Shown piece after piece: positions 1 through 64,000 of a DNA stretch of 64,000 bases. The position numbers were made by a program, and so were the translations under genes. Positions within the stretch are counted from its first letter, which is position 1, and each line of letters opens with the position of its first letter. The stretch is taken from contig NZ_JABBPK010000001.1 in the NCBI RefSeq assembly GCF_012933555.1, positions 1,962,001-2,026,000 on the forward strand. Reading direction: 5' to 3'. The notes under the pieces were generated by a model that made no database searches, was not told the DNA's origin, and saw only the letters and a program-made list of their open reading frames with translations. Origin of the DNA: Niallia alba. GTDB lineage: Bacteria; Bacillota; Bacilli; Bacillales; Cytobacillaceae.

Positions 1-875
1 TCGCAGGTAAAGAGGGTAAATATTTAACTTCAAGAAAAATTGAAGAAAGATTACGCGCGCAATTAGAAACAGATGTAAGCTTACGTGTAGAAAATACAGA
101 TTCTCCAGATGCTTGGACTGTTTCTGGACGTGGAGAGCTTCACTTATCTATCTTAATTGAAAATATGCGTCGTGAAGGCTATGAACTTCAAGTTTCAAAA
201 CCAGAAGTTATCGTAAAAACAATCGACGGTGTTCGTTGTGAGCCAATTGAACGTGTACAAATCGATGTTCCAGAAGAACATACAGGTTCTGTAATGGAAT
301 CAATCGGTGCCCGTAAAGGCGAAATGTTAGATATGATCAACAATGGTAACGGACAAGTTCGTTTAATCTTTAACGTACCAGCTCGTGGATTAATTGGTTA
401 TACAACTGAGTTCTTAACGTTAACTCGTGGATATGGTATCATCAACCATACATTCGACAGCTACCAACCAATGGCTTCAGGTCAAGTCGGTGGACGTCGT
501 CAAGGTGTATTAGTAAGTATGGAATCTGGAAAATCTTCTACTTATGGAATAATGCAAGTAGAAGACCGTGGAATTATCTTTGTAGAATCTGGAACTGAAA
601 TTTACGAAGGTATGATTGTTGGTGAACATACTCGTGAAAATGACATTACTGTTAATATCACAAAAGTAAAACAAGCAACAAACATCCGTTCAGCAAACAA
701 AGACCAAACAGCAACAATGAAAAAACCTAGAATTATGACGTTGGAAGAATCTTTAGAATACTTGAATGATGATGAGTATTGTGAAGTAACTCCTGAATCT
801 ATTCGTTTACGCAAAAAAATCTTAAATAAATCAGAACGTGAAAGAGCAGAAAAGAAGAAAAAAACTGCTGAATAA
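1..875 (+). CDS. typA: TypA/BipA ribosome-associated GTPase, 3' part
   Basis: The reading frame is open from base 3 to the TAA at 873-875, so only the C-terminal part (about 290 residues) is present. It holds the EF-G-like domain V and the TypA-specific C-terminal domain (GRGELHLSILIENMRREG, then ARGLIGYTTEFLTLTRGYG). TypA binds the ribosome and supports 50S assembly and growth under stress or cold. The GTPase domain lies outside the window. The protein ends in a lysine-rich tail, as is usual in Bacillus. A hairpin terminator follows. ylaH, which follows typA in B. subtilis, is missing here. Confidence 0.95.
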   Translation, partial: AGKEGKYLTSRKIEERLRAQLETDVSLRVENTDSPDAWTVSGRGELHLSILIENMRREGYELQVSKPEVIVKTIDGVRCEPIERVQIDVPEEHTGSVMESIGARKGEMLDMINNGNGQVRLIFNVPARGLIGYTTEFLTLTRGYGIINHTFDSYQPMASGQVGGRRQGVLVSMESGKSSTYGIMQVEDRGIIFVESGTEIYEGMIVGEHTRENDITVNITKVKQATNIRSANKDQTATMKKPRIMTLEESLEYLNDDEYCEVTPESIRLRKKILNKSERERAEKKKKTAE

Positions 876-884
876 TAGAAGGCA

Positions 885-914
885 AAGGAGTCATCTTTTG
901 ATGGCTTCTTTTTG
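885..914 (+). terminator. Rho-independent terminator of typA
   Basis: An imperfect hairpin (AAGGAGTCATC, TTTT loop, GATGGCTTCTT) runs into a T tract 10 bases after the typA stop codon. Confidence 0.7.
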
Positions 915-1032
915 TGTTTTGAATAGTGGGATGTTGGGGGATATGACTGAGAATTTTTATCATTGACCGTAAACAGGAAAACCAAGTGAAAAGGGAACAG
1001 AGAAGCGTCCTTAGTGACCGCAAGCAAGTTGG

Positions 1033-1449
1033 AAAAAGGCATTCATATTGGAAACTGGAGATGAAAGCCACATTTGGCATTGTGAGAGTAAAAAGTGGCG
1101 TTCATACAGGAGATGAACCCCACATTTGGCATTGTGAGAGTAAAAAGTGGCGTTCATACAGGAGATGAACCCCACATTTAGCATTGTGAGAGTAAAAAGT
1201 GGTGTTCATACAGGAGATGAACCCCACATTTGGCATTGGGAGAGTAAAAAGTGGTGTTCATACAGGAGATGGACCCCACATTTGGCATTGTGAGAGTAAA
1301 AAGTGGCGTTCATACAGGAGATGAACCCCACATTTAGCATTGTGAAAGTAAAAAGTGGCGTTCATACAGGGGATGAACCCCACATTTAGCATTGTGAGAG
1401 TAAAAAGTGGTGTTCATGCAGGAGATGACTCCACATTTAGCATTGTGAG
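1033..1449. repeat. Tandem array of 52-bp hairpin repeats (array A)
   Basis: About eight copies with a strict 52-base period. The TGTGAGAG word recurs at 1081, 1133, 1185, 1237, 1289, 1341, 1393 and 1444; the first copy is degraded and the last carries a one-base deletion. Each unit carries an inverted pair GTTCAT...ATGAAC, widened by TGG/CCA, that can fold as a hairpin. There are no unique spacers, so it is not a CRISPR. The first 35 bases of the unit match the array at 33130-33480. Confidence 0.9.
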
Positions 1450-1452
1450 TAG

Positions 1453-1581
1453 GAAAATGTTAATGGAGAGGGTTATGTTCGAGGCAAATCGAAAACAGAT
1501 ATGCGATTAACAGCCATGGTCATTAAAAGCGAAGAACTAGCGCCTGAATTAACGATGCCGTTAATTGCCAAGCCTACATAA
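1453..1581 (+). other. Possible 3' remnant of an unidentified coding sequence
   Basis: A frame open from 1453 to the TAA at 1579-1581 would encode about 42 residues with protein-like composition, ending KSEELAPELTMPLIAKPT. There is no start codon or ribosome binding site. It directly abuts the 52-bp array on its left and a repeat element on its right, so it may be the tail of a gene destroyed by rearrangement. I do not recognise the family, and chance is possible. Confidence 0.2.
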
Positions 1582-1587
1582 AAGAGG

Positions 1588-1955
1588 ATGGGACATAACT
1601 AAATAGATACTCTGTAAAGACGAACAATTTCTAATATAGCTAGTAAATAGCGGCTGCTTTCGCATACTTTTTACAAGAGGAAATATAATTAGTTGGAAAA
1701 ACAGAGCAGCCGGAATACACGAAGACTCCTATGGGATTAGCGAGACAGTCTGAGACCCTGCAGGCCACAGGCCGAAGCGGCTCAGCGCGAGCCCCATGGA
1801 AAGCGAAGTGTATTCCGGCTGCGGGGAATCGCACCAAACTTCATGGAAACATCCTTTGAAAAACAAATAAAAGCCCGAACAATTATACGGAACATTCATT
1901 AGCATCTTCGTATAATTGTTCGGAATTATCCTTGGCTGGAATACTTATGTCCCAG
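1588..1955. repeat. Composite intergenic element with 10-bp terminal inverted repeats
   Basis: It is bounded by TGGGACATAA (1589-1598) and TTATGTCCCA (1945-1954), perfect inverted repeats. Inside lie a palindromic core (1706-1822) and a terminator-like hairpin with arms CCGAACAATTATACG and CGTATAATTGTTCGG (1873-1925). The left flank, the core and the hairpin reappear in inverted orientation at 59889-60311, so this is a dispersed family. No protein is encoded. Confidence 0.75.
1706..1822. repeat. Palindromic repeat, family P, copy 1
   Basis: The outer arms CAGCCGGAATACAC and GTGTATTCCGGCTG pair perfectly over 14 bp. Between them lies the shared core GACTCCTATGGGATTAGCGAG ... CAGCGCGAGCCCCATGGAAAGCGA. 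Similar cores occur near 8830, 10331, 23440, 27340, 27520 and 59980. Confidence 0.8.
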
Positions 1956-1983
1956 CCCCTTTTTACCTATATATTTTCTTTGT

Positions 1984-2193
1984 TTACCAATCATCTTCCT
2001 GTGTTTTGTTTTGATAAAGGACGAAGTTGCCAGAATCGATTCTTTTCTTAGTATTCTCAGCAATTCTATCTTCACACTCTTTACACATATACGTATGAAT
2101 CGGTCGATTTCGCAGACGTTTTGCCTGAAAGGAGTTTTCGTCTATATCTTCAATTTTATCACATATCACACATTTAACTTTCAATAGCTGCAC
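1984..2193 (-). CDS. ylaI: YlaI family small zinc-ribbon protein
   Basis: A 69-residue protein with two CxxC pairs (C8/C11 and C37/C40), as expected for a small treble-clef or zinc-ribbon protein of the DUF2197/YlaI family. The biochemical role of the family is unknown. It lies downstream of ylaJ on the same strand with a 72-base gap, the usual Bacillus arrangement. The acidic C-terminal tail has no recognisable motif. The assignment rests on sequence resemblance, length and neighbourhood. Confidence 0.85.
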   Translation of the reverse strand: MQLLKVKCVICDKIEDIDENSFQAKRLRNRPIHTYMCKECEDRIAENTKKRIDSGNFVLYQNKTQEDDW

Positions 2194-2265
2194 CTCTAAT
2201 CATATAAGTTCGATAAAATGGATTATAGGCACATTATAATATATAATCGCATAAAAAATCGAATT

Positions 2266-2874
2266 TTAATCTCTTATATGATTATTTGATTGTTCATCTT
2301 GATCTTTTTTCAGTTCTTTTTCTTCTTCATTATTTAAATTTTCGTTTGGATTTTTGAGATCTCTATCAGGCTCATTCTTAATCATATCTGCTGGTATCTC
2401 AGGAATGAGTCTTCCGCTAATATCAGCTAATTCATTGAATATTCCTTGAATCGGTTTCCCATTTTGAATATCTTCGCCAATCTCTTTAAGTCTTGCATTG
2501 AGATCTGGATCTGCAATAATAATTGCATTTGCTCCGTCTGGGTCATTTTTTAAGCTTTCAGCAACTGCGTATTTAATCGAGCCTACTTCAGAACGATCTA
2601 AGTCTGCATTGATGTCCACTCCTACAAGCGCATATCTACCGATTACTACTGCTGTGGCATCATTGACATTCTCAATGCTTGTGGCAAGAGTAACGAGTCT
2701 TTTCGCGATATCCTGGCCAGTCTTACGGTCCACCTCTTGTATAGTAGAATTTTTAACATTCGTTACATGAGGGGGATTTTCTCTATTCTCAGATTGTTGG
2801 CTATTTTCCACGTTATTATTTGTACATCCAGAAAGAAGAAAAAGGAATAAAATTAATAAATATCCTTTTTTCAC
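2266..2874 (-). CDS. ylaJ: YlaJ/YhcN family sporulation lipoprotein
   Basis: The start chosen is GTG at 2874-2872, preceded by AAAGGAGG at good spacing; an upstream in-frame ATG at 2928 lacks this and would precede the signal peptide. The product of 202 residues begins MKKGYLLILFLF and has the lipobox LLSGC with the lipidated cysteine at 17. A YhcN/YlaJ domain follows (about residues 50-165), then a low-complexity acidic and asparagine-rich tail. Family members are spore-associated lipoproteins linked to germination and cortex functions. It is likely attached to the outer face of a spore membrane. Confidence 0.85.
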   Translation of the reverse strand: MKKGYLLILFLFLLSGCTNNNVENSQQSENRENPPHVTNVKNSTIQEVDRKTGQDIAKRLVTLATSIENVNDATAVVIGRYALVGVDINADLDRSEVGSIKYAVAESLKNDPDGANAIIIADPDLNARLKEIGEDIQNGKPIQGIFNELADISGRLIPEIPADMIKNEPDRDLKNPNENLNNEEEKELKKDQDEQSNNHIRD

Positions 2875-3097
2875 AAATATTACCTCCTTTGATATTGAAG
2901 AATAACTTCTAAAAGTGTGCATTTTCACCTAATTTGTAGGTGGAAATGAGCATTTTTATGTTTTTTTACGGTTCCTCTTTCTTTATTGTGCAAAATATCT
3001 TCTATCTTTATGCGATAAAACATATATTTTACCAAGGTTCTTTCCGTTACACGGATAGTGCAGCAATATATGACGTTTTAGAGCAGGGGGCATCGGT

Positions 3098-4426
3098 TTG
3101 AGTAAAATTTACGTATTGGATACAAATGTCTTGTTACAGGATCCTTATTCTATTTTTTCTTTTAGTGACAATGATGTAGTAATTCCAGCAGTAGCTTTAG
3201 AAGAGGTAGACAGCAAAAAACGGTACATGGATGAAATCGGAAGGAACGCAAGACAAATATCTAGATTGATCGATAACTTAAGAGAAACAGGAAAGTTGCA
3301 CGATAAAATTCCTTTGGAGAATGGTGGAACTTTACGAATTGAACTGAATCACCGTTCTTTTCATGAGCTTCAAGAAATATTTGTGGAAAAGACAAATGAT
3401 AATCGTATATTAGCAGTAGCAAAAAACTTATCAATAGAAGAAAGCAAAAAAGAAAATGGACGAACCGTTATCTTAGTAAGTAAAGATACGCTCGTACGTG
3501 TAAAAGCAGATGCGATAGGTCTGGTGAGTGAGGATTTCTTAAGTGATCGAGTAGTTGAAAATGATCATTTGTATACTGGTTTTATGGATGTACAAGTAAC
3601 CATTGATGTTTTAAATCGCTTTTATGAGAATGGACAGCTCCCTATTGGAGAAATTGGCAATGGGATTTATTACCCAAATCAGTTTCTGATCTTAAAGGAT
3701 GTGTTAGGTTCTTCTTCGTCTGCATTAGCAATAGTGGATCCATCAAGGAAATATGTAAAAAAATTAGTATTCGATCATGAGCATATTTGGGGAATTCGCC
3801 CAAGAAATGTTCAGCAAACAATGGCAATTGAAATGTTATTAAAGAAAGACATGCCTTTAGTTACGCTAATTGGAAAAGCCGGAACGGGGAAAACATTATT
3901 GGCGTTAGCATCTGGATTGATGCAAACAGAGGATTTTGGAGATTATAAAAAATTATTAGTAGCAAGGCCAATCGTCCCAATGGGAAAGGATTTAGGTTTT
4001 CTTCCGGGAGAAAAGGAAGAAAAATTAAGGCCATGGATGCAGCCAATCTTTGATAATCTCGAGTATTTGTTTAATACAAAAAAGCCTGGAGAATTAGAAG
4101 CAATTCTTGCTGGTATGGGATCAATTGAAGTGGAGGCATTAACTTATATTAGAGGTCGCAGTATTCCTGATCAATTTATTATTATTGACGAAGCACAAAA
4201 TTTAACGAAACATGAAGTGAAAACGATCTTAACGAGGGTAGGAGAAGGTAGTAAGATTGTTCTTATGGGAGACCCAGAACAAATTGATCATCCATATTTA
4301 GATGCCTTTAATAATGGGTTAAGCTATGTAGTAGAGCGATTCAAAGATCAGCCAATTGCGGGTCACGTAAAATTAGTAAAAGGAGAACGATCTTCTTTAG
4401 CACAGTTAGCAGCAGATCTTCTCTAG
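3098..4426 (+). CDS. phoH: PhoH-like ATPase with N-terminal PIN domain
   Basis: Starts at TTG 3098 behind AGGGGG. The 442-residue protein has an N-terminal PIN nuclease-like domain (LDTN at 7-10, conserved acidic residues to about 105). A PhoH P-loop ATPase domain follows, with Walker A GKAGTGKT at 259-266 and Walker B IIIDEAQN at 361-368, then GDPEQID. This PIN-PhoH fusion is the YlaK type, a predicted RNA helicase/nuclease toxin-related module; the exact substrate in Bacillus is unknown. It diverges from ylaJ and converges on ylaL, with which it shares a bidirectional terminator. Confidence 0.93.
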   Translation: MSKIYVLDTNVLLQDPYSIFSFSDNDVVIPAVALEEVDSKKRYMDEIGRNARQISRLIDNLRETGKLHDKIPLENGGTLRIELNHRSFHELQEIFVEKTNDNRILAVAKNLSIEESKKENGRTVILVSKDTLVRVKADAIGLVSEDFLSDRVVENDHLYTGFMDVQVTIDVLNRFYENGQLPIGEIGNGIYYPNQFLILKDVLGSSSSALAIVDPSRKYVKKLVFDHEHIWGIRPRNVQQTMAIEMLLKKDMPLVTLIGKAGTGKTLLALASGLMQTEDFGDYKKLLVARPIVPMGKDLGFLPGEKEEKLRPWMQPIFDNLEYLFNTKKPGELEAILAGMGSIEVEALTYIRGRSIPDQFIIIDEAQNLTKHEVKTILTRVGEGSKIVLMGDPEQIDHPYLDAFNNGLSYVVERFKDQPIAGHVKLVKGERSSLAQLAADLL

Positions 4427-4446
4427 TCTTAGTCTAATTAATTAAT

Positions 4447-4480
4447 ATACGCCATCCTAGCAATACTGGGATGGCGTATG
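4447..4480. terminator. Bidirectional terminator between phoH and ylaL
   Basis: A perfect 11-bp stem, ATACGCCATCC and GGATGGCGTAT, is centred between the convergent stop codons. Confidence 0.85.
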
Positions 4481-4487
4481 TTTCGAA

Positions 4488-4976
4488 TTATGTAATTTTA
4501 AATGCTTGCACATTTTTTATCGGAGTTTGTTCTTTGTCTTTTCTATTGTCATAAATATGTACTGGACCATCTTCTGTAAGTGGTTTTCCTTTTATGCAAA
4601 ATAATAAGAAGATCGAGTCGATTTCTTCTAAAGGAATGGCGTATTCTTCATTAGCCATTGTGACTAAAAGAGTTGTTGCATCTTTCTTCGGTTCCGCATT
4701 TTTTATAAATGGTGCTAAGGACATATAGAAGGTTCCAGTGAGCATTTCTACTTTTTGATAGGTTTTTGTAGACTGCTCTGGAACTTTTGCACCTTCTGTA
4801 ATTTCTTGATCCCAGTGCTTGGAGGCTTCTTTTGTATACGCTTCTAATTCATCTTTCACTTCAACTGGTGCAAATACGGTATCAGCAGTTTGTTTGCGAT
4901 CATCAAATATCCATACAGTCGGATCGATAGTAATCGGAAAATTCACCAGTCCGGTAACTTGAATAATACTATTCAT
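4488..4976 (-). CDS. ylaL: YlaL-like protein of unknown function
   Basis: A 162-residue soluble protein, ATG start at 4976 with AAGGAGG eight bases upstream. It starts MNSIIQVTGL and contains PTVWIFDDRK near residue 20, like B. subtilis YlaL as I remember it. There is no signal peptide and no membrane segment. Function is unknown. Position between phoH and ylaN agrees with ylaL, although the IS element now separates it from ylaN and a glutaminase gene (ylaM) is absent. Confidence 0.65.
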   Translation of the reverse strand: MNSIIQVTGLVNFPITIDPTVWIFDDRKQTADTVFAPVEVKDELEAYTKEASKHWDQEITEGAKVPEQSTKTYQKVEMLTGTFYMSLAPFIKNAEPKKDATTLLVTMANEEYAIPLEEIDSIFLLFCIKGKPLTEDGPVHIYDNRKDKEQTPIKNVQAFKIT

Positions 4977-5255
4977 TTAAAGATTCCTCCTTATGTACTT
5001 TGTTTTGTTTGTAGAAAAAATCTGCAAATTAATAACATCAAAATTATTTTAAGTAACTAATTTTACTAGCAGACGAAAACGATGTTATTTTAAGTATAGT
5101 CTTTTCTTTTCTTTCTGTCATTTTGAATGCTAGAACAGATTGAGTCAAGTTTTTGTGGGAGTTTTTTTAGCTCCCTTTTTTATAAAGTAAAACCTCTAAG
5201 TTTGTATCCGCTTTCCAATTGGTTTTGTTCTTCCAACTGTTGATTCTCTCATTTT

Positions 5256-6593
5256 TTAAAAACCTTTTAATCCCTGTAAGGCAAAGTGAACGGGTTTTCC
5301 AATCGCTTGATTTAAGTATGGCATGTTCTGACGCACGGTTTCTGTTACTAATTTTGTGGGTATTTTTCTTTTCGCTCGATGCTCTTTCTTTGATTTTTCC
5401 GTGGCTTTTTCCCATTTCCCATATATCGTTTGGATGGATAGGTCATCCTTCAATCCAATCCACAAGCGCGCCATGCTCATGACTCCTTTTTTGCTCCATG
5501 CTCTTCCATTCTTTAATCGTTTGGCTAATTGATTCATCATCGCCTCTGCACTTCCCATTGGACGATACGCTGTCGTGTCCACACCTTTTTCCTGTAACCA
5601 ACTACGGTAATCTTTTATGGTTTCCTGATGATGCGTTAAAAAGGCAAGGAAATGCTCTAGTTTTTCTTCTTTTTCTGGTGTATCCATTGTTCCTACTGCG
5701 CTATTCAACTCTAGAAGTAATGTTTCTACCTGGTAGTTTCTTAACGCTCTTTTCATGTAGCGGTATCGAGGATGGCTCTTCATTAGTTGCTTCATCGAAC
5801 GAGCGACATGAAAACGATCCATGGTGAAAAAGGCGCGTTCCCGAAAATACTCCCGACATGCCGTTATCCAGCCTGCTCCATCACCATTAATAATAAGCAA
5901 GGTTTGGGTAGGATCATACGCATAATGATTCTGTAAGAACGTTTCAAAGGCTTCCCAAAAGGGTTCTTTTCCTTCATAAAGAAAATGCCTTTTATTTCGG
6001 AGCCTGATTCGCTTTCCGTTTTCTTTCCATCCCTCGTGTACAGCGGCGAATTTCAACTCCCATCCACGCTTTTTCTTTTCTTGACTCTTCACATATAATC
6101 CATCTACTTCGACAAACAATACCTTTTGAAAAGGGCGTTTTTCCTTAGCGGGAAGTACGCTTGTTTGAAGAAGATGTTGCCGTAATGCTTCGTGGCTCAT
6201 CGCCGAATAGCCTAAAAATTGTTCGAACGTTTCCACCGCCTTTCGATAGGAGGAGCCATTCGTCGCTAGTTCTAACCCCCATTCTTCTAGTAGCGGACTA
6301 AATCCCTTATTCCCCTGAAACTGTAAATAGTGATCTAATAGACAAATATATTTTTTAGTCACACGATCAAAATAATAATTACGCTTCAGCTCCACAGCTC
6401 CAAACGCTGTATCTAATCGTATTTCTCGTTTATCACGTAAAGCAAATCTTCTTTTGTCTCGTTGCTTGGCAATCTCTTGATCCCAATTTTCTAACGTTTG
6501 AATAAGGATTTCTTGAAACGTCATTTGTAGTGTTCGAAATAAAGTTTTTTCCAATTCTTTTAATGATGGCATTTTTATGTTACATTGATTCAT
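5256..6593 (-). CDS. ISLre2 family (UPF0236) transposase
   Basis: The start chosen is ATG 6593, preceded by AAGGAGAGG; a further in-frame ATG at 6626 lacks a binding site. The product of 445 residues shows the UPF0236/ISLre2 pattern: an N-terminal region with LKRNYYFDR, then a central catalytic part with VEVDGLYVK, INGDGAGWI and FFTMDRFHVARS. Acidic residues in these blocks are plausible DDE-type catalytic residues. The frame is intact and of full family length, so the element may still be active. It probably acts only on its own terminal repeats. Confidence 0.92.
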   Translation of the reverse strand: MNQCNIKMPSLKELEKTLFRTLQMTFQEILIQTLENWDQEIAKQRDKRRFALRDKREIRLDTAFGAVELKRNYYFDRVTKKYICLLDHYLQFQGNKGFSPLLEEWGLELATNGSSYRKAVETFEQFLGYSAMSHEALRQHLLQTSVLPAKEKRPFQKVLFVEVDGLYVKSQEKKKRGWELKFAAVHEGWKENGKRIRLRNKRHFLYEGKEPFWEAFETFLQNHYAYDPTQTLLIINGDGAGWITACREYFRERAFFTMDRFHVARSMKQLMKSHPRYRYMKRALRNYQVETLLLELNSAVGTMDTPEKEEKLEHFLAFLTHHQETIKDYRSWLQEKGVDTTAYRPMGSAEAMMNQLAKRLKNGRAWSKKGVMSMARLWIGLKDDLSIQTIYGKWEKATEKSKKEHRAKRKIPTKLVTETVRQNMPYLNQAIGKPVHFALQGLKGF

Positions 6594-6699
6594 GAGAGCC
6601 TCTCCTTTTCGTAGTTTTCTAGTCAAACTCTACTTTACAAAAGGAAGCTCTCTTTTTTAATACTTAATTTTTTCCAGCTACCGCGCTTTCGCTTGGTGG

Positions 6700-6745
6700 C
6701 CTTTTTGTCTAGTTGGGGGACTCGTCCCCCAACTAGACAAAAAGG
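6700..6745. repeat. Perfect 21-bp inverted repeat inside the IS
   Basis: CCTTTTTGTCTAGTTGGGGGA is followed by the 4-base loop CTCG and its exact complement. It lies between the transposase start and the right IS end. Read in the direction of the transposase gene, the hairpin would precede the coding region and could block read-through transcription from outside the element. Confidence 0.9.
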
Positions 6746-6887
6746 ATATTTATTCTCCCACAAACATTTTACTCATACGCTAGAACAAAAACTATTTGGA
6801 TTTTTCATGGGGATTGTTCTTGCAATTTTTCTAGGTTGAGTTTAAACTTTATAGATAGGATAATCGCTCGGAAACGGGGGGATAGGA

Positions 6888-7169
6888 TTGACTTCTGAAA
6901 TGATTATTAATCATAAAGAAAAAGCAAATGAGTTATTGAAAGCAGATGCTGAAAAAATATTAAAACTAATTAAAGTTCAGATGGATAATTTAACAATGCC
7001 ACAATGTCCTCTATATGAAGAGGTATTGGATACGCAAATGTATGGATTGTCTAAAGAGATAGATTTTGCTATTCGATTAGGATTAGTAGAAGAACAAGTT
7101 GGTAAGAAAATTTTAGATGAGTTGGAAAAGGAATTATCGATTTTGCATGAAGCATCTATAAGAAAATAA
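6888..7169 (+). CDS. ylaN: YlaN family protein (UPF0358)
   Basis: Starts at TTG 6888 after GGGGGGATAGGA, so that the protein begins [10 protein letters not shown] and aligns with the MASEMIVDH start of B. subtilis YlaN. It is 93 residues, helical, with the highly conserved block [20 protein letters not shown] near residues 32-51. YlaN is important for growth in iron-poor conditions and has been reported to counteract the iron repressor Fur. The upstream region now ends at the IS element, so its promoter may have been altered. Confidence 0.93.
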
Positions 7170-7174
7170 AAAGT

Positions 7175-7211
7175 AAACTCAAACAAAAGCAGTCATTGTT
7201 TGAGTTTTTTT
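7175..7211 (+). terminator. Terminator of ylaN
   Basis: The stem AAACTCAAACAA / TTGTTTGAGTTT runs directly into a T tract just after the stop codon. Confidence 0.85.
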
Positions 7212-7510
7212 AGTGGTTAGGTGTATTATTTTAAAATAAGGGAAGTACATACGAATACGCCTAATTATTATAATTGTCTGTTTCCATAGTTGTTTTTTGA
7301 TCGGAGCAAGGCGGTACTACAATGCCTTGGGAAACGATAAGTATTGTTTCTTCCCCACCGGATAAATAACGAACTTGATATTTAGCGGAAATTTAGTAGA
7401 AAATTGCCCAATATTTTAAGAGAATGAACGGAAGTTATCCTTTTCAGCAGGAAATAGATAAGAGACAACGAATACTCTAAATGAGGAGATTGAATAAGGG
7501 ATGCGGTTGA
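7212..7510. other. Intergenic region between ylaN and ftsW
   Basis: About 300 bases without a convincing coding frame. I see no clear RNA element; an ftsW promoter must lie here because ylaN is terminated, but I cannot place it with confidence. Confidence 0.5.
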
Positions 7511-8749
7511 ATGGTAAAGAAGATATTAAAATCGTATGATTATACACTGATTATAGCAATGGTACTATTAATTTTATTTGGGTTAATTATGATTTATAGT
7601 GCTAGTATGGTTTCGGCAGTTCAATATTATGGAGAAGATAGTAGCGATTTTTTTTATAAGAGGCAATTTAAATATATATTAGTTGCGGGAATCGCCTTTA
7701 TTGTTGTAGCAATTTTTCCGTATAAAGCTTTATTAAGTAATAAAATATTAGTCCCAATGGTATTTGGCTCTATTATGTTTTTAAGTGGAATCTTTTTGTT
7801 TGGTAGTGTTTATGGAAATGCGCAAAGCTGGTATAAGATTGGGACAGCAAGTCTTCAGCCAGCGGAGTTCGTTAAATTAGCTGTTATTATTTATTTATCG
7901 GCTATTTATTCTAAAAAGCAGTCGTATATCAATGAATTTAATAGGGGAGTTGTCCCTCCACTAGCCTATTTGGTTATTGTTTGTGCGTTAGTTACTATTC
8001 AGCCGGATTTTGGAACAGCTGCCATCATTTTTATGATTGGTGCAACCGTTATTCTTTGTTCAGGAATGAACTGGAAAAATTTATCGAAGTTAATGCTGAT
8101 TGGTCTATCATTTCTGTTATTATTAGTTTTCATCATGCAGTTAGCTGGTAAAAGCATCTTTACAGAAAAGCAAATGGCGAGAATTTTTGTTTTTCTAGAT
8201 TCTCCATTTGCAGAAGAAGTCGTGCAAGAATCTGGTTATCATATGAGTAACTCGCTTATTGCTATTGGCTCTGGTGGTCTTAAAGGGGTAGGCTTGGGAC
8301 AAGGTGTACAAAAATTAGGTTATTTAACAGATGGTCACACCGATTTTATAATGGCAGTAATTGCTGAAGAATTAGGTATTTTTGGGGTAGGCTTTGTAGT
8401 AGTGGGGCTAAGTTATATTGTTTTACGAGGGATTTATACAGGCTTAAAGTGCAAAGATCCTTTTGGGAGCTTATTAGCAATCGGCATCTCCAGTATGATC
8501 GGAATACAAGCTTTTATTAATATTGGTGGGGTTTCTGGATTAATTCCGCTGACTGGTGTCCCGTTACCTTTCATTAGTTATGGGGGATCGTCCTTATTGC
8601 AATTATCAATTGGAATGGGAATTTTAGTTAATGTTTCGATGTTTGTTAAATATGAAAGAGTTTATAAACCAAAAGAAGAAGGTGTTCCGGATGTTCCAGA
8701 GCAGAAGCAATCTACTTCGACTTTTGTACGTCCAAACCGAAATTTTTAA
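7511..8749 (+). CDS. ftsW: FtsW, septal SEDS peptidoglycan glycosyltransferase
   Basis: A 412-residue polytopic membrane protein, about ten transmembrane segments, of the SEDS family. It shows IYSASMVSAV near residue 30, a long extracellular loop, and the C-terminal signature VPLPFISYGGSS. FtsW polymerises lipid II at the division septum together with PBP2B, which is encoded at 29846. The ATG at 7511 has AAGGG ten bases upstream. In B. subtilis pycA and the cta genes follow; here a repeat element separates the stop codon from a terminator. A second SEDS gene (spoVE) is in the dcw cluster. Confidence 0.94.
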   Translation: MVKKILKSYDYTLIIAMVLLILFGLIMIYSASMVSAVQYYGEDSSDFFYKRQFKYILVAGIAFIVVAIFPYKALLSNKILVPMVFGSIMFLSGIFLFGSVYGNAQSWYKIGTASLQPAEFVKLAVIIYLSAIYSKKQSYINEFNRGVVPPLAYLVIVCALVTIQPDFGTAAIIFMIGATVILCSGMNWKNLSKLMLIGLSFLLLLVFIMQLAGKSIFTEKQMARIFVFLDSPFAEEVVQESGYHMSNSLIAIGSGGLKGVGLGQGVQKLGYLTDGHTDFIMAVIAEELGIFGVGFVVVGLSYIVLRGIYTGLKCKDPFGSLLAIGISSMIGIQAFINIGGVSGLIPLTGVPLPFISYGGSSLLQLSIGMGILVNVSMFVKYERVYKPKEEGVPDVPEQKQSTSTFVRPNRNF

Positions 8750-8756
8750 TAAAAGA

Positions 8757-8966
8757 GCAGTTTGTCGACAAAAAGATTTTTGGAAACTCAAATTGAAATT
8801 TCATGCGTTGCTTGGAGTGGAAGGGGTGAGACTCCTGTGGGCTCAGCGCGAGCCCCACGGAAAGCGAACCCCTGAAGCGGAAAGCAACATCTCTATTCAA
8901 AGGAACTAATAAATATACTATAGACAAACCTCTATATCTAAAATTCAAGGATTTGTCTACAGTCTA
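8757..8966. repeat. MITE-like element with a deleted palindromic core (family P, copy 2)
   Basis: The left end is CAGTTTGTCGACAAA and the right end TTTGTCTACAGTCT, imperfect terminal inverted repeats sharing TGTnGACAAA. Inside is a family P palindrome whose central part is missing (GACTCCTGTGGG joined directly to CTCAGCGCGAGCCCCACGG). Both flanks recur in reverse complement at 27255-27782. The element lies between the ftsW stop codon and its terminator. Confidence 0.8.
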
Positions 8967-8970
8967 AAAA

Positions 8971-9003
8971 AAGATAGCACCGAAAAAGGTGCTATCTTTT
9001 TTT
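8971..9003 (+). terminator. Terminator downstream of ftsW
   Basis: A perfect 11-bp stem AAGATAGCACC / GGTGCTATCTT with loop GAAAAA and a T tail. Confidence 0.9.
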
Positions 9004-9244
9004 AGTATGTTCTAAAGATAAGAAGGTTTAGAAAACAGGTTGATTCATTTGCTTCCTTGCGAAAAAAAGCTATAATAAGTAGAGTGTCTTTTTCTTTTTA
9101 AAACGCTTTCGAAGAAGGTGTTTATAATGTTAATGTTTACCAATAATGTGACAACTGAAGTTTTTTGGGAAAAAAGAGAGAAATATTAGTGGAAATATGT
9201 TTTAATAGCAAAAGAGTCTTTTTTAACATTGCTATATTGTTAAA

Positions 9245-9294
9245 TGTGAATAATGACACAATGGAAATGAACGGATTTTTATATAGTAGTATAT
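9245..9294 (+). promoter_or_regulatory. Candidate Fnr/CRP-type site and promoter of ctaB
   Basis: TGTGAATAATGACACA (9245-9260) fits TGTGA-N6-TCACA at nine of ten positions. A TATAGT -10 element at 9282-9287 predicts a start near 9294, which puts the site centre at -41.5, the classical position for an activator of this family. This is inference from sequence only; no -35 consensus is visible, as expected for an activated promoter. Confidence 0.5.
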
Positions 9295-9330
9295 TTTTTA
9301 CTGTGTATTGGAAAGGGGAGACATGATCAA

Positions 9331-10248
9331 ATGGCTAATTCTCGCGTTTATCCTGAAGCCAAATTGACAAATAAACAATCAGAAACAACTGCCTGGAAGG
9401 ATTTTCTCGCATTAATTAAAATAGGAATCGTGAATTCAAACTTAATCACTGTATTTACCGGTATCTGGCTTGCAATAGTTTTCACAGATGTTAAGTTTTT
9501 AGAGCAAATTGACACTGTATTATATACATTGACAGGTTCAGGGTTGATTATTGCCGGTTCCTGTGTGTTAAATAATTTTATAGATCGTGATATTGATCCA
9601 TTAATGGAAAGAACGAAGGCAAGGCCGACCGTAACAGGGAAAGTAAAGCCTGTAAGAGTTGCTGTTTTAGGTTTTGGCTTTCTGTTAATTGGAACACTAT
9701 TTTTATTATTAACTACCATTACCGCAACAGTTATTGCTTTAGTAGGTGCATTTAGCTATGTTGTGATATATACAATGTGGTCGAAGCGTCGACTTGTATC
9801 AAATACCGTTATTGGAAGTTTTTCAGGAGCCGTTCCACCACTAATTGGATGGGCTGCAATTGATCCTGGACTTCATGTAATGGCTTGGAGCTTGTTTTTA
9901 ATTATGTTTGTTTGGCAGCCTCCGCATTTTTACTCGTTAGCAATTCGAAGAGTGGAAGAGTACCGTGCAGCAGGGATTCCAATGCTTCCTGTTGTTAAAG
10001 GGTTTGAAGTAACAAAAAAACATACGTATATATGGATTGTCGCATTATTTCCACTGCCATTTTTGTTATACCAAATCGGTATTCCATTTTTAATATTAGC
10101 AACGTTACTAAATATCGGTTGGGTTATTACAGGAATTCGAGCAAGCAAAAAACAAGATGAATATAAATGGGCTACAGCGATGTTTATTTATTCCATCCAA
10201 TATTTAACGGTTCTATTTGTTTCAATGGTAGTATTTACATTATTCTAA
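9331..10248 (+). CDS. ctaB: Protoheme IX farnesyltransferase (heme O synthase)
   Basis: A 305-residue integral membrane UbiA-family prenyltransferase. The first aspartate-rich motif, NNFIDRDID, is at 81-89, followed by ERTKARP; a second conserved segment (YSLAIRRVEEYRAAGIPMLP) follows near residue 200. It converts heme B to heme O, the precursor of heme A for aa3-type oxidases. It starts at ATG 9331 behind GGAAAGGGGAG. In relatives it is followed by ctaCDEF, which are missing here. The oxidase it serves must be encoded elsewhere, for example a qox operon. Confidence 0.94.
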   Translation: MANSRVYPEAKLTNKQSETTAWKDFLALIKIGIVNSNLITVFTGIWLAIVFTDVKFLEQIDTVLYTLTGSGLIIAGSCVLNNFIDRDIDPLMERTKARPTVTGKVKPVRVAVLGFGFLLIGTLFLLLTTITATVIALVGAFSYVVIYTMWSKRRLVSNTVIGSFSGAVPPLIGWAAIDPGLHVMAWSLFLIMFVWQPPHFYSLAIRRVEEYRAAGIPMLPVVKGFEVTKKHTYIWIVALFPLPFLLYQIGIPFLILATLLNIGWVITGIRASKKQDEYKWATAMFIYSIQYLTVLFVSMVVFTLF

Positions 10249-10330
10249 AAGGAATTATCATAAGGGGAGAACATTTCGAGGAGAATAATGTTTGATTTAG
10301 AATTTATTAAAGGTTGTTACTTTTTTATAA

Positions 10331-10395
10331 GTGGAAAGCGAAGTGTATTCCGGCTGCGGGTTACTAGCAGCAAACTTTACGAAAACAACCTTATT
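10331..10395. repeat. Half copy of the palindromic repeat (family P)
   Basis: GTGGAAAGCGAAGTGTATTCCGGCTGC is nearly identical to the right arm of the copy at 1797-1822, and the following bases also resemble that copy's right flank. The left arm is absent, so this is a truncated remnant. Confidence 0.7.
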
Positions 10396-10456
10396 TAAAG
10401 GGAATTTGGGAGTTTGTTAAACAAAGAGGTAAATACTTTATGGAGTGGGTAGTTTA

Positions 10457-10924
10457 ATGGAATTTACATTACCGATTTTGCCAACAATTAGTACTTCATT
10501 TATCATTTTAAGTGCCATTTTTGTAGCAATTGGTTGGGGATTAATTAAGAAAAGAAAAAGAAAAGAGCATCAGACCGTCATGCTTTTTGCAGCAATTTTT
10601 GCAGTAATCTTTTTCATCATTTACGCATCAAGAACGATTTTTATTGGTAACACTTCTTTCGGTGGACCTGATGATATTAAAATCTACTATACCATTTTTC
10701 TGATCTTTCATATCACTTTGGCAACAATAGGTGCTGTATTAGGGATTATCATGTTGTATACAGGGTATAAGAAACAGTATGCAAAGCATCGAAAGTTAGG
10801 TCCAATGACAAGTATTATCTGGTTTATTACAGCCATTACAGGAACAGCAGTTTATTTACTTCTTTATGTTTTCTACCATGGTGGCGAAACAACATCTGTT
10901 ATAAAAGCAATATTAGGCTTTTAA
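10457..10924 (+). CDS. ctaM: DUF420 membrane protein, CtaM-like oxidase assembly factor
   Basis: A 155-residue protein with four predicted membrane segments (about 10-30, 45-62, 80-103, 120-140) and the DUF420 pattern, including conserved histidines in LIFHITLAT and YVFYHGG. The start chosen is ATG 10457, seven bases after GGAGTGGG. In Staphylococcus aureus CtaM, encoded beside ctaB, is needed for the aa3-type menaquinol oxidase. The same pairing survives here although the oxidase subunit genes are gone. B. subtilis YozB is the closest named relative I recall. Confidence 0.8.
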   Translation: MEFTLPILPTISTSFIILSAIFVAIGWGLIKKRKRKEHQTVMLFAAIFAVIFFIIYASRTIFIGNTSFGGPDDIKIYYTIFLIFHITLATIGAVLGIIMLYTGYKKQYAKHRKLGPMTSIIWFITAITGTAVYLLLYVFYHGGETTSVIKAILGF

Positions 10925-10936
10925 TAGGAAAAGGAA

Positions 10937-10969
10937 AAATGCTTCTACAAAAAATAGAAGCATTTTTTT
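10937..10969 (+). terminator. Terminator of ctaM
   Basis: The stem AAATGCTTCTA / TAGAAGCATTT is followed by a T tract. Confidence 0.88.
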
Positions 10970-11128
10970 ATTGCACTTTTATTGAGGAGATGGATTGCTT
11001 TAAAAATTAACTTACTTTACATAATTGAAAAAATACTTATTCTATTAAAATTATTTAAAGTAAGTTATACTATTTAGTAAGAAAGCCACATATATTAATA
11101 GAAACAATGCTAGAGAGGGGGGAATCCT

Positions 11129-12187
11129 CTGAAAATTTTATTAAGAACTGTTGTAATTATTGCAGTGTTATCAGCGATTGGATTCTATTTTAGTATAACA
11201 GATGACAATAATCAGCCAGATGTACTAGTTGAAAATGGTGATAATCCTACAAAAGTGGAGGATAATCTCAAAGAAGCGAAGGAAAATACGCAAGTTCTTT
11301 CAGTTCCTAAAGAAGGTTTGGGAACTTTAATCGGTAAAAGTACAAGTGAACTAAAAAAGAAATACGGAGAACCAGCTAGAATTGATCCATCTGCATATGA
11401 ATATGATTGGTGGATTTACAATAAGGATGACTCTAAGTATTTTCAAGTTGGAATCCTAGAGGATAAAGTCGTTACTGTTTACGCAATTGGCAACTCAGTG
11501 AATATTACTCCTTATAAAATTGGACAAGAAGTTGGAGAGATTTATACGATGACGCCAATTGAAACAAATATTAGTTTTAATTATGAAAACTCCTCCTATC
11601 GATTTGAGTTATCAGAGGATGAAATAAATAACCGTCCATTGATTCAAATTGGCGATTATTATGCACAGCTATACTTTGATAAATTTAACGGTACTTTATC
11701 AAGTATTCGCTATATGGATGCCCGTACATTACTTCATTTAAGACCATACGAATTAGTTTATCGAGGAGAACTATTAGAGACACAGAATAGTGTGGAAGAT
11801 AGTGAAGCAATTCAAGAGGGCAATGAACGACAAATATTAGATATGACGAATGTGTTAAGAAAAAGATTTGAACTCAACACTGTGGAATGGGATCAACCTA
11901 CTGCTGAGGTAGCTTTAGGTCATAGTAAGGATATGTTTGATACAGAAGACTTTTCCCATACTTCTGAGAAGTATGGAGATTTAGAGGATCGTCTAAAAGC
12001 AGGAGATGTATTTTATCAAGTTGCTGGAGAGAATATCGCAGCAGGTTATTCAGATGCACCATCTGTAATGGAAGGTTGGCTAAACAGCAAAGGTCATCGT
12101 GAATGTTTATTAAATGACAAATTTACTCATCTTGGGGTAGGGGTATTTGATAAATATTATACGCAGAATTTTATTGAAAAATGGTAA
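11129..12187 (+). CDS. ylbC: YlbC, secreted or membrane-anchored CAP-domain protein
   Basis: Residues about 80-215 form the CAP-associated N-terminal domain found in Bacillus proteins, and about 220-350 the CAP/SCP domain, with HSKDMFDTEDFSH, AGENIAAGY and GHRECLL carrying the usual His/Glu cluster. A hydrophobic N-terminal anchor (KILLRTVVIIAVLSAIGFYF) is complete only if translation begins at CTG 11129, six bases after GAGAGGGGGG. The next candidate, GTG 11165, has no binding site and would cut the positive N-terminus. The CAP function in bacteria is unknown. The protein is about 352 residues and acts outside the cytoplasm. Confidence 0.85.
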   Translation: MKILLRTVVIIAVLSAIGFYFSITDDNNQPDVLVENGDNPTKVEDNLKEAKENTQVLSVPKEGLGTLIGKSTSELKKKYGEPARIDPSAYEYDWWIYNKDDSKYFQVGILEDKVVTVYAIGNSVNITPYKIGQEVGEIYTMTPIETNISFNYENSSYRFELSEDEINNRPLIQIGDYYAQLYFDKFNGTLSSIRYMDARTLLHLRPYELVYRGELLETQNSVEDSEAIQEGNERQILDMTNVLRKRFELNTVEWDQPTAEVALGHSKDMFDTEDFSHTSEKYGDLEDRLKAGDVFYQVAGENIAAGYSDAPSVMEGWLNSKGHRECLLNDKFTHLGVGVFDKYYTQNFIEKW

Positions 12188-12201
12188 TGGGATATACACA
12201 T

Positions 12202-12250
12202 AACTGTCGACAAACTCAGTAAAGGAGTGGTTGGCAGTTTTTTTTTTGAC
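12202..12250 (+). terminator. Terminator of ylbC
   Basis: An imperfect stem starting AACTGTC and closing GGCAGTT is followed by a run of ten T. Confidence 0.7.
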
Positions 12251-12254
12251 AGAA

Positions 12255-12411
12255 TTTACCCCACTCTTAACGGACAGTAAGATTCCCCCAAAGCTTATGA
12301 GTATAGGAGGAAGATAGGTGGGAGATCAACTGTCCGTAAAGGTCCGATTGGTTCAACTAACCATCAGTGGGGGAGGAAGGAAAACCCCCACTGATGGAAG
12401 TTTCACTTTAT
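12255..12411. repeat. 150-bp structured repeat (family T), single copy
   Basis: Starts TTTACCCCACTC and ends CACTTTAT. The pair CGGACAGT and ACTGTCCG is perfectly complementary in this copy, and the 3' hairpin has arms CCATCAGTGGGGG / CCCCCACTGATGG. Same family as the arrays at 14727 and 35775 and the single copy at 42084. Lies between ylbC and ylbD. Confidence 0.88.
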
Positions 12412-12531
12412 CTATCCTTACACTTGCCTCATTTAGACCACAGAGGGAATTTTGAAAGGGAAATGCACATTTTTTATCGTGCTATCATACAGTAACATAG
12501 GCAGATGTATCAAATTAGAGGTGAAATAATA

Positions 12532-12951
12532 ATGGCTAATAAAAAACTTCATCCTTCTGTAGAAGAATTTAAAGCATTTGTAAAAGAAAATCCTAACGTA
12601 TTGAAAGAAGCGAGAAGTGGGAAGGTGACTTTGCAGGAATTATATGAAGATTGGTATTTATTAGGTCCAAATGATGCGAGATGGGAAGGATTATTAGATG
12701 GTAGTACGATAAACTCCACAAAAAAGGAGGAAGAGACATCATCTAATCGAACTGTCTGGATGTCTAATATCGTTGATACATTAAAAAATATGGACCAAAA
12801 TCAAATTCAGGGCTATTTAGCAAATTTAAATCAGGCTTTAGGAACAATACAAGGAGTCATTTCTCAATTTGCCCCGAATAGTGGTTCAAGCGGATCTTCT
12901 GCGTCAACAGAACAAAAACCTTCTGGCCCATTTTCATTTAGACAAGATTAA
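12532..12951 (+). CDS. ylbD: YlbD family, putative spore coat protein
   Basis: A 139-residue protein, ATG 12532 with AGAGGTGA eight bases upstream; an in-frame ATG at 12505 has no binding site. The N-terminal half (KLHPSVEEFKAFVKENPNVL, then YEDWYLLGPNDARW) matches the YlbD family. The C-terminal tail is rich in glycine and serine. B. subtilis YlbD is annotated as a putative coat protein. It lies 15 bases from ylbE and is probably co-transcribed with it. Confidence 0.85.
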   Translation: MANKKLHPSVEEFKAFVKENPNVLKEARSGKVTLQELYEDWYLLGPNDARWEGLLDGSTINSTKKEEETSSNRTVWMSNIVDTLKNMDQNQIQGYLANLNQALGTIQGVISQFAPNSGSSGSSASTEQKPSGPFSFRQD

Positions 12952-12966
12952 AATAGGGGGGATAAT

Positions 12967-13206
12967 ATGAGACAAAGTATAAAAGAATATATTGCGCAGA
13001 ATTCAGAATTGCAACAATTTATCCGGGAACAGCCACAATGGTATAGACAATTAAGCAGAAATCCGAATCAATTAGAAGCCTTTGAGATTGCCTCACTCCA
13101 TTATTATAAGAAAACCATTCCAGATCATGTACAAAAGTTTTCAAATGGTGTCCAAATGGCTTCGATGATGGTTAGCATGTTTCAAGCAATGAATGCTCAA
13201 TCTTAA
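12967..13206 (+). CDS. ylbE: YlbE-like protein
   Basis: A 79-residue protein with GGGGGG upstream of ATG 12967. It starts MRQSIKEYIAQNSELQQFIREQPQWYRQLSRNP, with the helical and aromatic pattern of the YlbE-like family. Function unknown; always beside ylbD in Bacillus, which suggests a shared role in sporulation. Confidence 0.85.
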   Translation: MRQSIKEYIAQNSELQQFIREQPQWYRQLSRNPNQLEAFEIASLHYYKKTIPDHVQKFSNGVQMASMMVSMFQAMNAQS

Positions 13207-13299
13207 TCATACTGTAATAACTGATACTTAGAGTAAAAAAAACATGAATGGTAATACTAACTTAAAAAGAAAATTCATTAATTACCAGGAGTGTTTACA

Positions 13300-13722
13300 G
13301 TGAAAAAAATTCGATTGATTTGTATTCCTGCTTTTCTTCTTTTTGCTGGGTGTGGAAACGATATACCTGATCCAGAAGTAAAACCAAAAAAAGAAGCGAA
13401 TTATTTAATCCCAACTAATGCGGCTGTACAAGCCTCCTTATCCTATACAGGAAAAGATAATATGGATGTTCATCATATTGTAAAAGGAAACAAAGTGTTC
13501 GTTGAATGTAGAGTAAAGGATTATTCGTTCAGAGAAGACAGTAACGGAAAATTAGGAAAAGTAATAGTAGAGGTTGACGGTGCAAAAAAAGAATATTCTT
13601 CGGCGGCATTTGTAATCGAAGGACTAAAACCAGGAAAACATACGATCAATCTATCCATAGTTGATGTTGCTAACGAAACAACGAAATATAAAAAGTCATT
13701 TCCAATAATGATTAAAGAATAG
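13300..13722 (+). CDS. Predicted lipoprotein with Ig-like fold, unknown function
   Basis: I do not recognise this gene as a standard member of the ylb order. The GTG at 13300 lies eight bases after AGGAG; an in-frame GTG at 13291 overlaps that site and is rejected. The product of 140 residues has a lipobox, LFAGC, with the cysteine near residue 18, so it should be anchored outside the membrane. The rest (about 40-138) alternates beta strands with EGLKPGKHTINLSIVD, typical of an immunoglobulin-like fold. It lies between ylbE and ylbF, an unusual place for an extra gene. Confidence 0.75.
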   Translation: MKKIRLICIPAFLLFAGCGNDIPDPEVKPKKEANYLIPTNAAVQASLSYTGKDNMDVHHIVKGNKVFVECRVKDYSFREDSNGKLGKVIVEVDGAKKEYSSAAFVIEGLKPGKHTINLSIVDVANETTKYKKSFPIMIKE

Positions 13723-13798
13723 AGTGGAAAAAGGAAAACGCAAACCTTTTCTTTCTTTTATCTTTCATGTAGAATAAGAGTTGGAGGTGAGCGAATAC

Positions 13799-14248
13799 GT
13801 GCTTGCGACAACTGAAATATTCCTTATTCAAGAGGAAGCAGAAGAGATTGCAGAAATGATACTAGAGTCAGATGTTGCAGAACAATACCGTATTTGTTTG
13901 GCCAATCTACATTCAAATAAGGAAACACAGCAAAAAATTCATTCTTTTAACCAAATGAAAGAATTATATGAAGAAGTTCAGCGTTTTGGAAAATACCATC
14001 CTGAATACAAAAAAGTGATGATGGACATTAGACAGCTTAAACGCGATATGGATTTAGATGATAATGTAGCAGCATTTAAAGTAGCGGAGAATGGTTTACA
14101 AAAGCTCCTAGACGATGTTAGTGTCATTATCGGACGTTCTGTTTCTACTTTTATTAAAGTCCCAACAGGTAATCCATTTTTTGATGAACTTTCTGGTTGT
14201 TCTTCTGGTGGTTGTGGAAGTGGTGGAAGCTGTAGTTGTTCTGCATAA
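13799..14248 (+). CDS. ylbF: YlbF (RicF), Y-complex iron-sulfur protein
   Basis: The start chosen is GTG 13799, eight bases after GGAGGTGA; an upstream in-frame TTG at 13781 overlaps that site. The product of 149 residues shows RFGKYHPEY and VPTGNPFFDELSG, hallmarks of YlbF. The glycine-rich C-terminus carries cysteines at 134, 139, 145 and 147, which in B. subtilis help hold a 4Fe-4S cluster in the RicA-RicF-RicT complex. That complex directs RNase Y processing and affects sporulation, competence and biofilm formation. A strong terminator follows. Confidence 0.94.
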   Translation: MLATTEIFLIQEEAEEIAEMILESDVAEQYRICLANLHSNKETQQKIHSFNQMKELYEEVQRFGKYHPEYKKVMMDIRQLKRDMDLDDNVAAFKVAENGLQKLLDDVSVIIGRSVSTFIKVPTGNPFFDELSGCSSGGCGSGGSCSCSA

Positions 14249-14254
14249 TATACT

Positions 14255-14292
14255 AAAAAGCAATGATCGAATTTACGATCATTGCTTTTTTA
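14255..14292 (+). terminator. Terminator of ylbF
   Basis: A perfect 15-bp stem AAAAAGCAATGATCG / CGATCATTGCTTTTT with a 6-base loop. Confidence 0.92.
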
Positions 14293-14394
14293 CTAGCATC
14301 GATTACTAGTTTGGCCATAAATGCTGATTCTAGCTTTTCTATTTTCTTTGCCTATGCTATGATGATAAATAATGGAATTTAAAGGGGTTAAATT

Positions 14395-14670
14395 ATGCTA
14401 GGGCAACGGCAGGGAATTATTGTTTGGTTATTTTCACTAAAACAAGCAAAAATGTTAAGAAGATATGGGAATGTTCATTTTATTTCCAAAAAGTTAAAAT
14501 ATGTTGTGCTCTACACGAATCAAAGTGATGTAGAAAGCATAATGGAAAAAATTGATGCTCATTCTTTTGTTAAAAAAGTAGAGCCGTCTTATAAGCCATT
14601 TTTAAAGATGGAATTTGAAAATTCGCGACCAGATAAAGCGAAAGAATACGATTATAAAATGGGGATTTAA
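14395..14670 (+). CDS. ylbG: YlbG family protein (UPF0298, DUF2129)
   Basis: A 91-residue basic protein starting [19 protein letters not shown], with AAAGGGG ahead of ATG 14395. The pattern [19 protein letters not shown] is conserved in the family. The function is unknown. It is followed by the largest repeat array in the window instead of directly by rsmD. Confidence 0.9.
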
Positions 14671-14726
14671 TTAAGAAAGTAGTTTCTATTTCATGATTAT
14701 CAGTGCTTGGTAAGAAATAGCCTGAG

Positions 14727-15639
14727 TTTATCCCACTCTTAACGGCCAGTAAGCCTCCCCCTCAAGCTTATGAAAATACGAGGAAGATAAGAGGGAGAGC
14801 AACTGTCCGTAAAGGTCCGATTGGTTCAACTAACTATCAGTGGGGGAGGAAGGAACCCCACTGATAGAAGTTTCACTTTATCCCACTCTTAACGGCCAGT
14901 AAGCCTCCCCCTCAAGCTTATGAAAATACGAGGAAGATAGGTGGGAGAGCAACTGTCCGTAAAGGTCCAATTGGTTCAACTAACTATCAGTGGGGGAGGA
15001 AGGAACCCCCCACTGATAGAAGTTTCACTTTATCCCACTCTTAACGGCCAGTAAGCCTCCCCCTCAAGCTTATGAAAATACGAGGAAGATAGGTGGGAGA
15101 GCAACTGTCCGTAAAGGTCCGATTGGTTCAACTAACTATCAGTGGGGGAGGAAGGAACCCCCCACTGATAGAAGTTTCACTTTATCCCACTCTTAACGGC
15201 CAGTAAGCCTCCCCCTCAAGCTTATGAAAATACGAGGAAGATAGGTGGGAGAGCAACTGTCCGTAAAGGTCCGATTGGTTCAACTAACTATCAGTGGGGG
15301 AGGAAGGAACCCCCCACTGATAGAAGTTTCACTTTATCCCACTCTTAACGGCCAGTAAGCCTCCCCCTCAAGCTTATGAAAATACGAGGAAGATAGGTGG
15401 GAGAGCAACTGTCCGTAAAGGTCCGATTGGTTCAACTAACTATCAGTGGGGGAGGAAGGAACCCCCACTGATAGAAGTTTCACTTTATCCCACTCTTAAC
15501 GGCCAGTAAGCCTCCCGCCTCAAGCTTATGAAAATATGAGGAAGATAGGAGGGAGAGCAACTGTCCGTAAAGGTCCGATTGGTTCAAGTAACCATGAGTG
15601 GGAGATGAAGAACCCCCGACTCATGGAAGTTTCCTTTAT
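14727..15639. repeat. Tandem array of six 150-bp structured repeats (family T)
   Basis: Six head-to-tail copies, each running from TTTAT to TTTAT. TTTAT occurs at 14727, 14877, 15029, 15181, 15333, 15484 and 15635, so unit lengths are 150-152. Each unit has CGGCCAGT/ACTGTCCG closing a domain, CTCCC/GGGAG inside it, and a 3' hairpin around CAGTGGGGG/CCCCCACTG. Copies 1-5 carry CTATCAG/CTGATAG; copy 6 carries CCATGAGT/ACTCATGG, so both strands of the stem change together. No coding frame spans the array. Confidence 0.93.
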
Positions 15640-15650
15640 GAGCCGATAAA

Positions 15651-15724
15651 TAAAAACAGTATTTTTGATGAAATTTGTTGGAGTATCGCTTTTCCACTAA
15701 ATCATTCATAGATACTGTTTTTTT
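15651..15724 (+). terminator. Hairpin terminator after the repeat array
   Basis: AAAACAGTAT and ATACTGTTTT pair around a long loop and are followed by T residues. It may be the original ylbG terminator, now separated from the gene by the inserted array. Confidence 0.55.
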
Positions 15725-15747
15725 ATGTGAAAAAGGAAGTGCAAATC

Positions 15748-15932
15748 AAAAAAAGCCTGCAGGCATGTACCTGCAGGCTCCTTCCACATCCTTATTTTCA
15801 TAAGGAAAGAAGGTAAAGGGAGAGGAGAAACCGGAGGAAGAACTTATGGGGAAACGTAAGTCTTCTCCGCGGTTGGCAACAACATCCTCGAATAGATGCT
15901 GTTAATTACATTATCCCCATCAAGGGGACACT
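15748..15932 (-). ncRNA. csfG: CsfG-like sporulation RNA candidate
   Basis: On the minus strand a chain of hairpins ends in a perfect terminator: AGCCTGCAGG, loop TACATG, CCTGCAGGCT, then T7 (15779 down to 15748). Upstream, in transcript order, are GTCCCC/GGGGAT, AACAGCATC/GGATGTTGTT, a long stem around CCGCGGAGAAGACTTA, and CCTTAT-GAAA-ATAAGG. A CATTTTA -10 (15945-15939) and GCATT -35 (15965-15961), 15 bases apart, resemble a forespore sigma-G promoter and predict a start near 15932, giving about 185 nt. B. subtilis has the forespore RNA CsfG, which I recall lies between ylbG and ylbH (rsmD), the same interval. Sequence identity is unverified. Confidence 0.6.
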
Positions 15933-15980
15933 TATACATAAAATGTAATATTTTTTTAACAATGCGAGAAAAACTGATTT

Positions 15981-16023
15981 GCTTAGTATTTGATGAAAAG
16001 AAAGGCTTCATCAAATACTAAGC
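15981..16023. repeat. Perfect 17-bp inverted repeat upstream of rsmD
   Basis: GCTTAGTATTTGATGAA and its exact complement are separated by 9 bases. No T run follows on either strand, so simple termination is not obvious. It lies between the predicted csfG promoter and the rsmD promoter. Confidence 0.85.
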
Positions 16024-16039
16024 GAAAATCTTTAAAATG

Positions 16040-16068
16040 TTGGCTCTCTATTCCGTTTATGGTAGGAT
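16040..16068 (+). promoter_or_regulatory. Sigma-A promoter of rsmD-coaD
   Basis: TTGGCT (16040-16045), a 17-base spacer, and TAGGAT (16063-16068). Confidence 0.55.
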
Positions 16069-16118
16069 AGGGAAGGTAAAAGAAGTTGTTAAAGTAAAAT
16101 AGGGTTGTGGTGATTAAA

Positions 16119-16685
16119 ATGAGAGTTGTCTCCGGAAAGAATAAGGGGATTCCATTAAAAGCAGTGCCTGGTAACTCAACTAGACCAACTACAGATAAAG
16201 TGAAAGAGGCTATTTTTAATATGATAGGTCCATATTTTCAAGGAGGAGAAGGCCTTGATTTATTTGCTGGGAGTGGTGGACTAGGTATTGAAGCTTTAAG
16301 TAGAGGGCTGGATCTTGTTATTTTTGTAGACAGAGATGGAAAAGCGATACATACTATTAAAGAAAATCTTTCTATATGCAAATTAGATAGCCGAGCTGAG
16401 GTATATCGCAATGATGCGGATCGTGCTTTGAAAGCATTACAGAAAAGAGAAAAAAGATTCGATTATATTTTTTTAGATCCGCCATATAAAAAACAGCAAT
16501 TAGAAAAAATGCTAACATTTATTGATGAAGCTGGTCTCTTAAAGGAAGAAGGAGTTATCGTTTGTGAACACGGTTCAGAAATTTCTTTACCTGAGGCAGT
16601 AAGCAGATTTCAACAAGTGAAACATGAAAAATACGGAATAATTGCGGTTTCTATTTATTCCTTACAAATTGGTACGGAGGACTAA
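16119..16685 (+). CDS. rsmD: 16S rRNA (guanine966-N2)-methyltransferase
   Basis: A 188-residue protein; ATG 16119 gives MRVVSGKNKG, the family start, while the GTGGTGAT just before it serves as the binding site. The SAM-binding motif LDLFAGSGGLG is at 46-56 and the catalytic DPPY at 120-123, typical of N6-adenine or N2-guanine methyltransferases. It methylates G966 of 16S rRNA in the assembled small subunit. It sits 3 bases before coaD, forming a two-gene operon conserved across Firmicutes (ylbH in B. subtilis). Confidence 0.95.
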   Translation: MRVVSGKNKGIPLKAVPGNSTRPTTDKVKEAIFNMIGPYFQGGEGLDLFAGSGGLGIEALSRGLDLVIFVDRDGKAIHTIKENLSICKLDSRAEVYRNDADRALKALQKREKRFDYIFLDPPYKKQQLEKMLTFIDEAGLLKEEGVIVCEHGSEISLPEAVSRFQQVKHEKYGIIAVSIYSLQIGTED

Positions 16686-17180
<495 letters not shown>

Positions 17181-17204
17181 AGCTTTTAAATAGTAGCGAA
17201 TAAA

Positions 17205-17271
17205 TAAAAGGACATATTGCCAAAAAAGAAGTAGTTGCATCTAATTCTTTTGGCAATGGATGTCCTTTTTT
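17205..17271 (+). terminator. Terminator of coaD
   Basis: AAAGGACAT..TTGCCAAAA and TTTTGGCAATGGATGTCCTTT form an extended stem followed by T residues. Confidence 0.8.
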
Positions 17272-17401
17272 GCAGTTAGAATGTATAAATTTTCTGTAGC
17301 CAATTTGATGTTTAGTAGAAGTAGCCTATCGGTTAAGTGAATTTCCGATTATTTCTTCTGTGTAAGGAATATACCCCCTAAATGGGTGTCCTCCACTTTT
17401 C

Positions 17402-18622
17402 TTATATTTCTCTCCTTGGAATTAATCTTTTTATTAAAATAAAACAATATATCATTAAGGAAATAATGGTTACAATTGGTCCCCATGCACTTATATTTTC
17501 AAATATTTGTTGAAAGAAATCTCCTTCCTTGGTTACTCCGGGAATTACTATTGTCGGAGTGTCTTTTGCCAAGAAAGTTTTGTTAAAGAAGTCCCAAGCG
17601 ATAAACGTATAGATTCCAGAGAAAATTGCTTGCATAATTCTTGCTATAAAAAATGGTTTAAAGCGAATGTCTGTCTGGGCAAGAATACTTGCGACCTGTG
17701 CTTGTACGCTTAATCCGCTAAATCCAAGAATACAGCTAGTTATAACAGCTTGATGCATGAGTGTGGATGTCTCTACATCACTCGTTAATTTACTTCCTAA
17801 TGTAATCTCAAAAATGCCAGCGATAAAAGGAATGGTTAGATCAGCCGAAAATGTAAAGAAATGAAAAACTGATTCTAACAGGTTTGCAAAAAAGGAAGTA
17901 ATATGTAAGTGGAATAGTAAACGATTAATAACGGAAAAAAGTATGATAAAGCCACCGATCATTAATAAAGATTGAATAGAGGAGGTTACAGCATCTCCCA
18001 TTAGCTTACCAAGTGGACGCTTGTCTTTTAAACGAGTATGATGCAGTTCTCGTAAGGCTCTTTTCAAAGAGGCTCTTTCTCTTGGTTCTAACTTATTTCT
18101 TTCTGTATCCTTGCCGTGGAATCTCATAAATAGCCCAACTGTAAAATTGGCTAAGTAATGAGAGAAAGCCAATAGTAATCCGAGTTTTGGGCTATGGAAA
18201 AAAGAGGCTGAAACAGCGCCGATAATAAACATTGGATTAGAAGCATTAGAGAAAGAAACTAGTCTTTCTGCTTCCGTTCTAGTTAACTGTTTTTCCTCAC
18301 GCATTCTTGCTGTTAATTTTGCTCCAGTTGGAAAGCCGGATACCATCCCCATTGCCCATACGAAACCGCCTACTCCAGGGACTTTAAAGAGAGGGCGCAT
18401 AATGGGTTCTAACAAAACACCGATAAAACGAACAACACCAAAGCCTATTAATATTTCAGATAGTATAAGGAAAGGAAGAAGTGAAGGAAAAACAATCGTC
18501 CACCAAGTGTTAAGTCCGTTTTTGGAAGCATCTACCGCCACCCCTGGAAAGGAAATCAGGGCAAGAGCTAAAAGTGATGCAGATAAAGCGAGTACGATTG
18601 TCTTCAATTTTGAGCGTAACAA
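17402..18622 (-). CDS. ylbJ: YlbJ sporulation integral membrane protein
   Basis: The start chosen is TTG 18622, nine bases after AGGGGGAG, giving a 406-residue protein starting MLRSKLKTIVLALSASLL. It is polytopic with two nucleoside-transporter Gate-like repeats (about 40-190 and 215-390), including VWAMGMVSGFPTGAKL and SNASNPMFIIGA. In B. subtilis ylbJ belongs to the mother-cell sigma-E programme and is needed for normal spore resistance. It is divergent from ylbK. Confidence 0.92.
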   Translation of the reverse strand: MLRSKLKTIVLALSASLLALALISFPGVAVDASKNGLNTWWTIVFPSLLPFLILSEILIGFGVVRFIGVLLEPIMRPLFKVPGVGGFVWAMGMVSGFPTGAKLTARMREEKQLTRTEAERLVSFSNASNPMFIIGAVSASFFHSPKLGLLLAFSHYLANFTVGLFMRFHGKDTERNKLEPRERASLKRALRELHHTRLKDKRPLGKLMGDAVTSSIQSLLMIGGFIILFSVINRLLFHLHITSFFANLLESVFHFFTFSADLTIPFIAGIFEITLGSKLTSDVETSTLMHQAVITSCILGFSGLSVQAQVASILAQTDIRFKPFFIARIMQAIFSGIYTFIAWDFFNKTFLAKDTPTIVIPGVTKEGDFFQQIFENISAWGPIVTIISLMIYCFILIKRLIPRREI

Positions 18623-18832
18623 ATTATATTGCTCCCCCTTCAAATATAAATAGTAGGTTTTTATTCTCGTCTATGTAAGGAAGGCTGTTTGAAAGTTTTT
18701 ATGTAAAAAAAGAGATACTTGTACACAAACAGCCTAAAGAATATCCCTCTACCAATCAATATACTCATAACCTCCAAAAAAAGACCATAAGATTATATAG
18801 ATTGTTATTTTGATAAGAATAGGTGGGACGAT

Positions 18833-19624
18833 ATGGAACGCCCGAAAATTGGATTAGCGCTAGGTTCAGGGGGAGCAAGGGGATTTGCTCATATTGGGGT
18901 GATAAAAATATTGAGAGAAGAGAATATTCCAATAGATTATATAGCTGGCAGCAGCATAGGGGCGATTATTGGCTGCCTATATGCTGCTGGTTCTGATATA
19001 CAGCGGTTATATACGTTATCAAAGTTCTTTAAAAGGAAATATTACTTGGATTTTACTGTTCCCAAAATGGGCTTTATTGCTGGGAAGAGGGTGAAGGAAT
19101 TAATTCATTTATTCACCTATGGAAAGAATCTTGAAGATTTGGATATCCCTGTTGCTGTTGTGGCAGCCGATTTATTAACAGGAGAAAAGGTTGTATTTAA
19201 GAAAGGGGCAATAGCTGATGCCGTTCGTGCCAGTATTTCTATTCCGGGTATATTTGTTCCAGAAAAAATGAATGGGAGATTGCTAGTAGATGGGGGAGTA
19301 ATCGATCGCGTACCTGTTTCGGTTTTAAAGGAAATGGGAGCAGATATCATTATTGCAGTAGATGTAGCTAAAGTAAATGTAAATACAGAAATTTCGAATA
19401 TTTATGATGTGATTATGCGTTCATTAGATATCATGCAAATGGAATTAGTCGAATCAAGAGAATTTGCTAGTGATGTAATGATCAAGCCGCCTGTTGAAAT
19501 GTTTAATAGCAAAGCATTTACTGATTTAGAAAAAATCATTGAGATAGGAGAAGAAGAAACGAAGAAATATATAAAAGTGATTAAAAAAGAAATTAAGAAA
19601 AGAAAAGCTAATGAGAAGAAGTAA
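18833..19624 (+). CDS. ylbK: Patatin-like phospholipase / NTE family esterase
   Basis: A 263-residue protein with the patatin-like signature: oxyanion loop GSGGARG at 11-17, nucleophile elbow GSSIG with Ser41, and the catalytic aspartate in DGG (Asp153). RASISIPGIF lies between. Members hydrolyse lipid acyl esters; the substrate of the Bacillus enzyme is not known. The end of the protein is lysine-rich. ATG 18833 lies behind AGGTGGGACGAT. It converges with ylbM over a shared terminator. Confidence 0.92.
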   Translation: MERPKIGLALGSGGARGFAHIGVIKILREENIPIDYIAGSSIGAIIGCLYAAGSDIQRLYTLSKFFKRKYYLDFTVPKMGFIAGKRVKELIHLFTYGKNLEDLDIPVAVVAADLLTGEKVVFKKGAIADAVRASISIPGIFVPEKMNGRLLVDGGVIDRVPVSVLKEMGADIIIAVDVAKVNVNTEISNIYDVIMRSLDIMQMELVESREFASDVMIKPPVEMFNSKAFTDLEKIIEIGEEETKKYIKVIKKEIKKRKANEKK

Positions 19625-19669
19625 CAAAATAAAGTAGCGCATAGCAAGCAAGCGCTACTTTATTTTGTT
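19623..19669. terminator. Bidirectional terminator between ylbK and ylbM
   Basis: A perfect stem of 18 bp, AACAAAATAAAGTAGCGC and its complement, serves both convergent genes. Confidence 0.92.
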
Positions 19670-19687
19670 GCCCCTTTTCAATAGAAA

Positions 19688-20902
19688 TTACTTCATAATA
19701 GGAGGCTTGGAATAATCCATCTCTAGCAACTTTTGCTGAGCAGCAACCGGCACACCTAATGCATAAATTTGGGAGGCTCGTACGTCCAATACTATTTTCT
19801 CTTTTTCAAAAGAAGAAAGCTTACTAATGATAGGAAGAAGAAATTGCTTCTTTTTTTCCTTTAAATACAAACGACCATTTGCTGTTGTTCCGAGTAAGCG
19901 AATATATGCTGGCTTGGAGTAAGTTTGCATTTCTTCTTTTTTAGTATTTGTTAGAATATGTACACAAATTCTTTGCAGTCTTGTCCAAGTATACCTTTTC
20001 GTTTTTAGTAAGCGGATAAAGTCCTGAAATGATGATGCTTCTTTCACATATTTAAGAAAGCGGTATTCTATTCCTTCTTCTATTTCATAAATGGTGGAAA
20101 GTTCTTCTGCTGTTGTTTGCAACAGCCGGAATTTTAAATAGCTCCAGTAATTCTCCCATGTATGATAAGTAAGATACGTTTCTTTATACTGTTGTAGCGC
20201 TTGATAACTACTAGAAGGAAGGAAGGGTTCAATCGTTGTTAATGATCCTGCTGTCTGTAACAATTCTTCTCTTATACTTGTAGCGCTTGCTATCGTATCA
20301 GAAGTGAATTTTTTATCATGGTAATCAGCTTTAATACGAGCAACCGTGCAAACTTGCATTGGATAAGCATTTGAACGAACTGACTTGTAGTACTCATATC
20401 CCAGTATGTTATTAGGCATATGAAGATTGAGTCCTTGTGTTTTATTTACACTTGTTAATTCCTGGATAGCGCATGATTTTGCTTTTGGATAACTCATGCC
20501 TTGTTTCATATACTCTTTTACAAGTCTATCTTCTTCATCCTTTTTTTCCGCCAACAGGTTAAAAATAGAATCAAATTCGTTTATGTTTCCTGATTCACTT
20601 CCGAAGCATAAGTAGTCACAGCCTAAGCTGTGGAGAATTTCTACTGCTCCAGAAGCAAATACGGCTGCATGCTGTGTGGCAAAAGGATAAGGAAGCTCCA
20701 CAATAAGATCTATTCCGTTTTCCAGCGCCATTTCTGCTCGAGACCATTTGGAAATAAGTGCAGGTTCCCCACGCTGGAGAAAAGGACCACTCATAACAGC
20801 TATTACAATCTCTGCTTGTGTTAATTCTTTCGCTTTTTGGATATGATACAAATGACCATTATGAAATGGATTATATTCTACAACAACACCAACTGCCTTC
20901 AT
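19688..20902 (-). CDS. tmcAL: tRNA(Met) cytidine acetate ligase TmcAL
   Basis: A 404-residue protein starting MKAVGVVVEYNPFHNGHLYH (ATG 20902, AGGGAGA upstream). The HIGH-like nucleotidyltransferase motif NPFHNGH is at 11-17, followed by VIAVMSGPFLQRGEPALI. TmcAL (YlbM) activates acetate with ATP and forms N4-acetylcytidine at position 34 of elongator tRNA-Met. It is divergent from ylbN, with about 360 bases between starts. Confidence 0.94.
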   Translation of the reverse strand: MKAVGVVVEYNPFHNGHLYHIQKAKELTQAEIVIAVMSGPFLQRGEPALISKWSRAEMALENGIDLIVELPYPFATQHAAVFASGAVEILHSLGCDYLCFGSESGNINEFDSIFNLLAEKKDEEDRLVKEYMKQGMSYPKAKSCAIQELTSVNKTQGLNLHMPNNILGYEYYKSVRSNAYPMQVCTVARIKADYHDKKFTSDTIASATSIREELLQTAGSLTTIEPFLPSSSYQALQQYKETYLTYHTWENYWSYLKFRLLQTTAEELSTIYEIEEGIEYRFLKYVKEASSFQDFIRLLKTKRYTWTRLQRICVHILTNTKKEEMQTYSKPAYIRLLGTTANGRLYLKEKKKQFLLPIISKLSSFEKEKIVLDVRASQIYALGVPVAAQQKLLEMDYSKPPIMK

Positions 20903-21204
20903 CACAATCTCCCTAATCATTTTTCTGAAAAAACATTAAAATGAATGCTTTATTAGTAAAAGTTTATCCTAAAAACATTGGTTATAAAAGAGAAACCTAT
21001 TTGCGTCAGTATGGTTTTCTTTAGTTTTCCTATTGAAAAACAACACTCCTCACAAGCTTAAAGCTTAAATCAAGAGCAAAGAACTGGTGATTATATCAAA
21101 GTTTTGGTTGCAATTCTGTTGATTATGGGTAGAATAGAAAAGAAATCGAAATAAATAAGGGAATAATCACTTATCCACTTATTATTTACTGTAAAGAAAA
21201 AATA

Positions 21205-21233
21205 TTGACAAATAATTATATGAAAGCTATAAT
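21205..21233 (+). promoter_or_regulatory. Consensus sigma-A promoter of ylbN-rpmF
   Basis: TTGACA (21205-21210) and TATAAT (21228-21233) are both perfect and separated by exactly 17 bases. It is the best housekeeping promoter in the window and fits strong expression of a ribosomal protein operon. Confidence 0.9.
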
Positions 21234-21260
21234 TACCTTTGTTGCCTTGGGGTGATATAT

Positions 21261-21773
21261 ATGAAATGGACGTTAAGCCAGTTACAAAAATTTCGAAGTA
21301 AGGGATTGCCAATTGATGAAACAATAAATATGGATGTGATTAAAGAAACAGATCCAACCATAAGAAAAGTATCTCCTATTCATATAACAGGACGTACAGA
21401 TATTGATTCAACGAAAGTGACTTTTCATTTAAATATAAAAGGATCTCTCGTGCTACCTTGCTCTCGTACTTTAGTAGACGTGGATTATCCAATTAATGTT
21501 GAAACAACAGAAACCTTCCTATTAAAAGTTTCAGAATATGAAACAGACGAAGAGGAAGTTCATCAAGTAAAAGGGGATGTAATTGACTTAGAGCCAATTA
21601 TTGCTGAAATTCTTTTACTTGAGGTACCGATGCAAGTCTTCTGTGAAGATACGAAAGAAGAGGGTGCTCCTCAGTCAGGTAATGATTGGGAAGTTATCCA
21701 AGAGCAAGATTTACAGGATAAGAAAGTAGATCCTCGTCTTGCCGGACTTGCTAAGTTTTTTGAAAATGAGTAA
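21261..21773 (+). CDS. ylbN: YlbN, DUF177/YceD family protein
   Basis: A 170-residue acidic protein starting MKWTLSQLQKFRSKGLP at ATG 21261, with GGGGTGAT upstream. The DUF177 core (about 50-150) includes GSLVLPCSRTLVDVDYPI. The family, always next to rpmF, affects 23S rRNA accumulation in other bacteria and plants. The C-terminal DPRLAGLAKFFE is typical. It is co-transcribed with rpmF. Confidence 0.93.
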   Translation: MKWTLSQLQKFRSKGLPIDETINMDVIKETDPTIRKVSPIHITGRTDIDSTKVTFHLNIKGSLVLPCSRTLVDVDYPINVETTETFLLKVSEYETDEEEVHQVKGDVIDLEPIIAEILLLEVPMQVFCEDTKEEGAPQSGNDWEVIQEQDLQDKKVDPRLAGLAKFFENE

Positions 21774-21866
21774 ATAAACTCATAGTTAATTATGCAAAAG
21801 AAACATGTGAGATTGGAATCATCTTTTCTCATTACTTTCTTAATACTCTTTAAGGAGGTGGGACGA

Positions 21867-22040
21867 ATGGCTGTACCTTTTAGAAGAACATCTAAAACTG
21901 CAAAGAGAAAACGTCGTACACATTTTAAATTACAAGTGCCTGGTATGGTAGAATGCCCTAACTGTGGTGAAATGAAACTTGCTCACCGTGTATGCAGCGC
22001 TTGCGGAACATACAAAGGGAAAGAAGTTGTAAGCAACTAA
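21867..22040 (+). CDS. rpmF: 50S ribosomal protein L32
   Basis: A 57-residue basic protein, ATG 21867 with an ideal AAGGAGGTG. It begins [19 protein letters not shown] and has a zinc ribbon with Cys30, Cys33, Cys43 and Cys46, so it is the zinc-binding (C+) form of L32. Confidence 0.98.
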
Positions 22041-22059
22041 TTATCTTTTTTGTTGATTA

Positions 22060-22092
22060 AAAGCACAAGAACTTTGGTTCTTGTGCTTTTTT
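22060..22092 (+). terminator. Terminator of ylbN-rpmF
   Basis: A perfect 13-bp stem AAAGCACAAGAAC / GTTCTTGTGCTTT with a TTTG loop and T tail. Confidence 0.93.
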
Positions 22093-22164
22093 CCATTTAA
22101 CCATTTTTAGAATAAAGTCTTTTTTTGAGACGTAATAGGAATACATAGTGAAGGGTGATGGAGA

Positions 22165-22611
22165 GTGATTGTCGTTAGTTCTTGTTTAGCAGGGTTGAGG
22201 GTCCGGTATAATGGAACAGATTGTTTGAATGACAACGTGGAAAAGCTGTTGAAAATGAAAGAAGTAAAGACAGTTTGCCCAGAACTAATGGGAGGATTCT
22301 CTACTCCGAGGGAACCAGCAGAGATCATTGGCGGAAATGGCTACGATGTTATCGATGGCAATGCAATAGTAAAAGATGCAAGCGGAAATGATGTAACGCA
22401 AATGTACATAGATGGAGCTTATAAAACATTAGAATTTGTTAAAAGCGTAAAAGCTGAAATAGTAGTGTTAAAAGAAAATAGTCCTTCATGTGGTAGCAGC
22501 CATATATATACTGGCTTTTTTGATGGAACCAAAAAGGAAGGAGTGGGGGTAACCACTGCGATTTTAAGAAGAAATGGTATCAAAGTGGTTTCAGAGGAAG
22601 AATTATTATGA
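22165..22611 (+). CDS. DUF523 family protein
   Basis: A 148-residue protein starting at GTG 22165 (MIVVSSCLAGLRVRYNGTD), the standard DUF523 start. Conserved blocks SSCLAG, VCPELMGGFSTPREPAE and LKENSPSCGSSHIYTG contain cysteines that suggest metal or cluster binding. The function is unknown; related domains occur in thiouridine and DUF1722 proteins. It is not part of the B. subtilis ylb order as I remember it, so it is an accessory gene between rpmF and rsfA. Confidence 0.88.
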   Translation: MIVVSSCLAGLRVRYNGTDCLNDNVEKLLKMKEVKTVCPELMGGFSTPREPAEIIGGNGYDVIDGNAIVKDASGNDVTQMYIDGAYKTLEFVKSVKAEIVVLKENSPSCGSSHIYTGFFDGTKKEGVGVTTAILRRNGIKVVSEEELL

Positions 22612-22767
22612 TGATTTTTTTCTAAAGATAATATTTTTTAGATGCTATATAAATGTTATTTTTCAGAACAGCATTCAGTTATTTTTTCTTTTTCATTATG
22701 AATAAATCAGTCTATCTTTTCTAGTAGATGCATATGTATGAATAAAAAACACTAGGAGGGTATACTG

Positions 22768-23334
22768 ATGACAACAACAAGACAAGATGCTTGGTCAAAA
22801 GATGAAGATATTTTGCTTGCCGAAATCGTTCTTCGTCATATTAGAGAAGGCGGTACGCAGCTTCAAGCATTTGAAGAAGTGGGGAAGCTATTATCAAGAA
22901 CAAGTGCAGCATGTGGATTTCGATGGAATTCATATGTACGCAAACAATATAAATCTGGTATTGAACTTGCCAAAAAACAAAGAAAGCAATTAAAAAAGAC
23001 AAATGGAACAGAAGAATTTTCTGCAGATGAAGCAATTGTCCAGCCTTCCGCTTCTCCAGCACCAATACAGAATCAATTCGATGAAATGATTCTATATTTA
23101 AAAGATTTATATGATAAAGCAACGAAATGGGAGCAAGAAAATATTGATTCTTCCACTGTGAAAGAGAAAACAAAGGAATTGGAAGAAAAACTGACGTTGC
23201 TAAAGAAGGAAAATGAAGAGTTACAAAGCGAATTAGACTCTATGGAAGGCGCTTATAAAGCATTAGTTGATTTAATGGAGAAAGCAAGACAAATGGTGGT
23301 TTTTAAAGATGAGGATAAATTGCCAAAGGGTTAA
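22768..23334 (+). CDS. rsfA: RsfA family prespore transcription regulator
   Basis: A 188-residue protein with AGGAGGGTA upstream of ATG 22768. The N-terminal Myb/SANT-like DNA-binding domain (about 5-60: [20 protein letters not shown], then [13 protein letters not shown]) is followed by a linker and a predicted coiled coil at about 115-175. RsfA (YlbO) fine-tunes the sigma-F regulon in the forespore of B. subtilis. The position between the rpmF region and panE agrees. Confidence 0.93.
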
Positions 23335-23399
23335 TTAAGTTATTTTTCTCTTACATTAAAATGATAACATTATATGTGTCAATAATGGATAGGTTATAT

Positions 23400-23535
23400 G
23401 ACTTATTGCAGGAGGGATCCTGTCAGTTAGGTAAAGTGTCCGCTCGACTCCTGTTTAGAATAGCGATGCAGAGGAGACTCACTAGAAGTTTGTTCCCTCC
23501 ATTTTCGCTATAGGAAAGCGAGCGGTGTTTTTTAT
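23400..23535. repeat. Degenerate palindromic repeat (family P)
   Basis: The arms CCGCTCG (23450) and CGAGCGG (23518) pair, with the family motifs GACTCCTG and GGAAAGCGA just inside. The centre has diverged. The rest of the 23335-23971 interval shows no gene; ylbP, present here in B. subtilis, is missing. Confidence 0.6.
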
Positions 23536-23971
23536 AAATTAAAAATGCGAGTATATCATTTGAATTTTGAAATTCTAAATTCTAGAGACTTGAAACGACG
23601 GTTAATTATTCCCTTCTAATTTCTCTCCGATGGATGTAAACATTCTATTCCCCCCATCAAAATGATTAAATTCTTCATTGTTTATCGATTATTTCAATCA
23701 TTCTTCATTTTTTCTTTTTATTGGATTTTAATGATAGAAAAATAGAGTGTGTAAATAAGTAAATAACCCTATTTCTTTCTGTTGGTCATAATGGAGGTCT
23801 TTATAACATCGAACAGAGCATGCTTTTCACTAATCTCTGTTCCACTTAGCGACGATAGCACAATAGTAATGAATAAGTTTTTTTATCTTCCTATGCTTTT
23901 CGTACTAACAAACATTTCAGAAAATGTTAAAATAGAACTAACGATAACTTGAAACGGTAAAGGAGCTTCGA

Positions 23972-24886
23972 ATGAAAATTGGAATTATTGGAGCTGGGGC
24001 AATTGGCTTATTGTGTGCTTACCAGTTAGAGGAAAAGTATGACGTTACTTTATACGTTCGGTCAAAGAACCAGTATGAGCAAATTAAGCAGAGTGGAATT
24101 TATTATAAGGTTAAGGAGGAAAAGAAGGCTCGAACTATAAATGTGCGATATTTTGAAGAGTGGAATGGACTAGAAGAGCTTACGATTGTGACGGTAAAGC
24201 AATATCAATTAGCGCCTATTTATGAAAAGATGGAAGCTTTTGGAACGCAAATAAAAGCAATGTGTTTTCTTCAAAATGGAATGAGTCATATAGAGAAAAT
24301 CAAGAACATGGAAGTTGCTAATGTATTGATTGGAATTGTTGAGCATGGAGCCATGAAGGAAGATGCGCATACGGTAATACATACTGGAATTGGAGCAACA
24401 AAATTAGCTTGTGTAAAAGGGGAAATGGAAGAAATACTCGTTTCGCTAACAACAATGACTAATGAAGTTTTTCCGTTCATAAAGGAATATGATTATAAGA
24501 CGATGATGCAAAAAAAATTAGTGGTAAATAGTATTGTAAATGGTTTAACTAGTATTTTGCAGGTGCAAAATGGTCAGTTATTGGAAAATGGTCACTATGC
24601 TCAATTAGCAAATATGTTCATGAATGAAGTGTTAGAGATTTTAACGATAACAGAAGTTGATAAAAAGATGTATCGAGATTATTGTTTGGATGTTATACGA
24701 AATACTGCCTTAAATAAATCTTCCATGTTAAAGGATATAGAAGCAGGGAGACCAACGGAAATAGACGCTATTTTGGGTTACATACTAGAGGAAGCTAAAA
24801 AGAAACAAAAGAATGCACCAATTGCATCCACTATTTATTATATGATTAAAGGAAAAGAACGAGAAGGAGAGGAGTTTTATCGATGA
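23972..24886 (+). CDS. panE: 2-dehydropantoate 2-reductase
   Basis: A 304-residue NADPH-dependent ketopantoate reductase with the Rossmann motif GAGAIG at 7-12 and the C-terminal domain containing KLVVNSIVNGLTSIL and the ELDAILGY-like TEIDAILGYI. It reduces ketopantoate to pantoate for coenzyme A synthesis, the pathway that ends at CoaD. AAAGGAG precedes ATG 23972. Its stop codon overlaps the next start (ATGA). Corresponds to ylbQ by position. Confidence 0.92.
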   Translation: MKIGIIGAGAIGLLCAYQLEEKYDVTLYVRSKNQYEQIKQSGIYYKVKEEKKARTINVRYFEEWNGLEELTIVTVKQYQLAPIYEKMEAFGTQIKAMCFLQNGMSHIEKIKNMEVANVLIGIVEHGAMKEDAHTVIHTGIGATKLACVKGEMEEILVSLTTMTNEVFPFIKEYDYKTMMQKKLVVNSIVNGLTSILQVQNGQLLENGHYAQLANMFMNEVLEILTITEVDKKMYRDYCLDVIRNTALNKSSMLKDIEAGRPTEIDAILGYILEEAKKKQKNAPIASTIYYMIKGKEREGEEFYR

Positions 24887-25278
24887 TTAATGTAACTTCA
24901 CAGCTTATTAGTTTTCTCGTTGTTTTTCCGATATTTACATTATTTATTGTTTTTGTTATTAGTAAGCTAATTACAAAAAAACAACGGCTTTCTATTCAGC
25001 TAGCAATAGATATTAGCACGATCTTTTTTATTCTGTCTGTACATTTTCTTATTCAATCCATTTGGAATACATCTTTCTTATTATATATTGTTATTTTTAT
25101 CTTGTTGATTGGAATGTTATTTGTTATTATGCATTGGAAGTTTAAAGCAGAAATCGAATATAAAAAAGTATTTAAAGGGATTTGGCGTGTAACATTTCTG
25201 CTTTTTTTCACTTTATATGTTGGATTAATCGTTTACGGTCTTTTACTATCTATATTAAAAGCAATGGGAATAGTGTAA
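24883..25278 (+). CDS. DUF3397 family membrane protein
   Basis: A 131-residue protein with four predicted membrane segments (about 5-27, 37-56, 62-84, 103-125) and short basic loops (KLITKKQRL). It overlaps panE by 4 bases and so is translationally coupled. The family is known only from Bacillales, usually in this place between panE and bshC. No function is known. Confidence 0.82.
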   Translation: MINVTSQLISFLVVFPIFTLFIVFVISKLITKKQRLSIQLAIDISTIFFILSVHFLIQSIWNTSFLLYIVIFILLIGMLFVIMHWKFKAEIEYKKVFKGIWRVTFLLFFTLYVGLIVYGLLLSILKAMGIV

Positions 25279-25581
25279 TAGCGCCTGCAACTTGGTAATA
25301 GAAATACAACCAAATTAACGATTTATTTTTATTACTGACAGTTTATGAATGAATAGCTGGTTATGGACTGGCAGAAGCTATAAGCAACTTTTTTTCTTTT
25401 ATATAAAAGGGATGCTATACTTTTCTATGTAACAAAATATGATAATCGATGTTTCTTTCATTAGTACTAGTGTTAAGGGAGAAGCTCGTGGTTGGCTCCT
25501 ATTATTGAAGGGGTTTTATTAATAAGGAATTAATACATAAAAGTAAAAGGAAAACTCGAATTGGAGAAAGGAAGTACATAG
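25279..25581. other. Intergenic region before bshC
   Basis: About 300 bases, AT-rich, without a coding frame or repeat that I can identify. It should contain the bshC promoter, which I cannot place. Confidence 0.5.
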
Positions 25582-27216
25582 ATGGAGATGATAAATCTCT
25601 CTTTGCCTGTGGCAAATAAGTTCGTAACAGATTATTTAGAACAAAAGAATAGTACGAAAGATTTTTTTCATTATTCTTATCTTGATAAAGGTAGTTATGA
25701 GAAGAGAGTGAAAGAATTAGAAGCAAGATCTTTTATGAGAAATGATGTTGCGGACTATATTGAAGCTTATATGAAAAATTTTCCTCAAAGTGATAAGGTA
25801 AGGCATTCCATTGCTAAATTACGAATGGAAAATAGTGTGGTGGTTATTGGCGGGCAGCAAGCAGGAGTATTAACTGGTCCGCTGTATTCGATTCATAAAG
25901 TAATTAGTATAATCCTTTTAGCAAAACAAAAAGAAGAAGAATTGGATATCCCGGTCGTCCCTGTATTCTGGGTAGCTGGAGAGGATCATGATTATCTAGA
26001 AATCAATCATATATACACACCAAGCAAGGAAAAAATGAAGAAAGTTGTATTTCCACAAAGAGTACTAGATAAAAGAATGGCTTCAGATATAGAACTTGAT
26101 AAACAGGTCTGTACAGACTGGCTGGAAACAATCATCGAATCTTATGGGGAAACAGATCATTCCCAGTCTTTATTACAACTTTTGCAAAAGGCAGTTGATG
26201 AGTCTACAACAATTGTTGACTTCTTTAGTTATTTGACAATGAGCTTATTTAAAGATTATGGGTTGTTACTTGTTGATTCTGGTGATAAAGAAATTCGTAA
26301 GTTAGAAAAAGAAATTTTTCTAAAACAAATCAATGAATTTCAACAATTGGCGGATGCAGTGTCCACCCAACAGAAATTAGTACAGGAAAATGGATATTCC
26401 CTTGTTATTGAAATGGCAGAGAATCCAGTTAACTTGTTTTATTACGATGATACAGAGCAAGAAAGAGTGTTGCTGCAATATGATGAAAGAGGCAACCGTT
26501 TTGTTGGAAAAGACAAAATCGTATCTTTTACATTCGATGAATTAAAAGAAATAGCAAGTGAATTCCCTCAAAAATTAAGTAATAATGTCGTTACAAGGCC
26601 AATAACACAAGATCTTCTATTTCCAACGTTAGCGTTTATTGGCGGACCTGGAGAAATTGCTTATTGGGCAGAACTAAAAAAGGCGTTTGAACACTTAGAA
26701 ATAAAAATGCCACCCGTAGTTCCCCGTCTAAATATTACTCTGTTAGAGAGAAGTGTGGAAGCAGATATAGAAGAACTAAAACTATCTATGAAAGATGTTC
26801 TTATAAATGGAACATCGGAAAAATGTGCACAATTTTTACAGTCAGTTTCAAATGAAAAGATTGCTCGGTTGCTAAGTGAGGTTAAAGACGTAATTGAAAC
26901 CAAATACAATCAGATTGAAGAAGAAATAAAAGCAGGGCATAAAGGTTTATTGCCATTATTGGAAAAAAATGAAGATTTTCTAATCAGTCAAGTAGAATTT
27001 ATGCAAAATAAAGTTGATGATTCAGTGAAATTAAAACATGAAGTAATAGTGAATAAATTTAGTCGAATCGAACAAAATTTAAAGCCTGAAGGTTCCCCAC
27101 AAGAAAGAATCTGGAACATTACTTATTTCTTAAATAAATACGGGATTGATATTCTTCAAGATGTTATGGAATTACCAATGACTTTTGATGGAACCCATAA
27201 AGTTGTTAAGTTATAA
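25582..27216 (+). CDS. bshC: Bacillithiol synthase, cysteine-adding enzyme
   Basis: A 544-residue protein, the usual BshC length, beginning MEMINLSLPVANKFVTDYL with AAAGGAAG upstream. Conserved segments include VVIGGQQAGVLTGPLYSIHK, PVFWVAGEDHDYLEINH and FIGGPGEIAYWAELK, which form the Rossmann-like core; a long coiled coil follows at about 390-510. It joins cysteine to glucosaminyl-malate in the last step of bacillithiol synthesis. Formerly yllA, always near mraZ. Its terminator has been split by a mobile repeat. Confidence 0.95.
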   Translation: MEMINLSLPVANKFVTDYLEQKNSTKDFFHYSYLDKGSYEKRVKELEARSFMRNDVADYIEAYMKNFPQSDKVRHSIAKLRMENSVVVIGGQQAGVLTGPLYSIHKVISIILLAKQKEEELDIPVVPVFWVAGEDHDYLEINHIYTPSKEKMKKVVFPQRVLDKRMASDIELDKQVCTDWLETIIESYGETDHSQSLLQLLQKAVDESTTIVDFFSYLTMSLFKDYGLLLVDSGDKEIRKLEKEIFLKQINEFQQLADAVSTQQKLVQENGYSLVIEMAENPVNLFYYDDTEQERVLLQYDERGNRFVGKDKIVSFTFDELKEIASEFPQKLSNNVVTRPITQDLLFPTLAFIGGPGEIAYWAELKKAFEHLEIKMPPVVPRLNITLLERSVEADIEELKLSMKDVLINGTSEKCAQFLQSVSNEKIARLLSEVKDVIETKYNQIEEEIKAGHKGLLPLLEKNEDFLISQVEFMQNKVDDSVKLKHEVIVNKFSRIEQNLKPEGSPQERIWNITYFLNKYGIDILQDVMELPMTFDGTHKVVKL

Positions 27217-27235
27217 GGAAGAAGAAATGGAAACA

Positions 27236-27801
27236 GTCCTAATTATAGGGCGGTCAGACTGTAGACAAATCCCTGAATTTTAGAAATAGAGGTTTGTATA
27301 TAGTATATTTATTATTCTCTTTGAATAGGGATGTTGTTTTCCGCTTCAGGGGTTCGCTTTCCGTGGGGCTCGCGCTGACCGCTTCGGCTTACAGCTGATG
27401 GGTCTCAGCTGTCTCGCTAATGAGACCACTGAAAAAGTCTTTTTTTCGTGCGAAATGAAGAGCAAGCATATTTGAAAGTGAAAATAAGGTTGGTTTGGAG
27501 AGGCGTCCGATCGACTCCTATGGGAGCTGCGAGAAAGTCCGAGACCCCGCAGGAACGTAGTGACGAGGAGGCTTGGCGCTCGCCCCATGGAAAGCGAGCT
27601 GACGCCTCGGAAAACAAATCCATCATCTTATGTTTAAAAAGTGGCTATTGCCCATCATCATTAACTAGCCAGTTTTTCAGTGCCCACCTCGCTAATCCCA
27701 CAGGAGTCTCACCCCCCCACTCCAAGCAACGCATGAAAATTCTATTTAAGTTTCTAAAAATCTTTTTGTCGACAAACTGACCGTCCTAATTATAGGGCGG
27801 T
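27236..27801. repeat. Nested MITE-like insertion in the bshC terminator
   Basis: GTCCTAATTATAGGGCGGT occurs at both ends (27236-27254 and 27783-27801). Between them lies an element with termini GGTCAGnnTGTnGACAAA in inverted orientation (27252-27269 and 27782-27765). Removing it leaves one terminator hairpin followed by T6. Flanks of the element match 8757-8966 in reverse complement. A second element (27422-27687) is inserted in its centre. Confidence 0.82.
27422..27687. mobile_element. Inner MITE-like element with 9-bp target duplication
   Basis: 266 bp with 15-base imperfect terminal inverted repeats (GAGACCACTGAAAAA and TTTTTCAGTGCCCAC, 12 of 15 pairing). It is flanked by CTCGCTAAT on both sides (27413-27421 and 27688-27696). 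One copy of CTCGCTAAT restores the uninterrupted family P core. The element itself contains another family P palindrome (27507-27606, arms GAGGCGTC/GACGCCTC). No transposase is encoded. Confidence 0.82.
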
Positions 27802-27933
27802 TTTTTGTTATTATTATGTGTTTTTTAGTAGAGGTAAGGATGCTATTCCAATAACCTTTTAGAAATATCACAGGTTATTAACCAAAATTTGCAACGATCA
27901 AACCTTTTTATCTTTTCAAAATTATTATTTTTA

Positions 27934-27962
27934 TTGCAGGAAATAAACAAAATAGCTAGAAT
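27934..27962 (+). promoter_or_regulatory. Sigma-A promoter of the mraZ operon
   Basis: TTGCAG (27934-27939), a 17-base spacer, and TAGAAT (27957-27962); predicted start near 27969. Confidence 0.65.
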
Positions 27963-27973
27963 TAAATTTAATA

Positions 27974-28019
27974 GTGGAGGAAAGTGGGGGAATGTGGTAC
28001 ATTGAGGTTAGAAAGTGGG
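27974..28019 (+). promoter_or_regulatory. MraZ operator, five G-rich boxes
   Basis: GTGG-type boxes begin at 27974, 27984, 27994, 28004 (GAGG) and 28015, one per helical turn. MraZ from other bacteria binds short TGGGN repeats about 10 bases apart just downstream of its own promoter. The boxes here lie from about +5 to +50 of the predicted start, and the last overlaps the mraZ ribosome binding region. Confidence 0.65.
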
Positions 28020-28029
28020 GGACAAGGGT

Positions 28030-28461
28030 ATGTTTATGGGGGAATATCATCATAATGTCGATGCAAAAGGACGTATCATTGTGCCTGCTAAGTTTAGAGA
28101 GAACTTAGGTGAAACCTTTATTCTAACCCGTGGCCTCGATCGATGTCTTTTCGGTTACCCACTAACGGAATGGGAGATAATTGAAGACAAGCTTAAGCAA
28201 TTGCCTTTAACTAAAAAGGATGCTCGAGCATTTACCCGTTTTTTCTTCTCCGGAGCAACAGAATGCGAAATAGATAAACAAGGTCGCATAAATATTGCCT
28301 CCCCCTTATTTCAATATGCACAGCTTGAGAAAGAATGTGTTATTCTAGGTGTTTCAAATCGTATTGAAATTTGGGATAAACAAGAGTGGGAAAATTATTT
28401 TTCAGAATCAGAGGATTCTTTTGCAGAAATTGCAGAGAATATGATTGGATTCGATATTTAA
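28030..28461 (+). CDS. mraZ: MraZ transcriptional repressor
   Basis: A 143-residue protein from ATG 28030 ([19 protein letters not shown]), the universal MraZ start; an upstream in-frame GTG is part of the operator. It has two tandem SpoVT/AbrB-type domains (about 5-50 and 75-120), each with a DxxGR motif (DAKGR, DKQGR). MraZ forms a ring and represses the dcw operon by binding direct repeats upstream of itself. It is first gene of the mraZ-rsmH-ftsL-pbpB unit. Confidence 0.96.
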
Positions 28462-28525
28462 TTTTTTTCATTATGTACATAATAAATACTACCTACAAGA
28501 AAAATTTATAGACAGGTGTGGATTC

Positions 28526-29458
28526 ATGTTTAATCATACAACAGTTTTACTAAATGAAGCGGTCGATGCCCTTGATATTAAGCCAGATGGAATTTATGTG
28601 GATTGTACATTAGGCGGAGCAGGGCATAGCGAATTAATTCTTTCCAGATTATCAGGTAGTGGAAGATTAATAGCGTTCGATCAAGATGAAATAGCAATAA
28701 AAAATGCCCAAGAGAAATTAGCACCATATAAGGACAGATTGACCATTGTCAAAAGTAATTTCCGCTATTTAGAAGAAGAAATTCATCACTTAGGTATTAC
28801 TCATGTAGATGGGATTCTTTATGATTTAGGTGTTTCTTCCCCGCAATTGGATACCCCTGAGCGTGGATTTAGTTATCACCATGATGCGCCATTAGATATG
28901 CGCATGGATAATGAAGCAGATGTGACTGCATATGATGTTGTAAATTCTTGGTCATATGAATCATTAGTTAAAATTTTCTTTCGTTATGGGGAAGAAAAAT
29001 TCTCCAAACAAATAGCAAGAAAAATTGAGGCAGCAAGAGAAACTCATCCGATCGAAACAACAGGAGAGTTGGTTGAATTAATTAAAGAGGCCATTCCAGC
29101 CCCTGCAAGAAGAAAAGGTGGCCACCCTGCTAAAAGAGTGTTTCAAGCGATACGAATTGCAGTCAATGATGAATTAGGAGTATTTGAATCTTCATTAGAG
29201 CAAGCGATCAAGTTATTAAATACAGGCGGAAGAATTAGTGTTATCACGTTTCATTCCCTTGAGGACAGAATCTGTAAGTCGGCATTTAAAAAAGCGAGTG
29301 AACTGCCGCCATTACCGCCAGGACTTCCAGTCATTCCAGATGAGTTTAAGCCGGAATTGAAATTAGTAACAAGAAAGCCAATTGTTCCATCAGAAGAAGA
29401 ATTAGAATTTAATAACAGAGCAAGATCAGCAAAATTACGTGTTGCTGAAAAACAATAA
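28526..29458 (+). CDS. rsmH: 16S rRNA (cytosine1402-N4)-methyltransferase
   Basis: A 310-residue protein; ATG 28526 behind AGGTG gives [16 protein letters not shown], the family start. The SAM site is [11 protein letters not shown] (about 29-39), followed by [10 protein letters not shown] and [14 protein letters not shown] and the C-terminal SAKLRVAE. It methylates C1402 in the ribosomal P site. Formerly mraW; position after mraZ is invariant. Confidence 0.97.
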
Positions 29459-29482
29459 CAAAAGGGTGCAGGAGGTAATTAA

Positions 29483-29842
29483 ATGAGCAATTTAGCGAGA
29501 AAAATTCAACAGGATCATTATCAACATCAAGAAGAAAAACAGTCGGTTAAAAAGGTTATTAAACAGACTAAATCATTATTATCTCCTGGTGAGAAGATTA
29601 TCGGAATCGCCTTTGTTGCCATTATTTGTTTTGGCGGTGTGAAAATCGTGAGCAACCAAGCAGAGATTTATCAAGTCAACAAAGAAATTCAAGTCACACA
29701 AAATGCTGTCAATTCTATTGAAAAGTCAAATAAGGAATTAGATACACAGGTTAAGAATTTAAGTAGCTTTGAGCGTTTACGTGAAGTAGCAGGTAAATTA
29801 GGTTTAGATTTTAGTAAAGACAGTGTAAAGGTTGTGCATTAA
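29483..29842 (+). CDS. ftsL: Cell division protein FtsL
   Basis: A 119-residue single-pass membrane protein: basic cytoplasmic N-terminus (1-38), membrane segment at about 39-56 (IIGIAFVAIICFGGVKIV), then an extracellular leucine-zipper-like coiled coil to about 100. AGGAGG precedes ATG 29483. FtsL forms a complex with DivIB and DivIC that activates FtsW-PBP2B at the septum. It ends 3 bases before pbpB. Confidence 0.93.
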   Translation: MSNLARKIQQDHYQHQEEKQSVKKVIKQTKSLLSPGEKIIGIAFVAIICFGGVKIVSNQAEIYQVNKEIQVTQNAVNSIEKSNKELDTQVKNLSSFERLREVAGKLGLDFSKDSVKVVH

Positions 29843-29845
29843 GCA

Positions 29846-31972
29846 ATGATTCGAAAACAGCCTAATATTAATTTTGGAGCAGCCATCCTCTTTGTTCTCT
29901 TTTGTCTGCTCTTTTTTGTTTTAGTTATTCGGTTTGTCTATATTCAGGCAACAGGAGAAGTGTCTGGTGTAGAACTTGCTGCACAAGCAGAAAAAAAACA
30001 TAATACTTCTCGTATATTAGAGGCATCTAGAGGTAGTATATTGGACCGTAATGGAGAAGTAATTGCAGAGGATGCAGTTTCCTATAAACTTGTTGCAGTA
30101 ACAGATGAAAAGTTAAGTGAGCATGACAAGAACAACCCCGTTCATGTCAAAGATCCGGAAACAACATCTAGAGAACTAGCAAAATATATCGATTTAACAG
30201 AGTCAGAGATTTATAGAATTTTAACAAAAGAGGGAGCTAAACAAGTGGAATTTGGAAAGGCAGGTAAGGACCTTTCCTATGAAACCAAAAAGAAAATTGA
30301 AGATTTGAAGCTCCCTGGCATTCAGATCGTTGAAGGCAAAAAGAGATTTTATCCGAATGGTATTTTTGCTTCCCATGTAATTGGATATTTAGAAGAATCA
30401 GATGGCAAAGAAACGGGTAGACTTGGCATCGAAGAAAGTTTAAACAAAATGCTAACAGGAACAAATGGTAGCATGCAGTATAGCAAGGATATTTGGGGTT
30501 ATATTTTACCAAACAGTAAGGATAAAATTGTGCCTGCAAAAAATGGTAATGATGTTTATTTAACGCTCGATAAAAAAATTCAATCCTTTTTAGAGGATAC
30601 CATGAATGAAGTGAATGATGAATATAATCCTGCGAAAATGATTGCAATCGTAGCTAATCCAAAAACAGGAGAAATTTTAGCGATGAGTCAAAGACCATCG
30701 TTTGATCCTGAAACAAGAGAAGGAATTACCGACTCTTGGCATAATGAAGCGATCGAAACCAATTATGAACCAGGATCTACGATGAAAATATTTACCTTAG
30801 CGGCAGCTGTTGAAGAAGGGGTATTTAACCCAAATGAAGAATATAAGTCGGGTCGATATGAAGGAATAGGCGATCATAACGGTGGTGTAGGTTGGGGATC
30901 TATTTCCTATTTGGAAGGTGTTCAACGATCTTCCAATGTAGCCTTTGCAAAACTAGCCAAAGAAAAAATAGGCTTTGATACATTTAGAGAATACTTAACG
31001 AAATTTGGTCTTGATCAAACAACAGGGATTGACCTTCCAAGAGAAGCGAATAGCTCTATTGTGTTTAACTGGCCAATCGAAAAAATTACGACAGCTTTTG
31101 GTCAAGGTACAGCATTAACACCAATTCAACAAATCCAAGCAGCGACAGCAGTGGCGAACGATGGGAAAATGGTGAAGCCGTACGTAATCGAGCAAATTAA
31201 AGATTCGAATACCGGAGAAGTAATAAAAAAAGGCGAGACTCAAGTTGCCGGGACACCGATTTCAGCTGAAACAGCCAAAGAGGTTCGCGATATTCTTGAG
31301 ACAGTTATTACAAGCAAAAAAGGGACAGGTTATAAAAAATTTAATATTGATGGCTATCCGGTTGCTGGTAAAACAGGAACAGCGCAAATTCCTAAAAGTG
31401 GCGGCGGCTATTTAACAGGCAGTGATAATTATATTTTTTCATTTTTAGGAATGGCCCCAAAAGATGATCCTGAGTTAATCATGTATGTTGCTGTACAGCA
31501 GCCAGAACTGAAGGAAACAGAGGTAGGTTCTGAACCTGTTGCGGAAATTTTCACTTCTGTTATGAAGAGCAGTCTTCAATATATGGATATTGTTCCAACT
31601 GAAGGAGAAGCTTCGAAACCAATTGCAATTCCGAATTTAAGTGGAATGACTGCAGAAGAAGCGAAGAAAATTCTAGCAGATAAGGGGTTAAATGCGATTA
31701 TTATCGGAGACGGTAAAACAGTGGAAGAACAACTTCCAGTCAAAGGTGAGACTTATCTAAAAGGAGAAAAAGTTATTTTAAAGACAAATGGTAAAGAAAC
31801 AGTTCCTAATATGAAGGGCTGGTCATTACGTGATGTGTTAAAAGTAGCAGATTTAAATAAATTAAAGCTTGAAATCTCCGGAAGTGGATATGTATCTTCT
31901 CAAAGCATTAAAGCTGGGTCAAAGGTTAAAGAAAATGATAAATTAACGGTTAAGTTAAAAGAGCCGGAGTAA
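29846..31972 (+). CDS. pbpB: Penicillin-binding protein 2B, septal transpeptidase
   Basis: A 708-residue class B PBP: membrane anchor at about 12-33, dimerisation domain to about 220, transpeptidase domain with STMK (active Ser311), SSN at 362-364 and KTGTA from 509, and two C-terminal PASTA domains (about 595-706). It cross-links septal peptidoglycan with FtsW. Two PASTA domains match B. subtilis PBP2B and separate it from SpoVD, which has one. The start follows ftsL closely. Confidence 0.96.
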   Translation: MIRKQPNINFGAAILFVLFCLLFFVLVIRFVYIQATGEVSGVELAAQAEKKHNTSRILEASRGSILDRNGEVIAEDAVSYKLVAVTDEKLSEHDKNNPVHVKDPETTSRELAKYIDLTESEIYRILTKEGAKQVEFGKAGKDLSYETKKKIEDLKLPGIQIVEGKKRFYPNGIFASHVIGYLEESDGKETGRLGIEESLNKMLTGTNGSMQYSKDIWGYILPNSKDKIVPAKNGNDVYLTLDKKIQSFLEDTMNEVNDEYNPAKMIAIVANPKTGEILAMSQRPSFDPETREGITDSWHNEAIETNYEPGSTMKIFTLAAAVEEGVFNPNEEYKSGRYEGIGDHNGGVGWGSISYLEGVQRSSNVAFAKLAKEKIGFDTFREYLTKFGLDQTTGIDLPREANSSIVFNWPIEKITTAFGQGTALTPIQQIQAATAVANDGKMVKPYVIEQIKDSNTGEVIKKGETQVAGTPISAETAKEVRDILETVITSKKGTGYKKFNIDGYPVAGKTGTAQIPKSGGGYLTGSDNYIFSFLGMAPKDDPELIMYVAVQQPELKETEVGSEPVAEIFTSVMKSSLQYMDIVPTEGEASKPIAIPNLSGMTAEEAKKILADKGLNAIIIGDGKTVEEQLPVKGETYLKGEKVILKTNGKETVPNMKGWSLRDVLKVADLNKLKLEISGSGYVSSQSIKAGSKVKENDKLTVKLKEPE

Positions 31973-31978
31973 GAGGGT

Positions 31979-32017
31979 AAGCTCTACTACATTTTTGAGA
32001 TGTGGTGGAGCTTTTTT
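31979..32017 (+). terminator. Terminator of the mraZ-pbpB unit
   Basis: AAGCTCTACTACAT and ATGTGGTGGAGCTT pair with two G-T pairs, then T6. Confidence 0.88.
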
Positions 32018-32097
32018 GTTGGAGATGGACAAGGTATTGTATACTAGAAATAAGAGTTGAATTTGTAACTCTTTAAAATTAATAGGAGGGGTGAAAG

Positions 32098-33003
32098 TTG
32101 TATAAAAAAAGAAAGAAACCACCAGAATTAGCTTTGTTAAAATCATTAAATAGCCGGATGGAATTATCAGATGAAATGAAGCTGAGAGACTACAATCATA
32201 AAAAAGGTTGGGAAGGAGAGAGGCGGTTTGATGATTATTTAAGGAATTTAGCTCAAAATAGTATTATATTAAATGATTTATTACTGCAATCAAACCAAAC
32301 GACATTTCAAATCGACTCCTTATTGATAGAAGGAGAAGCACTCCATCTCTATGAAATTAAGAACTATGAAGGTGATTTTTATTATGAAAATGATCGATTC
32401 TATAAGAAAAACAATAAAGTAGAAATCAATAATCCTATTACTCAATTAAAACGAACCGATTCCTTATTAAGACAATTAATTCATCAACTTGGTTATTCCA
32501 TTCCAATTGTCCCTCATGTTGTTTTTGTAAACCAAAAATTCACCTTATATCAAGCTCCACTTCATTTGCCTATCATTTATCCTACTCAATTAAATCGTTA
32601 TGTTAAATCATTAGAAATGAACAGAACACAAGTGAAAAAACAGCATACGACCTTAGCTGAAAAGTTGATAGCTCTTCATATGAATGAATCATCTTATCGA
32701 AGAATTTCAAGCTATACCTATGATGAGCTTAAGAAAGGAATCCTTTGTGATAAATGTAACTCACTGATCATTTCAGCAGAACGTTCAATGATCAAATGTG
32801 ATGCATGTGGATATACAGAAAGCTTGGATAAAGCTGTTTTACGAAGTGTTGAAGAGTTTAAGCTGCTTTTTCCAGAAAGAAAGATAACGACAAAAGAAAT
32901 TTATGACTGGTGTCTGATCTCGGGAGAAATGCGAAGAATTAAGAGAATATTAGATAAGCATTATAGGCTTATTGGTGTACATCAATGGGCGTACTATGAG
33001 TGA
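32098..33003 (+). CDS. NERD-domain protein with C-terminal zinc finger
   Basis: Starts at TTG 32098 seven bases after AGGAGGGG. The 301-residue protein has a nuclease-related (NERD) domain at about 38-150: KGWEGERRFDDYL, then FQIDSLLI and LYEIKN, whose Glu/Asp/Glu-x-Lys residues resemble a restriction-endonuclease-like active site. The C-terminal part holds a CxxC...CxxC zinc ribbon (CDKCNSL, then CDACGY) and a helical end. No cellular function is known. In B. subtilis pbpB and spoVD are adjacent, so this is an accessory gene placed inside the dcw cluster between two terminated units. Confidence 0.88.
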   Translation: MYKKRKKPPELALLKSLNSRMELSDEMKLRDYNHKKGWEGERRFDDYLRNLAQNSIILNDLLLQSNQTTFQIDSLLIEGEALHLYEIKNYEGDFYYENDRFYKKNNKVEINNPITQLKRTDSLLRQLIHQLGYSIPIVPHVVFVNQKFTLYQAPLHLPIIYPTQLNRYVKSLEMNRTQVKKQHTTLAEKLIALHMNESSYRRISSYTYDELKKGILCDKCNSLIISAERSMIKCDACGYTESLDKAVLRSVEEFKLLFPERKITTKEIYDWCLISGEMRRIKRILDKHYRLIGVHQWAYYE

Positions 33004-33129
33004 AAGATAGTGGTGGGGTCTAGCAATTTATTTGTTTTATTGGATAAAAGCTGAAAGTAAACTTAGTAAAAAGAAAAAACAGTGGTCATTGGAGGGAGAA
33101 TCGCGAAATTAATTGAAAGGTAAGGGAAA

Positions 33130-33480
33130 GAGGCGTTCATTAAGGGAATGAACGCCAAAATAAACAGGGGAATGAGCAAAAGTGGTTTTCATCAAGGGAA
33201 TGAACGCCAAAATAAACAGAGGAATGAGCAAAAGTGGTTTTCATTAAGGGAATGAACGCCAAAATAAACAGGGGAATGAGCAAAAGTGGTTTTCATCAAG
33301 GGAATGAACGCCAAAATAAACAGAGGAATGAGCAAAAGTGGTTTTCATCAAGGGGATGAACGCCAAAATAAAGAGAAGAAGCGGGAAAAGTGGTTTTCAT
33401 CAAGGGAATGAACACTAAAATAAACAAAAGAAGCAGCAAAAGTAGCGATCACCAAGAAAATGACCAACAAAATAATCAGA
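33130..33480. repeat. Tandem array of 52-bp hairpin repeats (array B)
   Basis: About seven units with an exact period of 52: the GTGG word lies at 33182, 33234, 33286, 33338, 33390 and 33442. In the first unit GGCGTTCAT and ATGAACGCC form a perfect 9-bp stem; in later units the left arm is TTTTCAT, which weakens the outer pairs. The first 35 bases align with array A (1033-1449), the last 17 do not. The final two units are decayed. Confidence 0.9.
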
Positions 33481-33531
33481 AAAAGAAAAGAAACCCACTT
33501 TCATCAGTAAAAAACCCCCTCAATCCCTCCC

Positions 33532-33569
33532 CGAAAAGGAACAAATACTAAACGTTCTATTCCTTTTCG
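33532..33569. other. Hairpin upstream of spoVD
   Basis: CGAAAAGGAA and TTCCTTTTCG form a perfect 10-bp stem around an 18-base loop, 49 bases before the spoVD start. No T run follows on the plus strand. It could be a terminator relic or a control element; I could not identify a convincing sigma-E promoter in the remaining space. Confidence 0.5.
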
Positions 33570-33617
33570 TACAAGCATATATTTCAATTGAGCTAGTATA
33601 AAGGGGGTTCCATCTGT

Positions 33618-35528
33618 ATGCGGGTTTCAAACGTAACCGTCCGGAAACGATTATTGATAGCGCTGGTTGCTGGGATAATTATTTTCTTTATTATTGATGC
33701 AAGATTAGCGTATGTTCAATTTTTTCTGGGGGACGAGCTTACAACTAAAGCGAAAAATTTATGGAGTCGGCAAATTGCTTTTGAGCCACAACGTGGAGAG
33801 ATTTTGGATCGTAATGGAATAGCGCTGGCAACAAATGTTAGTGCACCAACAGTTTATATAGTACCACGACAGCTTAAAGATCCAGCAGATACGGCAGAAA
33901 AGCTTGCAAAAGTATTAGAAGCAGATAAAGAATCTGTTTATAAGCAGATTATTCAAAAGGAGATGAGCGTTCGCTTAAAAGAAGGAAGGAAAATTACGCA
34001 TGAAAAAGCAAAAAAAGTTCGTGCGCTTGATATAGATGGTGTCTATATTGGAGAAGATTCCAAGAGATCCTATCCTTTCGGAAATTATTTATCCCATGTT
34101 TTAGGGTTTGCAGGCATTGATAATCAAGGGTTAATTGGCTTAGAACTAGAATATGATGATGAGTTAAAAGGGAAAAAAGGGTCTGTTCAATATTATTCTG
34201 ATGCGAAAGGTCAAAGAATGAATGATATGGCTGATGCTTATGAAGCTCCAGTAAATGGAAATGATTTAGTACTGACGATTGATACAAAAATTCAAACGAT
34301 TGTAGAGAGAGAATTGGATATTGCAGAACAAACGTATGAACCTGAATCAATTATAGCATTGGCGATGAATCCAAAGACTGGTGAAGTTTTGGCGATGTCT
34401 AGTCGTCCAGGATTTGATCCTTCAGATTTTCAAAATGTTGATTCAAAAGTTTATAATCGAAATTTACCAATTTGGAGTTCATACGAACCAGGTTCTACTT
34501 TTAAAATCATCACTTTGGCAGCAGCTCTCGAAGAAGGAAAAGTAGATTTAGACAAGGACACTTTTTATGATAAGGGCTACGCCGAAGTAGGCGGAGCTAA
34601 GTTGAAATGTTGGAAGAGAGGCGGACATGGTTCGCAAACATTCTTGGAAGTTGTTCAAAACTCTTGTAACCCAGGTTTTGTGGAGTTAGGGGAACGTCTA
34701 GGAAAAGATAAGCTTTTTCAATATATTCGTGATTTTGGGTTTGGACAGAAAACAGGCATCGATTTACAGGGGGAGTCAAAAGGGATATTGTTTAACATGG
34801 ACAGAGTAGGACCAGTAGAGCAAGCAACTACTGCGTTTGGTCAAGGGGTTGCAGTAACGCCAATTCAACAAGTAACAGCGCTCTCGGCAGCAATTAATGG
34901 AGGAACGCTATATACTCCTTATGTGGCGAAAGAATTAATTGATCCAGCCACTGGTGAAGTAGTCATGGAGAAGAAGCCTGTTGCAAAAAGAAAGGTTGTT
35001 TCTGAAGAAACATCCAAAGAAGTGAGAAGGGCATTAGAAAATGTTGTTGCAAAAGGATCCGGAGGTAAAGCCTTTGTGGAAGGGTATCGGGTTGGTGGAA
35101 AAACAGGAACAGCCCAAAAAGCATCGGGTGGAAGATATTTAGAGAATAACTATATTCTTTCTTTTATTGGGTTTGCACCTGCCGATGACCCAGAACTAGT
35201 CGTCTATGTGGCAGTAGATAATCCAAAAGGAACCATACAATTTGGTAGTGCTGTTGCTGCACCAATCGTTGGGGCTATTATGGGAGATAGCTTAAGAGCG
35301 TTAGGTGTTGAACCGCGTAAAGACCAAATTGATAAAGTATATAAATATCCAGAAAATCCATTAATAGAAGTGCCTGATCTTGTAGGTCATACGAAAAAAG
35401 ACATTAGTGAAATGTTTATTAATCTTAAAATAGAATCAAGTGGAAGTGGAGATACCGTTATCAAGCAATCCCCTGAACCAGGAACAAAAGTAAAGGATGG
35501 CTCCACAATATTGGTTCAATTTAATTAA
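33618..35528 (+). CDS. spoVD: SpoVD, sporulation-specific class B penicillin-binding protein
   Basis: A 636-residue protein starting MRVSNVTVRKRLLIALVAGI with AAGGGGG upstream. It has a membrane anchor (12-35), a dimerisation domain, and a transpeptidase domain with STFK (active Ser293), SCN at 349-351 and KTGTAQ near 495. A single C-terminal PASTA domain (about 575-636) follows. SpoVD makes spore cortex peptidoglycan with the SEDS protein SpoVE, encoded at 40978; in B. subtilis it is made in the mother cell under sigma-E. A terminator separates it from murE. Confidence 0.95.
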   Translation: MRVSNVTVRKRLLIALVAGIIIFFIIDARLAYVQFFLGDELTTKAKNLWSRQIAFEPQRGEILDRNGIALATNVSAPTVYIVPRQLKDPADTAEKLAKVLEADKESVYKQIIQKEMSVRLKEGRKITHEKAKKVRALDIDGVYIGEDSKRSYPFGNYLSHVLGFAGIDNQGLIGLELEYDDELKGKKGSVQYYSDAKGQRMNDMADAYEAPVNGNDLVLTIDTKIQTIVERELDIAEQTYEPESIIALAMNPKTGEVLAMSSRPGFDPSDFQNVDSKVYNRNLPIWSSYEPGSTFKIITLAAALEEGKVDLDKDTFYDKGYAEVGGAKLKCWKRGGHGSQTFLEVVQNSCNPGFVELGERLGKDKLFQYIRDFGFGQKTGIDLQGESKGILFNMDRVGPVEQATTAFGQGVAVTPIQQVTALSAAINGGTLYTPYVAKELIDPATGEVVMEKKPVAKRKVVSEETSKEVRRALENVVAKGSGGKAFVEGYRVGGKTGTAQKASGGRYLENNYILSFIGFAPADDPELVVYVAVDNPKGTIQFGSAVAAPIVGAIMGDSLRALGVEPRKDQIDKVYKYPENPLIEVPDLVGHTKKDISEMFINLKIESSGSGDTVIKQSPEPGTKVKDGSTILVQFN

Positions 35529-35534
35529 TTAGAT

Positions 35535-35567
35535 AAAATGCGGCCGATTTCTACGTGCCGCATTTTG
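35535..35567 (+). terminator. Terminator of spoVD
   Basis: AAAATGCGGC and GCCGCATTTT form a perfect 10-bp stem. Confidence 0.85.
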
Positions 35568-35774
35568 TCCTATAGGATAAAAAAACTGCCTTAAATATCA
35601 AAAAGGACAGAAAAATACATAAAAATATCCTCCATTTTAAATTATTCTTCTAATATAAATTCTCCAACAATAAGGTACAACATAGATAAATTTTTTTTAA
35701 TCATGTAAAATAAAATACGCTAAGAAAATTGTATAATCTATATGGTTGAGTCATTATTTAGTATATAATTAATA

Positions 35775-36382
35775 TTTATCCCACTCTTAACGGCCAGTAA
35801 GACTCCCCCTTAAGCTTCTGAGAATACGAGGAAGCTAGGTGGGAGATCAACTGTCCGTAAAGGTCCGATTGGTTCAACTAACCATCAGTGGGAGATGAAG
35901 GACCCCCACTGATGGAAGTTTCACTTTATCCCACTCTTAACGGCCAGTAAGACTCCCCCTTAAGCTTCTGAGAATACGAGGAAGCTAGGTGGGAGATCAA
36001 CTGTCCGTAAAGGTCCGATTGGTTCAACTAACCATCAGTGGGAGATGAAGGACCCCCACTGATGGAAGTTTCACTTTATCCCACTCTTAACGGCCAGTAA
36101 GACTCCCCCTTAAGCTTCTGAGAATACGAGGAAGCTAGGTGGGAGATCAACTGTCCGTAAAGGTCCGATTGGTTCAACTAACCATCAGTGGGAGATGAAG
36201 GACCCCCACTGATGGAAGTTTCACTTTATCCCACTCTTAACGGCCAGTAAGACCCCCCCCTTAAGCTTCTGAGAATACGAGGAAGCTAGGTGTGAGAGCA
36301 ACTGTCCGTAAAGGTCCGATTGGTTCAACTAACCATCAGTGGGGGAGGAAGGAAAACCCCACTGATGGAAGTTTCACTTTAT
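35775..36382. repeat. Tandem array of four 150-bp structured repeats (family T)
   Basis: TTTAT at 35775, 35925, 36075, 36225 and 36378 delimits four head-to-tail units. The first three are identical to each other as far as I can read; the fourth differs in its centre and its 3' hairpin loop, where it matches the single copy at 12255. The 3' hairpin is CCATCAGTGGG/CCCACTGATGG. The array ends about 50 bases before the murE start, so any murE transcript starting at spoVD would cross it. Confidence 0.93.
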
Positions 36383-36432
36383 AAGTGATTCAGATTACAT
36401 ATAGAGCTAGAGAAAAGAGGAATCAGAAAGCG

Positions 36433-37914
36433 ATGCAATTAAAAAAACTTATTGAGAATTTACACCCATACGTCCCTTATGATGGAGACGATGTGGAAAT
36501 AAAATCAATAGAGAATGATAATCGCAAAGTAATAAATGGCAGTCTTTTTATTTGTATAAAAGGATATACAGTCGATGGCCATGATTTTGCCCAAAAAGCA
36601 TATGAGTCTGGAGCGGTGGCTGTCATTGCTGAAAGAAAATTACCTTTACCTATTCCGGTTATAGTTGTGAAAGATACAAAGAGGGCTGGTAGTATCCTGG
36701 CAGATGTCTTTTATCAAAAGCCAACACAAAAGCTTCAGCTTATTGGCATAACTGGAACAAATGGAAAAACAACTACTAGTCATTTAATAGATGCTATTTT
36801 AAAAGAAGCAGATCAAAAAACAGGAATCATCGGTACGATGTATACGAAAATCGGTGAGGAAATTCAGGAAACAAAAAATACTACTCCAGAGGCAGTGACA
36901 CTTCAGAAGCTCTTCCATCAAATGGTGGAACAGAAGGTCGACACAGCTGTTATGGAAGTGTCTTCCCATGCCCTTGTAGAAGGAAGAGTATTTGGCTGCG
37001 ATTATGATATAGCTGTATTCACAAATTTAAGTCAGGACCATTTAGATTATCATGGTACGATGGAGGAATATAAAAAAGCAAAAGGGCTATTGTTTACAAG
37101 ATTAGGAAATGCTTTCACATCAGAAAAGCCAAAGTTTGCAATCTTAAACAAAGATGATGCAACAGCTAAAGAGTATGAAACCATTACTGCTGCTCATATT
37201 CTTACATATGGAATTGATACGGATGCTGATATAATGGCGAAAAATATAAGAATCACTGCAGCCGGTACATCCTTTGATCTGCATTCGCCGTTTGGAACAC
37301 ACCAAGTACAGCTAAAAATGGTTGGTAAATTCAATGTGTATAATTCGTTAGCAAGCATTGGTGCTGCGATTGCAAGCAATATTCCATTAGAGGTAACAAT
37401 TAAGGCGTTAGAAAAGGTAGAAGGAGTTGCGGGTAGATTTGAAACAGTAAATGCAGAACAAAACTTCTCGGTGATTGTAGATTATTCCCATACACCTGAT
37501 AGTTTACAAAACGCGTTACAGACGGTGAAAGAATTTGCGAAGAAAAATGTTTATGTCATTGCTGGCTGTGGAGGAGATAGAGACAAGACGAAACGTCCTT
37601 TAATGGCGAAAATTGCTTGTCAGGAAGCTTCTTATGCTATCCTAACTTCCGATAATCCTCGAAGTGAAGATCCGCTTGCTATATTAAAAGATATGGAAGC
37701 AGGAGTTACGGGAGAACAGAATTATACGATTATTGCTGATCGAAAAGAGGCTATTCGCTTTGCCATAAATCAAGCGAAACCAGGCGATGTTATATTAATT
37801 GCAGGGAAAGGCCATGAAACGTATCAAATTATTGGTTCTGAAGTGTTAGATTTTGATGATCGTTTAGTGGCAAAAGAAGCGATAGAGGAGAGAAAAAATG
37901 ACACTGTCCTATAA
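36433..37914 (+). CDS. murE: UDP-MurNAc-L-Ala-D-Glu--meso-DAP ligase
   Basis: A 493-residue Mur ligase from ATG 36433 ([14 protein letters not shown]). AGAGGA lies 12 bases upstream, rather far; an upstream in-frame GTG at 36385 would start directly at the repeat array and is not supported. The ATP site GTNGKTT is at 108-114 and the central EVSSHAL block near 178. DNPRSEDP near residue 400 is the meso-diaminopimelate specificity motif. It adds the third residue of the stem peptide. Its end overlaps the next gene by 17 bases. Confidence 0.94.
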
Positions 37915-38338
37915 ATTAATCCTTCAGGCGATACCCGAAGCAAAAGGTTTTGTAAAAGAAGATTTGCTTTTTCAAACCGTGTCATTTATAGCAGATTCCA
38001 AGCAGCCAAAAGGATTGTTTATACCATTATATAAAGACCATTCTGGTGATTTGAGTACTGCTATAGCAAATGGAGCAATAGGAGCAATATGGGAAGAAGG
38101 AGTGGAACTCCCTTCATATACACCTAATCATTTTCCTATTTTTTATACAAAAGATTTAAAGGAAGGCATATTAAAAATGATCGAAATTTATGATGAACAA
38201 TTACAAGAACAAGAAAACACAATAAATTTTATTTTTTTGCAAGAAAACAGTCTGAATTCCAATATGGAATCATATGATATACCGGTAATTAGAGAGCATG
38301 TATTAAAAACAAGCAATCAAGCGAAAGGAGGGAACTAA
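37898..38338 (+). CDS. Stand-alone MurF N-terminal-domain-like protein
   Basis: A 146-residue protein whose centre ([33 protein letters not shown]) matches the N-terminal UDP-binding domain of Mur ligases, closest to MurF (SIDSR-x-GxLFIPL). There is no ATP-binding or C-terminal ligase domain, and no GTNGKT, so it cannot be a ligase. It is an intact frame, overlaps murE by 17 bases and ends one base before mraY, so it is translated as part of the operon. It may be a decayed murF or a precursor-binding accessory protein. A complete murF must be elsewhere. Confidence 0.8.
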
Positions 38339-38339
38339 A

Positions 38340-39314
38340 ATGCAGGAGAAAGTTATCTTTTTTACGATTCTTTTAGGCTTTTTAATAACAGTATTAATTT
38401 CTCCCTTTTTTATTCCCTTCTTGAGAAGATTGAAATTCGGACAAAGCATTAGGGAAGAAGGACCGAAATCCCATCAGAAAAAAACGGGAACACCAACGAT
38501 GGGTGGCTTAATGATCATTTTTTCTATTGTCGTAACGACATTAGTAATGATTAATAAATTTTCAGAGCCAACGATTAAGACATATTTACTTCTTTTAGTT
38601 TTACTTGGTTTTGGATTATTAGGGTTTTTAGATGACTTTATAAAAGTAGTTATGAAGCGTAACCTAGGATTAACATCTAGACAAAAGCTATTAGGACAGA
38701 TTATTATTTCCCTCATTTTCTATTTTGTTTTACGAGAAAATGAATTTTCAACCGCAATCTCGATTCCTTTTGTTGAAAAGCCATTGGAATTAGGATGGTT
38801 TTATGCGTTATTTATTATTTTTTGGCTAGTTGGATTCTCTAATGCGGTTAATTTAACAGATGGATTGGATGGTTTAGTTTCTGGAACATCTGCTGTTGCA
38901 TTTGGAGCATTTGCTGTGCTTGCATGGAGTCAGTCACAATTTGAAATTAGTATTTTCTCTGTGGCAATTGTTGGAGCAGTATTAGGATTCTTAGTATTTA
39001 ATGCACATCCAGCAAAAGTATTTATGGGAGATACAGGTTCTCTTGCACTTGGAGGCGCGATTGCTGCAATTGCTATTTTAACAAAGACAGAAATTCTATT
39101 GATATTAATTGGTGGAGTATTTGTTATCGAAACACTTTCTGTTATTCTCCAAGTTATCTCATTTAAATCAACTGGAAGAAGAATCTTCCGTATGAGTCCA
39201 TTGCATCATCATTATGAATTGGTTGGATGGTCTGAATGGAGAGTAGTTGCTACATTTTGGACGGTTGGATTATTATTCGCCGCTTTAGGAATTTATATTG
39301 AGGTGTGGTTATAA
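38340..39314 (+). CDS. mraY: Phospho-MurNAc-pentapeptide translocase
   Basis: A 324-residue polytopic membrane enzyme (about ten segments) that forms lipid I from UDP-MurNAc-pentapeptide and undecaprenyl phosphate. The signatures are DDFIKV near 100, NLTDGLDGL near 178 and the HHHYE block near 297. AAAGGAGG precedes ATG 38340. Its TAA overlaps the murD ATG by one base. Confidence 0.97.
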
Positions 39315-40666
39315 TGAAGCAAATTAATGATTATCATCATAAAAAAATACTTGTATTAGGTCTTGCTAAAAGTGGAGTAAGTGCAGCTCAATTACTACAT
39401 AATTTAGGTGCCTTTGTAACAGTGAATGATAGTAAGCCATTGGACGAAAATCCTGAGGCACAAGGTTTATTAGAGCAAGGAATCACAGTGATTTGTGGAA
39501 GTCATCCGATTGAATTGTTGGAGGAAGGATTTCAGTTGATTGTAAAAAATCCGGGGATTCCTTACTTTAATCCAATGATTAAAGGGGCCATTGAGCGTGG
39601 GATTCCCGTAATTACTGAAGTGGAGCTTGCATACCGTGTTTCAGAAGCACCATTCCTTGCGATCACTGGTTCAAATGGAAAAACGACAACGACAACTTTA
39701 TTGTTCGATATGTTAGAAGCAGATAAGAAAAAGCCCCTTATTGCGGGGAATATTGGTACAGTTGCTTCAAACGTGGCTCAAGTGGCAAAGAAGGATAATA
39801 ATATCGTCATCGAATTATCATCTTTTCAATTAATGGGGATTGAAAAGTTTAAACCACATATTGCAATCATTACAAACATTTATGAAGCACATTTGGATTA
39901 TCACGGAACACGAGAAGAATATGCAAAAGCAAAAGGAAATATTGCGAAGAACCAAGACGAAAATGACTATCTAATTGTGAATGTAGAGCAAGAGGTTGTA
40001 ATGAATATCGCGAAGAGCAGTAAAGCGACCATTATCCCTTTTTCTGCGAAACGCGAACTTGAGTTTGGTGCATATGTGAAAGATAATGTCATCTATTTTA
40101 ATGATGAAGAAGTAATGAAACTCTCAGATATAACCTATTTAAGTGCATTAAATTTAGAAAATATTCTTTCTTCTGTTGCAGCTGCAAAACTAACAGGAGC
40201 ATCTAATGAAAGTATTTTTAAAGTTTTAAGTAACTTTAAAGGGGTTAAACATCGTCTGCAATTTATCAAAGAAGTAAATGGACGAAAATTTTATAATGAC
40301 TCTAAAGCAACGAATATATTAGCTACACAAAATGCCCTTGCTGCCTTTAATGAACCAGTCATTTTACTAGCAGGTGGATTGGATCGAGGAAATGAATTTG
40401 ATGAACTCATTCCATCACTAAAAAATGTAAAAGCAATGATTACATTTGGACAAACTGCAGAAAAAGTGGAGAAGGCAGGGAGACTTGCAGGAATAAAAAC
40501 CATTAAACGCGTCGATAATGTGGACAAAGCAGTGCCTGTAGCCTATGACTTATCAGAAAGTGGAGAGGTAATTCTCCTTTCCCCAGCATGTGCAAGTTGG
40601 GATCAATATAAAACTTTTGAGGTCAGAGGAGACATTTTTATCAATGCGGTGCATATGCTTAAATAA
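39314..40666 (+). CDS. murD: UDP-MurNAc-L-alanine--D-glutamate ligase
   Basis: A 450-residue Mur ligase; ATG 39314, with GAGGTG upstream inside mraY, gives [21 protein letters not shown]. The ATP motif GSNGKTTTT lies near 117 and the C-terminal domain includes LAGGLDRGNEFDEL and SPACASWDQYKTFEVRGD. It adds D-glutamate as the second residue. A 289-bp element starts at its stop codon and separates it from spoVE. Confidence 0.97.
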   Translation: MKQINDYHHKKILVLGLAKSGVSAAQLLHNLGAFVTVNDSKPLDENPEAQGLLEQGITVICGSHPIELLEEGFQLIVKNPGIPYFNPMIKGAIERGIPVITEVELAYRVSEAPFLAITGSNGKTTTTTLLFDMLEADKKKPLIAGNIGTVASNVAQVAKKDNNIVIELSSFQLMGIEKFKPHIAIITNIYEAHLDYHGTREEYAKAKGNIAKNQDENDYLIVNVEQEVVMNIAKSSKATIIPFSAKRELEFGAYVKDNVIYFNDEEVMKLSDITYLSALNLENILSSVAAAKLTGASNESIFKVLSNFKGVKHRLQFIKEVNGRKFYNDSKATNILATQNALAAFNEPVILLAGGLDRGNEFDELIPSLKNVKAMITFGQTAEKVEKAGRLAGIKTIKRVDNVDKAVPVAYDLSESGEVILLSPACASWDQYKTFEVRGDIFINAVHMLK

Positions 40667-40954
40667 GGGCTTGTCTGTAAGTAGGCGTTGAAAGAAAATA
40701 AACTCTGATCTGTATGAACAGATAACAAAAGAGTAGCACTATAAAAACTTTCTTACTTTAAAGTAAGCTCTGTAAATGATAACAAGGTGAATAGAGAAAA
40801 GCAAACAGGTCCGTTATCATCCCTATTTGGGAATAAAAGACCGTAATCCTTTTCCTAATTTTCAACCGTTAATTTACAGAGCTTTCTTTTTTTGAATCGG
40901 ATTTAAGTAATACAGGAATCTGGATACAATCCGCTTTTCTTTTTTGCAAGCCCT
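40666..40954. repeat. MITE-like or leader element between murD and spoVE
   Basis: The ends are AGGGCTTG (40666-40673) and CAAGCCCT (40947-40954), perfect 8-bp inverted repeats. Inside, AGCTCTGTAAAT (near 40769) pairs perfectly with ATTTACAGAGCT (near 40870) and is followed by TTTCTTTTTTT. The bases AATGATAAC just after the first arm can instead pair with GTTATCATT-like bases near 40831. This gives two mutually exclusive folds. No coding frame. Confidence 0.6.
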
Positions 40955-40977
40955 AAATCTTGCAATTCGAGGTGTTA

Positions 40978-42081
40978 ATGGTGCCATCAAAAAAAACGAC
41001 TCCAGATATAATTTTAATGATCATCACATTTACGTTGCTTGCCATAGGGTTAATCATGGTGTACAGTGCAAGTGCGGTTATGGCCGAACGAAATTTAGGG
41101 GATTCCTTCTTTTTTGCAAAGAGACAGATGCTTTTTGCCGGTGTTGGAATTGCTGCAATGTTATTTATTATGAACCTTGATTACTGGATATGGAGATCTT
41201 GGGCTAAACCAATTATTATTGTTTGCTTTGTTTTACTTATAGTCGTATTAATTCCTGGAGTTGGTTTAGTTCGGAATGGTTCACAAAGCTGGATTGGTGT
41301 AGGAGCATTTTCCATTCAGCCCTCTGAATTTATGAAAATAGCAATGATTATTTTCCTGGGAAAATTTCTATCGGAAAATCAAAAGCATATAATTTCCTTT
41401 AAAAAAGGATTACTCCCATCTTTAGGTCTTGTATTTCTAGCCTTTGGGATGATTATGCTTCAGCCAGATTTAGGTACTGGAACTGTTATGGTTGGTACAA
41501 GTATCGTAATGATCTTTATTGCTGGTGCTAGGATTCGTCACTTTGTAATATTAGGGCTAATCGGTGTTGCTGGGTTTATTGGATTGGTTGCATCCGCTCC
41601 TTATCGAATTAAAAGGATAACTTCATTTCTAGATCCATGGTCTGATCCGTTAGGAAGTGGTTTTCAGATCATACAATCGCTTTATGCGATAGGACCAGGT
41701 GGTTTGTTCGGCTTAGGCCTTGGGGAAAGCAGGCAAAAATTCTTTTACTTGCCAGAGCCACAGACAGATTTTATTTTTGCTATTCTATCAGAAGAATTAG
41801 GCTTTATCGGCGGTTCCTTAATTTTATTATTATTTGCTTTATTACTATGGAGAGGAATAAGAATAGCATTAGGTGCACAAGACTTATTTGGAAGTTTTGT
41901 AGCCGTTGGTATTATTTCCATGGTTGCTATACAAGTTATGATTAACATTGGAGTTGTTACAGGACTTATGCCTGTAACGGGGATTACACTCCCATTTCTA
42001 AGCTATGGAGGATCCTCTCTTACACTAATGTTGATTGCAATAGGTATCCTCTTAAACGTGAGCAGATTTTCAAGGTACTGA
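40978..42081 (+). CDS. spoVE: SpoVE, sporulation SEDS glycosyltransferase
   Basis: A 367-residue SEDS protein very similar to B. subtilis SpoVE over its whole length (PDIILMIITFTLLAIGLIMV, VGAFSIQPSEFMK, LPEPQTDFIFAILSEELG, TGITLPFLSYGGSS). GAGGTG lies just before ATG 40978; GTG 40981 gives better spacing and may be the true start. SpoVE polymerises cortex peptidoglycan with SpoVD. The position between murD and murG is that of spoVE in B. subtilis. Confidence 0.95.
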   Translation: MVPSKKTTPDIILMIITFTLLAIGLIMVYSASAVMAERNLGDSFFFAKRQMLFAGVGIAAMLFIMNLDYWIWRSWAKPIIIVCFVLLIVVLIPGVGLVRNGSQSWIGVGAFSIQPSEFMKIAMIIFLGKFLSENQKHIISFKKGLLPSLGLVFLAFGMIMLQPDLGTGTVMVGTSIVMIFIAGARIRHFVILGLIGVAGFIGLVASAPYRIKRITSFLDPWSDPLGSGFQIIQSLYAIGPGGLFGLGLGESRQKFFYLPEPQTDFIFAILSEELGFIGGSLILLLFALLLWRGIRIALGAQDLFGSFVAVGIISMVAIQVMINIGVVTGLMPVTGITLPFLSYGGSSLTLMLIAIGILLNVSRFSRY

Positions 42082-42083
42082 AA

Positions 42084-42227
42084 TTTCATCCCACTCTTAA
42101 CATCTAACAGCAAGCTGCGGAAAATTAAGGAGACTAGGTGATGGAATTCTCCCGTAATGGTCCGATAAGTGCAACAAGCGATCAGTGGGGATGAAGAAAA
42201 ACCTTCATTGATGGAAGTTTTCTTTAT
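42084..42227. repeat. Divergent single copy of the 150-bp repeat (family T)
   Basis: Begins TTCATCCCACTCTTAAC and ends GGAAGTTTTCTTTAT, with GGTCCGATAAG in the middle in place of GGTCCGATTGG. It has many substitutions and is the oldest-looking copy. It starts 3 bases after the spoVE stop codon. Confidence 0.75.
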
Positions 42228-42238
42228 CGAATATATTT

Positions 42239-42284
42239 TAAAAAAGCTAGTGGAGGGTGTTTTTTCTCTTTACTAGTTTTTTTA
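42239..42284 (+). terminator. Possible terminator of spoVE
   Basis: AAAAAGCTAGT and ACTAGTTTTT pair with one bulged base, followed by T residues. Confidence 0.6.
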
Positions 42285-42612
42285 TGTCTTTTTTTTAAAA
42301 TATTATAGAATACAAAAAATTTATTTTTTTCACACATATGATAATCCCTTTTCAATCATGACAAATTTACGTGCTGGCAAGAGGAAAGTGTTACATTTCA
42401 TTATCAATTTTAAGATATTCATAAAGCGTGTTTAAAATATAGTACAATAAGGTATCTATTATTTGGGAGATAACGGCAAAGGTAAAAAAATATCTTAGGA
42501 AATAGTAGAAGATTATTTCTGTTTTATGTTAATTGAAGCTATAATATAAGTGAGAAGAAAAATAACGATTTTTTTCAGAAATAGATAAGAGAAGTATTTT
42601 GAGGTGGAAAGA
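42285..42612. other. Intergenic region before murG
   Basis: About 330 bases, very AT-rich. It probably holds a separate murG promoter, because spoVE appears to be terminated, but I see no convincing pair of hexamers and no gene. Confidence 0.5.
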
Positions 42613-43716
42613 ATGAAAATAGTAGTAAGCGGCGGAGGAACAGGGGGGCATATATACCCTGCATTAGCATTAATTCGCGAGATAAAAAAAGAAGTGAAGA
42701 ATGCTGAGTTTCTATATGTCGGTACAGAGCAAGGGCTCGAAAGTAAGTTGGTTAGACGAGAAGATATTCCATTAAAAACAATACATATTACAGGGTTTAA
42801 ACGAAAACTTTCCCCAGAAAATTTGAAAACTGTTTGGAGATTTATTGCAGGTGTACAAAAGAGCAAGGCGATTTTAAAAGAGTTTAACGCAGATGTTGTA
42901 ATCGGAACAGGCGGATATGTTTGTGGACCGGTTGTATATGCAGCAGCAAAGCTTGGAATACCTACTATTATTCATGAACAAAATAGTGTTCCAGGGTTAA
43001 CCAATAAATTTTTAAGTAAATATGTTGATAAAGTAGCGATTTGCTTTGAAGAAGCAGCTTCTTTTTTTCCAGAAGAAAAAGTGGTGATGACAGGGAATCC
43101 AAGAGCTTCGGAAGTGTTAAATCAGGATGGAATTAAAGGTCGTTTATCGGTCGGATTAAAATTAAATGAGCCTGCTGTTCTCATAGTTGGTGGAAGCAGA
43201 GGGGCAAGACCGATAAATGATGCTGTGATTGCTGCGTTACCACAATTAGGAAAGAAAGCCTATCAAATTCTTTATGTAACAGGAGAAGTCCATTATGAAG
43301 CTGTGAAAAAAGAAGTGGAGCTTGTCGGAAATCCTACAAATGTCATTATTAAGCCATTTGTTCATAATATGCCAGAAGTATTAACAAGCATTGATTTAAC
43401 GGTTGCAAGAGCAGGTGCAACGACACTGAGTGAGTTAACCTCGCTTGGTATTCCGAGTATCCTTGTGCCTAGCCCCTATGTTACCAACAATCATCAGGAG
43501 AAAAATGCGAATGCATTAACAAGTAATGGGGCAGCAAAAATGCTTTTAGAAAAGGAAATGAATGGGCAAAAATTGGTCGAAGAGATGGATGCAATTATGC
43601 TGAATCCTAGTGTATTAAAGGAAATGAAAGAGGCATCCCAAAAATTAGGTATTCCTGATGCAGCAATGAGGCTGTATAATGTCATGAAGGAAGTAATCGA
43701 CAGCAAGAAAAAATAG
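42613..43716 (+). CDS. murG: UDP-GlcNAc--undecaprenyl-PP-MurNAc-pentapeptide GlcNAc transferase
   Basis: A 367-residue GT-B glycosyltransferase; ATG 42613 behind GAGGTGG gives [19 protein letters not shown] with the first G-loop at 7-13. A second loop [11 protein letters not shown] and the donor-binding [10 protein letters not shown] follow. It converts lipid I to lipid II on the inner membrane face. In B. subtilis murB comes next; here divIB follows after 117 bases and murB is absent from the cluster. Confidence 0.97.
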
Positions 43717-43833
43717 GAATGTAAATCGGAAGTTTGATGACAACGCAAATTTTCGATTTGTTTATAAAAAAGGTGGACAACCTATTAAATTGTTTTGTAC
43801 TATTTCCTTATTTAATAATACCGGGGTGATTTT

Positions 43834-44607
43834 TTGGACAAAGGGAAGGTTGTTTCTTTAGAAGATCGAATTCCAAAATTAAAAGAACAGAGACGAAAAA
43901 AGGCGAATCGTCGACTTATTTTCCTTCTCCTCTTATTCTTCCTTATCATCGTTTGCGTAATATACTTCCAATCACCTTTAAGTCATGTCAAAAACATCGA
44001 AATTACAGGAAATCATTTATATACTTATGAAGACTTGGAGAAAATGAGTGGAATTAACAGTAATACAAATATTTGGACAATCAAAAAAGACAAGTTAGCA
44101 GAAAAACTGAAAGATACAGGTGGGATTAAATCTGCGAAGATTTCCATGGCTATTCCAAATACTGTGCATATTGACGTTAAAGAGTATAGGAAGATTGCTT
44201 ATTTTGAAGTGAAGAATAAATTCATTCCTCTTTTAGAGAATGGGGATATGTTGCATGATAGAGCAATGACAAATAGCCCCTATGATGCTCCGATTATTAA
44301 AGATATGAAGAGCGAAGATGAGAGAGTAATTACGAAGATAGGGGAAGAATTAAGTAACCTTTCTGCAGAAGTGTATAATGCTATTTCTGAAATAAGGTAT
44401 ACCCCTAAAAATACAGATAAATGGCATGTTACCATTTATATGAATGACGGAAATCAAGTGTTGGCATCTTTATCCTCTTTTTCGGATAAAATGAAGCATT
44501 ATCCTTCCATCATTGCACAACTAAACACGGATAAAAAGGGAGTTATTGATTTAGAAGTAGGTTCTTATTTCAAAGCTTTTGAATCGGAAGGGGAAAAAGA
44601 AGAGTGA
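43834..44607 (+). CDS. divIB: Cell division protein DivIB (FtsQ)
   Basis: A 257-residue bitopic membrane protein starting at TTG 43834 behind GGGGTGAT (MDKGKVVSLEDRIPKLKEQR). Basic cytoplasmic N-terminus, membrane segment at about 29-47, POTRA domain (about 48-118: SHVKNIEITGNHLYTYEDL), then the FtsQ/DivIB beta domain. It is part of the DivIB-DivIC-FtsL complex. Its stop overlaps the ylxW start (GTGA). Confidence 0.95.
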   Translation: MDKGKVVSLEDRIPKLKEQRRKKANRRLIFLLLLFFLIIVCVIYFQSPLSHVKNIEITGNHLYTYEDLEKMSGINSNTNIWTIKKDKLAEKLKDTGGIKSAKISMAIPNTVHIDVKEYRKIAYFEVKNKFIPLLENGDMLHDRAMTNSPYDAPIIKDMKSEDERVITKIGEELSNLSAEVYNAISEIRYTPKNTDKWHVTIYMNDGNQVLASLSSFSDKMKHYPSIIAQLNTDKKGVIDLEVGSYFKAFESEGEKEE

Positions 44608-45302
44608 AGACTAATAAAAGAAGACGAAATGTTATCTTCTCGTTAGTTTTTCTTGTTCTCGGATTTATGATTTCCTTCTCATATCAAAATACAAAAAAAG
44701 ATGATGGTCAAGAAATTAGTGAAAGTCAATTCGAAAGAGATTTGGATTTGCGAAATGAATTGATTGAGCAGGAAGAAAAAAATAATGAGCTATATAAAGA
44801 ATTAAAGGGAACCCAAAGAAAATTAGTTCAACTAGAGAAGGATCTTTCTAATGAAGCAGAAACGTATTATAACTTGGCAGAGGATGCGGAAAAATATCGG
44901 ATCTATTTAGGAAAGGTTGCTGTCAAAGGGGAAGGGATACAAATTACATTAGAAGATGGAGAGTATAATCCAAAAGAAGATAATGTGAGCAATTATTTAG
45001 TACATGAGCATCATGTATTTAAAGTGATCAATGAACTTTATATTTCTGGTGCACAAGCGATTAGTATTAATGGACAAAGGCTATCACATAACTCTTACAT
45101 CCTATGTAATGGTCCGGTAATCGAAGTAGATGGTTACCAACACCCCGCACCTTTTGTTATTACAGCAATCGGTGATAGTGATGTATTAGAAGGCGCAATT
45201 AATATTAATGGTGGCGTAAAGGATTTATTAGTAAATGATAATGTTCGATTTACACTTGAAAAAAAACGAACAATTCAAATGGATCCTTTAAAAGTTAATT
45301 AA
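44604..45302 (+). CDS. ylxW: YlxW, DUF881 family membrane protein
   Basis: A 232-residue protein with an N-terminal membrane anchor (about 9-24), a coiled coil (about 35-95) and a DUF881 domain (about 105-225: VKGEGIQITLEDG, EHHVFKVINELYISGAQAISINGQRL). It overlaps divIB by 4 bases. Role in division is not defined. Paralogue of the next gene. Confidence 0.9.
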   Translation: MKTNKRRRNVIFSLVFLVLGFMISFSYQNTKKDDGQEISESQFERDLDLRNELIEQEEKNNELYKELKGTQRKLVQLEKDLSNEAETYYNLAEDAEKYRIYLGKVAVKGEGIQITLEDGEYNPKEDNVSNYLVHEHHVFKVINELYISGAQAISINGQRLSHNSYILCNGPVIEVDGYQHPAPFVITAIGDSDVLEGAININGGVKDLLVNDNVRFTLEKKRTIQMDPLKVN

Positions 45303-45334
45303 CGATAAGTATGGATAAGAAAGTATGATGCGCT

Positions 45335-46063
45335 GTGAATAAGAAATTTATAACAATGACAGGAATAACGCTTATTGTAGGATTTATGATAGCTGTGCAA
45401 TTTCAGACAATAAAAGAACCAGTTGTTCGAGATACGAGAGATACGTGGGAATTACGAGAAGATCTCATCCATGAAAAAAAATTAGAATTACAGCTTATTA
45501 ATGAGATTCGTTCGATTAACGCAAAAGTGGAAGAGTATGAGAATAACACATCTCAAAGTAAAGAAAAAGTATTGAAAGATACTTTGGCAGAATTAAAGCA
45601 GGAAGCAGGGGCAACAGAGGTTACTGGGAGTGGGATCATCATAAAGATCGAGCCGGTAAGTAAAGAAATTCTGCTAGGAGAAGATCCAGGAGTAGTCACT
45701 TCTGAATTAATGCAACGGTTAGTTAATGAATTAAATTTATATGGAGCCGAGGAGATAGCGATAAATGACAATCGCTATGTGAATACAACGGTTATCCGTG
45801 AAGTAAACAATGTATTGAAAATGGATGGAAATTCTCTCAATCAGCTACCAATTGAAATAAAGGTGATAGCAAAAGATTCGAATACAGCTGAAAAATTATT
45901 TAACTATATGAAGGTTTCTAAATCAGCTGACGAATTTTTCTTATCTAATCTGTTATTAAATGTTGAGCAGCCAAAAGAATCAATCAAGATTCCTGCCTAT
46001 AGTGATACCATTAACGTCCATTATATGGAGCAGGTAAATACAAATAAAGGAGGCGATTCTTAA
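45335..46063 (+). CDS. ylxX: YlxX, DUF881 family membrane protein
   Basis: A 242-residue paralogue of YlxW: anchor at about 7-22, coiled coil, then DUF881 (TGSGIIIKIEPVS, MQRLVNELNLYGAEEIAINDNR). The start is taken as GTG 45335; the binding site is weak and a later in-frame ATG (45356) would shorten the basic N-terminus. Its stop codon overlaps the start of sbp by one base. Confidence 0.88.
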   Translation: MNKKFITMTGITLIVGFMIAVQFQTIKEPVVRDTRDTWELREDLIHEKKLELQLINEIRSINAKVEEYENNTSQSKEKVLKDTLAELKQEAGATEVTGSGIIIKIEPVSKEILLGEDPGVVTSELMQRLVNELNLYGAEEIAINDNRYVNTTVIREVNNVLKMDGNSLNQLPIEIKVIAKDSNTAEKLFNYMKVSKSADEFFLSNLLLNVEQPKESIKIPAYSDTINVHYMEQVNTNKGGDS

Positions 46064-46428
46064 TGTGGCTTCCGATATTTGGGTTGATTGTTGGAATAGT
46101 CTTTGGATTATTAACCGATATAAAGGTACCAGAAGAGTATGCAAACTATTTATCCATTGCAGTTCTTGCTGCATTAGACACCTTATTTGGCGGGATTCGT
46201 GCTCATTTGCAAAATATATTTGATGAAAAAGTATTTGTAACAGGCTTCTTCTTTAATATTGCACTTGCAGCAAGTTTAGCTTTTCTAGGTGTACATCTTG
46301 GTGTAGACTTATATTTAGCGGCAATTTTTGCATTTGGTGTTAGACTATTTCAAAACATAGCTGTAATTAGAAGTATTATTTTAAAAAAATCAAATACTAA
46401 TTCTCCTGAAAAAATTGAAAAAAGTTGA
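46063..46428 (+). CDS. sbp: Small basic protein Sbp (DUF1290)
   Basis: A 121-residue membrane protein with three to four hydrophobic segments and the DUF1290 blocks VGIVFGLLTDIKVPEEYANY and AALDTLFGGIRAHLQ. AGGAGG lies nine bases upstream of the ATG. It always precedes ftsA in Bacillus; function is not established. Confidence 0.9.
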   Translation: MWLPIFGLIVGIVFGLLTDIKVPEEYANYLSIAVLAALDTLFGGIRAHLQNIFDEKVFVTGFFFNIALAASLAFLGVHLGVDLYLAAIFAFGVRLFQNIAVIRSIILKKSNTNSPEKIEKS

Positions 46429-46599
46429 CAAAGAAAAAAGGGAATATATTAGTTTTGGCGAATAATTTAAATATTAATAGATATGTGGAAGTGAATTACA
46501 ATATTTCCTTATGGGATGAGTAATTAGTCCTATTTGTAGTAAAAAAGACCAAAATTGTATTGACACTTAGCGAAAACTTAGTGAAAATATGGTGTTGCC

Positions 46600-46615
46600 T
46601 GGTATACAATATAAT
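46600..46615 (+). promoter_or_regulatory. Candidate extended -10 promoter of ftsA
   Basis: TGGTATACA fits an extended -10 element and is followed by an overlapping TATAAT (46610-46615). A TTGACA at 46560 is too far away to pair with either. The 330-base interval before ftsA has no gene, and in B. subtilis the ftsAZ region has several promoters. Confidence 0.4.
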
Positions 46616-46759
46616 AGTTGTGAAGATTAGATTATTTTATGTATATCATAAAAACTATGTAAATAGCAGACGTTACTTCTTTATAAAAAGTTGAATTATT
46701 GACAGTATGACATAATTTGTTGTTCACATTATTTAAAATGCAAAAGGAGGTGCCCGAGA

Positions 46760-48043
46760 ATGAACAGCAATGAACTTTATGTAAGTCTAGACATCGGTAC
46801 ATCCAGCATAAAAGTAATCATTGGCGAAATGATTAACGAATCTTTAAATATTATTGGTGTAGGCATCGTCCCATCAGAAGGTTTAAAAAAAGGTTCAATC
46901 GTGGATATAGATGAAACCGTTCATTCTATTCGACAGGCAATAGAGCAAGCCGAAAGAATGGTAGGGATGGAGATAAAACAAGTAATTGTTGGCGTTTCGG
47001 GAAATCATGTAAATCTGCAAACCTCACGAGGGGTAGTTGCAGTATCAAGTGAAAATCGCGAAATTACAATTGAAGATGTGATTAGGGTAAAGGATGCTGC
47101 ACAAGTAGTTTCCATTCCCCCAGAAAAAGAAATTATTGATATTATTCCTAAACAATTTATTGTAGATGGATTAGATGAAATTACGGATCCTCGAGGAATG
47201 ATAGGTGTACGGCTTGAAATGGAAGGTACGATTATAACTGGAAGTAAAACCATTTTACATAACACCTTAAGATGTGTAGAAAGAGCTGGCTTGGAAATTC
47301 AAGATATTTCCTTGCAACCACTTGCTGCTGGCTCTTTTGCACTTTCAAAAGATGAAAAAAACTTAGGAGTGGCCTTGATCGATATCGGCGGTGGTTCCAC
47401 TACTATAGCTGTATTTGAAAATGGATTCCTAAAAGCAACCAGTGTTATTCCTGTAGGGGGAGACAATATTACCAAGGATTTATCGATTGGTCTCCGAACT
47501 ACAACAGAAGATGCAGAGAAAATTAAAATTAAGTATGGATATGCGTTTTATGATCATGCTTCTGAAGAGGAAGTATTTAGTGTTCCTATTATAGGAAGCG
47601 ATCAGCATCAACAATTTAATCAGTTAGAGATTTCTGATATTATAGAAGCTAGATTAGAAGAAATCTTTGAACTTGTTGGTGACGAACTAGTGAGACATGG
47701 TGTATACGACCTTCCAGGAGGATTCGTTTTGACTGGTGGGGTAGCTAGTACGAAAGGAATTTTAGAATTGGCACAAGATGTTTTCCAAAGCCGAGTTAGA
47801 ATTGCTATTCCAGATTATATTGGAGTAAGAGAGCCACAATATACCACTGCTGTTGGTTTAATTAAATTCTCCTATAAAAATAGTAAACTCCAAGGTGGAA
47901 ATATCCATAACCCTGTCACTATTCCGGCTGATACTAGGGAAAAAGTCCAAAAACCATCATCCCAAAAACCAGCATACGAGAAAAAACAAGTGGAAAAAGA
48001 ACCTTCAAAGTTTAAGAAATTTATGGGTTATTTCTTTGATTAA
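46760..48043 (+). CDS. ftsA: Cell division protein FtsA
   Basis: A 427-residue actin-like ATPase with an ideal AAAAGGAGGTG before ATG 46760. It starts LYVSLDIGTSSIKVIIGE (phosphate 1), has the SHS2-like 1C domain, VALIDIGGGSTTIAVFENG (phosphate 2) and LTGGVASTKGI (adenosine motif). The C-terminal amphipathic helix KFKKFMGYFFD binds the membrane. It tethers FtsZ to the membrane and is encoded just before ftsZ. Confidence 0.97.
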   Translation: MNSNELYVSLDIGTSSIKVIIGEMINESLNIIGVGIVPSEGLKKGSIVDIDETVHSIRQAIEQAERMVGMEIKQVIVGVSGNHVNLQTSRGVVAVSSENREITIEDVIRVKDAAQVVSIPPEKEIIDIIPKQFIVDGLDEITDPRGMIGVRLEMEGTIITGSKTILHNTLRCVERAGLEIQDISLQPLAAGSFALSKDEKNLGVALIDIGGGSTTIAVFENGFLKATSVIPVGGDNITKDLSIGLRTTTEDAEKIKIKYGYAFYDHASEEEVFSVPIIGSDQHQQFNQLEISDIIEARLEEIFELVGDELVRHGVYDLPGGFVLTGGVASTKGILELAQDVFQSRVRIAIPDYIGVREPQYTTAVGLIKFSYKNSKLQGGNIHNPVTIPADTREKVQKPSSQKPAYEKKQVEKEPSKFKKFMGYFFD

Positions 48044-48214
48044 TGAAATGTTAAAAAGACAAGTATAATGTTGATAAAAAAGAACTTCGAGAAGGCTGAG
48101 AGTCGTTTAAAAGTCAGTCTAGGTTATAAAAAATGGTATGTACTCCATATCACCAAGACTTGAGATGCGGACAGTTCGATACTGCTGAATATCGACGAAT
48201 TAGGAGGATTTGTC

Positions 48215-49381
48215 ATGTTGGAATTTGATACAAATATAGATTCACTAGCTGTAATAAAGGTTATAGGAGTAGGTGGCGGTGGTAATAACGCTGTTAACCG
48301 AATGATTGAACACGGTGTTCAAGGGGTAGAATTTATTGCTGTGAATACAGACGCACAAGCATTAAATTTATCAAAAGCAGAAATTAAGATGCAAATTGGC
48401 GGAAAACTTACAAGAGGATTAGGAGCAGGTGCAAATCCGGAAGTAGGTAAAAAGGCCGCTGAGGAAAGCAAAGAACAAATTGAAGAGGCGTTAAAAGGGG
48501 CAGATATGGTCTTTGTAACGGCTGGAATGGGTGGTGGAACTGGTACAGGTGCTGCACCAGTTATTGCTCAAATCGCTCATGACTTAGGTGCTTTAACCGT
48601 AGGAGTTGTGACGAGACCATTCACTTTTGAAGGAAGAAAAAGGTCTACACATGCTGGTAGTGGTATTACCGCATTAAAAGACGCAGTAGATACTTTAATC
48701 GTCATTCCAAACGACCGCTTACTTGAGATCGTAGATAAGTCGACACCAATGCTTGAAGCATTTAGAGAAGCAGATAATGTACTCCGACAAGGTGTACAAG
48801 GTATCTCTGACCTAATCGCAACGCCAGGTCTAATTAACCTAGACTTCGCAGACGTGAAAACAATTATGGTGAACAAAGGTTCAGCACTTATGGGTATTGG
48901 GGTTGCTTCAGGCGAAAATCGTGCAGCAGAAGCAGCGAAAAAAGCAATTTCTTCACCACTACTTGAGACTTCCATTGATGGAGCACAAGGGGTGCTTATG
49001 AATATTACTGGTGGATCAAATTTAAGCTTGTATGAAGTACAAGAAGCAGCAGATATTGTTGCATCCGCTTCTGATCAAGACGTAAACATGATTTTCGGAT
49101 CTGTTATCAATGATAATCTAAAAGATGAGATTGTTGTTACTGTAATTGCTACAGGATTTAACCAAGATTTATCGCAACCACAGCCAGGAAGACCTGGATT
49201 TGGAGGGCTAAAGCCAAATAATAATAGTCCAAGCCAAAACAGCAATCCTGTTAATACTAGAGAAGTAAAAAGAGAAGAACAACACGTCCAAAAAGAACAG
49301 CCAAGAAACACTAACGCACAACAAACAGAGGATGCCTTAGATATTCCAACATTCTTAAGAAATAGAAACCGTAGAAGATAA
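48215..49381 (+). CDS. ftsZ: Cell division GTPase FtsZ
   Basis: A 388-residue tubulin homologue, ATG 48215 behind AGGAGG. The GTP-binding tubulin signature GGGTGTG is at 106-112 and the T7 loop near [10 protein letters not shown] variable glutamine- and asparagine-rich linker leads to the conserved C-terminal peptide DIPTFLRNR, which binds FtsA and SepF. It forms the Z ring. Confidence 0.98.
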
Positions 49382-49395
49382 TTATTTCTGCAGTA

Positions 49396-49438
49396 AAAAC
49401 CTTTCTGTTATTTATTACAATAATGGAGAGGTTTTTTA
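49396..49438 (+). terminator. Terminator of ftsAZ
   Basis: AAAACCTTTCTGTTATT and AATAATGGAGAGGTTTT pair at most positions and run into T residues. Confidence 0.8.
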
Positions 49439-49693
49439 TTTTGCTATTTTTGTAAGATTGGTTGTTCTATAATTCTTTTGATTTTTTCATTTAAAAACAA
49501 AAACTATTTAGAGAAAACTTTTTACTTTAATATTTTTTTCTTTTGACCGTTATTATCCTTCCCGTTAACAATTCCCTAGAAAAAGTGAAAAAACTGATAA
49601 TATTTCTCTAGAACTAATAATTAATCACTTAGGAGAGATAGTGACAAAAACCGTTAGAAATAGAGGAAATTTCTGATTTTTTGATTACAGAAA

Positions 49694-49726
49694 GTGACAG
49701 AATTTCAAGAACAAGTACGTTATACT
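49694..49726 (+). promoter_or_regulatory. Spo0A-type promoter of spoIIGA-sigE
   Basis: GTGACA (49694-49699) and TATACT (49721-49726) are separated by 21 bases. The B. subtilis spoIIG promoter is known for the same hexamer style with an abnormal 22-base spacing, which makes it depend on Spo0A. AGTGACAAA (49640-49648), a 7/9 match to the 0A-box complement, lies upstream, and a weaker match overlaps the -35. Function is inferred. Confidence 0.55.
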
Positions 49727-49904
49727 TTTTCGTAACAGATTAATAGAGAAGATTTACTTCTTTTGTGGCTTTGATGGAGAATTCTTTTTTCATGTGTAAG
49801 AATTGCGAGCCAATGCTGTTGAGTTATTATTTCGTTAGTGCAGATGAATAAAGATTGTAATATTCTTTACAAAGCTTCGATGAAGGAGAGGAGGAGTTAC
49901 ATGC

Positions 49905-50837
49905 TTGGCCATTTATTTAGATGTGATATGGCTATTAAATTTTCTATTTGACAGTTTATTACTATATTTAACTGGAATTCTTTTGAAGAAAAAAATCATT
50001 CATTGGAGAATTTTACTTGGAGGATTCATGGGTTCTCTAATTATTCTATTATCCATCACTCCTCTTAGTACCTATACGAGTCATCCTGTATCTAAACTAC
50101 TTTTTTCTGTTGTAATGGTAGCTACTGCATTTGGATATAAGCGGTTTCGAACCTATTTTCAGGCGTTAATGATTTTCTACTTAGCCACCTTTTTAATTGG
50201 CGGAACATTGATCGGTGCTCATTATTTTATCCAATTTGATTTTCAACTTTCTTCTTCTGTTCTTCTTGCTAGTGTAAAGGGATTTGGAGATCCGATTAGT
50301 TGGTTGTTTGTGCTTCTAGGTTTTCCAATTGCTTGGTACTTTTCGCGAAGAAATGTGGAAGGGATTGAAGTGACCAAGATTCAATATGAGCAAATAATTG
50401 ATGTTACATTTCAATTAGGTGGGAAAGAGTTTGTGGTAAAAGGATTGGTGGATAGTGGGAACCAGGTATATGACCCAATCTCTCGTCTTCCCGTCATGTT
50501 TGTTTCATTGAAAAATATTGTAAGTAATATGCCAGCAGAGTTAATTCGTTTATCAGAGCAGCCAGAAGAGGTAATCTACGGCAGTGAGCCGATTGCTCCA
50601 GAATGGGAAAGTAAGATGCGCATCATTCCCTATAAAGTAGTCGGAAAAGATCATCAGCTCATCATTGCCGTAAAGCCCGATCTTTTGCTATTAAAAAAAG
50701 ACCACGAAATAATTTCTGTTGAAAAAGGATTAATATCTTTTACAAACCAAGTTCTGTCTGCCGAGGATGCATTTGATTGCATTGTTCATCCGAAAATGCT
50801 TATAGGAAAAAAATCAGTGGAGGAAAAGGTTAGTTAA
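49905..50837 (+). CDS. spoIIGA: SpoIIGA, pro-sigma-E processing protease
   Basis: A 310-residue protein from TTG 49905 behind AGGAGGAG, starting MAIYLDVIWLLNFLFDSLLL like the B. subtilis protein. Five membrane segments occupy about 1-150; the C-terminal half is a retroviral-type aspartic protease with the active motif GLVDSGNQVYDPIS (Asp near 184). In the mother cell it cleaves the pro-peptide of SigE after a signal from SpoIIR. Confidence 0.95.
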   Translation: MAIYLDVIWLLNFLFDSLLLYLTGILLKKKIIHWRILLGGFMGSLIILLSITPLSTYTSHPVSKLLFSVVMVATAFGYKRFRTYFQALMIFYLATFLIGGTLIGAHYFIQFDFQLSSSVLLASVKGFGDPISWLFVLLGFPIAWYFSRRNVEGIEVTKIQYEQIIDVTFQLGGKEFVVKGLVDSGNQVYDPISRLPVMFVSLKNIVSNMPAELIRLSEQPEEVIYGSEPIAPEWESKMRIIPYKVVGKDHQLIIAVKPDLLLLKKDHEIISVEKGLISFTNQVLSAEDAFDCIVHPKMLIGKKSVEEKVS

Positions 50838-50882
50838 TATACTATACTCACGAAAATCATCGTTTAGAAGGAGGAAATGCAC

Positions 50883-51602
50883 ATGAAGAAATGGAAGCTT
50901 CGCTTATCTTATTACTGGTACAAATTTTTAATTAAAATTGGATTGAAAACAGACGAAGTATTTTATATTGGTGGAAGTGAAGCACTACCTCCTCCGTTAA
51001 CGAAAGAAGAAGAAGAAATGCTTTTGGAGAAACTTCCAAAAGGAGATCAAGCGGCTCGCTCGATGTTGATTGAAAGAAACTTGCGCCTCGTTGTTTATAT
51101 AGCGAGAAAGTTCGAAAATACGGGTATCAATATTGAAGACTTAATTAGTATTGGCACTATTGGATTAATTAAGGCTGTCAATACGTTTAATCCAGAGAAA
51201 AAAATTAAACTGGCAACATATGCTTCAAGATGTATTGAAAATGAAATTTTAATGTATTTGCGCAGAAATAATAAAATTCGCTCAGAGGTATCATTTGATG
51301 AGCCATTAAATATTGATTGGGATGGAAATGAACTTCTCCTCTCAGATGTAATGGGGACAGAAGATGATATTATAACAAAGGATTTAGATGCAAGCGTAGA
51401 TAAAAAGCTATTAGTAAAAGCACTTCACCAGCTATCTAAAAGGGAAAAACAAATCATGGAATTGCGATTTGGTTTAGGCACTGGAGAGGAAAAAACGCAA
51501 AAAGATGTTGCAGATATGCTGGGAATTTCTCAATCATATATTTCTCGTTTAGAAAAAAGAATTATTAAAAGACTACAAAAGGAATTTAATAAAATGGTTT
51601 AA
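50883..51602 (+). CDS. sigE: RNA polymerase sigma-E factor (pro-form)
   Basis: A 239-residue sigma-70 family protein; ATG 50883 lies six bases after GAAGGAGGAA. The first about 29 residues ([20 protein letters not shown]) are the amphipathic pro-sequence removed by SpoIIGA near [14 protein letters not shown]. Regions 2 ([19 protein letters not shown]) and 4 ([20 protein letters not shown]) are complete. It directs early mother-cell transcription. It is co-transcribed with spoIIGA. Confidence 0.98.
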
Positions 51603-51686
51603 AAGTTTTTCGATTGAAAAGCCTTGTCCCACATAATACCAATCGAAATTAGCGTAAATTGGAAATTTAACAAAAATTCTTATCAT

Positions 51687-51715
51687 GCATATTTTTCCTT
51701 CTCGGGGAGATACTG
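51687..51715 (+). promoter_or_regulatory. Sigma-F-type promoter of sigG
   Basis: GCATA (51687-51691) is followed after 14 bases by GGAGATACTG (51706-51715), a full match to GGnnAnAhTr. The start codon lies 38 bases further on. In B. subtilis sigG is transcribed in the forespore from such a promoter. The spacing is one base shorter than usual. Confidence 0.65.
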
Positions 51716-51752
51716 TTTTTTGTACAGCAGCTCCTGTGAGGAGGGAAATAGA

Positions 51753-52532
51753 TTGACTCGAAATAAAGTAGAAATTTGCGGTGTTGATACATCAAAGCTT
51801 CCAGTGTTAAAAAATGAAGAAATGAGATTGCTCTTCAAGCAAATGCATGAGGGAGATATATCCGCAAGAGAAAGTCTCGTAAATGGAAATCTCCGCCTCG
51901 TATTAAGTGTGATTCAACGATTTAATAATCGAGGAGAATTCGTGGATGACTTATTTCAAGTGGGTTGTATTGGTCTAATGAAATCTATCGATAATTTTGA
52001 TTTAAGTCAAAACGTTAAGTTTTCCACCTATGCTGTCCCAATGATTATTGGTGAAATTCGCCGTTATTTACGCGACAATAATCCAATTAGGGTTTCCAGA
52101 TCTCTGAGAGACATTGCTTATAAGGCATTACAAGTCAGAGAACGATTGATGAATAAAACATCAAAAGAACCGACAGCTGAGGAAATTGCCAAAGAGTTAG
52201 ACATTCCACATGAGGATATTGTTTTTGCATTAGATGCTATTCAAGATCCTGTGTCGCTTTTTGAACCAATTTATAATGACGGCGGAGATCCGATTTATGT
52301 GATGGATCAATTAAGTGACGAAAAAAATAAAGATATACAGTGGGTTGAAGAATTGGCATTAAAAGAAGGAATGCGCCGGTTAAATGACCGTGAAAAACTA
52401 ATTTTACGAAAAAGGTTTTTCCAAGGGAAAACACAAATGGAAGTTGCAGATGAAATCGGCATTTCACAAGCACAAGTCTCAAGATTGGAAAAGGCTGCTA
52501 TTAAACAAATGAATAAAAATATTCAAAGCTAA
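51753..52532 (+). CDS. sigG: RNA polymerase sigma-G factor
   Basis: A 259-residue late forespore sigma factor starting at TTG 51753 with GAGGAGGG upstream; an open frame extends further upstream but lacks homology. The start MTRNKVEICGVDTSKLPVLKNEE and regions 2 to 4 (RLVLSVIQRFNNRGEFVDDL, EVADEIGISQAQVSRLEK) are diagnostic of SigG. Encoded after sigE but with its own promoter. Confidence 0.97.
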   Translation: MTRNKVEICGVDTSKLPVLKNEEMRLLFKQMHEGDISARESLVNGNLRLVLSVIQRFNNRGEFVDDLFQVGCIGLMKSIDNFDLSQNVKFSTYAVPMIIGEIRRYLRDNNPIRVSRSLRDIAYKALQVRERLMNKTSKEPTAEEIAKELDIPHEDIVFALDAIQDPVSLFEPIYNDGGDPIYVMDQLSDEKNKDIQWVEELALKEGMRRLNDREKLILRKRFFQGKTQMEVADEIGISQAQVSRLEKAAIKQMNKNIQS

Positions 52533-52541
52533 AATAGGAAT

Positions 52542-52594
52542 AAAAGGGTTAGACTTCTTAAAGTATGTGTACTTTAATGATGTCTAACCTTTTC
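52542..52594 (+). terminator. Terminator of sigG
   Basis: A long stem with AAAAGGGTTAGAC and TTAAAGT pairing with ACTTTAA and GTCTAACCTTTT around the loop ATGTGT. Confidence 0.85.
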
Positions 52595-52907
52595 TATTGA
52601 GAAGAAATATAATACTACTCTTTTATAAATATACATAATATATTTGAGTGATGGACAGTCCGGATATGATGAATACTGTTTTTCTAAAAAGTTAGGCGGA
52701 CTCTCAACTGATAGAATGGGCTTGGAAAAGACTGAAAGGGTAACAAAGAAACCCATCAACGTTTGTTCACCAAGTCCTGTGAATAAGAAAAAAGCAAATT
52801 GAGCTAATTTTATTAAAAAGCAACCTAATTTCCAAAGAAAATCATGTTTTTCTGTGACCAATGATAGGTCCATATGGTAAACTAAAACAAAAAGATGGGG
52901 TTAGAGA
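52595..52907. other. Gap between sigG and pgeF
   Basis: About 310 bases with no coding frame. In B. subtilis ylmA and ylmC lie here; neither is present, and I see no clear remnant. Confidence 0.5.
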
Positions 52908-53756
52908 ATGGAACCTTTTACTTTACGAAATAAGCAGTTTTTTAATCTTGAATTGTGGGAGCAACAGTTTCCAAAACTAATAGCTGGTTTCACAACAAAA
53001 AATGGTGGGAAAAGTAAAGGCGATTATGCTAGTTTAAATATGGCATTTCATGTAAATGATCAAAAAGAAACAGTAGTTGCAAACCGTATAGAAGTAGCGC
53101 AAAATTTAACAATTCCATTAGAACAATGGGTTGGTGCAGAGCAAACCCATAAAGTTAATATTGTCGAAGTAACAAAAGCTCATATTGGCAAAGGAGCTAC
53201 AGATTATGAAAGTGCGCTAAAGGATACAGATGGTTTCTTTACTTTGGGAAAAAATATATTATTAACTTTATGTTTTGCTGACTGCGTTCCGCTATATTTT
53301 ATCCATCCAACTACAAAGGCGATTGGAATTGCGCATGCAGGGTGGCAAGGAACAGTCCAAGGCATTGCTAGCGAAATGTTGAAAGTATTTGCTTCCCATA
53401 AGATACCTGTAGAAGAGGTACTTGCTGTAATCGGTCCATCCATTACAGATCGTCACTATATTGTGGATGATCGAGTTATTAACGAAGTGGAAAAGGCGAT
53501 CCATTCTAAGCAAAAGCCATATGACACTGTTTCTCCGGGACAATACAGTCTTAATTTGCAAGAAGTGAATAAACAGATATTGTTAGAAGAAGGAATGGTG
53601 GCAAGCAATATTCATATAACCAATTATTGTACTTATGAAGATGACGCTTATTTTTTCTCCCATAGAAGGGATAAGGGGAAAACCGGGAGAATGATGAGTT
53701 ATATTGGATGGAGAGAGGAAGAAGAATACGAAAATGTTAGTGAAAGAAAATCTTGA
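52908..53756 (+). CDS. pgeF: Purine nucleoside phosphorylase / laccase-domain protein PgeF-like
   Basis: A 282-residue protein of the YlmD/YfiH (DUF152) family. Metal-binding and catalytic motifs are visible: [13 protein letters not shown] with Cys near 127 and [10 protein letters not shown] with His near 144. Members cleave purine nucleosides with phosphate, and the E. coli member also edits peptidoglycan precursors. It overlaps ylmE by 23 bases. ylmD in B. subtilis. Confidence 0.93.
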
Positions 53757-54411
53757 AGTTATAAAACAGGAAATTGCTACTGCTTGTGAAAAAGTAAATC
53801 GAAAACCAGAAGAGGTAACGATTATTGCAGTGACAAAATATGTTACAATAGAGCGAGCACAAGAAGCAGTCGATGCTGGAATTGTTCATTTAGGTGAAAA
53901 TCGTGAAGAAGGCTTGCTGGCAAAGTATGAGGTTCTTCAGGACAAGCCGGTATGGCATTTTATCGGATCATTGCAGACAAGAAAAGTAAAAGGTATTATA
54001 GATTATGTAGACTATATTCACTCATTGGATCGATTATCTTTAGCAAAAGAAATACATAAGAGAGCAAATCGAACCATAAAGTGTTTTGTACAGGTAAATA
54101 TTTCGCAAGAAGAAACAAAGCATGGAATGGAGCCAGAGGAAGTTGTTGATTTTGTTAAACAATTATCCGAATATCCTCATATTCAAGTAATTGGATTAAT
54201 GACAATGGCGCCATTTACAGACGATAAGGAATTGCTTCGTCAGTGCTTTCAAAAAGTAAAAAGCATTCAAGAAGATGTAAAAGAATTACAATTACCATAT
54301 GCTCCATGCACAGAGCTTTCTATGGGAATGTCGAATGATTATTCAATTGCGATCGAAGAGGGAGCAACGATGATAAGAATTGGAACTGCTTTAGTAGGAA
54401 GCGAGAAATAG
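53734..54411 (+). CDS. ylmE: YggS/PLPBP family pyridoxal phosphate homeostasis protein
   Basis: A 225-residue PLP-binding TIM-barrel protein. ATG 53734 lies inside the end of pgeF with GAGGAAGAA upstream. The PLP lysine is K35 in [30 protein letters not shown] and LSMGMSNDY are also conserved. It controls vitamin B6 and amino acid balance. YlmE lies in the division gene cluster with sepF. Confidence 0.94.
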
Positions 54412-54423
54412 GAGGCAACTAAA

Positions 54424-54894
54424 ATGAGTATAAAATCAAAAATAAAAACTTTCTTTTTTTTAGAAGATGAAGATTATGAGGAAGAGCAAGTAAGATATCA
54501 AGAAGAACCAAGCGAACCTGTTCGAAATTATAAGCAACCAGTTCAGCAGACACAGCACGTTCAACAACCGAAAAGTAACCAAAATGTTGTAAGTTTGCAA
54601 AGCATTCAAAAATCATCAAAAGTATTTTTGGTTGAACCACGTGTATATGCAGAAGCACAGGATATCGCTGACCAACTAAAAAACCGTCGTGCTGTCGTTG
54701 TCAACTTACAGCGTATCGAAAAAGATCAAGGGAAGCGGATTATTGATTTCCTAAGTGGAACAGTCTACGCCATTGGTGGAGATATCCAAAAAATCGGCAC
54801 AGATATATTCCTATGTACACCAGATAACGTAGAAGTTTCGGGGAATATTTCACAAATCTTGCAAGATGCAGAATATGAAAATACGAGGTGGTAA
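54424..54894 (+). CDS. sepF: Cell division protein SepF
   Basis: A 156-residue protein with AGGAGG before ATG 54424. The N-terminal amphipathic membrane-binding helix ([17 protein letters not shown]) is followed by a glutamine-rich linker and the SepF core (about 70-150: [40 protein letters not shown]). SepF bundles FtsZ filaments and helps anchor them. Confidence 0.96.
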
Positions 54895-54900
54895 CAACGA

Positions 54901-55164
54901 ATGAATTTTATTATAAGTATCTTGGCTAATGCTTTAACCATATATTCTTACGCGCTTATTGTTTATATATTAATGTCATGGATTCCGAATGCTCGTGAAA
55001 CATCTATTGGTGTTTTTCTTGCAAAAATCTGTGAACCATATTTAGAGATTTTTAGAAGATTTATTCCGCCTCTTGGCATGATCGATATTTCACCAATTGT
55101 GGCTATTTTTGTATTAAATCTTGCTGGCAATGGAGTTCGCCAATTAGTAATGTGGTTTCTATAA
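54901..55164 (+). CDS. ylmG: YlmG, YggT family membrane protein
   Basis: An 87-residue protein with two membrane segments (about 4-27 and 64-84) and the YggT motif [32 protein letters not shown] split over the loop. It starts 7 bases after sepF. Homologues affect chromosome and nucleoid distribution and division in bacteria and plastids. A terminator follows. Confidence 0.92.
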
Positions 55165-55169
55165 ATACT

Positions 55170-55195
55170 TAAAAGGGCTAATACAGCCCTTTTTC
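55170..55195 (+). terminator. Terminator-like hairpin between ylmG and ylmH
   Basis: AAAAGGGCT and AGCCCTTTT form a short perfect stem followed by T. It may be partly read through, because ylmH starts 24 bases later. Confidence 0.65.
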
Positions 55196-55218
55196 TATGC
55201 AAAAAAGGAGCTGAAAAG

Positions 55219-55992
55219 ATGTCAATCTATCAACACTTTCGTCCAGACGAAAGAGAATTTATCGATCAAGTACAAAATTGGCGAAGCTATGTCGAGAATA
55301 CATATGCTCCGAAATTAACCGATTTTTTGGATCCACGGGAACAGAAAGTCTTAAGTATGATCATTGGGGACCATCGCGAAGTAAAATATGCTTTTTTCGG
55401 TGGGCATGAGCAAGTAGAAAGAAAAAGAGCAATCCTTTACCCCGAGTATTATCAGGCAACAAAAGCGGATTTTAATCTCTCTTTACTTGAAGTAAATTAT
55501 CCGAAGAAGTTTGTCACAATCGAACATCCCCATGTTTTAGGGAGTCTAATGTCCCTTGGTTTAAATCGTAGTAAATTTGGAGATATTTTCGTTGCTGACG
55601 GAGATATTCAATTTATTGTTGCAGGAGAAGTTGAAGATTATGTAAGACTTCAGCTTGATTCGATTGGAAAAGCAAAGGTGAGTCTTACCGCGATTCCTTT
55701 GGAAAAAATCATTGCTAAAGAAGAACATTGGACCGAAATAACTACGACCACTTCCTCTCTGCGCCTCGATACACTCATTGCAGCCGTTTATAAGTTCTCA
55801 AGAGAAAAGGCAAAGACTTTTATCACGCAAGGATTAGTAAAAGTAAATTTCACTTTAAATGAAAATGTCGCTTTTATGTGTGAAGAAGGAGATGTATTTT
55901 CTGTCCGTGGGGAAGGCAGGGCTACCATTAAATCGATTGAAGGAAAAACGAAAAAAGATAAATGGAGAATTGTGGTAGGTAAATTGAAGTAG
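55219..55992 (+). CDS. ylmH: YlmH, S4-domain RNA-binding protein
   Basis: A 257-residue protein with AAAAGGAG before ATG 55219. The N-terminal part (FRPDEREFIDQVQNW, FFGGHEQVERKRAILYP) is family specific. The C-terminal S4 domain at about 180-250 (LRLDTLIAAVYKFSREKAKTFITQGLVKVN) binds RNA. Recent work links YlmH to rescue of stalled ribosomes. It lies before divIVA, as in all Bacillus. Confidence 0.94.
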   Translation: MSIYQHFRPDEREFIDQVQNWRSYVENTYAPKLTDFLDPREQKVLSMIIGDHREVKYAFFGGHEQVERKRAILYPEYYQATKADFNLSLLEVNYPKKFVTIEHPHVLGSLMSLGLNRSKFGDIFVADGDIQFIVAGEVEDYVRLQLDSIGKAKVSLTAIPLEKIIAKEEHWTEITTTTSSLRLDTLIAAVYKFSREKAKTFITQGLVKVNFTLNENVAFMCEEGDVFSVRGEGRATIKSIEGKTKKDKWRIVVGKLK

Positions 55993-56193
55993 AGAATAAG
56001 AAATTGATGAAGTTCTATAATTTCTGTTTCAAACAAAAAACATGGTTTTTTTATTGAGTATATATGATACAATATTTTCAACAGCATTATTTTTCACGTT
56101 TCTTCATATTTTTCAAAAATAATGCAGGAAATCCGATAATACTGTCGAAATAAGGATGATACATAAAGAAATTGAAGTTTGGGAGGTGGCTTT

Positions 56194-56691
56194 ATGCCAT
56201 TAACGCCGTTAGATATTCATAATAAGGAATTTGCCAAAGGCTTCCGTGGTTATGATGAAGATGAAGTAAATGAATTTCTTGATCAGGTAATTAAAGATTA
56301 TGAAAATATTATCCGTGAGAAAAAAGAACTAGAAGAAAGATTAAACGAGTTAACTGACCGTATCGGCCACTATAATAATATTGAAGAAACGTTAAATAAA
56401 TCAATTGTTGTAGCACAAGAGGCTGCCGAAGAAGTTAAACGCAATGCACAAAAAGAAGCAAAATTAATTATTAAAGAAGCAGAAAAAAATGCTGACCGCA
56501 TTGTTAATGAATCACTATCAAAAGCTAGAAAGATTGCTCTTGAAATTGAAGAATTGAAAAAGCAATCAAAAGTATTCCGTACTCGATTCAAAATGCTAAT
56601 TGAAGCACAATTAGATATGCTGAATAACGATGATTGGGATCATTTATTAGAATATGAATTGGATGCTTCCGAATTAAATTCAACAAAATAA
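56194..56691 (+). CDS. divIVA: Cell division and polarity protein DivIVA
   Basis: A 165-residue coiled-coil protein; ATG 56194 follows GGAGGTGG at the right distance. The N-terminal membrane-binding domain (MPLTPLDIHNKEFAKGFRGY) is followed by two coiled-coil blocks (about 25-60 and 70-130). DivIVA recognises curved membrane at poles and septa, recruits MinJ-MinD and anchors the chromosome in sporulation. Confidence 0.96.
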   Translation: MPLTPLDIHNKEFAKGFRGYDEDEVNEFLDQVIKDYENIIREKKELEERLNELTDRIGHYNNIEETLNKSIVVAQEAAEEVKRNAQKEAKLIIKEAEKNADRIVNESLSKARKIALEIEELKKQSKVFRTRFKMLIEAQLDMLNNDDWDHLLEYELDASELNSTK

Positions 56692-56701
56692 AAGCCTAGT
56701 C

Positions 56702-56731
56702 TTGACGAATCATTGAGTTATGAAATATAAT
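56702..56731 (+). promoter_or_regulatory. Sigma-A promoter of ileS
   Basis: TTGACG (56702-56707) and TATAAT (56726-56731) with an 18-base spacer; it places the start just ahead of the T-box leader. Confidence 0.8.
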
Positions 56732-56759
56732 TTTTCACAAATATATATTCATGTAGCGT

Positions 56760-57006
56760 TGATAGGGATAGTAGATTTCCAAAAAACTTATAAAAGCGAA
56801 TCAGGGACGGTGTAAGCCTGAGATAAGTTGGAAGTTGAAAATCACCCTGGAGTCTTTTTCTGAAAAGGTAAGTAAGAAAAGGCGGTTCATTGCCGTTAAA
56901 AAATGTCTAAGTGGATAAAATTTTCTTTTTATCTATAAGGGTGGTACCGCGGGAACCTTAACTATTAAACCTTCTCGTCCCTTTCGTGGGGATGAGAAGG
57001 TTTTTT
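56760..57006 (+). promoter_or_regulatory. T-box leader of ileS
   Basis: The T-box sequence GGGTGGTACCGCGG is at 56939-56952. The stem I specifier region contains GAAAATCACCC, offering AUC, an isoleucine codon, in agreement with the downstream gene. The terminator is AACCTTCTCGTCCC / GGGGATGAGAAGGTT followed by T6 (56967-57006). Uncharged tRNA-Ile should stabilise the antiterminator and switch on ileS. Confidence 0.95.
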
Positions 57007-57085
57007 GCTGTCTATACTTAATCTATAATAGGACTGTATAGATGGAAGCATACATGAAAAAAGATAATAATGTTGGAGGAAGAAA

Positions 57086-59845
57086 ATGGAATATAAAGAT
57101 ACGTTGCTCATGCCTAAAACAGCTTTTCCGATGAGAGGGAATTTGCCAAATCGTGAGCCTGAAATTCAAGCGAAATGGAAAGAAATGAATATTTACGAAA
57201 AAGTTCAGGAACGTACACACGGACGTCCGATATTTGTCCTTCATGATGGACCTCCATATGCAAATGGTGATATCCATATTGGACATGCTCTTAATAAAAT
57301 TTTAAAAGATTTTATCGTTCGTTATAAATCGATGACTGGCTTTCAAGCACCATATGTGCCAGGATGGGATACACACGGACTGCCAATTGAACAAGCTTTA
57401 ACAAATAAGGGTGTAAAACGTAAAGAAATGACAATTGCAGAATTCCGTAAATTATGTGAAGAATATGCATTAGGACAAATTGACAGTCAAAGAGAACAAT
57501 TTAAACGCTTAGGAGTTCGCGGAGATTGGGAAAATCCTTATATTACCTTAAAGCCTGCTTATGAAGCACAGCAAATAAAAGTATTTGGAGAAATGGCGAA
57601 AAAAGGTTATATCTACAAAGGGAAGAAACCTGTTTATTGGTCTCCAACAAGTGAATCAGCACTTGCTGAAGCAGAAATTGAATATAAAGACAAAAAGTCG
57701 GCTTCTATTTATGTTGGCTTTAAAGTGAAAGATGGCAAAGGTGTTTTAGCAGAAGATGTACAAATAGTTATTTGGACAACTACTCCTTGGACAATTCCTG
57801 CTAACTTAGGTATTTCTGTTCATCCAACTTTAACATATGTAGTTGTCGAAGAAAAAGGCAACAAATACTTAGTTGCACAAGATTTATTGGAAAGTGTAAA
57901 AACAGAAATTGGCTGGGAAGAAGCAAAAGTAGTTCAAGAAGTGAAAGGTTCAGAACTAGAATATATTCTAGCTGTACATCCAATCTATGGCCGTGATTCT
58001 TTAGTAATGCTAGGAGAACATGTAACGACAGATGCCGGAACTGGCTGTGTTCATACTGCTCCTGGACATGGGGAAGATGATTTCTTAGTTGGTCAAAAAT
58101 ATGGATTAGAAGTTCTTTGTCCTGTTGATGATAAAGGGGTTATGACAGAAGAAGCACCAGGATTTGAAGGGTTATTCTATGATAAAGCGAACAAGCCAAT
58201 TACAGAAAAGCTTGAAGAGGTTGGAGCATTATTAAAGCTTCAATTTATTACTCATTCTTATCCACATGACTGGAGAACGAAAAAACCAGTTATTTTCCGT
58301 GCAACAGCACAATGGTTTGCTTCTATTAAAGACTTTAGGAATGAACTATTAGATGCAGTAAAAGAAACAGCATGGGTACCTGCATGGGGCGAAACTAGAT
58401 TGTATAATATGGTTCGTGATCGTGGAGATTGGTGTATTTCTAGACAACGTGCATGGGGTGTGCCAATTCCTGTGTTCTATGCAGAAAATGGCGACAGCAT
58501 CATTACAGATGAAACAATTGAGCATATCTCTAATCTATTTAGAGAAAATGGGTCGAATATTTGGTTTGAAAAATCAGCGAAGGAATTATTGCCAGCAGGC
58601 TTTACACATCCAGGTAGCCCAAATGGTGAATTTACAAAAGAAACAGATATTATGGATGTTTGGTTCGATTCTGGTTCTTCTCATCAAGCTGTATTACTAG
58701 AAAGAGAGGATCTTCAACGTCCTGCTGATCTATACCTAGAAGGTTCTGACCAATATCGTGGCTGGTTTAACTCTTCATTATCTACAAGCGTAGCAGTAAC
58801 TGGTAAAGCACCTTATAAAGCTGTTTTAAGCCATGGCTTCGTTTTAGATGGAGAAGGACGCAAAATGAGTAAATCATTAGGAAATGTTATGGTTCCTGCA
58901 AAAGTAATGAACCAATTAGGTGCTGATATTTTACGTCTATGGGTAGCTTCAGTAGATTTCCAAGCAGATGTACGTGTATCTGATGCTATTTTAAAACAAG
59001 TAACAGAAGGCTATCGTAAAATCAGAAATACATTCCGTTTCTTATTAGGAAACCTTGCTGACTTTAACCCAGAAACAGATGCTCTTTCTTATGAAGAATT
59101 ACGTGAAGTGGATCAGTTTATGCTGATCAAATTAAATAAATTAATTAAAAATGTAACAGAATCCTATGATAAATACGAATTCTCGACTATTTATCATAAT
59201 ATCAATAATTTCTGTACATTGGATTTAAGTGCATTCTATCTTGATTTTTCAAAAGATGTACTGTATATCGAAGCAACAAATAATAAGGAAAGAAGAGCAA
59301 TTCAAACTGTTCTTTACGAAAGCTTAATCAGCTTAACAAAATTAGTTGCACCAATCTTACCACATACTGCGGATGAGGTTTGGGACCATATTTCTTCTGC
59401 AAATGAAGAAAGTGTACAGCTAACAGATTTCCCGGAATATACAACATTTGAAAATAGTGATATGTTAGAAGAAAAATGGAATAAATTCTTGGTTGTACGT
59501 GATGATGTGCTTAAAGCATTAGAAGAAGCACGTAATCAAAAAGTAATTGGTAAATCACTCGCTGCGAAAGTAACGTTGTATGTGAATGAAGAAGTAAATA
59601 CACTTCTAAATTCTATTCAAGAAAACTTACAACAATTATTTATCGTATCAGGTTTCGAAATTGCTGGTGAATATAATAGTGCTCCAGAAGAAGCGTTAAA
59701 GCTTGAACATGCTGCCATTGTAGTATCAAAAGCAGACGGTGAAACATGTGAAAGATGCTGGACAGTTACAACAGACGTTGGTAAAGTGGAAGCACATCCA
59801 ACACTATGCGAGAGATGTGCACATGTAGTAGAAGAAAATTATTAA
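57086..59845 (+). CDS. ileS: Isoleucyl-tRNA synthetase
   Basis: A 919-residue class I synthetase of the bacterial type. HIGH is at 64-67 and KMSKS at 593-597; the CP1 editing domain lies between ([11 protein letters not shown], then [16 protein letters not shown]). The C-terminal zinc finger uses Cys888, Cys891, Cys908 and Cys911, typical of type 1 (mupirocin-sensitive class) enzymes. GGAGGAAG precedes ATG 57086. Controlled by the T-box above. Confidence 0.98.
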
Positions 59846-59888
59846 GAAACACTTATAAATACACTAACATAAATATTTCAGACCAATT

Positions 59889-60311
59889 TAAAGCCAAACA
59901 ATTACACGGAAATTTCGTATGATTGTTTGGCTTTTTAATTAGCTTGTAAAAAAGCTGTTTCAGCTGTTAGTACCCGCAGCCTGAATACACTTCGCTTTCC
60001 GTGGGGCTCGCGCTGAGCCGCTTCAGGGTCTCAGGCTGTCTCGCTAATCCCACAGGAGTCTACGTATATTCAGGCTGCTCCATTCTTCCAACTAAATTAT
60101 TTTTTCTTGGAAAAACAATATTTTTTAGAAAATAGCCTTTAAAAATGAAGTGAAATGAAGCGAGTGTCTGTAGCGCAATGGAACGAATTAGTTTTTACAC
60201 TTGACTATATTTAAAATCATAAATATTCAGTGAATGTAACTTTTATTTAAGCGTTAAATTAGAGATTGTTCGTCTTTACAGAGTATCTAATTTGTTATGT
60301 CCCATCCTCTT
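59889..60311. repeat. Inverted copy of the composite element, with family P palindrome
   Basis: It begins with a terminator-like hairpin AAAGCCAAACAAT / ATTGTTTGGCTTT (59889-59936), probably used by ileS. A family P palindrome follows at 59976-60078 (arms GCAGCCTGAATAcAC / GTaTATTCAGGCTGC). The end CGTCTTTACAGAGTATCTAA then TTATGTCCCATCCTC matches 1582-1620 in reverse complement. The other TTATGTCCC end is missing, so this copy is truncated at the ileS side. Confidence 0.78.
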
Positions 60312-60589
60312 TTTTGCTTTTAAAAGATTGTTTAAAACAAAGAAAAAATTAAAGGAAAAAAGTTTTGTAAAAGCCTTTTATTGGGAAAAGAAAAAGAATA
60401 AATGAATTACATAGCGTGAGAGCAACTCCCATCTATTATCACAATGTGGGTGGATTTTTTTATACATATGTAATGAAGAGAAATAATTCCACCTCCGTTA
60501 ATAGTTGTTATGCTTGTTAAATCTTTAATCGGTTTTTGTCTTCTTCAATGGAAAAGCTAAAGATAATTAAAGAAACGGAGGTAATGGAA
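60312..60589. other. Intergenic region before ylyA
   Basis: About 280 AT-rich bases. A weak hairpin (CTCCCAT ... ATGTGGG, then T7) lies near 60430. Nothing else can be supported. Confidence 0.4.
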
Positions 60590-60871
60590 ATGAATTCAAC
60601 TGTTGAAAAGCTTTATACAGAACTCCGTCTGACACAAATCGAATTAGCAACAACATTACGAGTAAAAAGAGATTCAAAAATAAATAAGTATATTGAAGAA
60701 GAACTAAAAGATGTAGAGGAAACGATGCAAAAATTAGAAAGTGGTAACTTTGGAATGTGTGAAATGTCTGGCGAATTACTTCCATTCGATTTATTGGAGA
60801 TGATTCCTACTATTAGAACAAAGAGTGATATAAATAGTATTCAGTCCTATTATCGAAAGTCGATTCACTGA
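60590..60871 (+). CDS. ylyA: YlyA, DksA/TraR-like protein lacking a complete zinc finger
   Basis: A 93-residue protein; ATG 60590 lies seven bases after GGAGGT, whereas the ATG at 60584 is too close. A helical region (about 1-50) is followed by the DksA-like block ESGNFGMCEMSGELLPFDLLEMIPT. Only one cysteine remains where DksA has a four-cysteine zinc site, so metal binding is doubtful. It lies between ileS and lspA like B. subtilis ylyA, an RNA polymerase-associated protein I recall as affecting sigma-G-dependent genes. Confidence 0.75.
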   Translation: MNSTVEKLYTELRLTQIELATTLRVKRDSKINKYIEEELKDVEETMQKLESGNFGMCEMSGELLPFDLLEMIPTIRTKSDINSIQSYYRKSIH

Positions 60872-60973
60872 TTAGGTGGGAATTGCTTTCATGGAAATAT
60901 ACGACCAAGCTATCGTTTTCATCTAGTTTATGCTAAAATGCTAAAGGAGACTCGAGAATTGGAGGAAACTTTA

Positions 60974-61471
60974 GTGTTTTATTACATAATTGCAGCTATA
61001 ATTATTATTCTTGATCAATGGACGAAATGGTTAGTTGTAAAAAATATGGAGCTTGGTGAAAGTATTGAAATAATAAAAGATTTTTTCTATCTGACATCCC
61101 ATCGTAATAGTGGAGCCGCATGGGGTATGCTTGAGAATCAAATGGTCTTTTTCTATATCGTCACGATTGTTGTTGTAATTGGATTAATTTATTTAATTCA
61201 AACTGGCACAAAAGGCAAAATACTATACGGGGTTTCGCTCGGTCTTATATTAGGTGGCGCACTTGGCAATTTTATTGACCGTGCCAGACATCAATATGTA
61301 GTCGACTTTATCAATACGTATATCTTCAATTATGATTTCCCTATATTTAATATTGCAGACTCATCTTTAGTAATTGGTGTTATTTTATTAATCCTAGTTA
61401 TGCTGAGGGAGGATAGAGAAGCAAAGAAGGAGAAGAAAAATGGAAAAAACGGAACATATCATTCAAAGTGA
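60974..61471 (+). CDS. lspA: Prolipoprotein signal peptidase II
   Basis: A 165-residue membrane aspartic protease starting at GTG 60974 behind TTGGAGGAAA ([18 protein letters not shown]); longer in-frame starts lack a binding site and are not conserved. Four membrane segments; catalytic Asp102 in GNFIDRA and Asp129 in NIADSS, the same numbering as in B. subtilis. It cleaves lipoprotein signal peptides such as those of YlaJ here. It overlaps rluD by 32 bases. Confidence 0.96.
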
Positions 61472-62351
61472 GCAAGTAAATGAACGAATCGACAAAATTG
61501 TTTCGACGATTAATGCAGACTGGTCAAGAACGCAGGTCCAACAATGGATAAAAGACGGTCATGTGACAGTTAATGGTCAAACGGTAAAAACAAAGTATAA
61601 AGGTGTTTTAAATGACGTAGTAACAATTGAAGTACCAGAAGCAACAGAACTAGACGTTGAAGCAGAGGAAATGGATTTAGATATTTATTATGAGGATAAA
61701 GATGTTATCGTAGTAAATAAACCAAAAGGAATGGTTGTACATCCTGCTCCTGGCCATGTAACTGGAACATTGGTGAACGGTTTAATGGCACATTGTAAAG
61801 ATCTTTCTGGGATTAATGGTGTAATGAGACCAGGGATTGTCCATCGAATCGATAAAGATACATCTGGCCTATTAATGGTTGCTAAAAATGATGCTGCTCA
61901 TGAAAGTCTTGTGAATCAATTAGTAGCAAAAACGGTAACAAGAAAATATAAAGCGTTAGTTCATGGATCCATTCCACATGACTATGGAACAATTGAAGCG
62001 CCGATTGGCCGTGATCCTAAGGATAGACAAAGTATGACTGTTGTAGATAACGGGAAGCATGCTGTAACACATTTTCATGTAATCGAAAGAATAGATGGAT
62101 ACACATATATCGAATGTCAATTAGAGACTGGACGTACTCATCAAATTCGTGTTCATATGAAGTATATTGGCTATCCACTTGTTGGAGACCCTAAATATGG
62201 ACCAAGAAAAACATTAGATATCGGGGGCCAAGCTCTTCATGCAGGAGTACTAGGATTTGAACATCCACGTACTGGGGAATATCTAGAGTTCGAAGCTCCA
62301 CTGCCAAAAGACTATGAACAACTTTTAGATACCCTTCGAAATAATCGTTGA
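61440..62351 (+). CDS. rluD: RluD-type 23S rRNA pseudouridine synthase
   Basis: A 303-residue protein with an N-terminal S4 domain (about 12-60: [20 protein letters not shown]) and a pseudouridine synthase domain with [11 protein letters not shown] (catalytic Asp138) and [12 protein letters not shown]. It modifies uridines in 23S rRNA helix 69 in E. coli; the B. subtilis gene here is ylyB. AGGAGAAG precedes ATG 61440 inside lspA. Confidence 0.93.
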
Positions 62352-62376
62352 CAAGATATCTATTTTATATTAAGAT
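62348..62376 (+). promoter_or_regulatory. Promoter of the pyr operon
   Basis: TTGACA (62348-62353), a 17-base spacer and TAAGAT (62371-62376). The -35 overlaps the rluD stop codon. Confidence 0.8.
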
Positions 62377-62394
62377 AATTTTAGTTGAATAAGT

Positions 62395-62510
62395 CCTTTA
62401 AATCAATCCCGTGAGGTTGAGAAGGAAACGGATTCTAGCTATTAAAAGTAATAGCTATCTAAGTATACGTATATCCTCTCATCAAAACGGTGAGAGGATA
62501 TTTTTTTGAA
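62395..62510 (+). promoter_or_regulatory. PyrR attenuator 1, before pyrR
   Basis: The PyrR-binding loop ATCCCGTGAGGTTGAGAAGG (62407-62426) is followed by an antiterminator region and the terminator ATATCCTCTCA / TGAGAGGATAT with T7 (62471-62508). PyrR bound to UMP stabilises the anti-antiterminator and lowers expression when uridine nucleotides are plentiful. Confidence 0.92.
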
Positions 62511-62520
62511 AAAAGTTTGA

Positions 62521-63087
<567 letters not shown>

Positions 63088-63100
63088 ATAGAGCCCTTTT

Positions 63101-63199
63101 AAATGCAGTCCTGTGAGGCTGAGAAGGGGAGTTTTTCTCATAAGGTTTCTTCAAGCCTGTCTAAAACCCCTTTTTCGCTACGCAGAAAAGGGGTTTTAT
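63101..63199 (+). promoter_or_regulatory. PyrR attenuator 2, between pyrR and pyrP
   Basis: GCAGTCCTGTGAGGCTGAGA (63105-63124) is a canonical PyrR site. The terminator AAAACCCCTTTT / AAAAGGGGTTTT follows (63163-63198). Confidence 0.93.
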
Positions 63200-63266
63200 T
63201 TATTCAATAGGGGATATTAATAAGTAATTATACTCAAGTATTTTTTTACAGAAAGAGGAGACAGAA

Positions 63267-64000
63267 ATGAACGAAACAAAACCCTTATTAGGAATTAATG
63301 ACAAGCCAAGTGCTCTGCAGTGGATTACATTAAGCTTACAGCATTTATTCGCCATGTTTGGCGCAACAGTTTTAGTACCATTCTTAATTGACATGAGTCC
63401 AGCAGTCGCTTTAGTCTCAAGCGGAGTAGGTACACTCGCATTCTTAATTATTACCCAATTTAAAGTGCCAGCCTACTTAGGCTCATCCTTTGCCTTTATC
63501 GCGCCAGTTTTAGCGGCTAAGGCAATGCCTGGCGGAGGACCTGGAGCTGCCATGATTGGAACCTTTATTGCCGGAATTGTATACGGTATTGTTGCCTTAA
63601 CTATAAAAAAAGCAGGTTATCGCTGGATTATGAATATCCTGCCGCCGATTGTTGTTGGACCAGTAATTATGGTAATCGGATTGGCGCTTGCTTCAACCGC
63701 AGTCGGGCAATCGATGTATATGAACAATGGTAGTGAGAATCAAGAGTATAGCTTACTATATATATCTGTTGCGCTAGTAACCTTACTTGCAACTATTCTC
63801 TTTACGATGTTTGGTAAAGGAGTGTTTAGCTTCATTCCAATCTTAGCAGGTATTGTTATAGGTTATGTTTATGCCTTACTTGTAGGTGTGGTTAACTTTC
63901 AAGGTGTTTTGGATGCGAAATGGTTTGCGATGCCAGATTTTATCTTCCCATTCGTAGATTATCCTGTAACCATTAACTTAGCTTTACTAACCATTTTTGT
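63267..64000 (+). CDS. pyrP: Uracil permease, 5' part
   Basis: ATG 63267 with AAGAGGAG upstream opens a frame that stays open to the window end (about 244 residues). It starts MNETKPLLGINDKPSALQWI and has the NCS2 nucleobase-transporter pattern: SLQHLFAMFGATVLVPFL, FKVPAYLGSSFAFIAPV, and ILPPIVVGPVIMVIGLAL. It imports uracil with protons. The rest of the gene and the pyr biosynthetic genes lie beyond the window. Confidence 0.95.
   Translation, partial: MNETKPLLGINDKPSALQWITLSLQHLFAMFGATVLVPFLIDMSPAVALVSSGVGTLAFLIITQFKVPAYLGSSFAFIAPVLAAKAMPGGGPGAAMIGTFIAGIVYGIVALTIKKAGYRWIMNILPPIVVGPVIMVIGLALASTAVGQSMYMNNGSENQEYSLLYISVALVTLLATILFTMFGKGVFSFIPILAGIVIGYVYALLVGVVNFQGVLDAKWFAMPDFIFPFVDYPVTINLALLTIF

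Follow-up and report, generated by a model that had tools for sequence, protein, structure and literature searches.

A dispersed two-hairpin repeat in Niallia alba with an apparent one-sided TTTAT target, polar tandem arrays and an orientation that follows the replication fork

The bcr1-type repeats, which with bcr2 and bcr3 make up the group A repeats, are given a size of 147-167 bp in a published table (PMC2267715) and are described as having a TTTAT motif and a high copy number (PMC6542083). The IS200/IS605 elements are described as inserting 3' of a fixed short target, which is kept on their left, and as carrying guide sequences before their hairpins (PMC5934647). Their targets are said in the source to include T-rich pentanucleotides, TTTAT among them, with neither duplication on insertion nor terminal inverted repeats (PMC4227781), and their orientation is reported to follow replication (PMC5371812). 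REP and REPIN sequences, associated with RAYT (TnpA-REP) proteins, are likewise described as short, dispersed palindromes for which mobilisation in trans by way of single strands is supposed.

The element described here was met in a window of 64,000 nucleotides of the Niallia alba genome (contig NZ_JABBPK010000001.1, positions 1,962,001 to 2,026,000), where it occurs both singly and in arrays (Table 1). It resembles bcr1 in size, TTTAT ends, copy number, conserved stem structure and intergenic position, and the resemblance in size and TTTAT that the first-pass annotation had pointed to agrees with the published features (PMC2267715, PMC6542083). The literature confines bcr1 to the B. cereus group, whereas this element is found in Niallia and in many related genera, and for that reason it is not filed as bcr1; a relationship between the two is plausible on size, ends and description. 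What is added here is the arrays and their outlying 3'-most units, a target that appears to lie on the left only, a bias towards the lagging-strand template, and the absence of any tracking with Y1 or RAYT genes. Literature searches on bcr1 in an open-licence library gave no title or opening line of an abstract with a proposal of single-strand transposition or of tandem arrays.

With IS200/IS605 the element shares a T-rich pentamer target kept on the left, hairpins near both ends, insertion without duplication, and fork orientation. It differs in that it encodes nothing, that we found no autonomous copy related to it, and that it has no visible dependence on a resident Y1 enzyme. Compared with REP and REPIN sequences it is much longer, has two domains and uses a pentamer target. 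The reading we favour, and hold to be probable, is that the element is non-autonomous and inserts, as single-stranded DNA, 3' of TTTAT in a manner resembling that of IS200/IS605.

Array 1 is returned by Tandem Repeats Finder as 6.0 copies with a period of 152, 97% matches and a score of 1691. Its six head-to-tail units measure 150-152 bp each, and every boundary within 14727-15639 reads TTTAT. The first-pass annotation had proposed at this place the tandem amplification of a structured element of about 150 bp, in six copies delimited and joined at TTTAT, and in each of these respects its description holds; the 12 copies that it counted correspond to 11 good copies and one degenerate copy in the window. 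The 3' stem of array 1 reads CTATCAG/CTGATAG in units 1-5 and takes in unit 6 the form given in Table 1. The best match of a covariance model of the element within the window has E = 1.5e-47.

Table 1. Copies of the element in the 64,000-nucleotide window, in window coordinates
Feature	Positions	Strand	Remarks
Array 1, unit 1	14727..14881	+	Left TTTAT 14727-14731; right TTTAT common to unit 2; 3' hairpin 14834-14867
Array 1, unit 2	14877..15033	+	
Array 1, unit 3	15029..15185	+	Covariance-model match
Array 1, unit 4	15181..15337	+	
Array 1, unit 5	15333..15488	+	Covariance-model match
Array 1, unit 6	15484..15639	+	3'-most, divergent; stem CCATGAGT/ACTCATGG
Array 2	35775..36382	+	Four units, first three identical (Tandem Repeats Finder, sequence)
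Single copy	12255..12411	+	Pentamers: left TTTAC, right TTTAT
Degenerate copy	42087..42227	+	46 bits

Array 1 has a 91-codon open reading frame (14395-14670) on one side and an Rfam ylbH leader (15745-15872) on the other. The protein encoded at 16107-16685, which we take to be RsmD-like, is closest to that of Niallia circulans (94%), followed by those of other Niallia and of related genera, which places the host in Niallia and outside the B. cereus group. No Rfam family matches array 1 at its gathering score, and the sole match at E <= 1 is a chance microRNA at 15647-15727, outside the array. The window also holds tandem arrays with a 52-bp period at 1057-1457 (7.7 copies) and 33136-33485 (about 6 copies), which are unrelated to the element, together with a T-box leader at 56750-56985 and PyrR binding sites at 62391-62507 and 63092-63203, all three ordinary for Bacillaceae.

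The covariance model was built on 37 copies. Two regular-expression matches judged not to be copies were dropped before counting. The model finds at least 150 matches in the Niallia genome; among the matches listed, 132 copies were analysed, falling into 100 loci that include eight arrays of 3 to 8 units. The element is a dispersed mobile repeat with more than 100 copies in this genome. The same model matches 9 of the 13 genomes of the host genus and 94 of the 151 genomes of the family, in 20 of its 25 genera; this bears out the occurrence outside the B. cereus group that the first-pass annotation had raised. Carriers include Mesobacillus maritimus, Cytobacillus horneckiae (with two adjoining units), Priestia abyssalis and a plasmid of Pseudalkalibacillus hwajinpoensis. 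A blastn search of phage records gave no match to the element, and blastn returned no plasmid of the B. cereus group either, a negative of little weight. None of the 12 remaining genomes in the genus has a model match at the position corresponding to array 1. In two other Niallia (L143, L144) the intergenic region corresponding to the single copy of Table 1 contains a remnant resembling a right end (..TTGAAGTTGCACTTTAT..). A complete short form of about 95 bp, TTTATCCCGCATTAACGG ... GGCTTCACTTTAT, was seen in a plasmid record labelled Klebsiella grimontii (CP079755; L065:2974-3063), which means either that the element has left the Bacilli by transfer or that the assembly is mixed.

The consensus of the element consists of two adjacent hairpin domains. 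In an alignment of 53 distinct copies drawn from many genera, pairing holds in 94.1% of cells. Of the 51 pairs, 30 show changes on both sides, where shuffles give 10.2 and slid controls 5-11, and the covariation score of the structure is 0.165 versus 0.082; the alignment of these copies had been fitted to the structure model, which favours the structure. The argument of the first-pass annotation, that compensatory changes in the stems mark selection on a folded strand, is supported by a covariation that lies above both the shuffled and the slid controls. G-U pairs outnumber A-C mismatches by 119 to 47, or by 73 to 47 when one constant G-U pair is removed, and are spread over 16 pairs as against 10; this excess is a weak sign in favour of the top strand as the strand that folds. 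Fold stability was tried as a marker of the acting strand and rejected, since it lends the top strand no support: that strand has the more stable fold in just 9 of 37 copies with RNA parameters and in 16 of 37 with DNA parameters. The two stems are preceded by CTTAA and ACTAA, at the place where the guide bases of an IS200/IS605-type element would be sought.

The pentamers at the two ends behave differently. Among the matches listed, 109 copies were read, comprising single loci and the end units of arrays, with inner units left out but for one; TTTAT stands on the left in 86 and on the right in 97, and degenerate copies account for many of the exceptions. For the 46 strong single-copy loci (at least 150 bits, chosen by bit score among the matches listed, with pentamers entered by hand), the left pentamer is other than TTTAT in 10 and the right in none. 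The genus of a second copy-rich genome, G078, gave 70 usable rows out of 72, after a Niallia copy out of register (L390) and a degenerate copy (L384) were set aside; both pentamers are TTTAT in 52, with departures on the left only in 12, on the right only in 3 and on both sides in 3. With variation at the left pentamer and a constant TTTAT at the right, the left looks like a target and the right like a part of the element.

Empty sites were sought in relatives. At G078:C1:4384200 the copy is absent from ten aligned relatives, and five of these (L412, L413, L414, L418, L419) have a single TTTAT at the exact junction; a shorter form occupies the site in genomes G106 and G047. The filled site at G078:C1:845000 is bounded by GTTAT (left) and TTTAT (right), and the empty relative L445 reads GTAAT, which is nearer the left pentamer. 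Among the other relatives at this site, L442 has lost part of it and three show no pentamer, and the orthologous filled copy in G106 (L436) has TTTAT on its left. This lone informative empty site supports the left pentamer as target without settling the matter. Relatives of the Niallia genome also lack the copies, but diverged intergenic DNA leaves their junctions unreadable.

TTTAT delimits and joins the units, as the first-pass annotation had it; a duplication of TTTAT on insertion, which that annotation gave for bcr1, is not supported here, in view of the one-sided departures and of the informative empty site. The same departures bear on the possibility that the element is a classical MITE mobilised by a DDE transposase, for which TTTAT would be the target-site duplication. 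Such a reading would be in keeping with the listing of bcr1 among MITEs (PMC3733652, PMC3446304) and with the presence of TTTAT on both sides of most copies, but a duplication does not agree with departures that fall only on the left in the 46 strong loci (10, against 0 at the right end), the ends are not mutual inverted repeats when compared by eye, and fork orientation is not expected from double-strand transposition. We regard it as quite improbable.

The orientation of the element is strongly biased. Among the matches listed, 92 of the 100 loci present the same strand on the lagging-strand template: with ter placed at 2.65 Mb, 40 of the 42 loci on the right replichore lie on the + strand and 52 of the 58 on the left replichore lie on the - strand. 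The position of ter is approximate because the GC skew, positive to 2.57 Mb and negative from 3.5 Mb, is still slightly positive (0.028) at 2.70 Mb; cuts from 2.5 to 2.7 Mb leave 90 to 92 of the 100 loci following the fork. Genes share part of such a bias, 159 of 207 sampled open reading frames of this genome being co-oriented with replication. The control for neighbouring genes covered 99 of the 100 loci (one had too little flank), 97 of them with both neighbours. The fork is followed by 58 of 63 loci where both neighbours are co-oriented with it, by all 6 where both are opposed, and by 26 of 28 where they are mixed. In this Niallia genome the orientation of the element tracks the fork, not transcription. 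For G078, 67 of 92 loci follow the fork, a figure that counts all fragments without a gene control and is no more than gene orientation alone could give; among its young long-form copies the count is 16 of 18, again without a gene control. Selection after insertion could have shaped the orientation.

An orientation that tracks the fork and not transcription speaks against an element that is not chiefly mobile, but a regulatory RNA whose arrays are maintained by selection, as does the absence of a model match at the array 1 site from all 12 remaining genomes in the genus. Rfam, too, offers nothing at E <= 1 save the chance microRNA outside the array. Covarying stems and the excess of G-U over A-C are what a regulatory RNA would display, 58 of 99 loci have neighbouring genes that both point the same way, and part of the B. 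cereus bcr copies are reported as transcribed (PMC3446304); weighed together, these points leave the regulatory reading extremely improbable in our judgement.

The arrays are polar. In all eight arrays of the Niallia genome the rest of the units differ most from the 3'-most one, by 4 to 15 edits in seven of them; in the eighth the 3'-most unit is 5 edits from four units and 2 from its neighbour. The 5' units are near identical, one array having seven identical units, and unit 1 of array 1 is 2-3 edits from units of the 628 kb array versus 3-5 from most of its own neighbours. The outlying 3'-most unit, the near identity of the 5' units and the closeness of unit 1 to the 628 kb array point to the entry of new units on the 5' side.

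Alongside the dispersal with empty sites, the pentamer asymmetry, the fork orientation in this genome, the covarying hairpins and the array polarity, all of which are observed, we infer a single-stranded intermediate, an enzyme and a mode of unit multiplication inside arrays. Under insertion as single-stranded DNA, the non-autonomous two-hairpin element of about 150 bp would fold on the lagging-strand template left single-stranded by the fork, and an enzyme acting in trans would cut after the left pentamer and after the TTTAT of the right end. The freed single strand would then be joined 3' of TTTAT, or of a near match to it, elsewhere in the genome, so that the target pentamer would remain on the left only and no duplication would arise. 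Since the last bases of the element are themselves a target sequence, new copies could settle next to existing ones and in matching orientation, which would yield head-to-tail arrays growing on their 5' side. Fork-following orientation and a one-sided target together give a definite, testable proposal for the movement of such repeats, and elements that end in their own target suggest a simple rule for the growth of tandem arrays.

We know of no transposase for such repeats. The Niallia genome has 10 matches to PF01797 (Y1), and 128 of the 151 family genomes have at least one, so the single-strand route might be driven in trans by a resident IS200/IS605 TnpA or RAYT; the behaviour of the element matches Y1 transposition as the sources describe it (PMC4227781, PMC5934647, PMC6006769, PMC5371812). 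The distribution over the 151 genomes, with enzyme presence and absence called from profile matches only, argues against such a resident driver. Both the element and a Y1 match occur in 80 genomes, the element only in 14 (of the 94 that bear it), Y1 only in 48 and neither in 9, for an odds ratio of 1.07. A RAYT-type match is found in 68 of the 94 genomes with the element and in 41 of the 57 without it (odds ratio 1.02), a lack of association that again sets the element apart from REP and REPIN sequences. The genomes with no match to PF01797 include G008 (with 103 element matches), G024, G028, G047, G059, G078 and G091, and none of the 10 Y1 loci of the Niallia genome is flanked by element ends. 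Mobilisation by a resident Y1 enzyme in trans is on these grounds unlikely, though not negligibly so.

Particular candidates were also tried and rejected. Resident Y1 genes as autonomous parents failed at all 10 loci, which showed only scattered matches to the element ends with 2-3 mismatches, and IS200-type copies have end hairpins that differ from those of the element. The RAYT gene beside a comM-like gene has no match in G005 (69 element matches) or in G008, and shows no association over the 151 genomes. Two RAYT-like Y1 genes, L062 and L063 (G000:C1:4586253 and 4566123), each adjoin a magnesium-chelatase/ComM-like gene and are 97% alike over about 2 kb.

A structured element with a fixed target on the 5' side and fork orientation might also move through an RNA intermediate copied at the fork, after the manner of group II intron retromobility, and group II introns show a similar fork bias. 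A reverse transcriptase was rejected as mobiliser: no RVT_1 match is present in 7 of the 24 genomes tried, among them the copy-rich G028, G047 and G078, and a unit of about 150 bp is far below the size of any ribozyme known to us. We consider movement through RNA very unlikely. There is a small chance, somewhat better than that, that the folded single strand is the substrate of a tyrosine recombinase, as integron cassettes and Xer-integrated phage DNA are; enzymes of this sort are, to our knowledge, near universal, and one of them would account for the spread without a resident transposase. The excision of integron cassettes has been tied to the lagging-strand template (PMC5371416), and for bcr elements a 'site-specific recombination-like mechanism' has been put forward (PMC6542083), but an integron does not have hundreds of targets such as these TTTAT sites, dispersed over the genome.

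For the favoured insertion of single-stranded DNA 3' of TTTAT, the mobiliser may possibly have been lost since, or be borne on a plasmid. The search for it is narrowed to an enzyme that acts on single strands and need be neither a resident Y1 enzyme nor a reverse transcriptase. More tentatively, the copies across the family might form a class of folded, modular DNA elements without coding sequence. Such elements would transpose as single-stranded DNA at the fork through an enzyme not known as a transposase, possibly one of the host, and would build polar arrays because every copy has its own target at its end.

Many copies in G078 keep both ends and have an extra structured segment in the middle. 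These long forms measure about 260 bp, with at least 18 near identical, and others reach 455 bp; part of the extra segment resembles a right end in inverted orientation. Ends that stay constant while the middle varies would be the expected trace of an enzyme that reads the ends. The sole stretch inspected for a gene between separated ends, G078:C1:1401500-1404200, proved to contain a composite long form and an unrelated open reading frame. At loci L370-L388 of the same genome, further hairpin insertions are nested inside the long forms.
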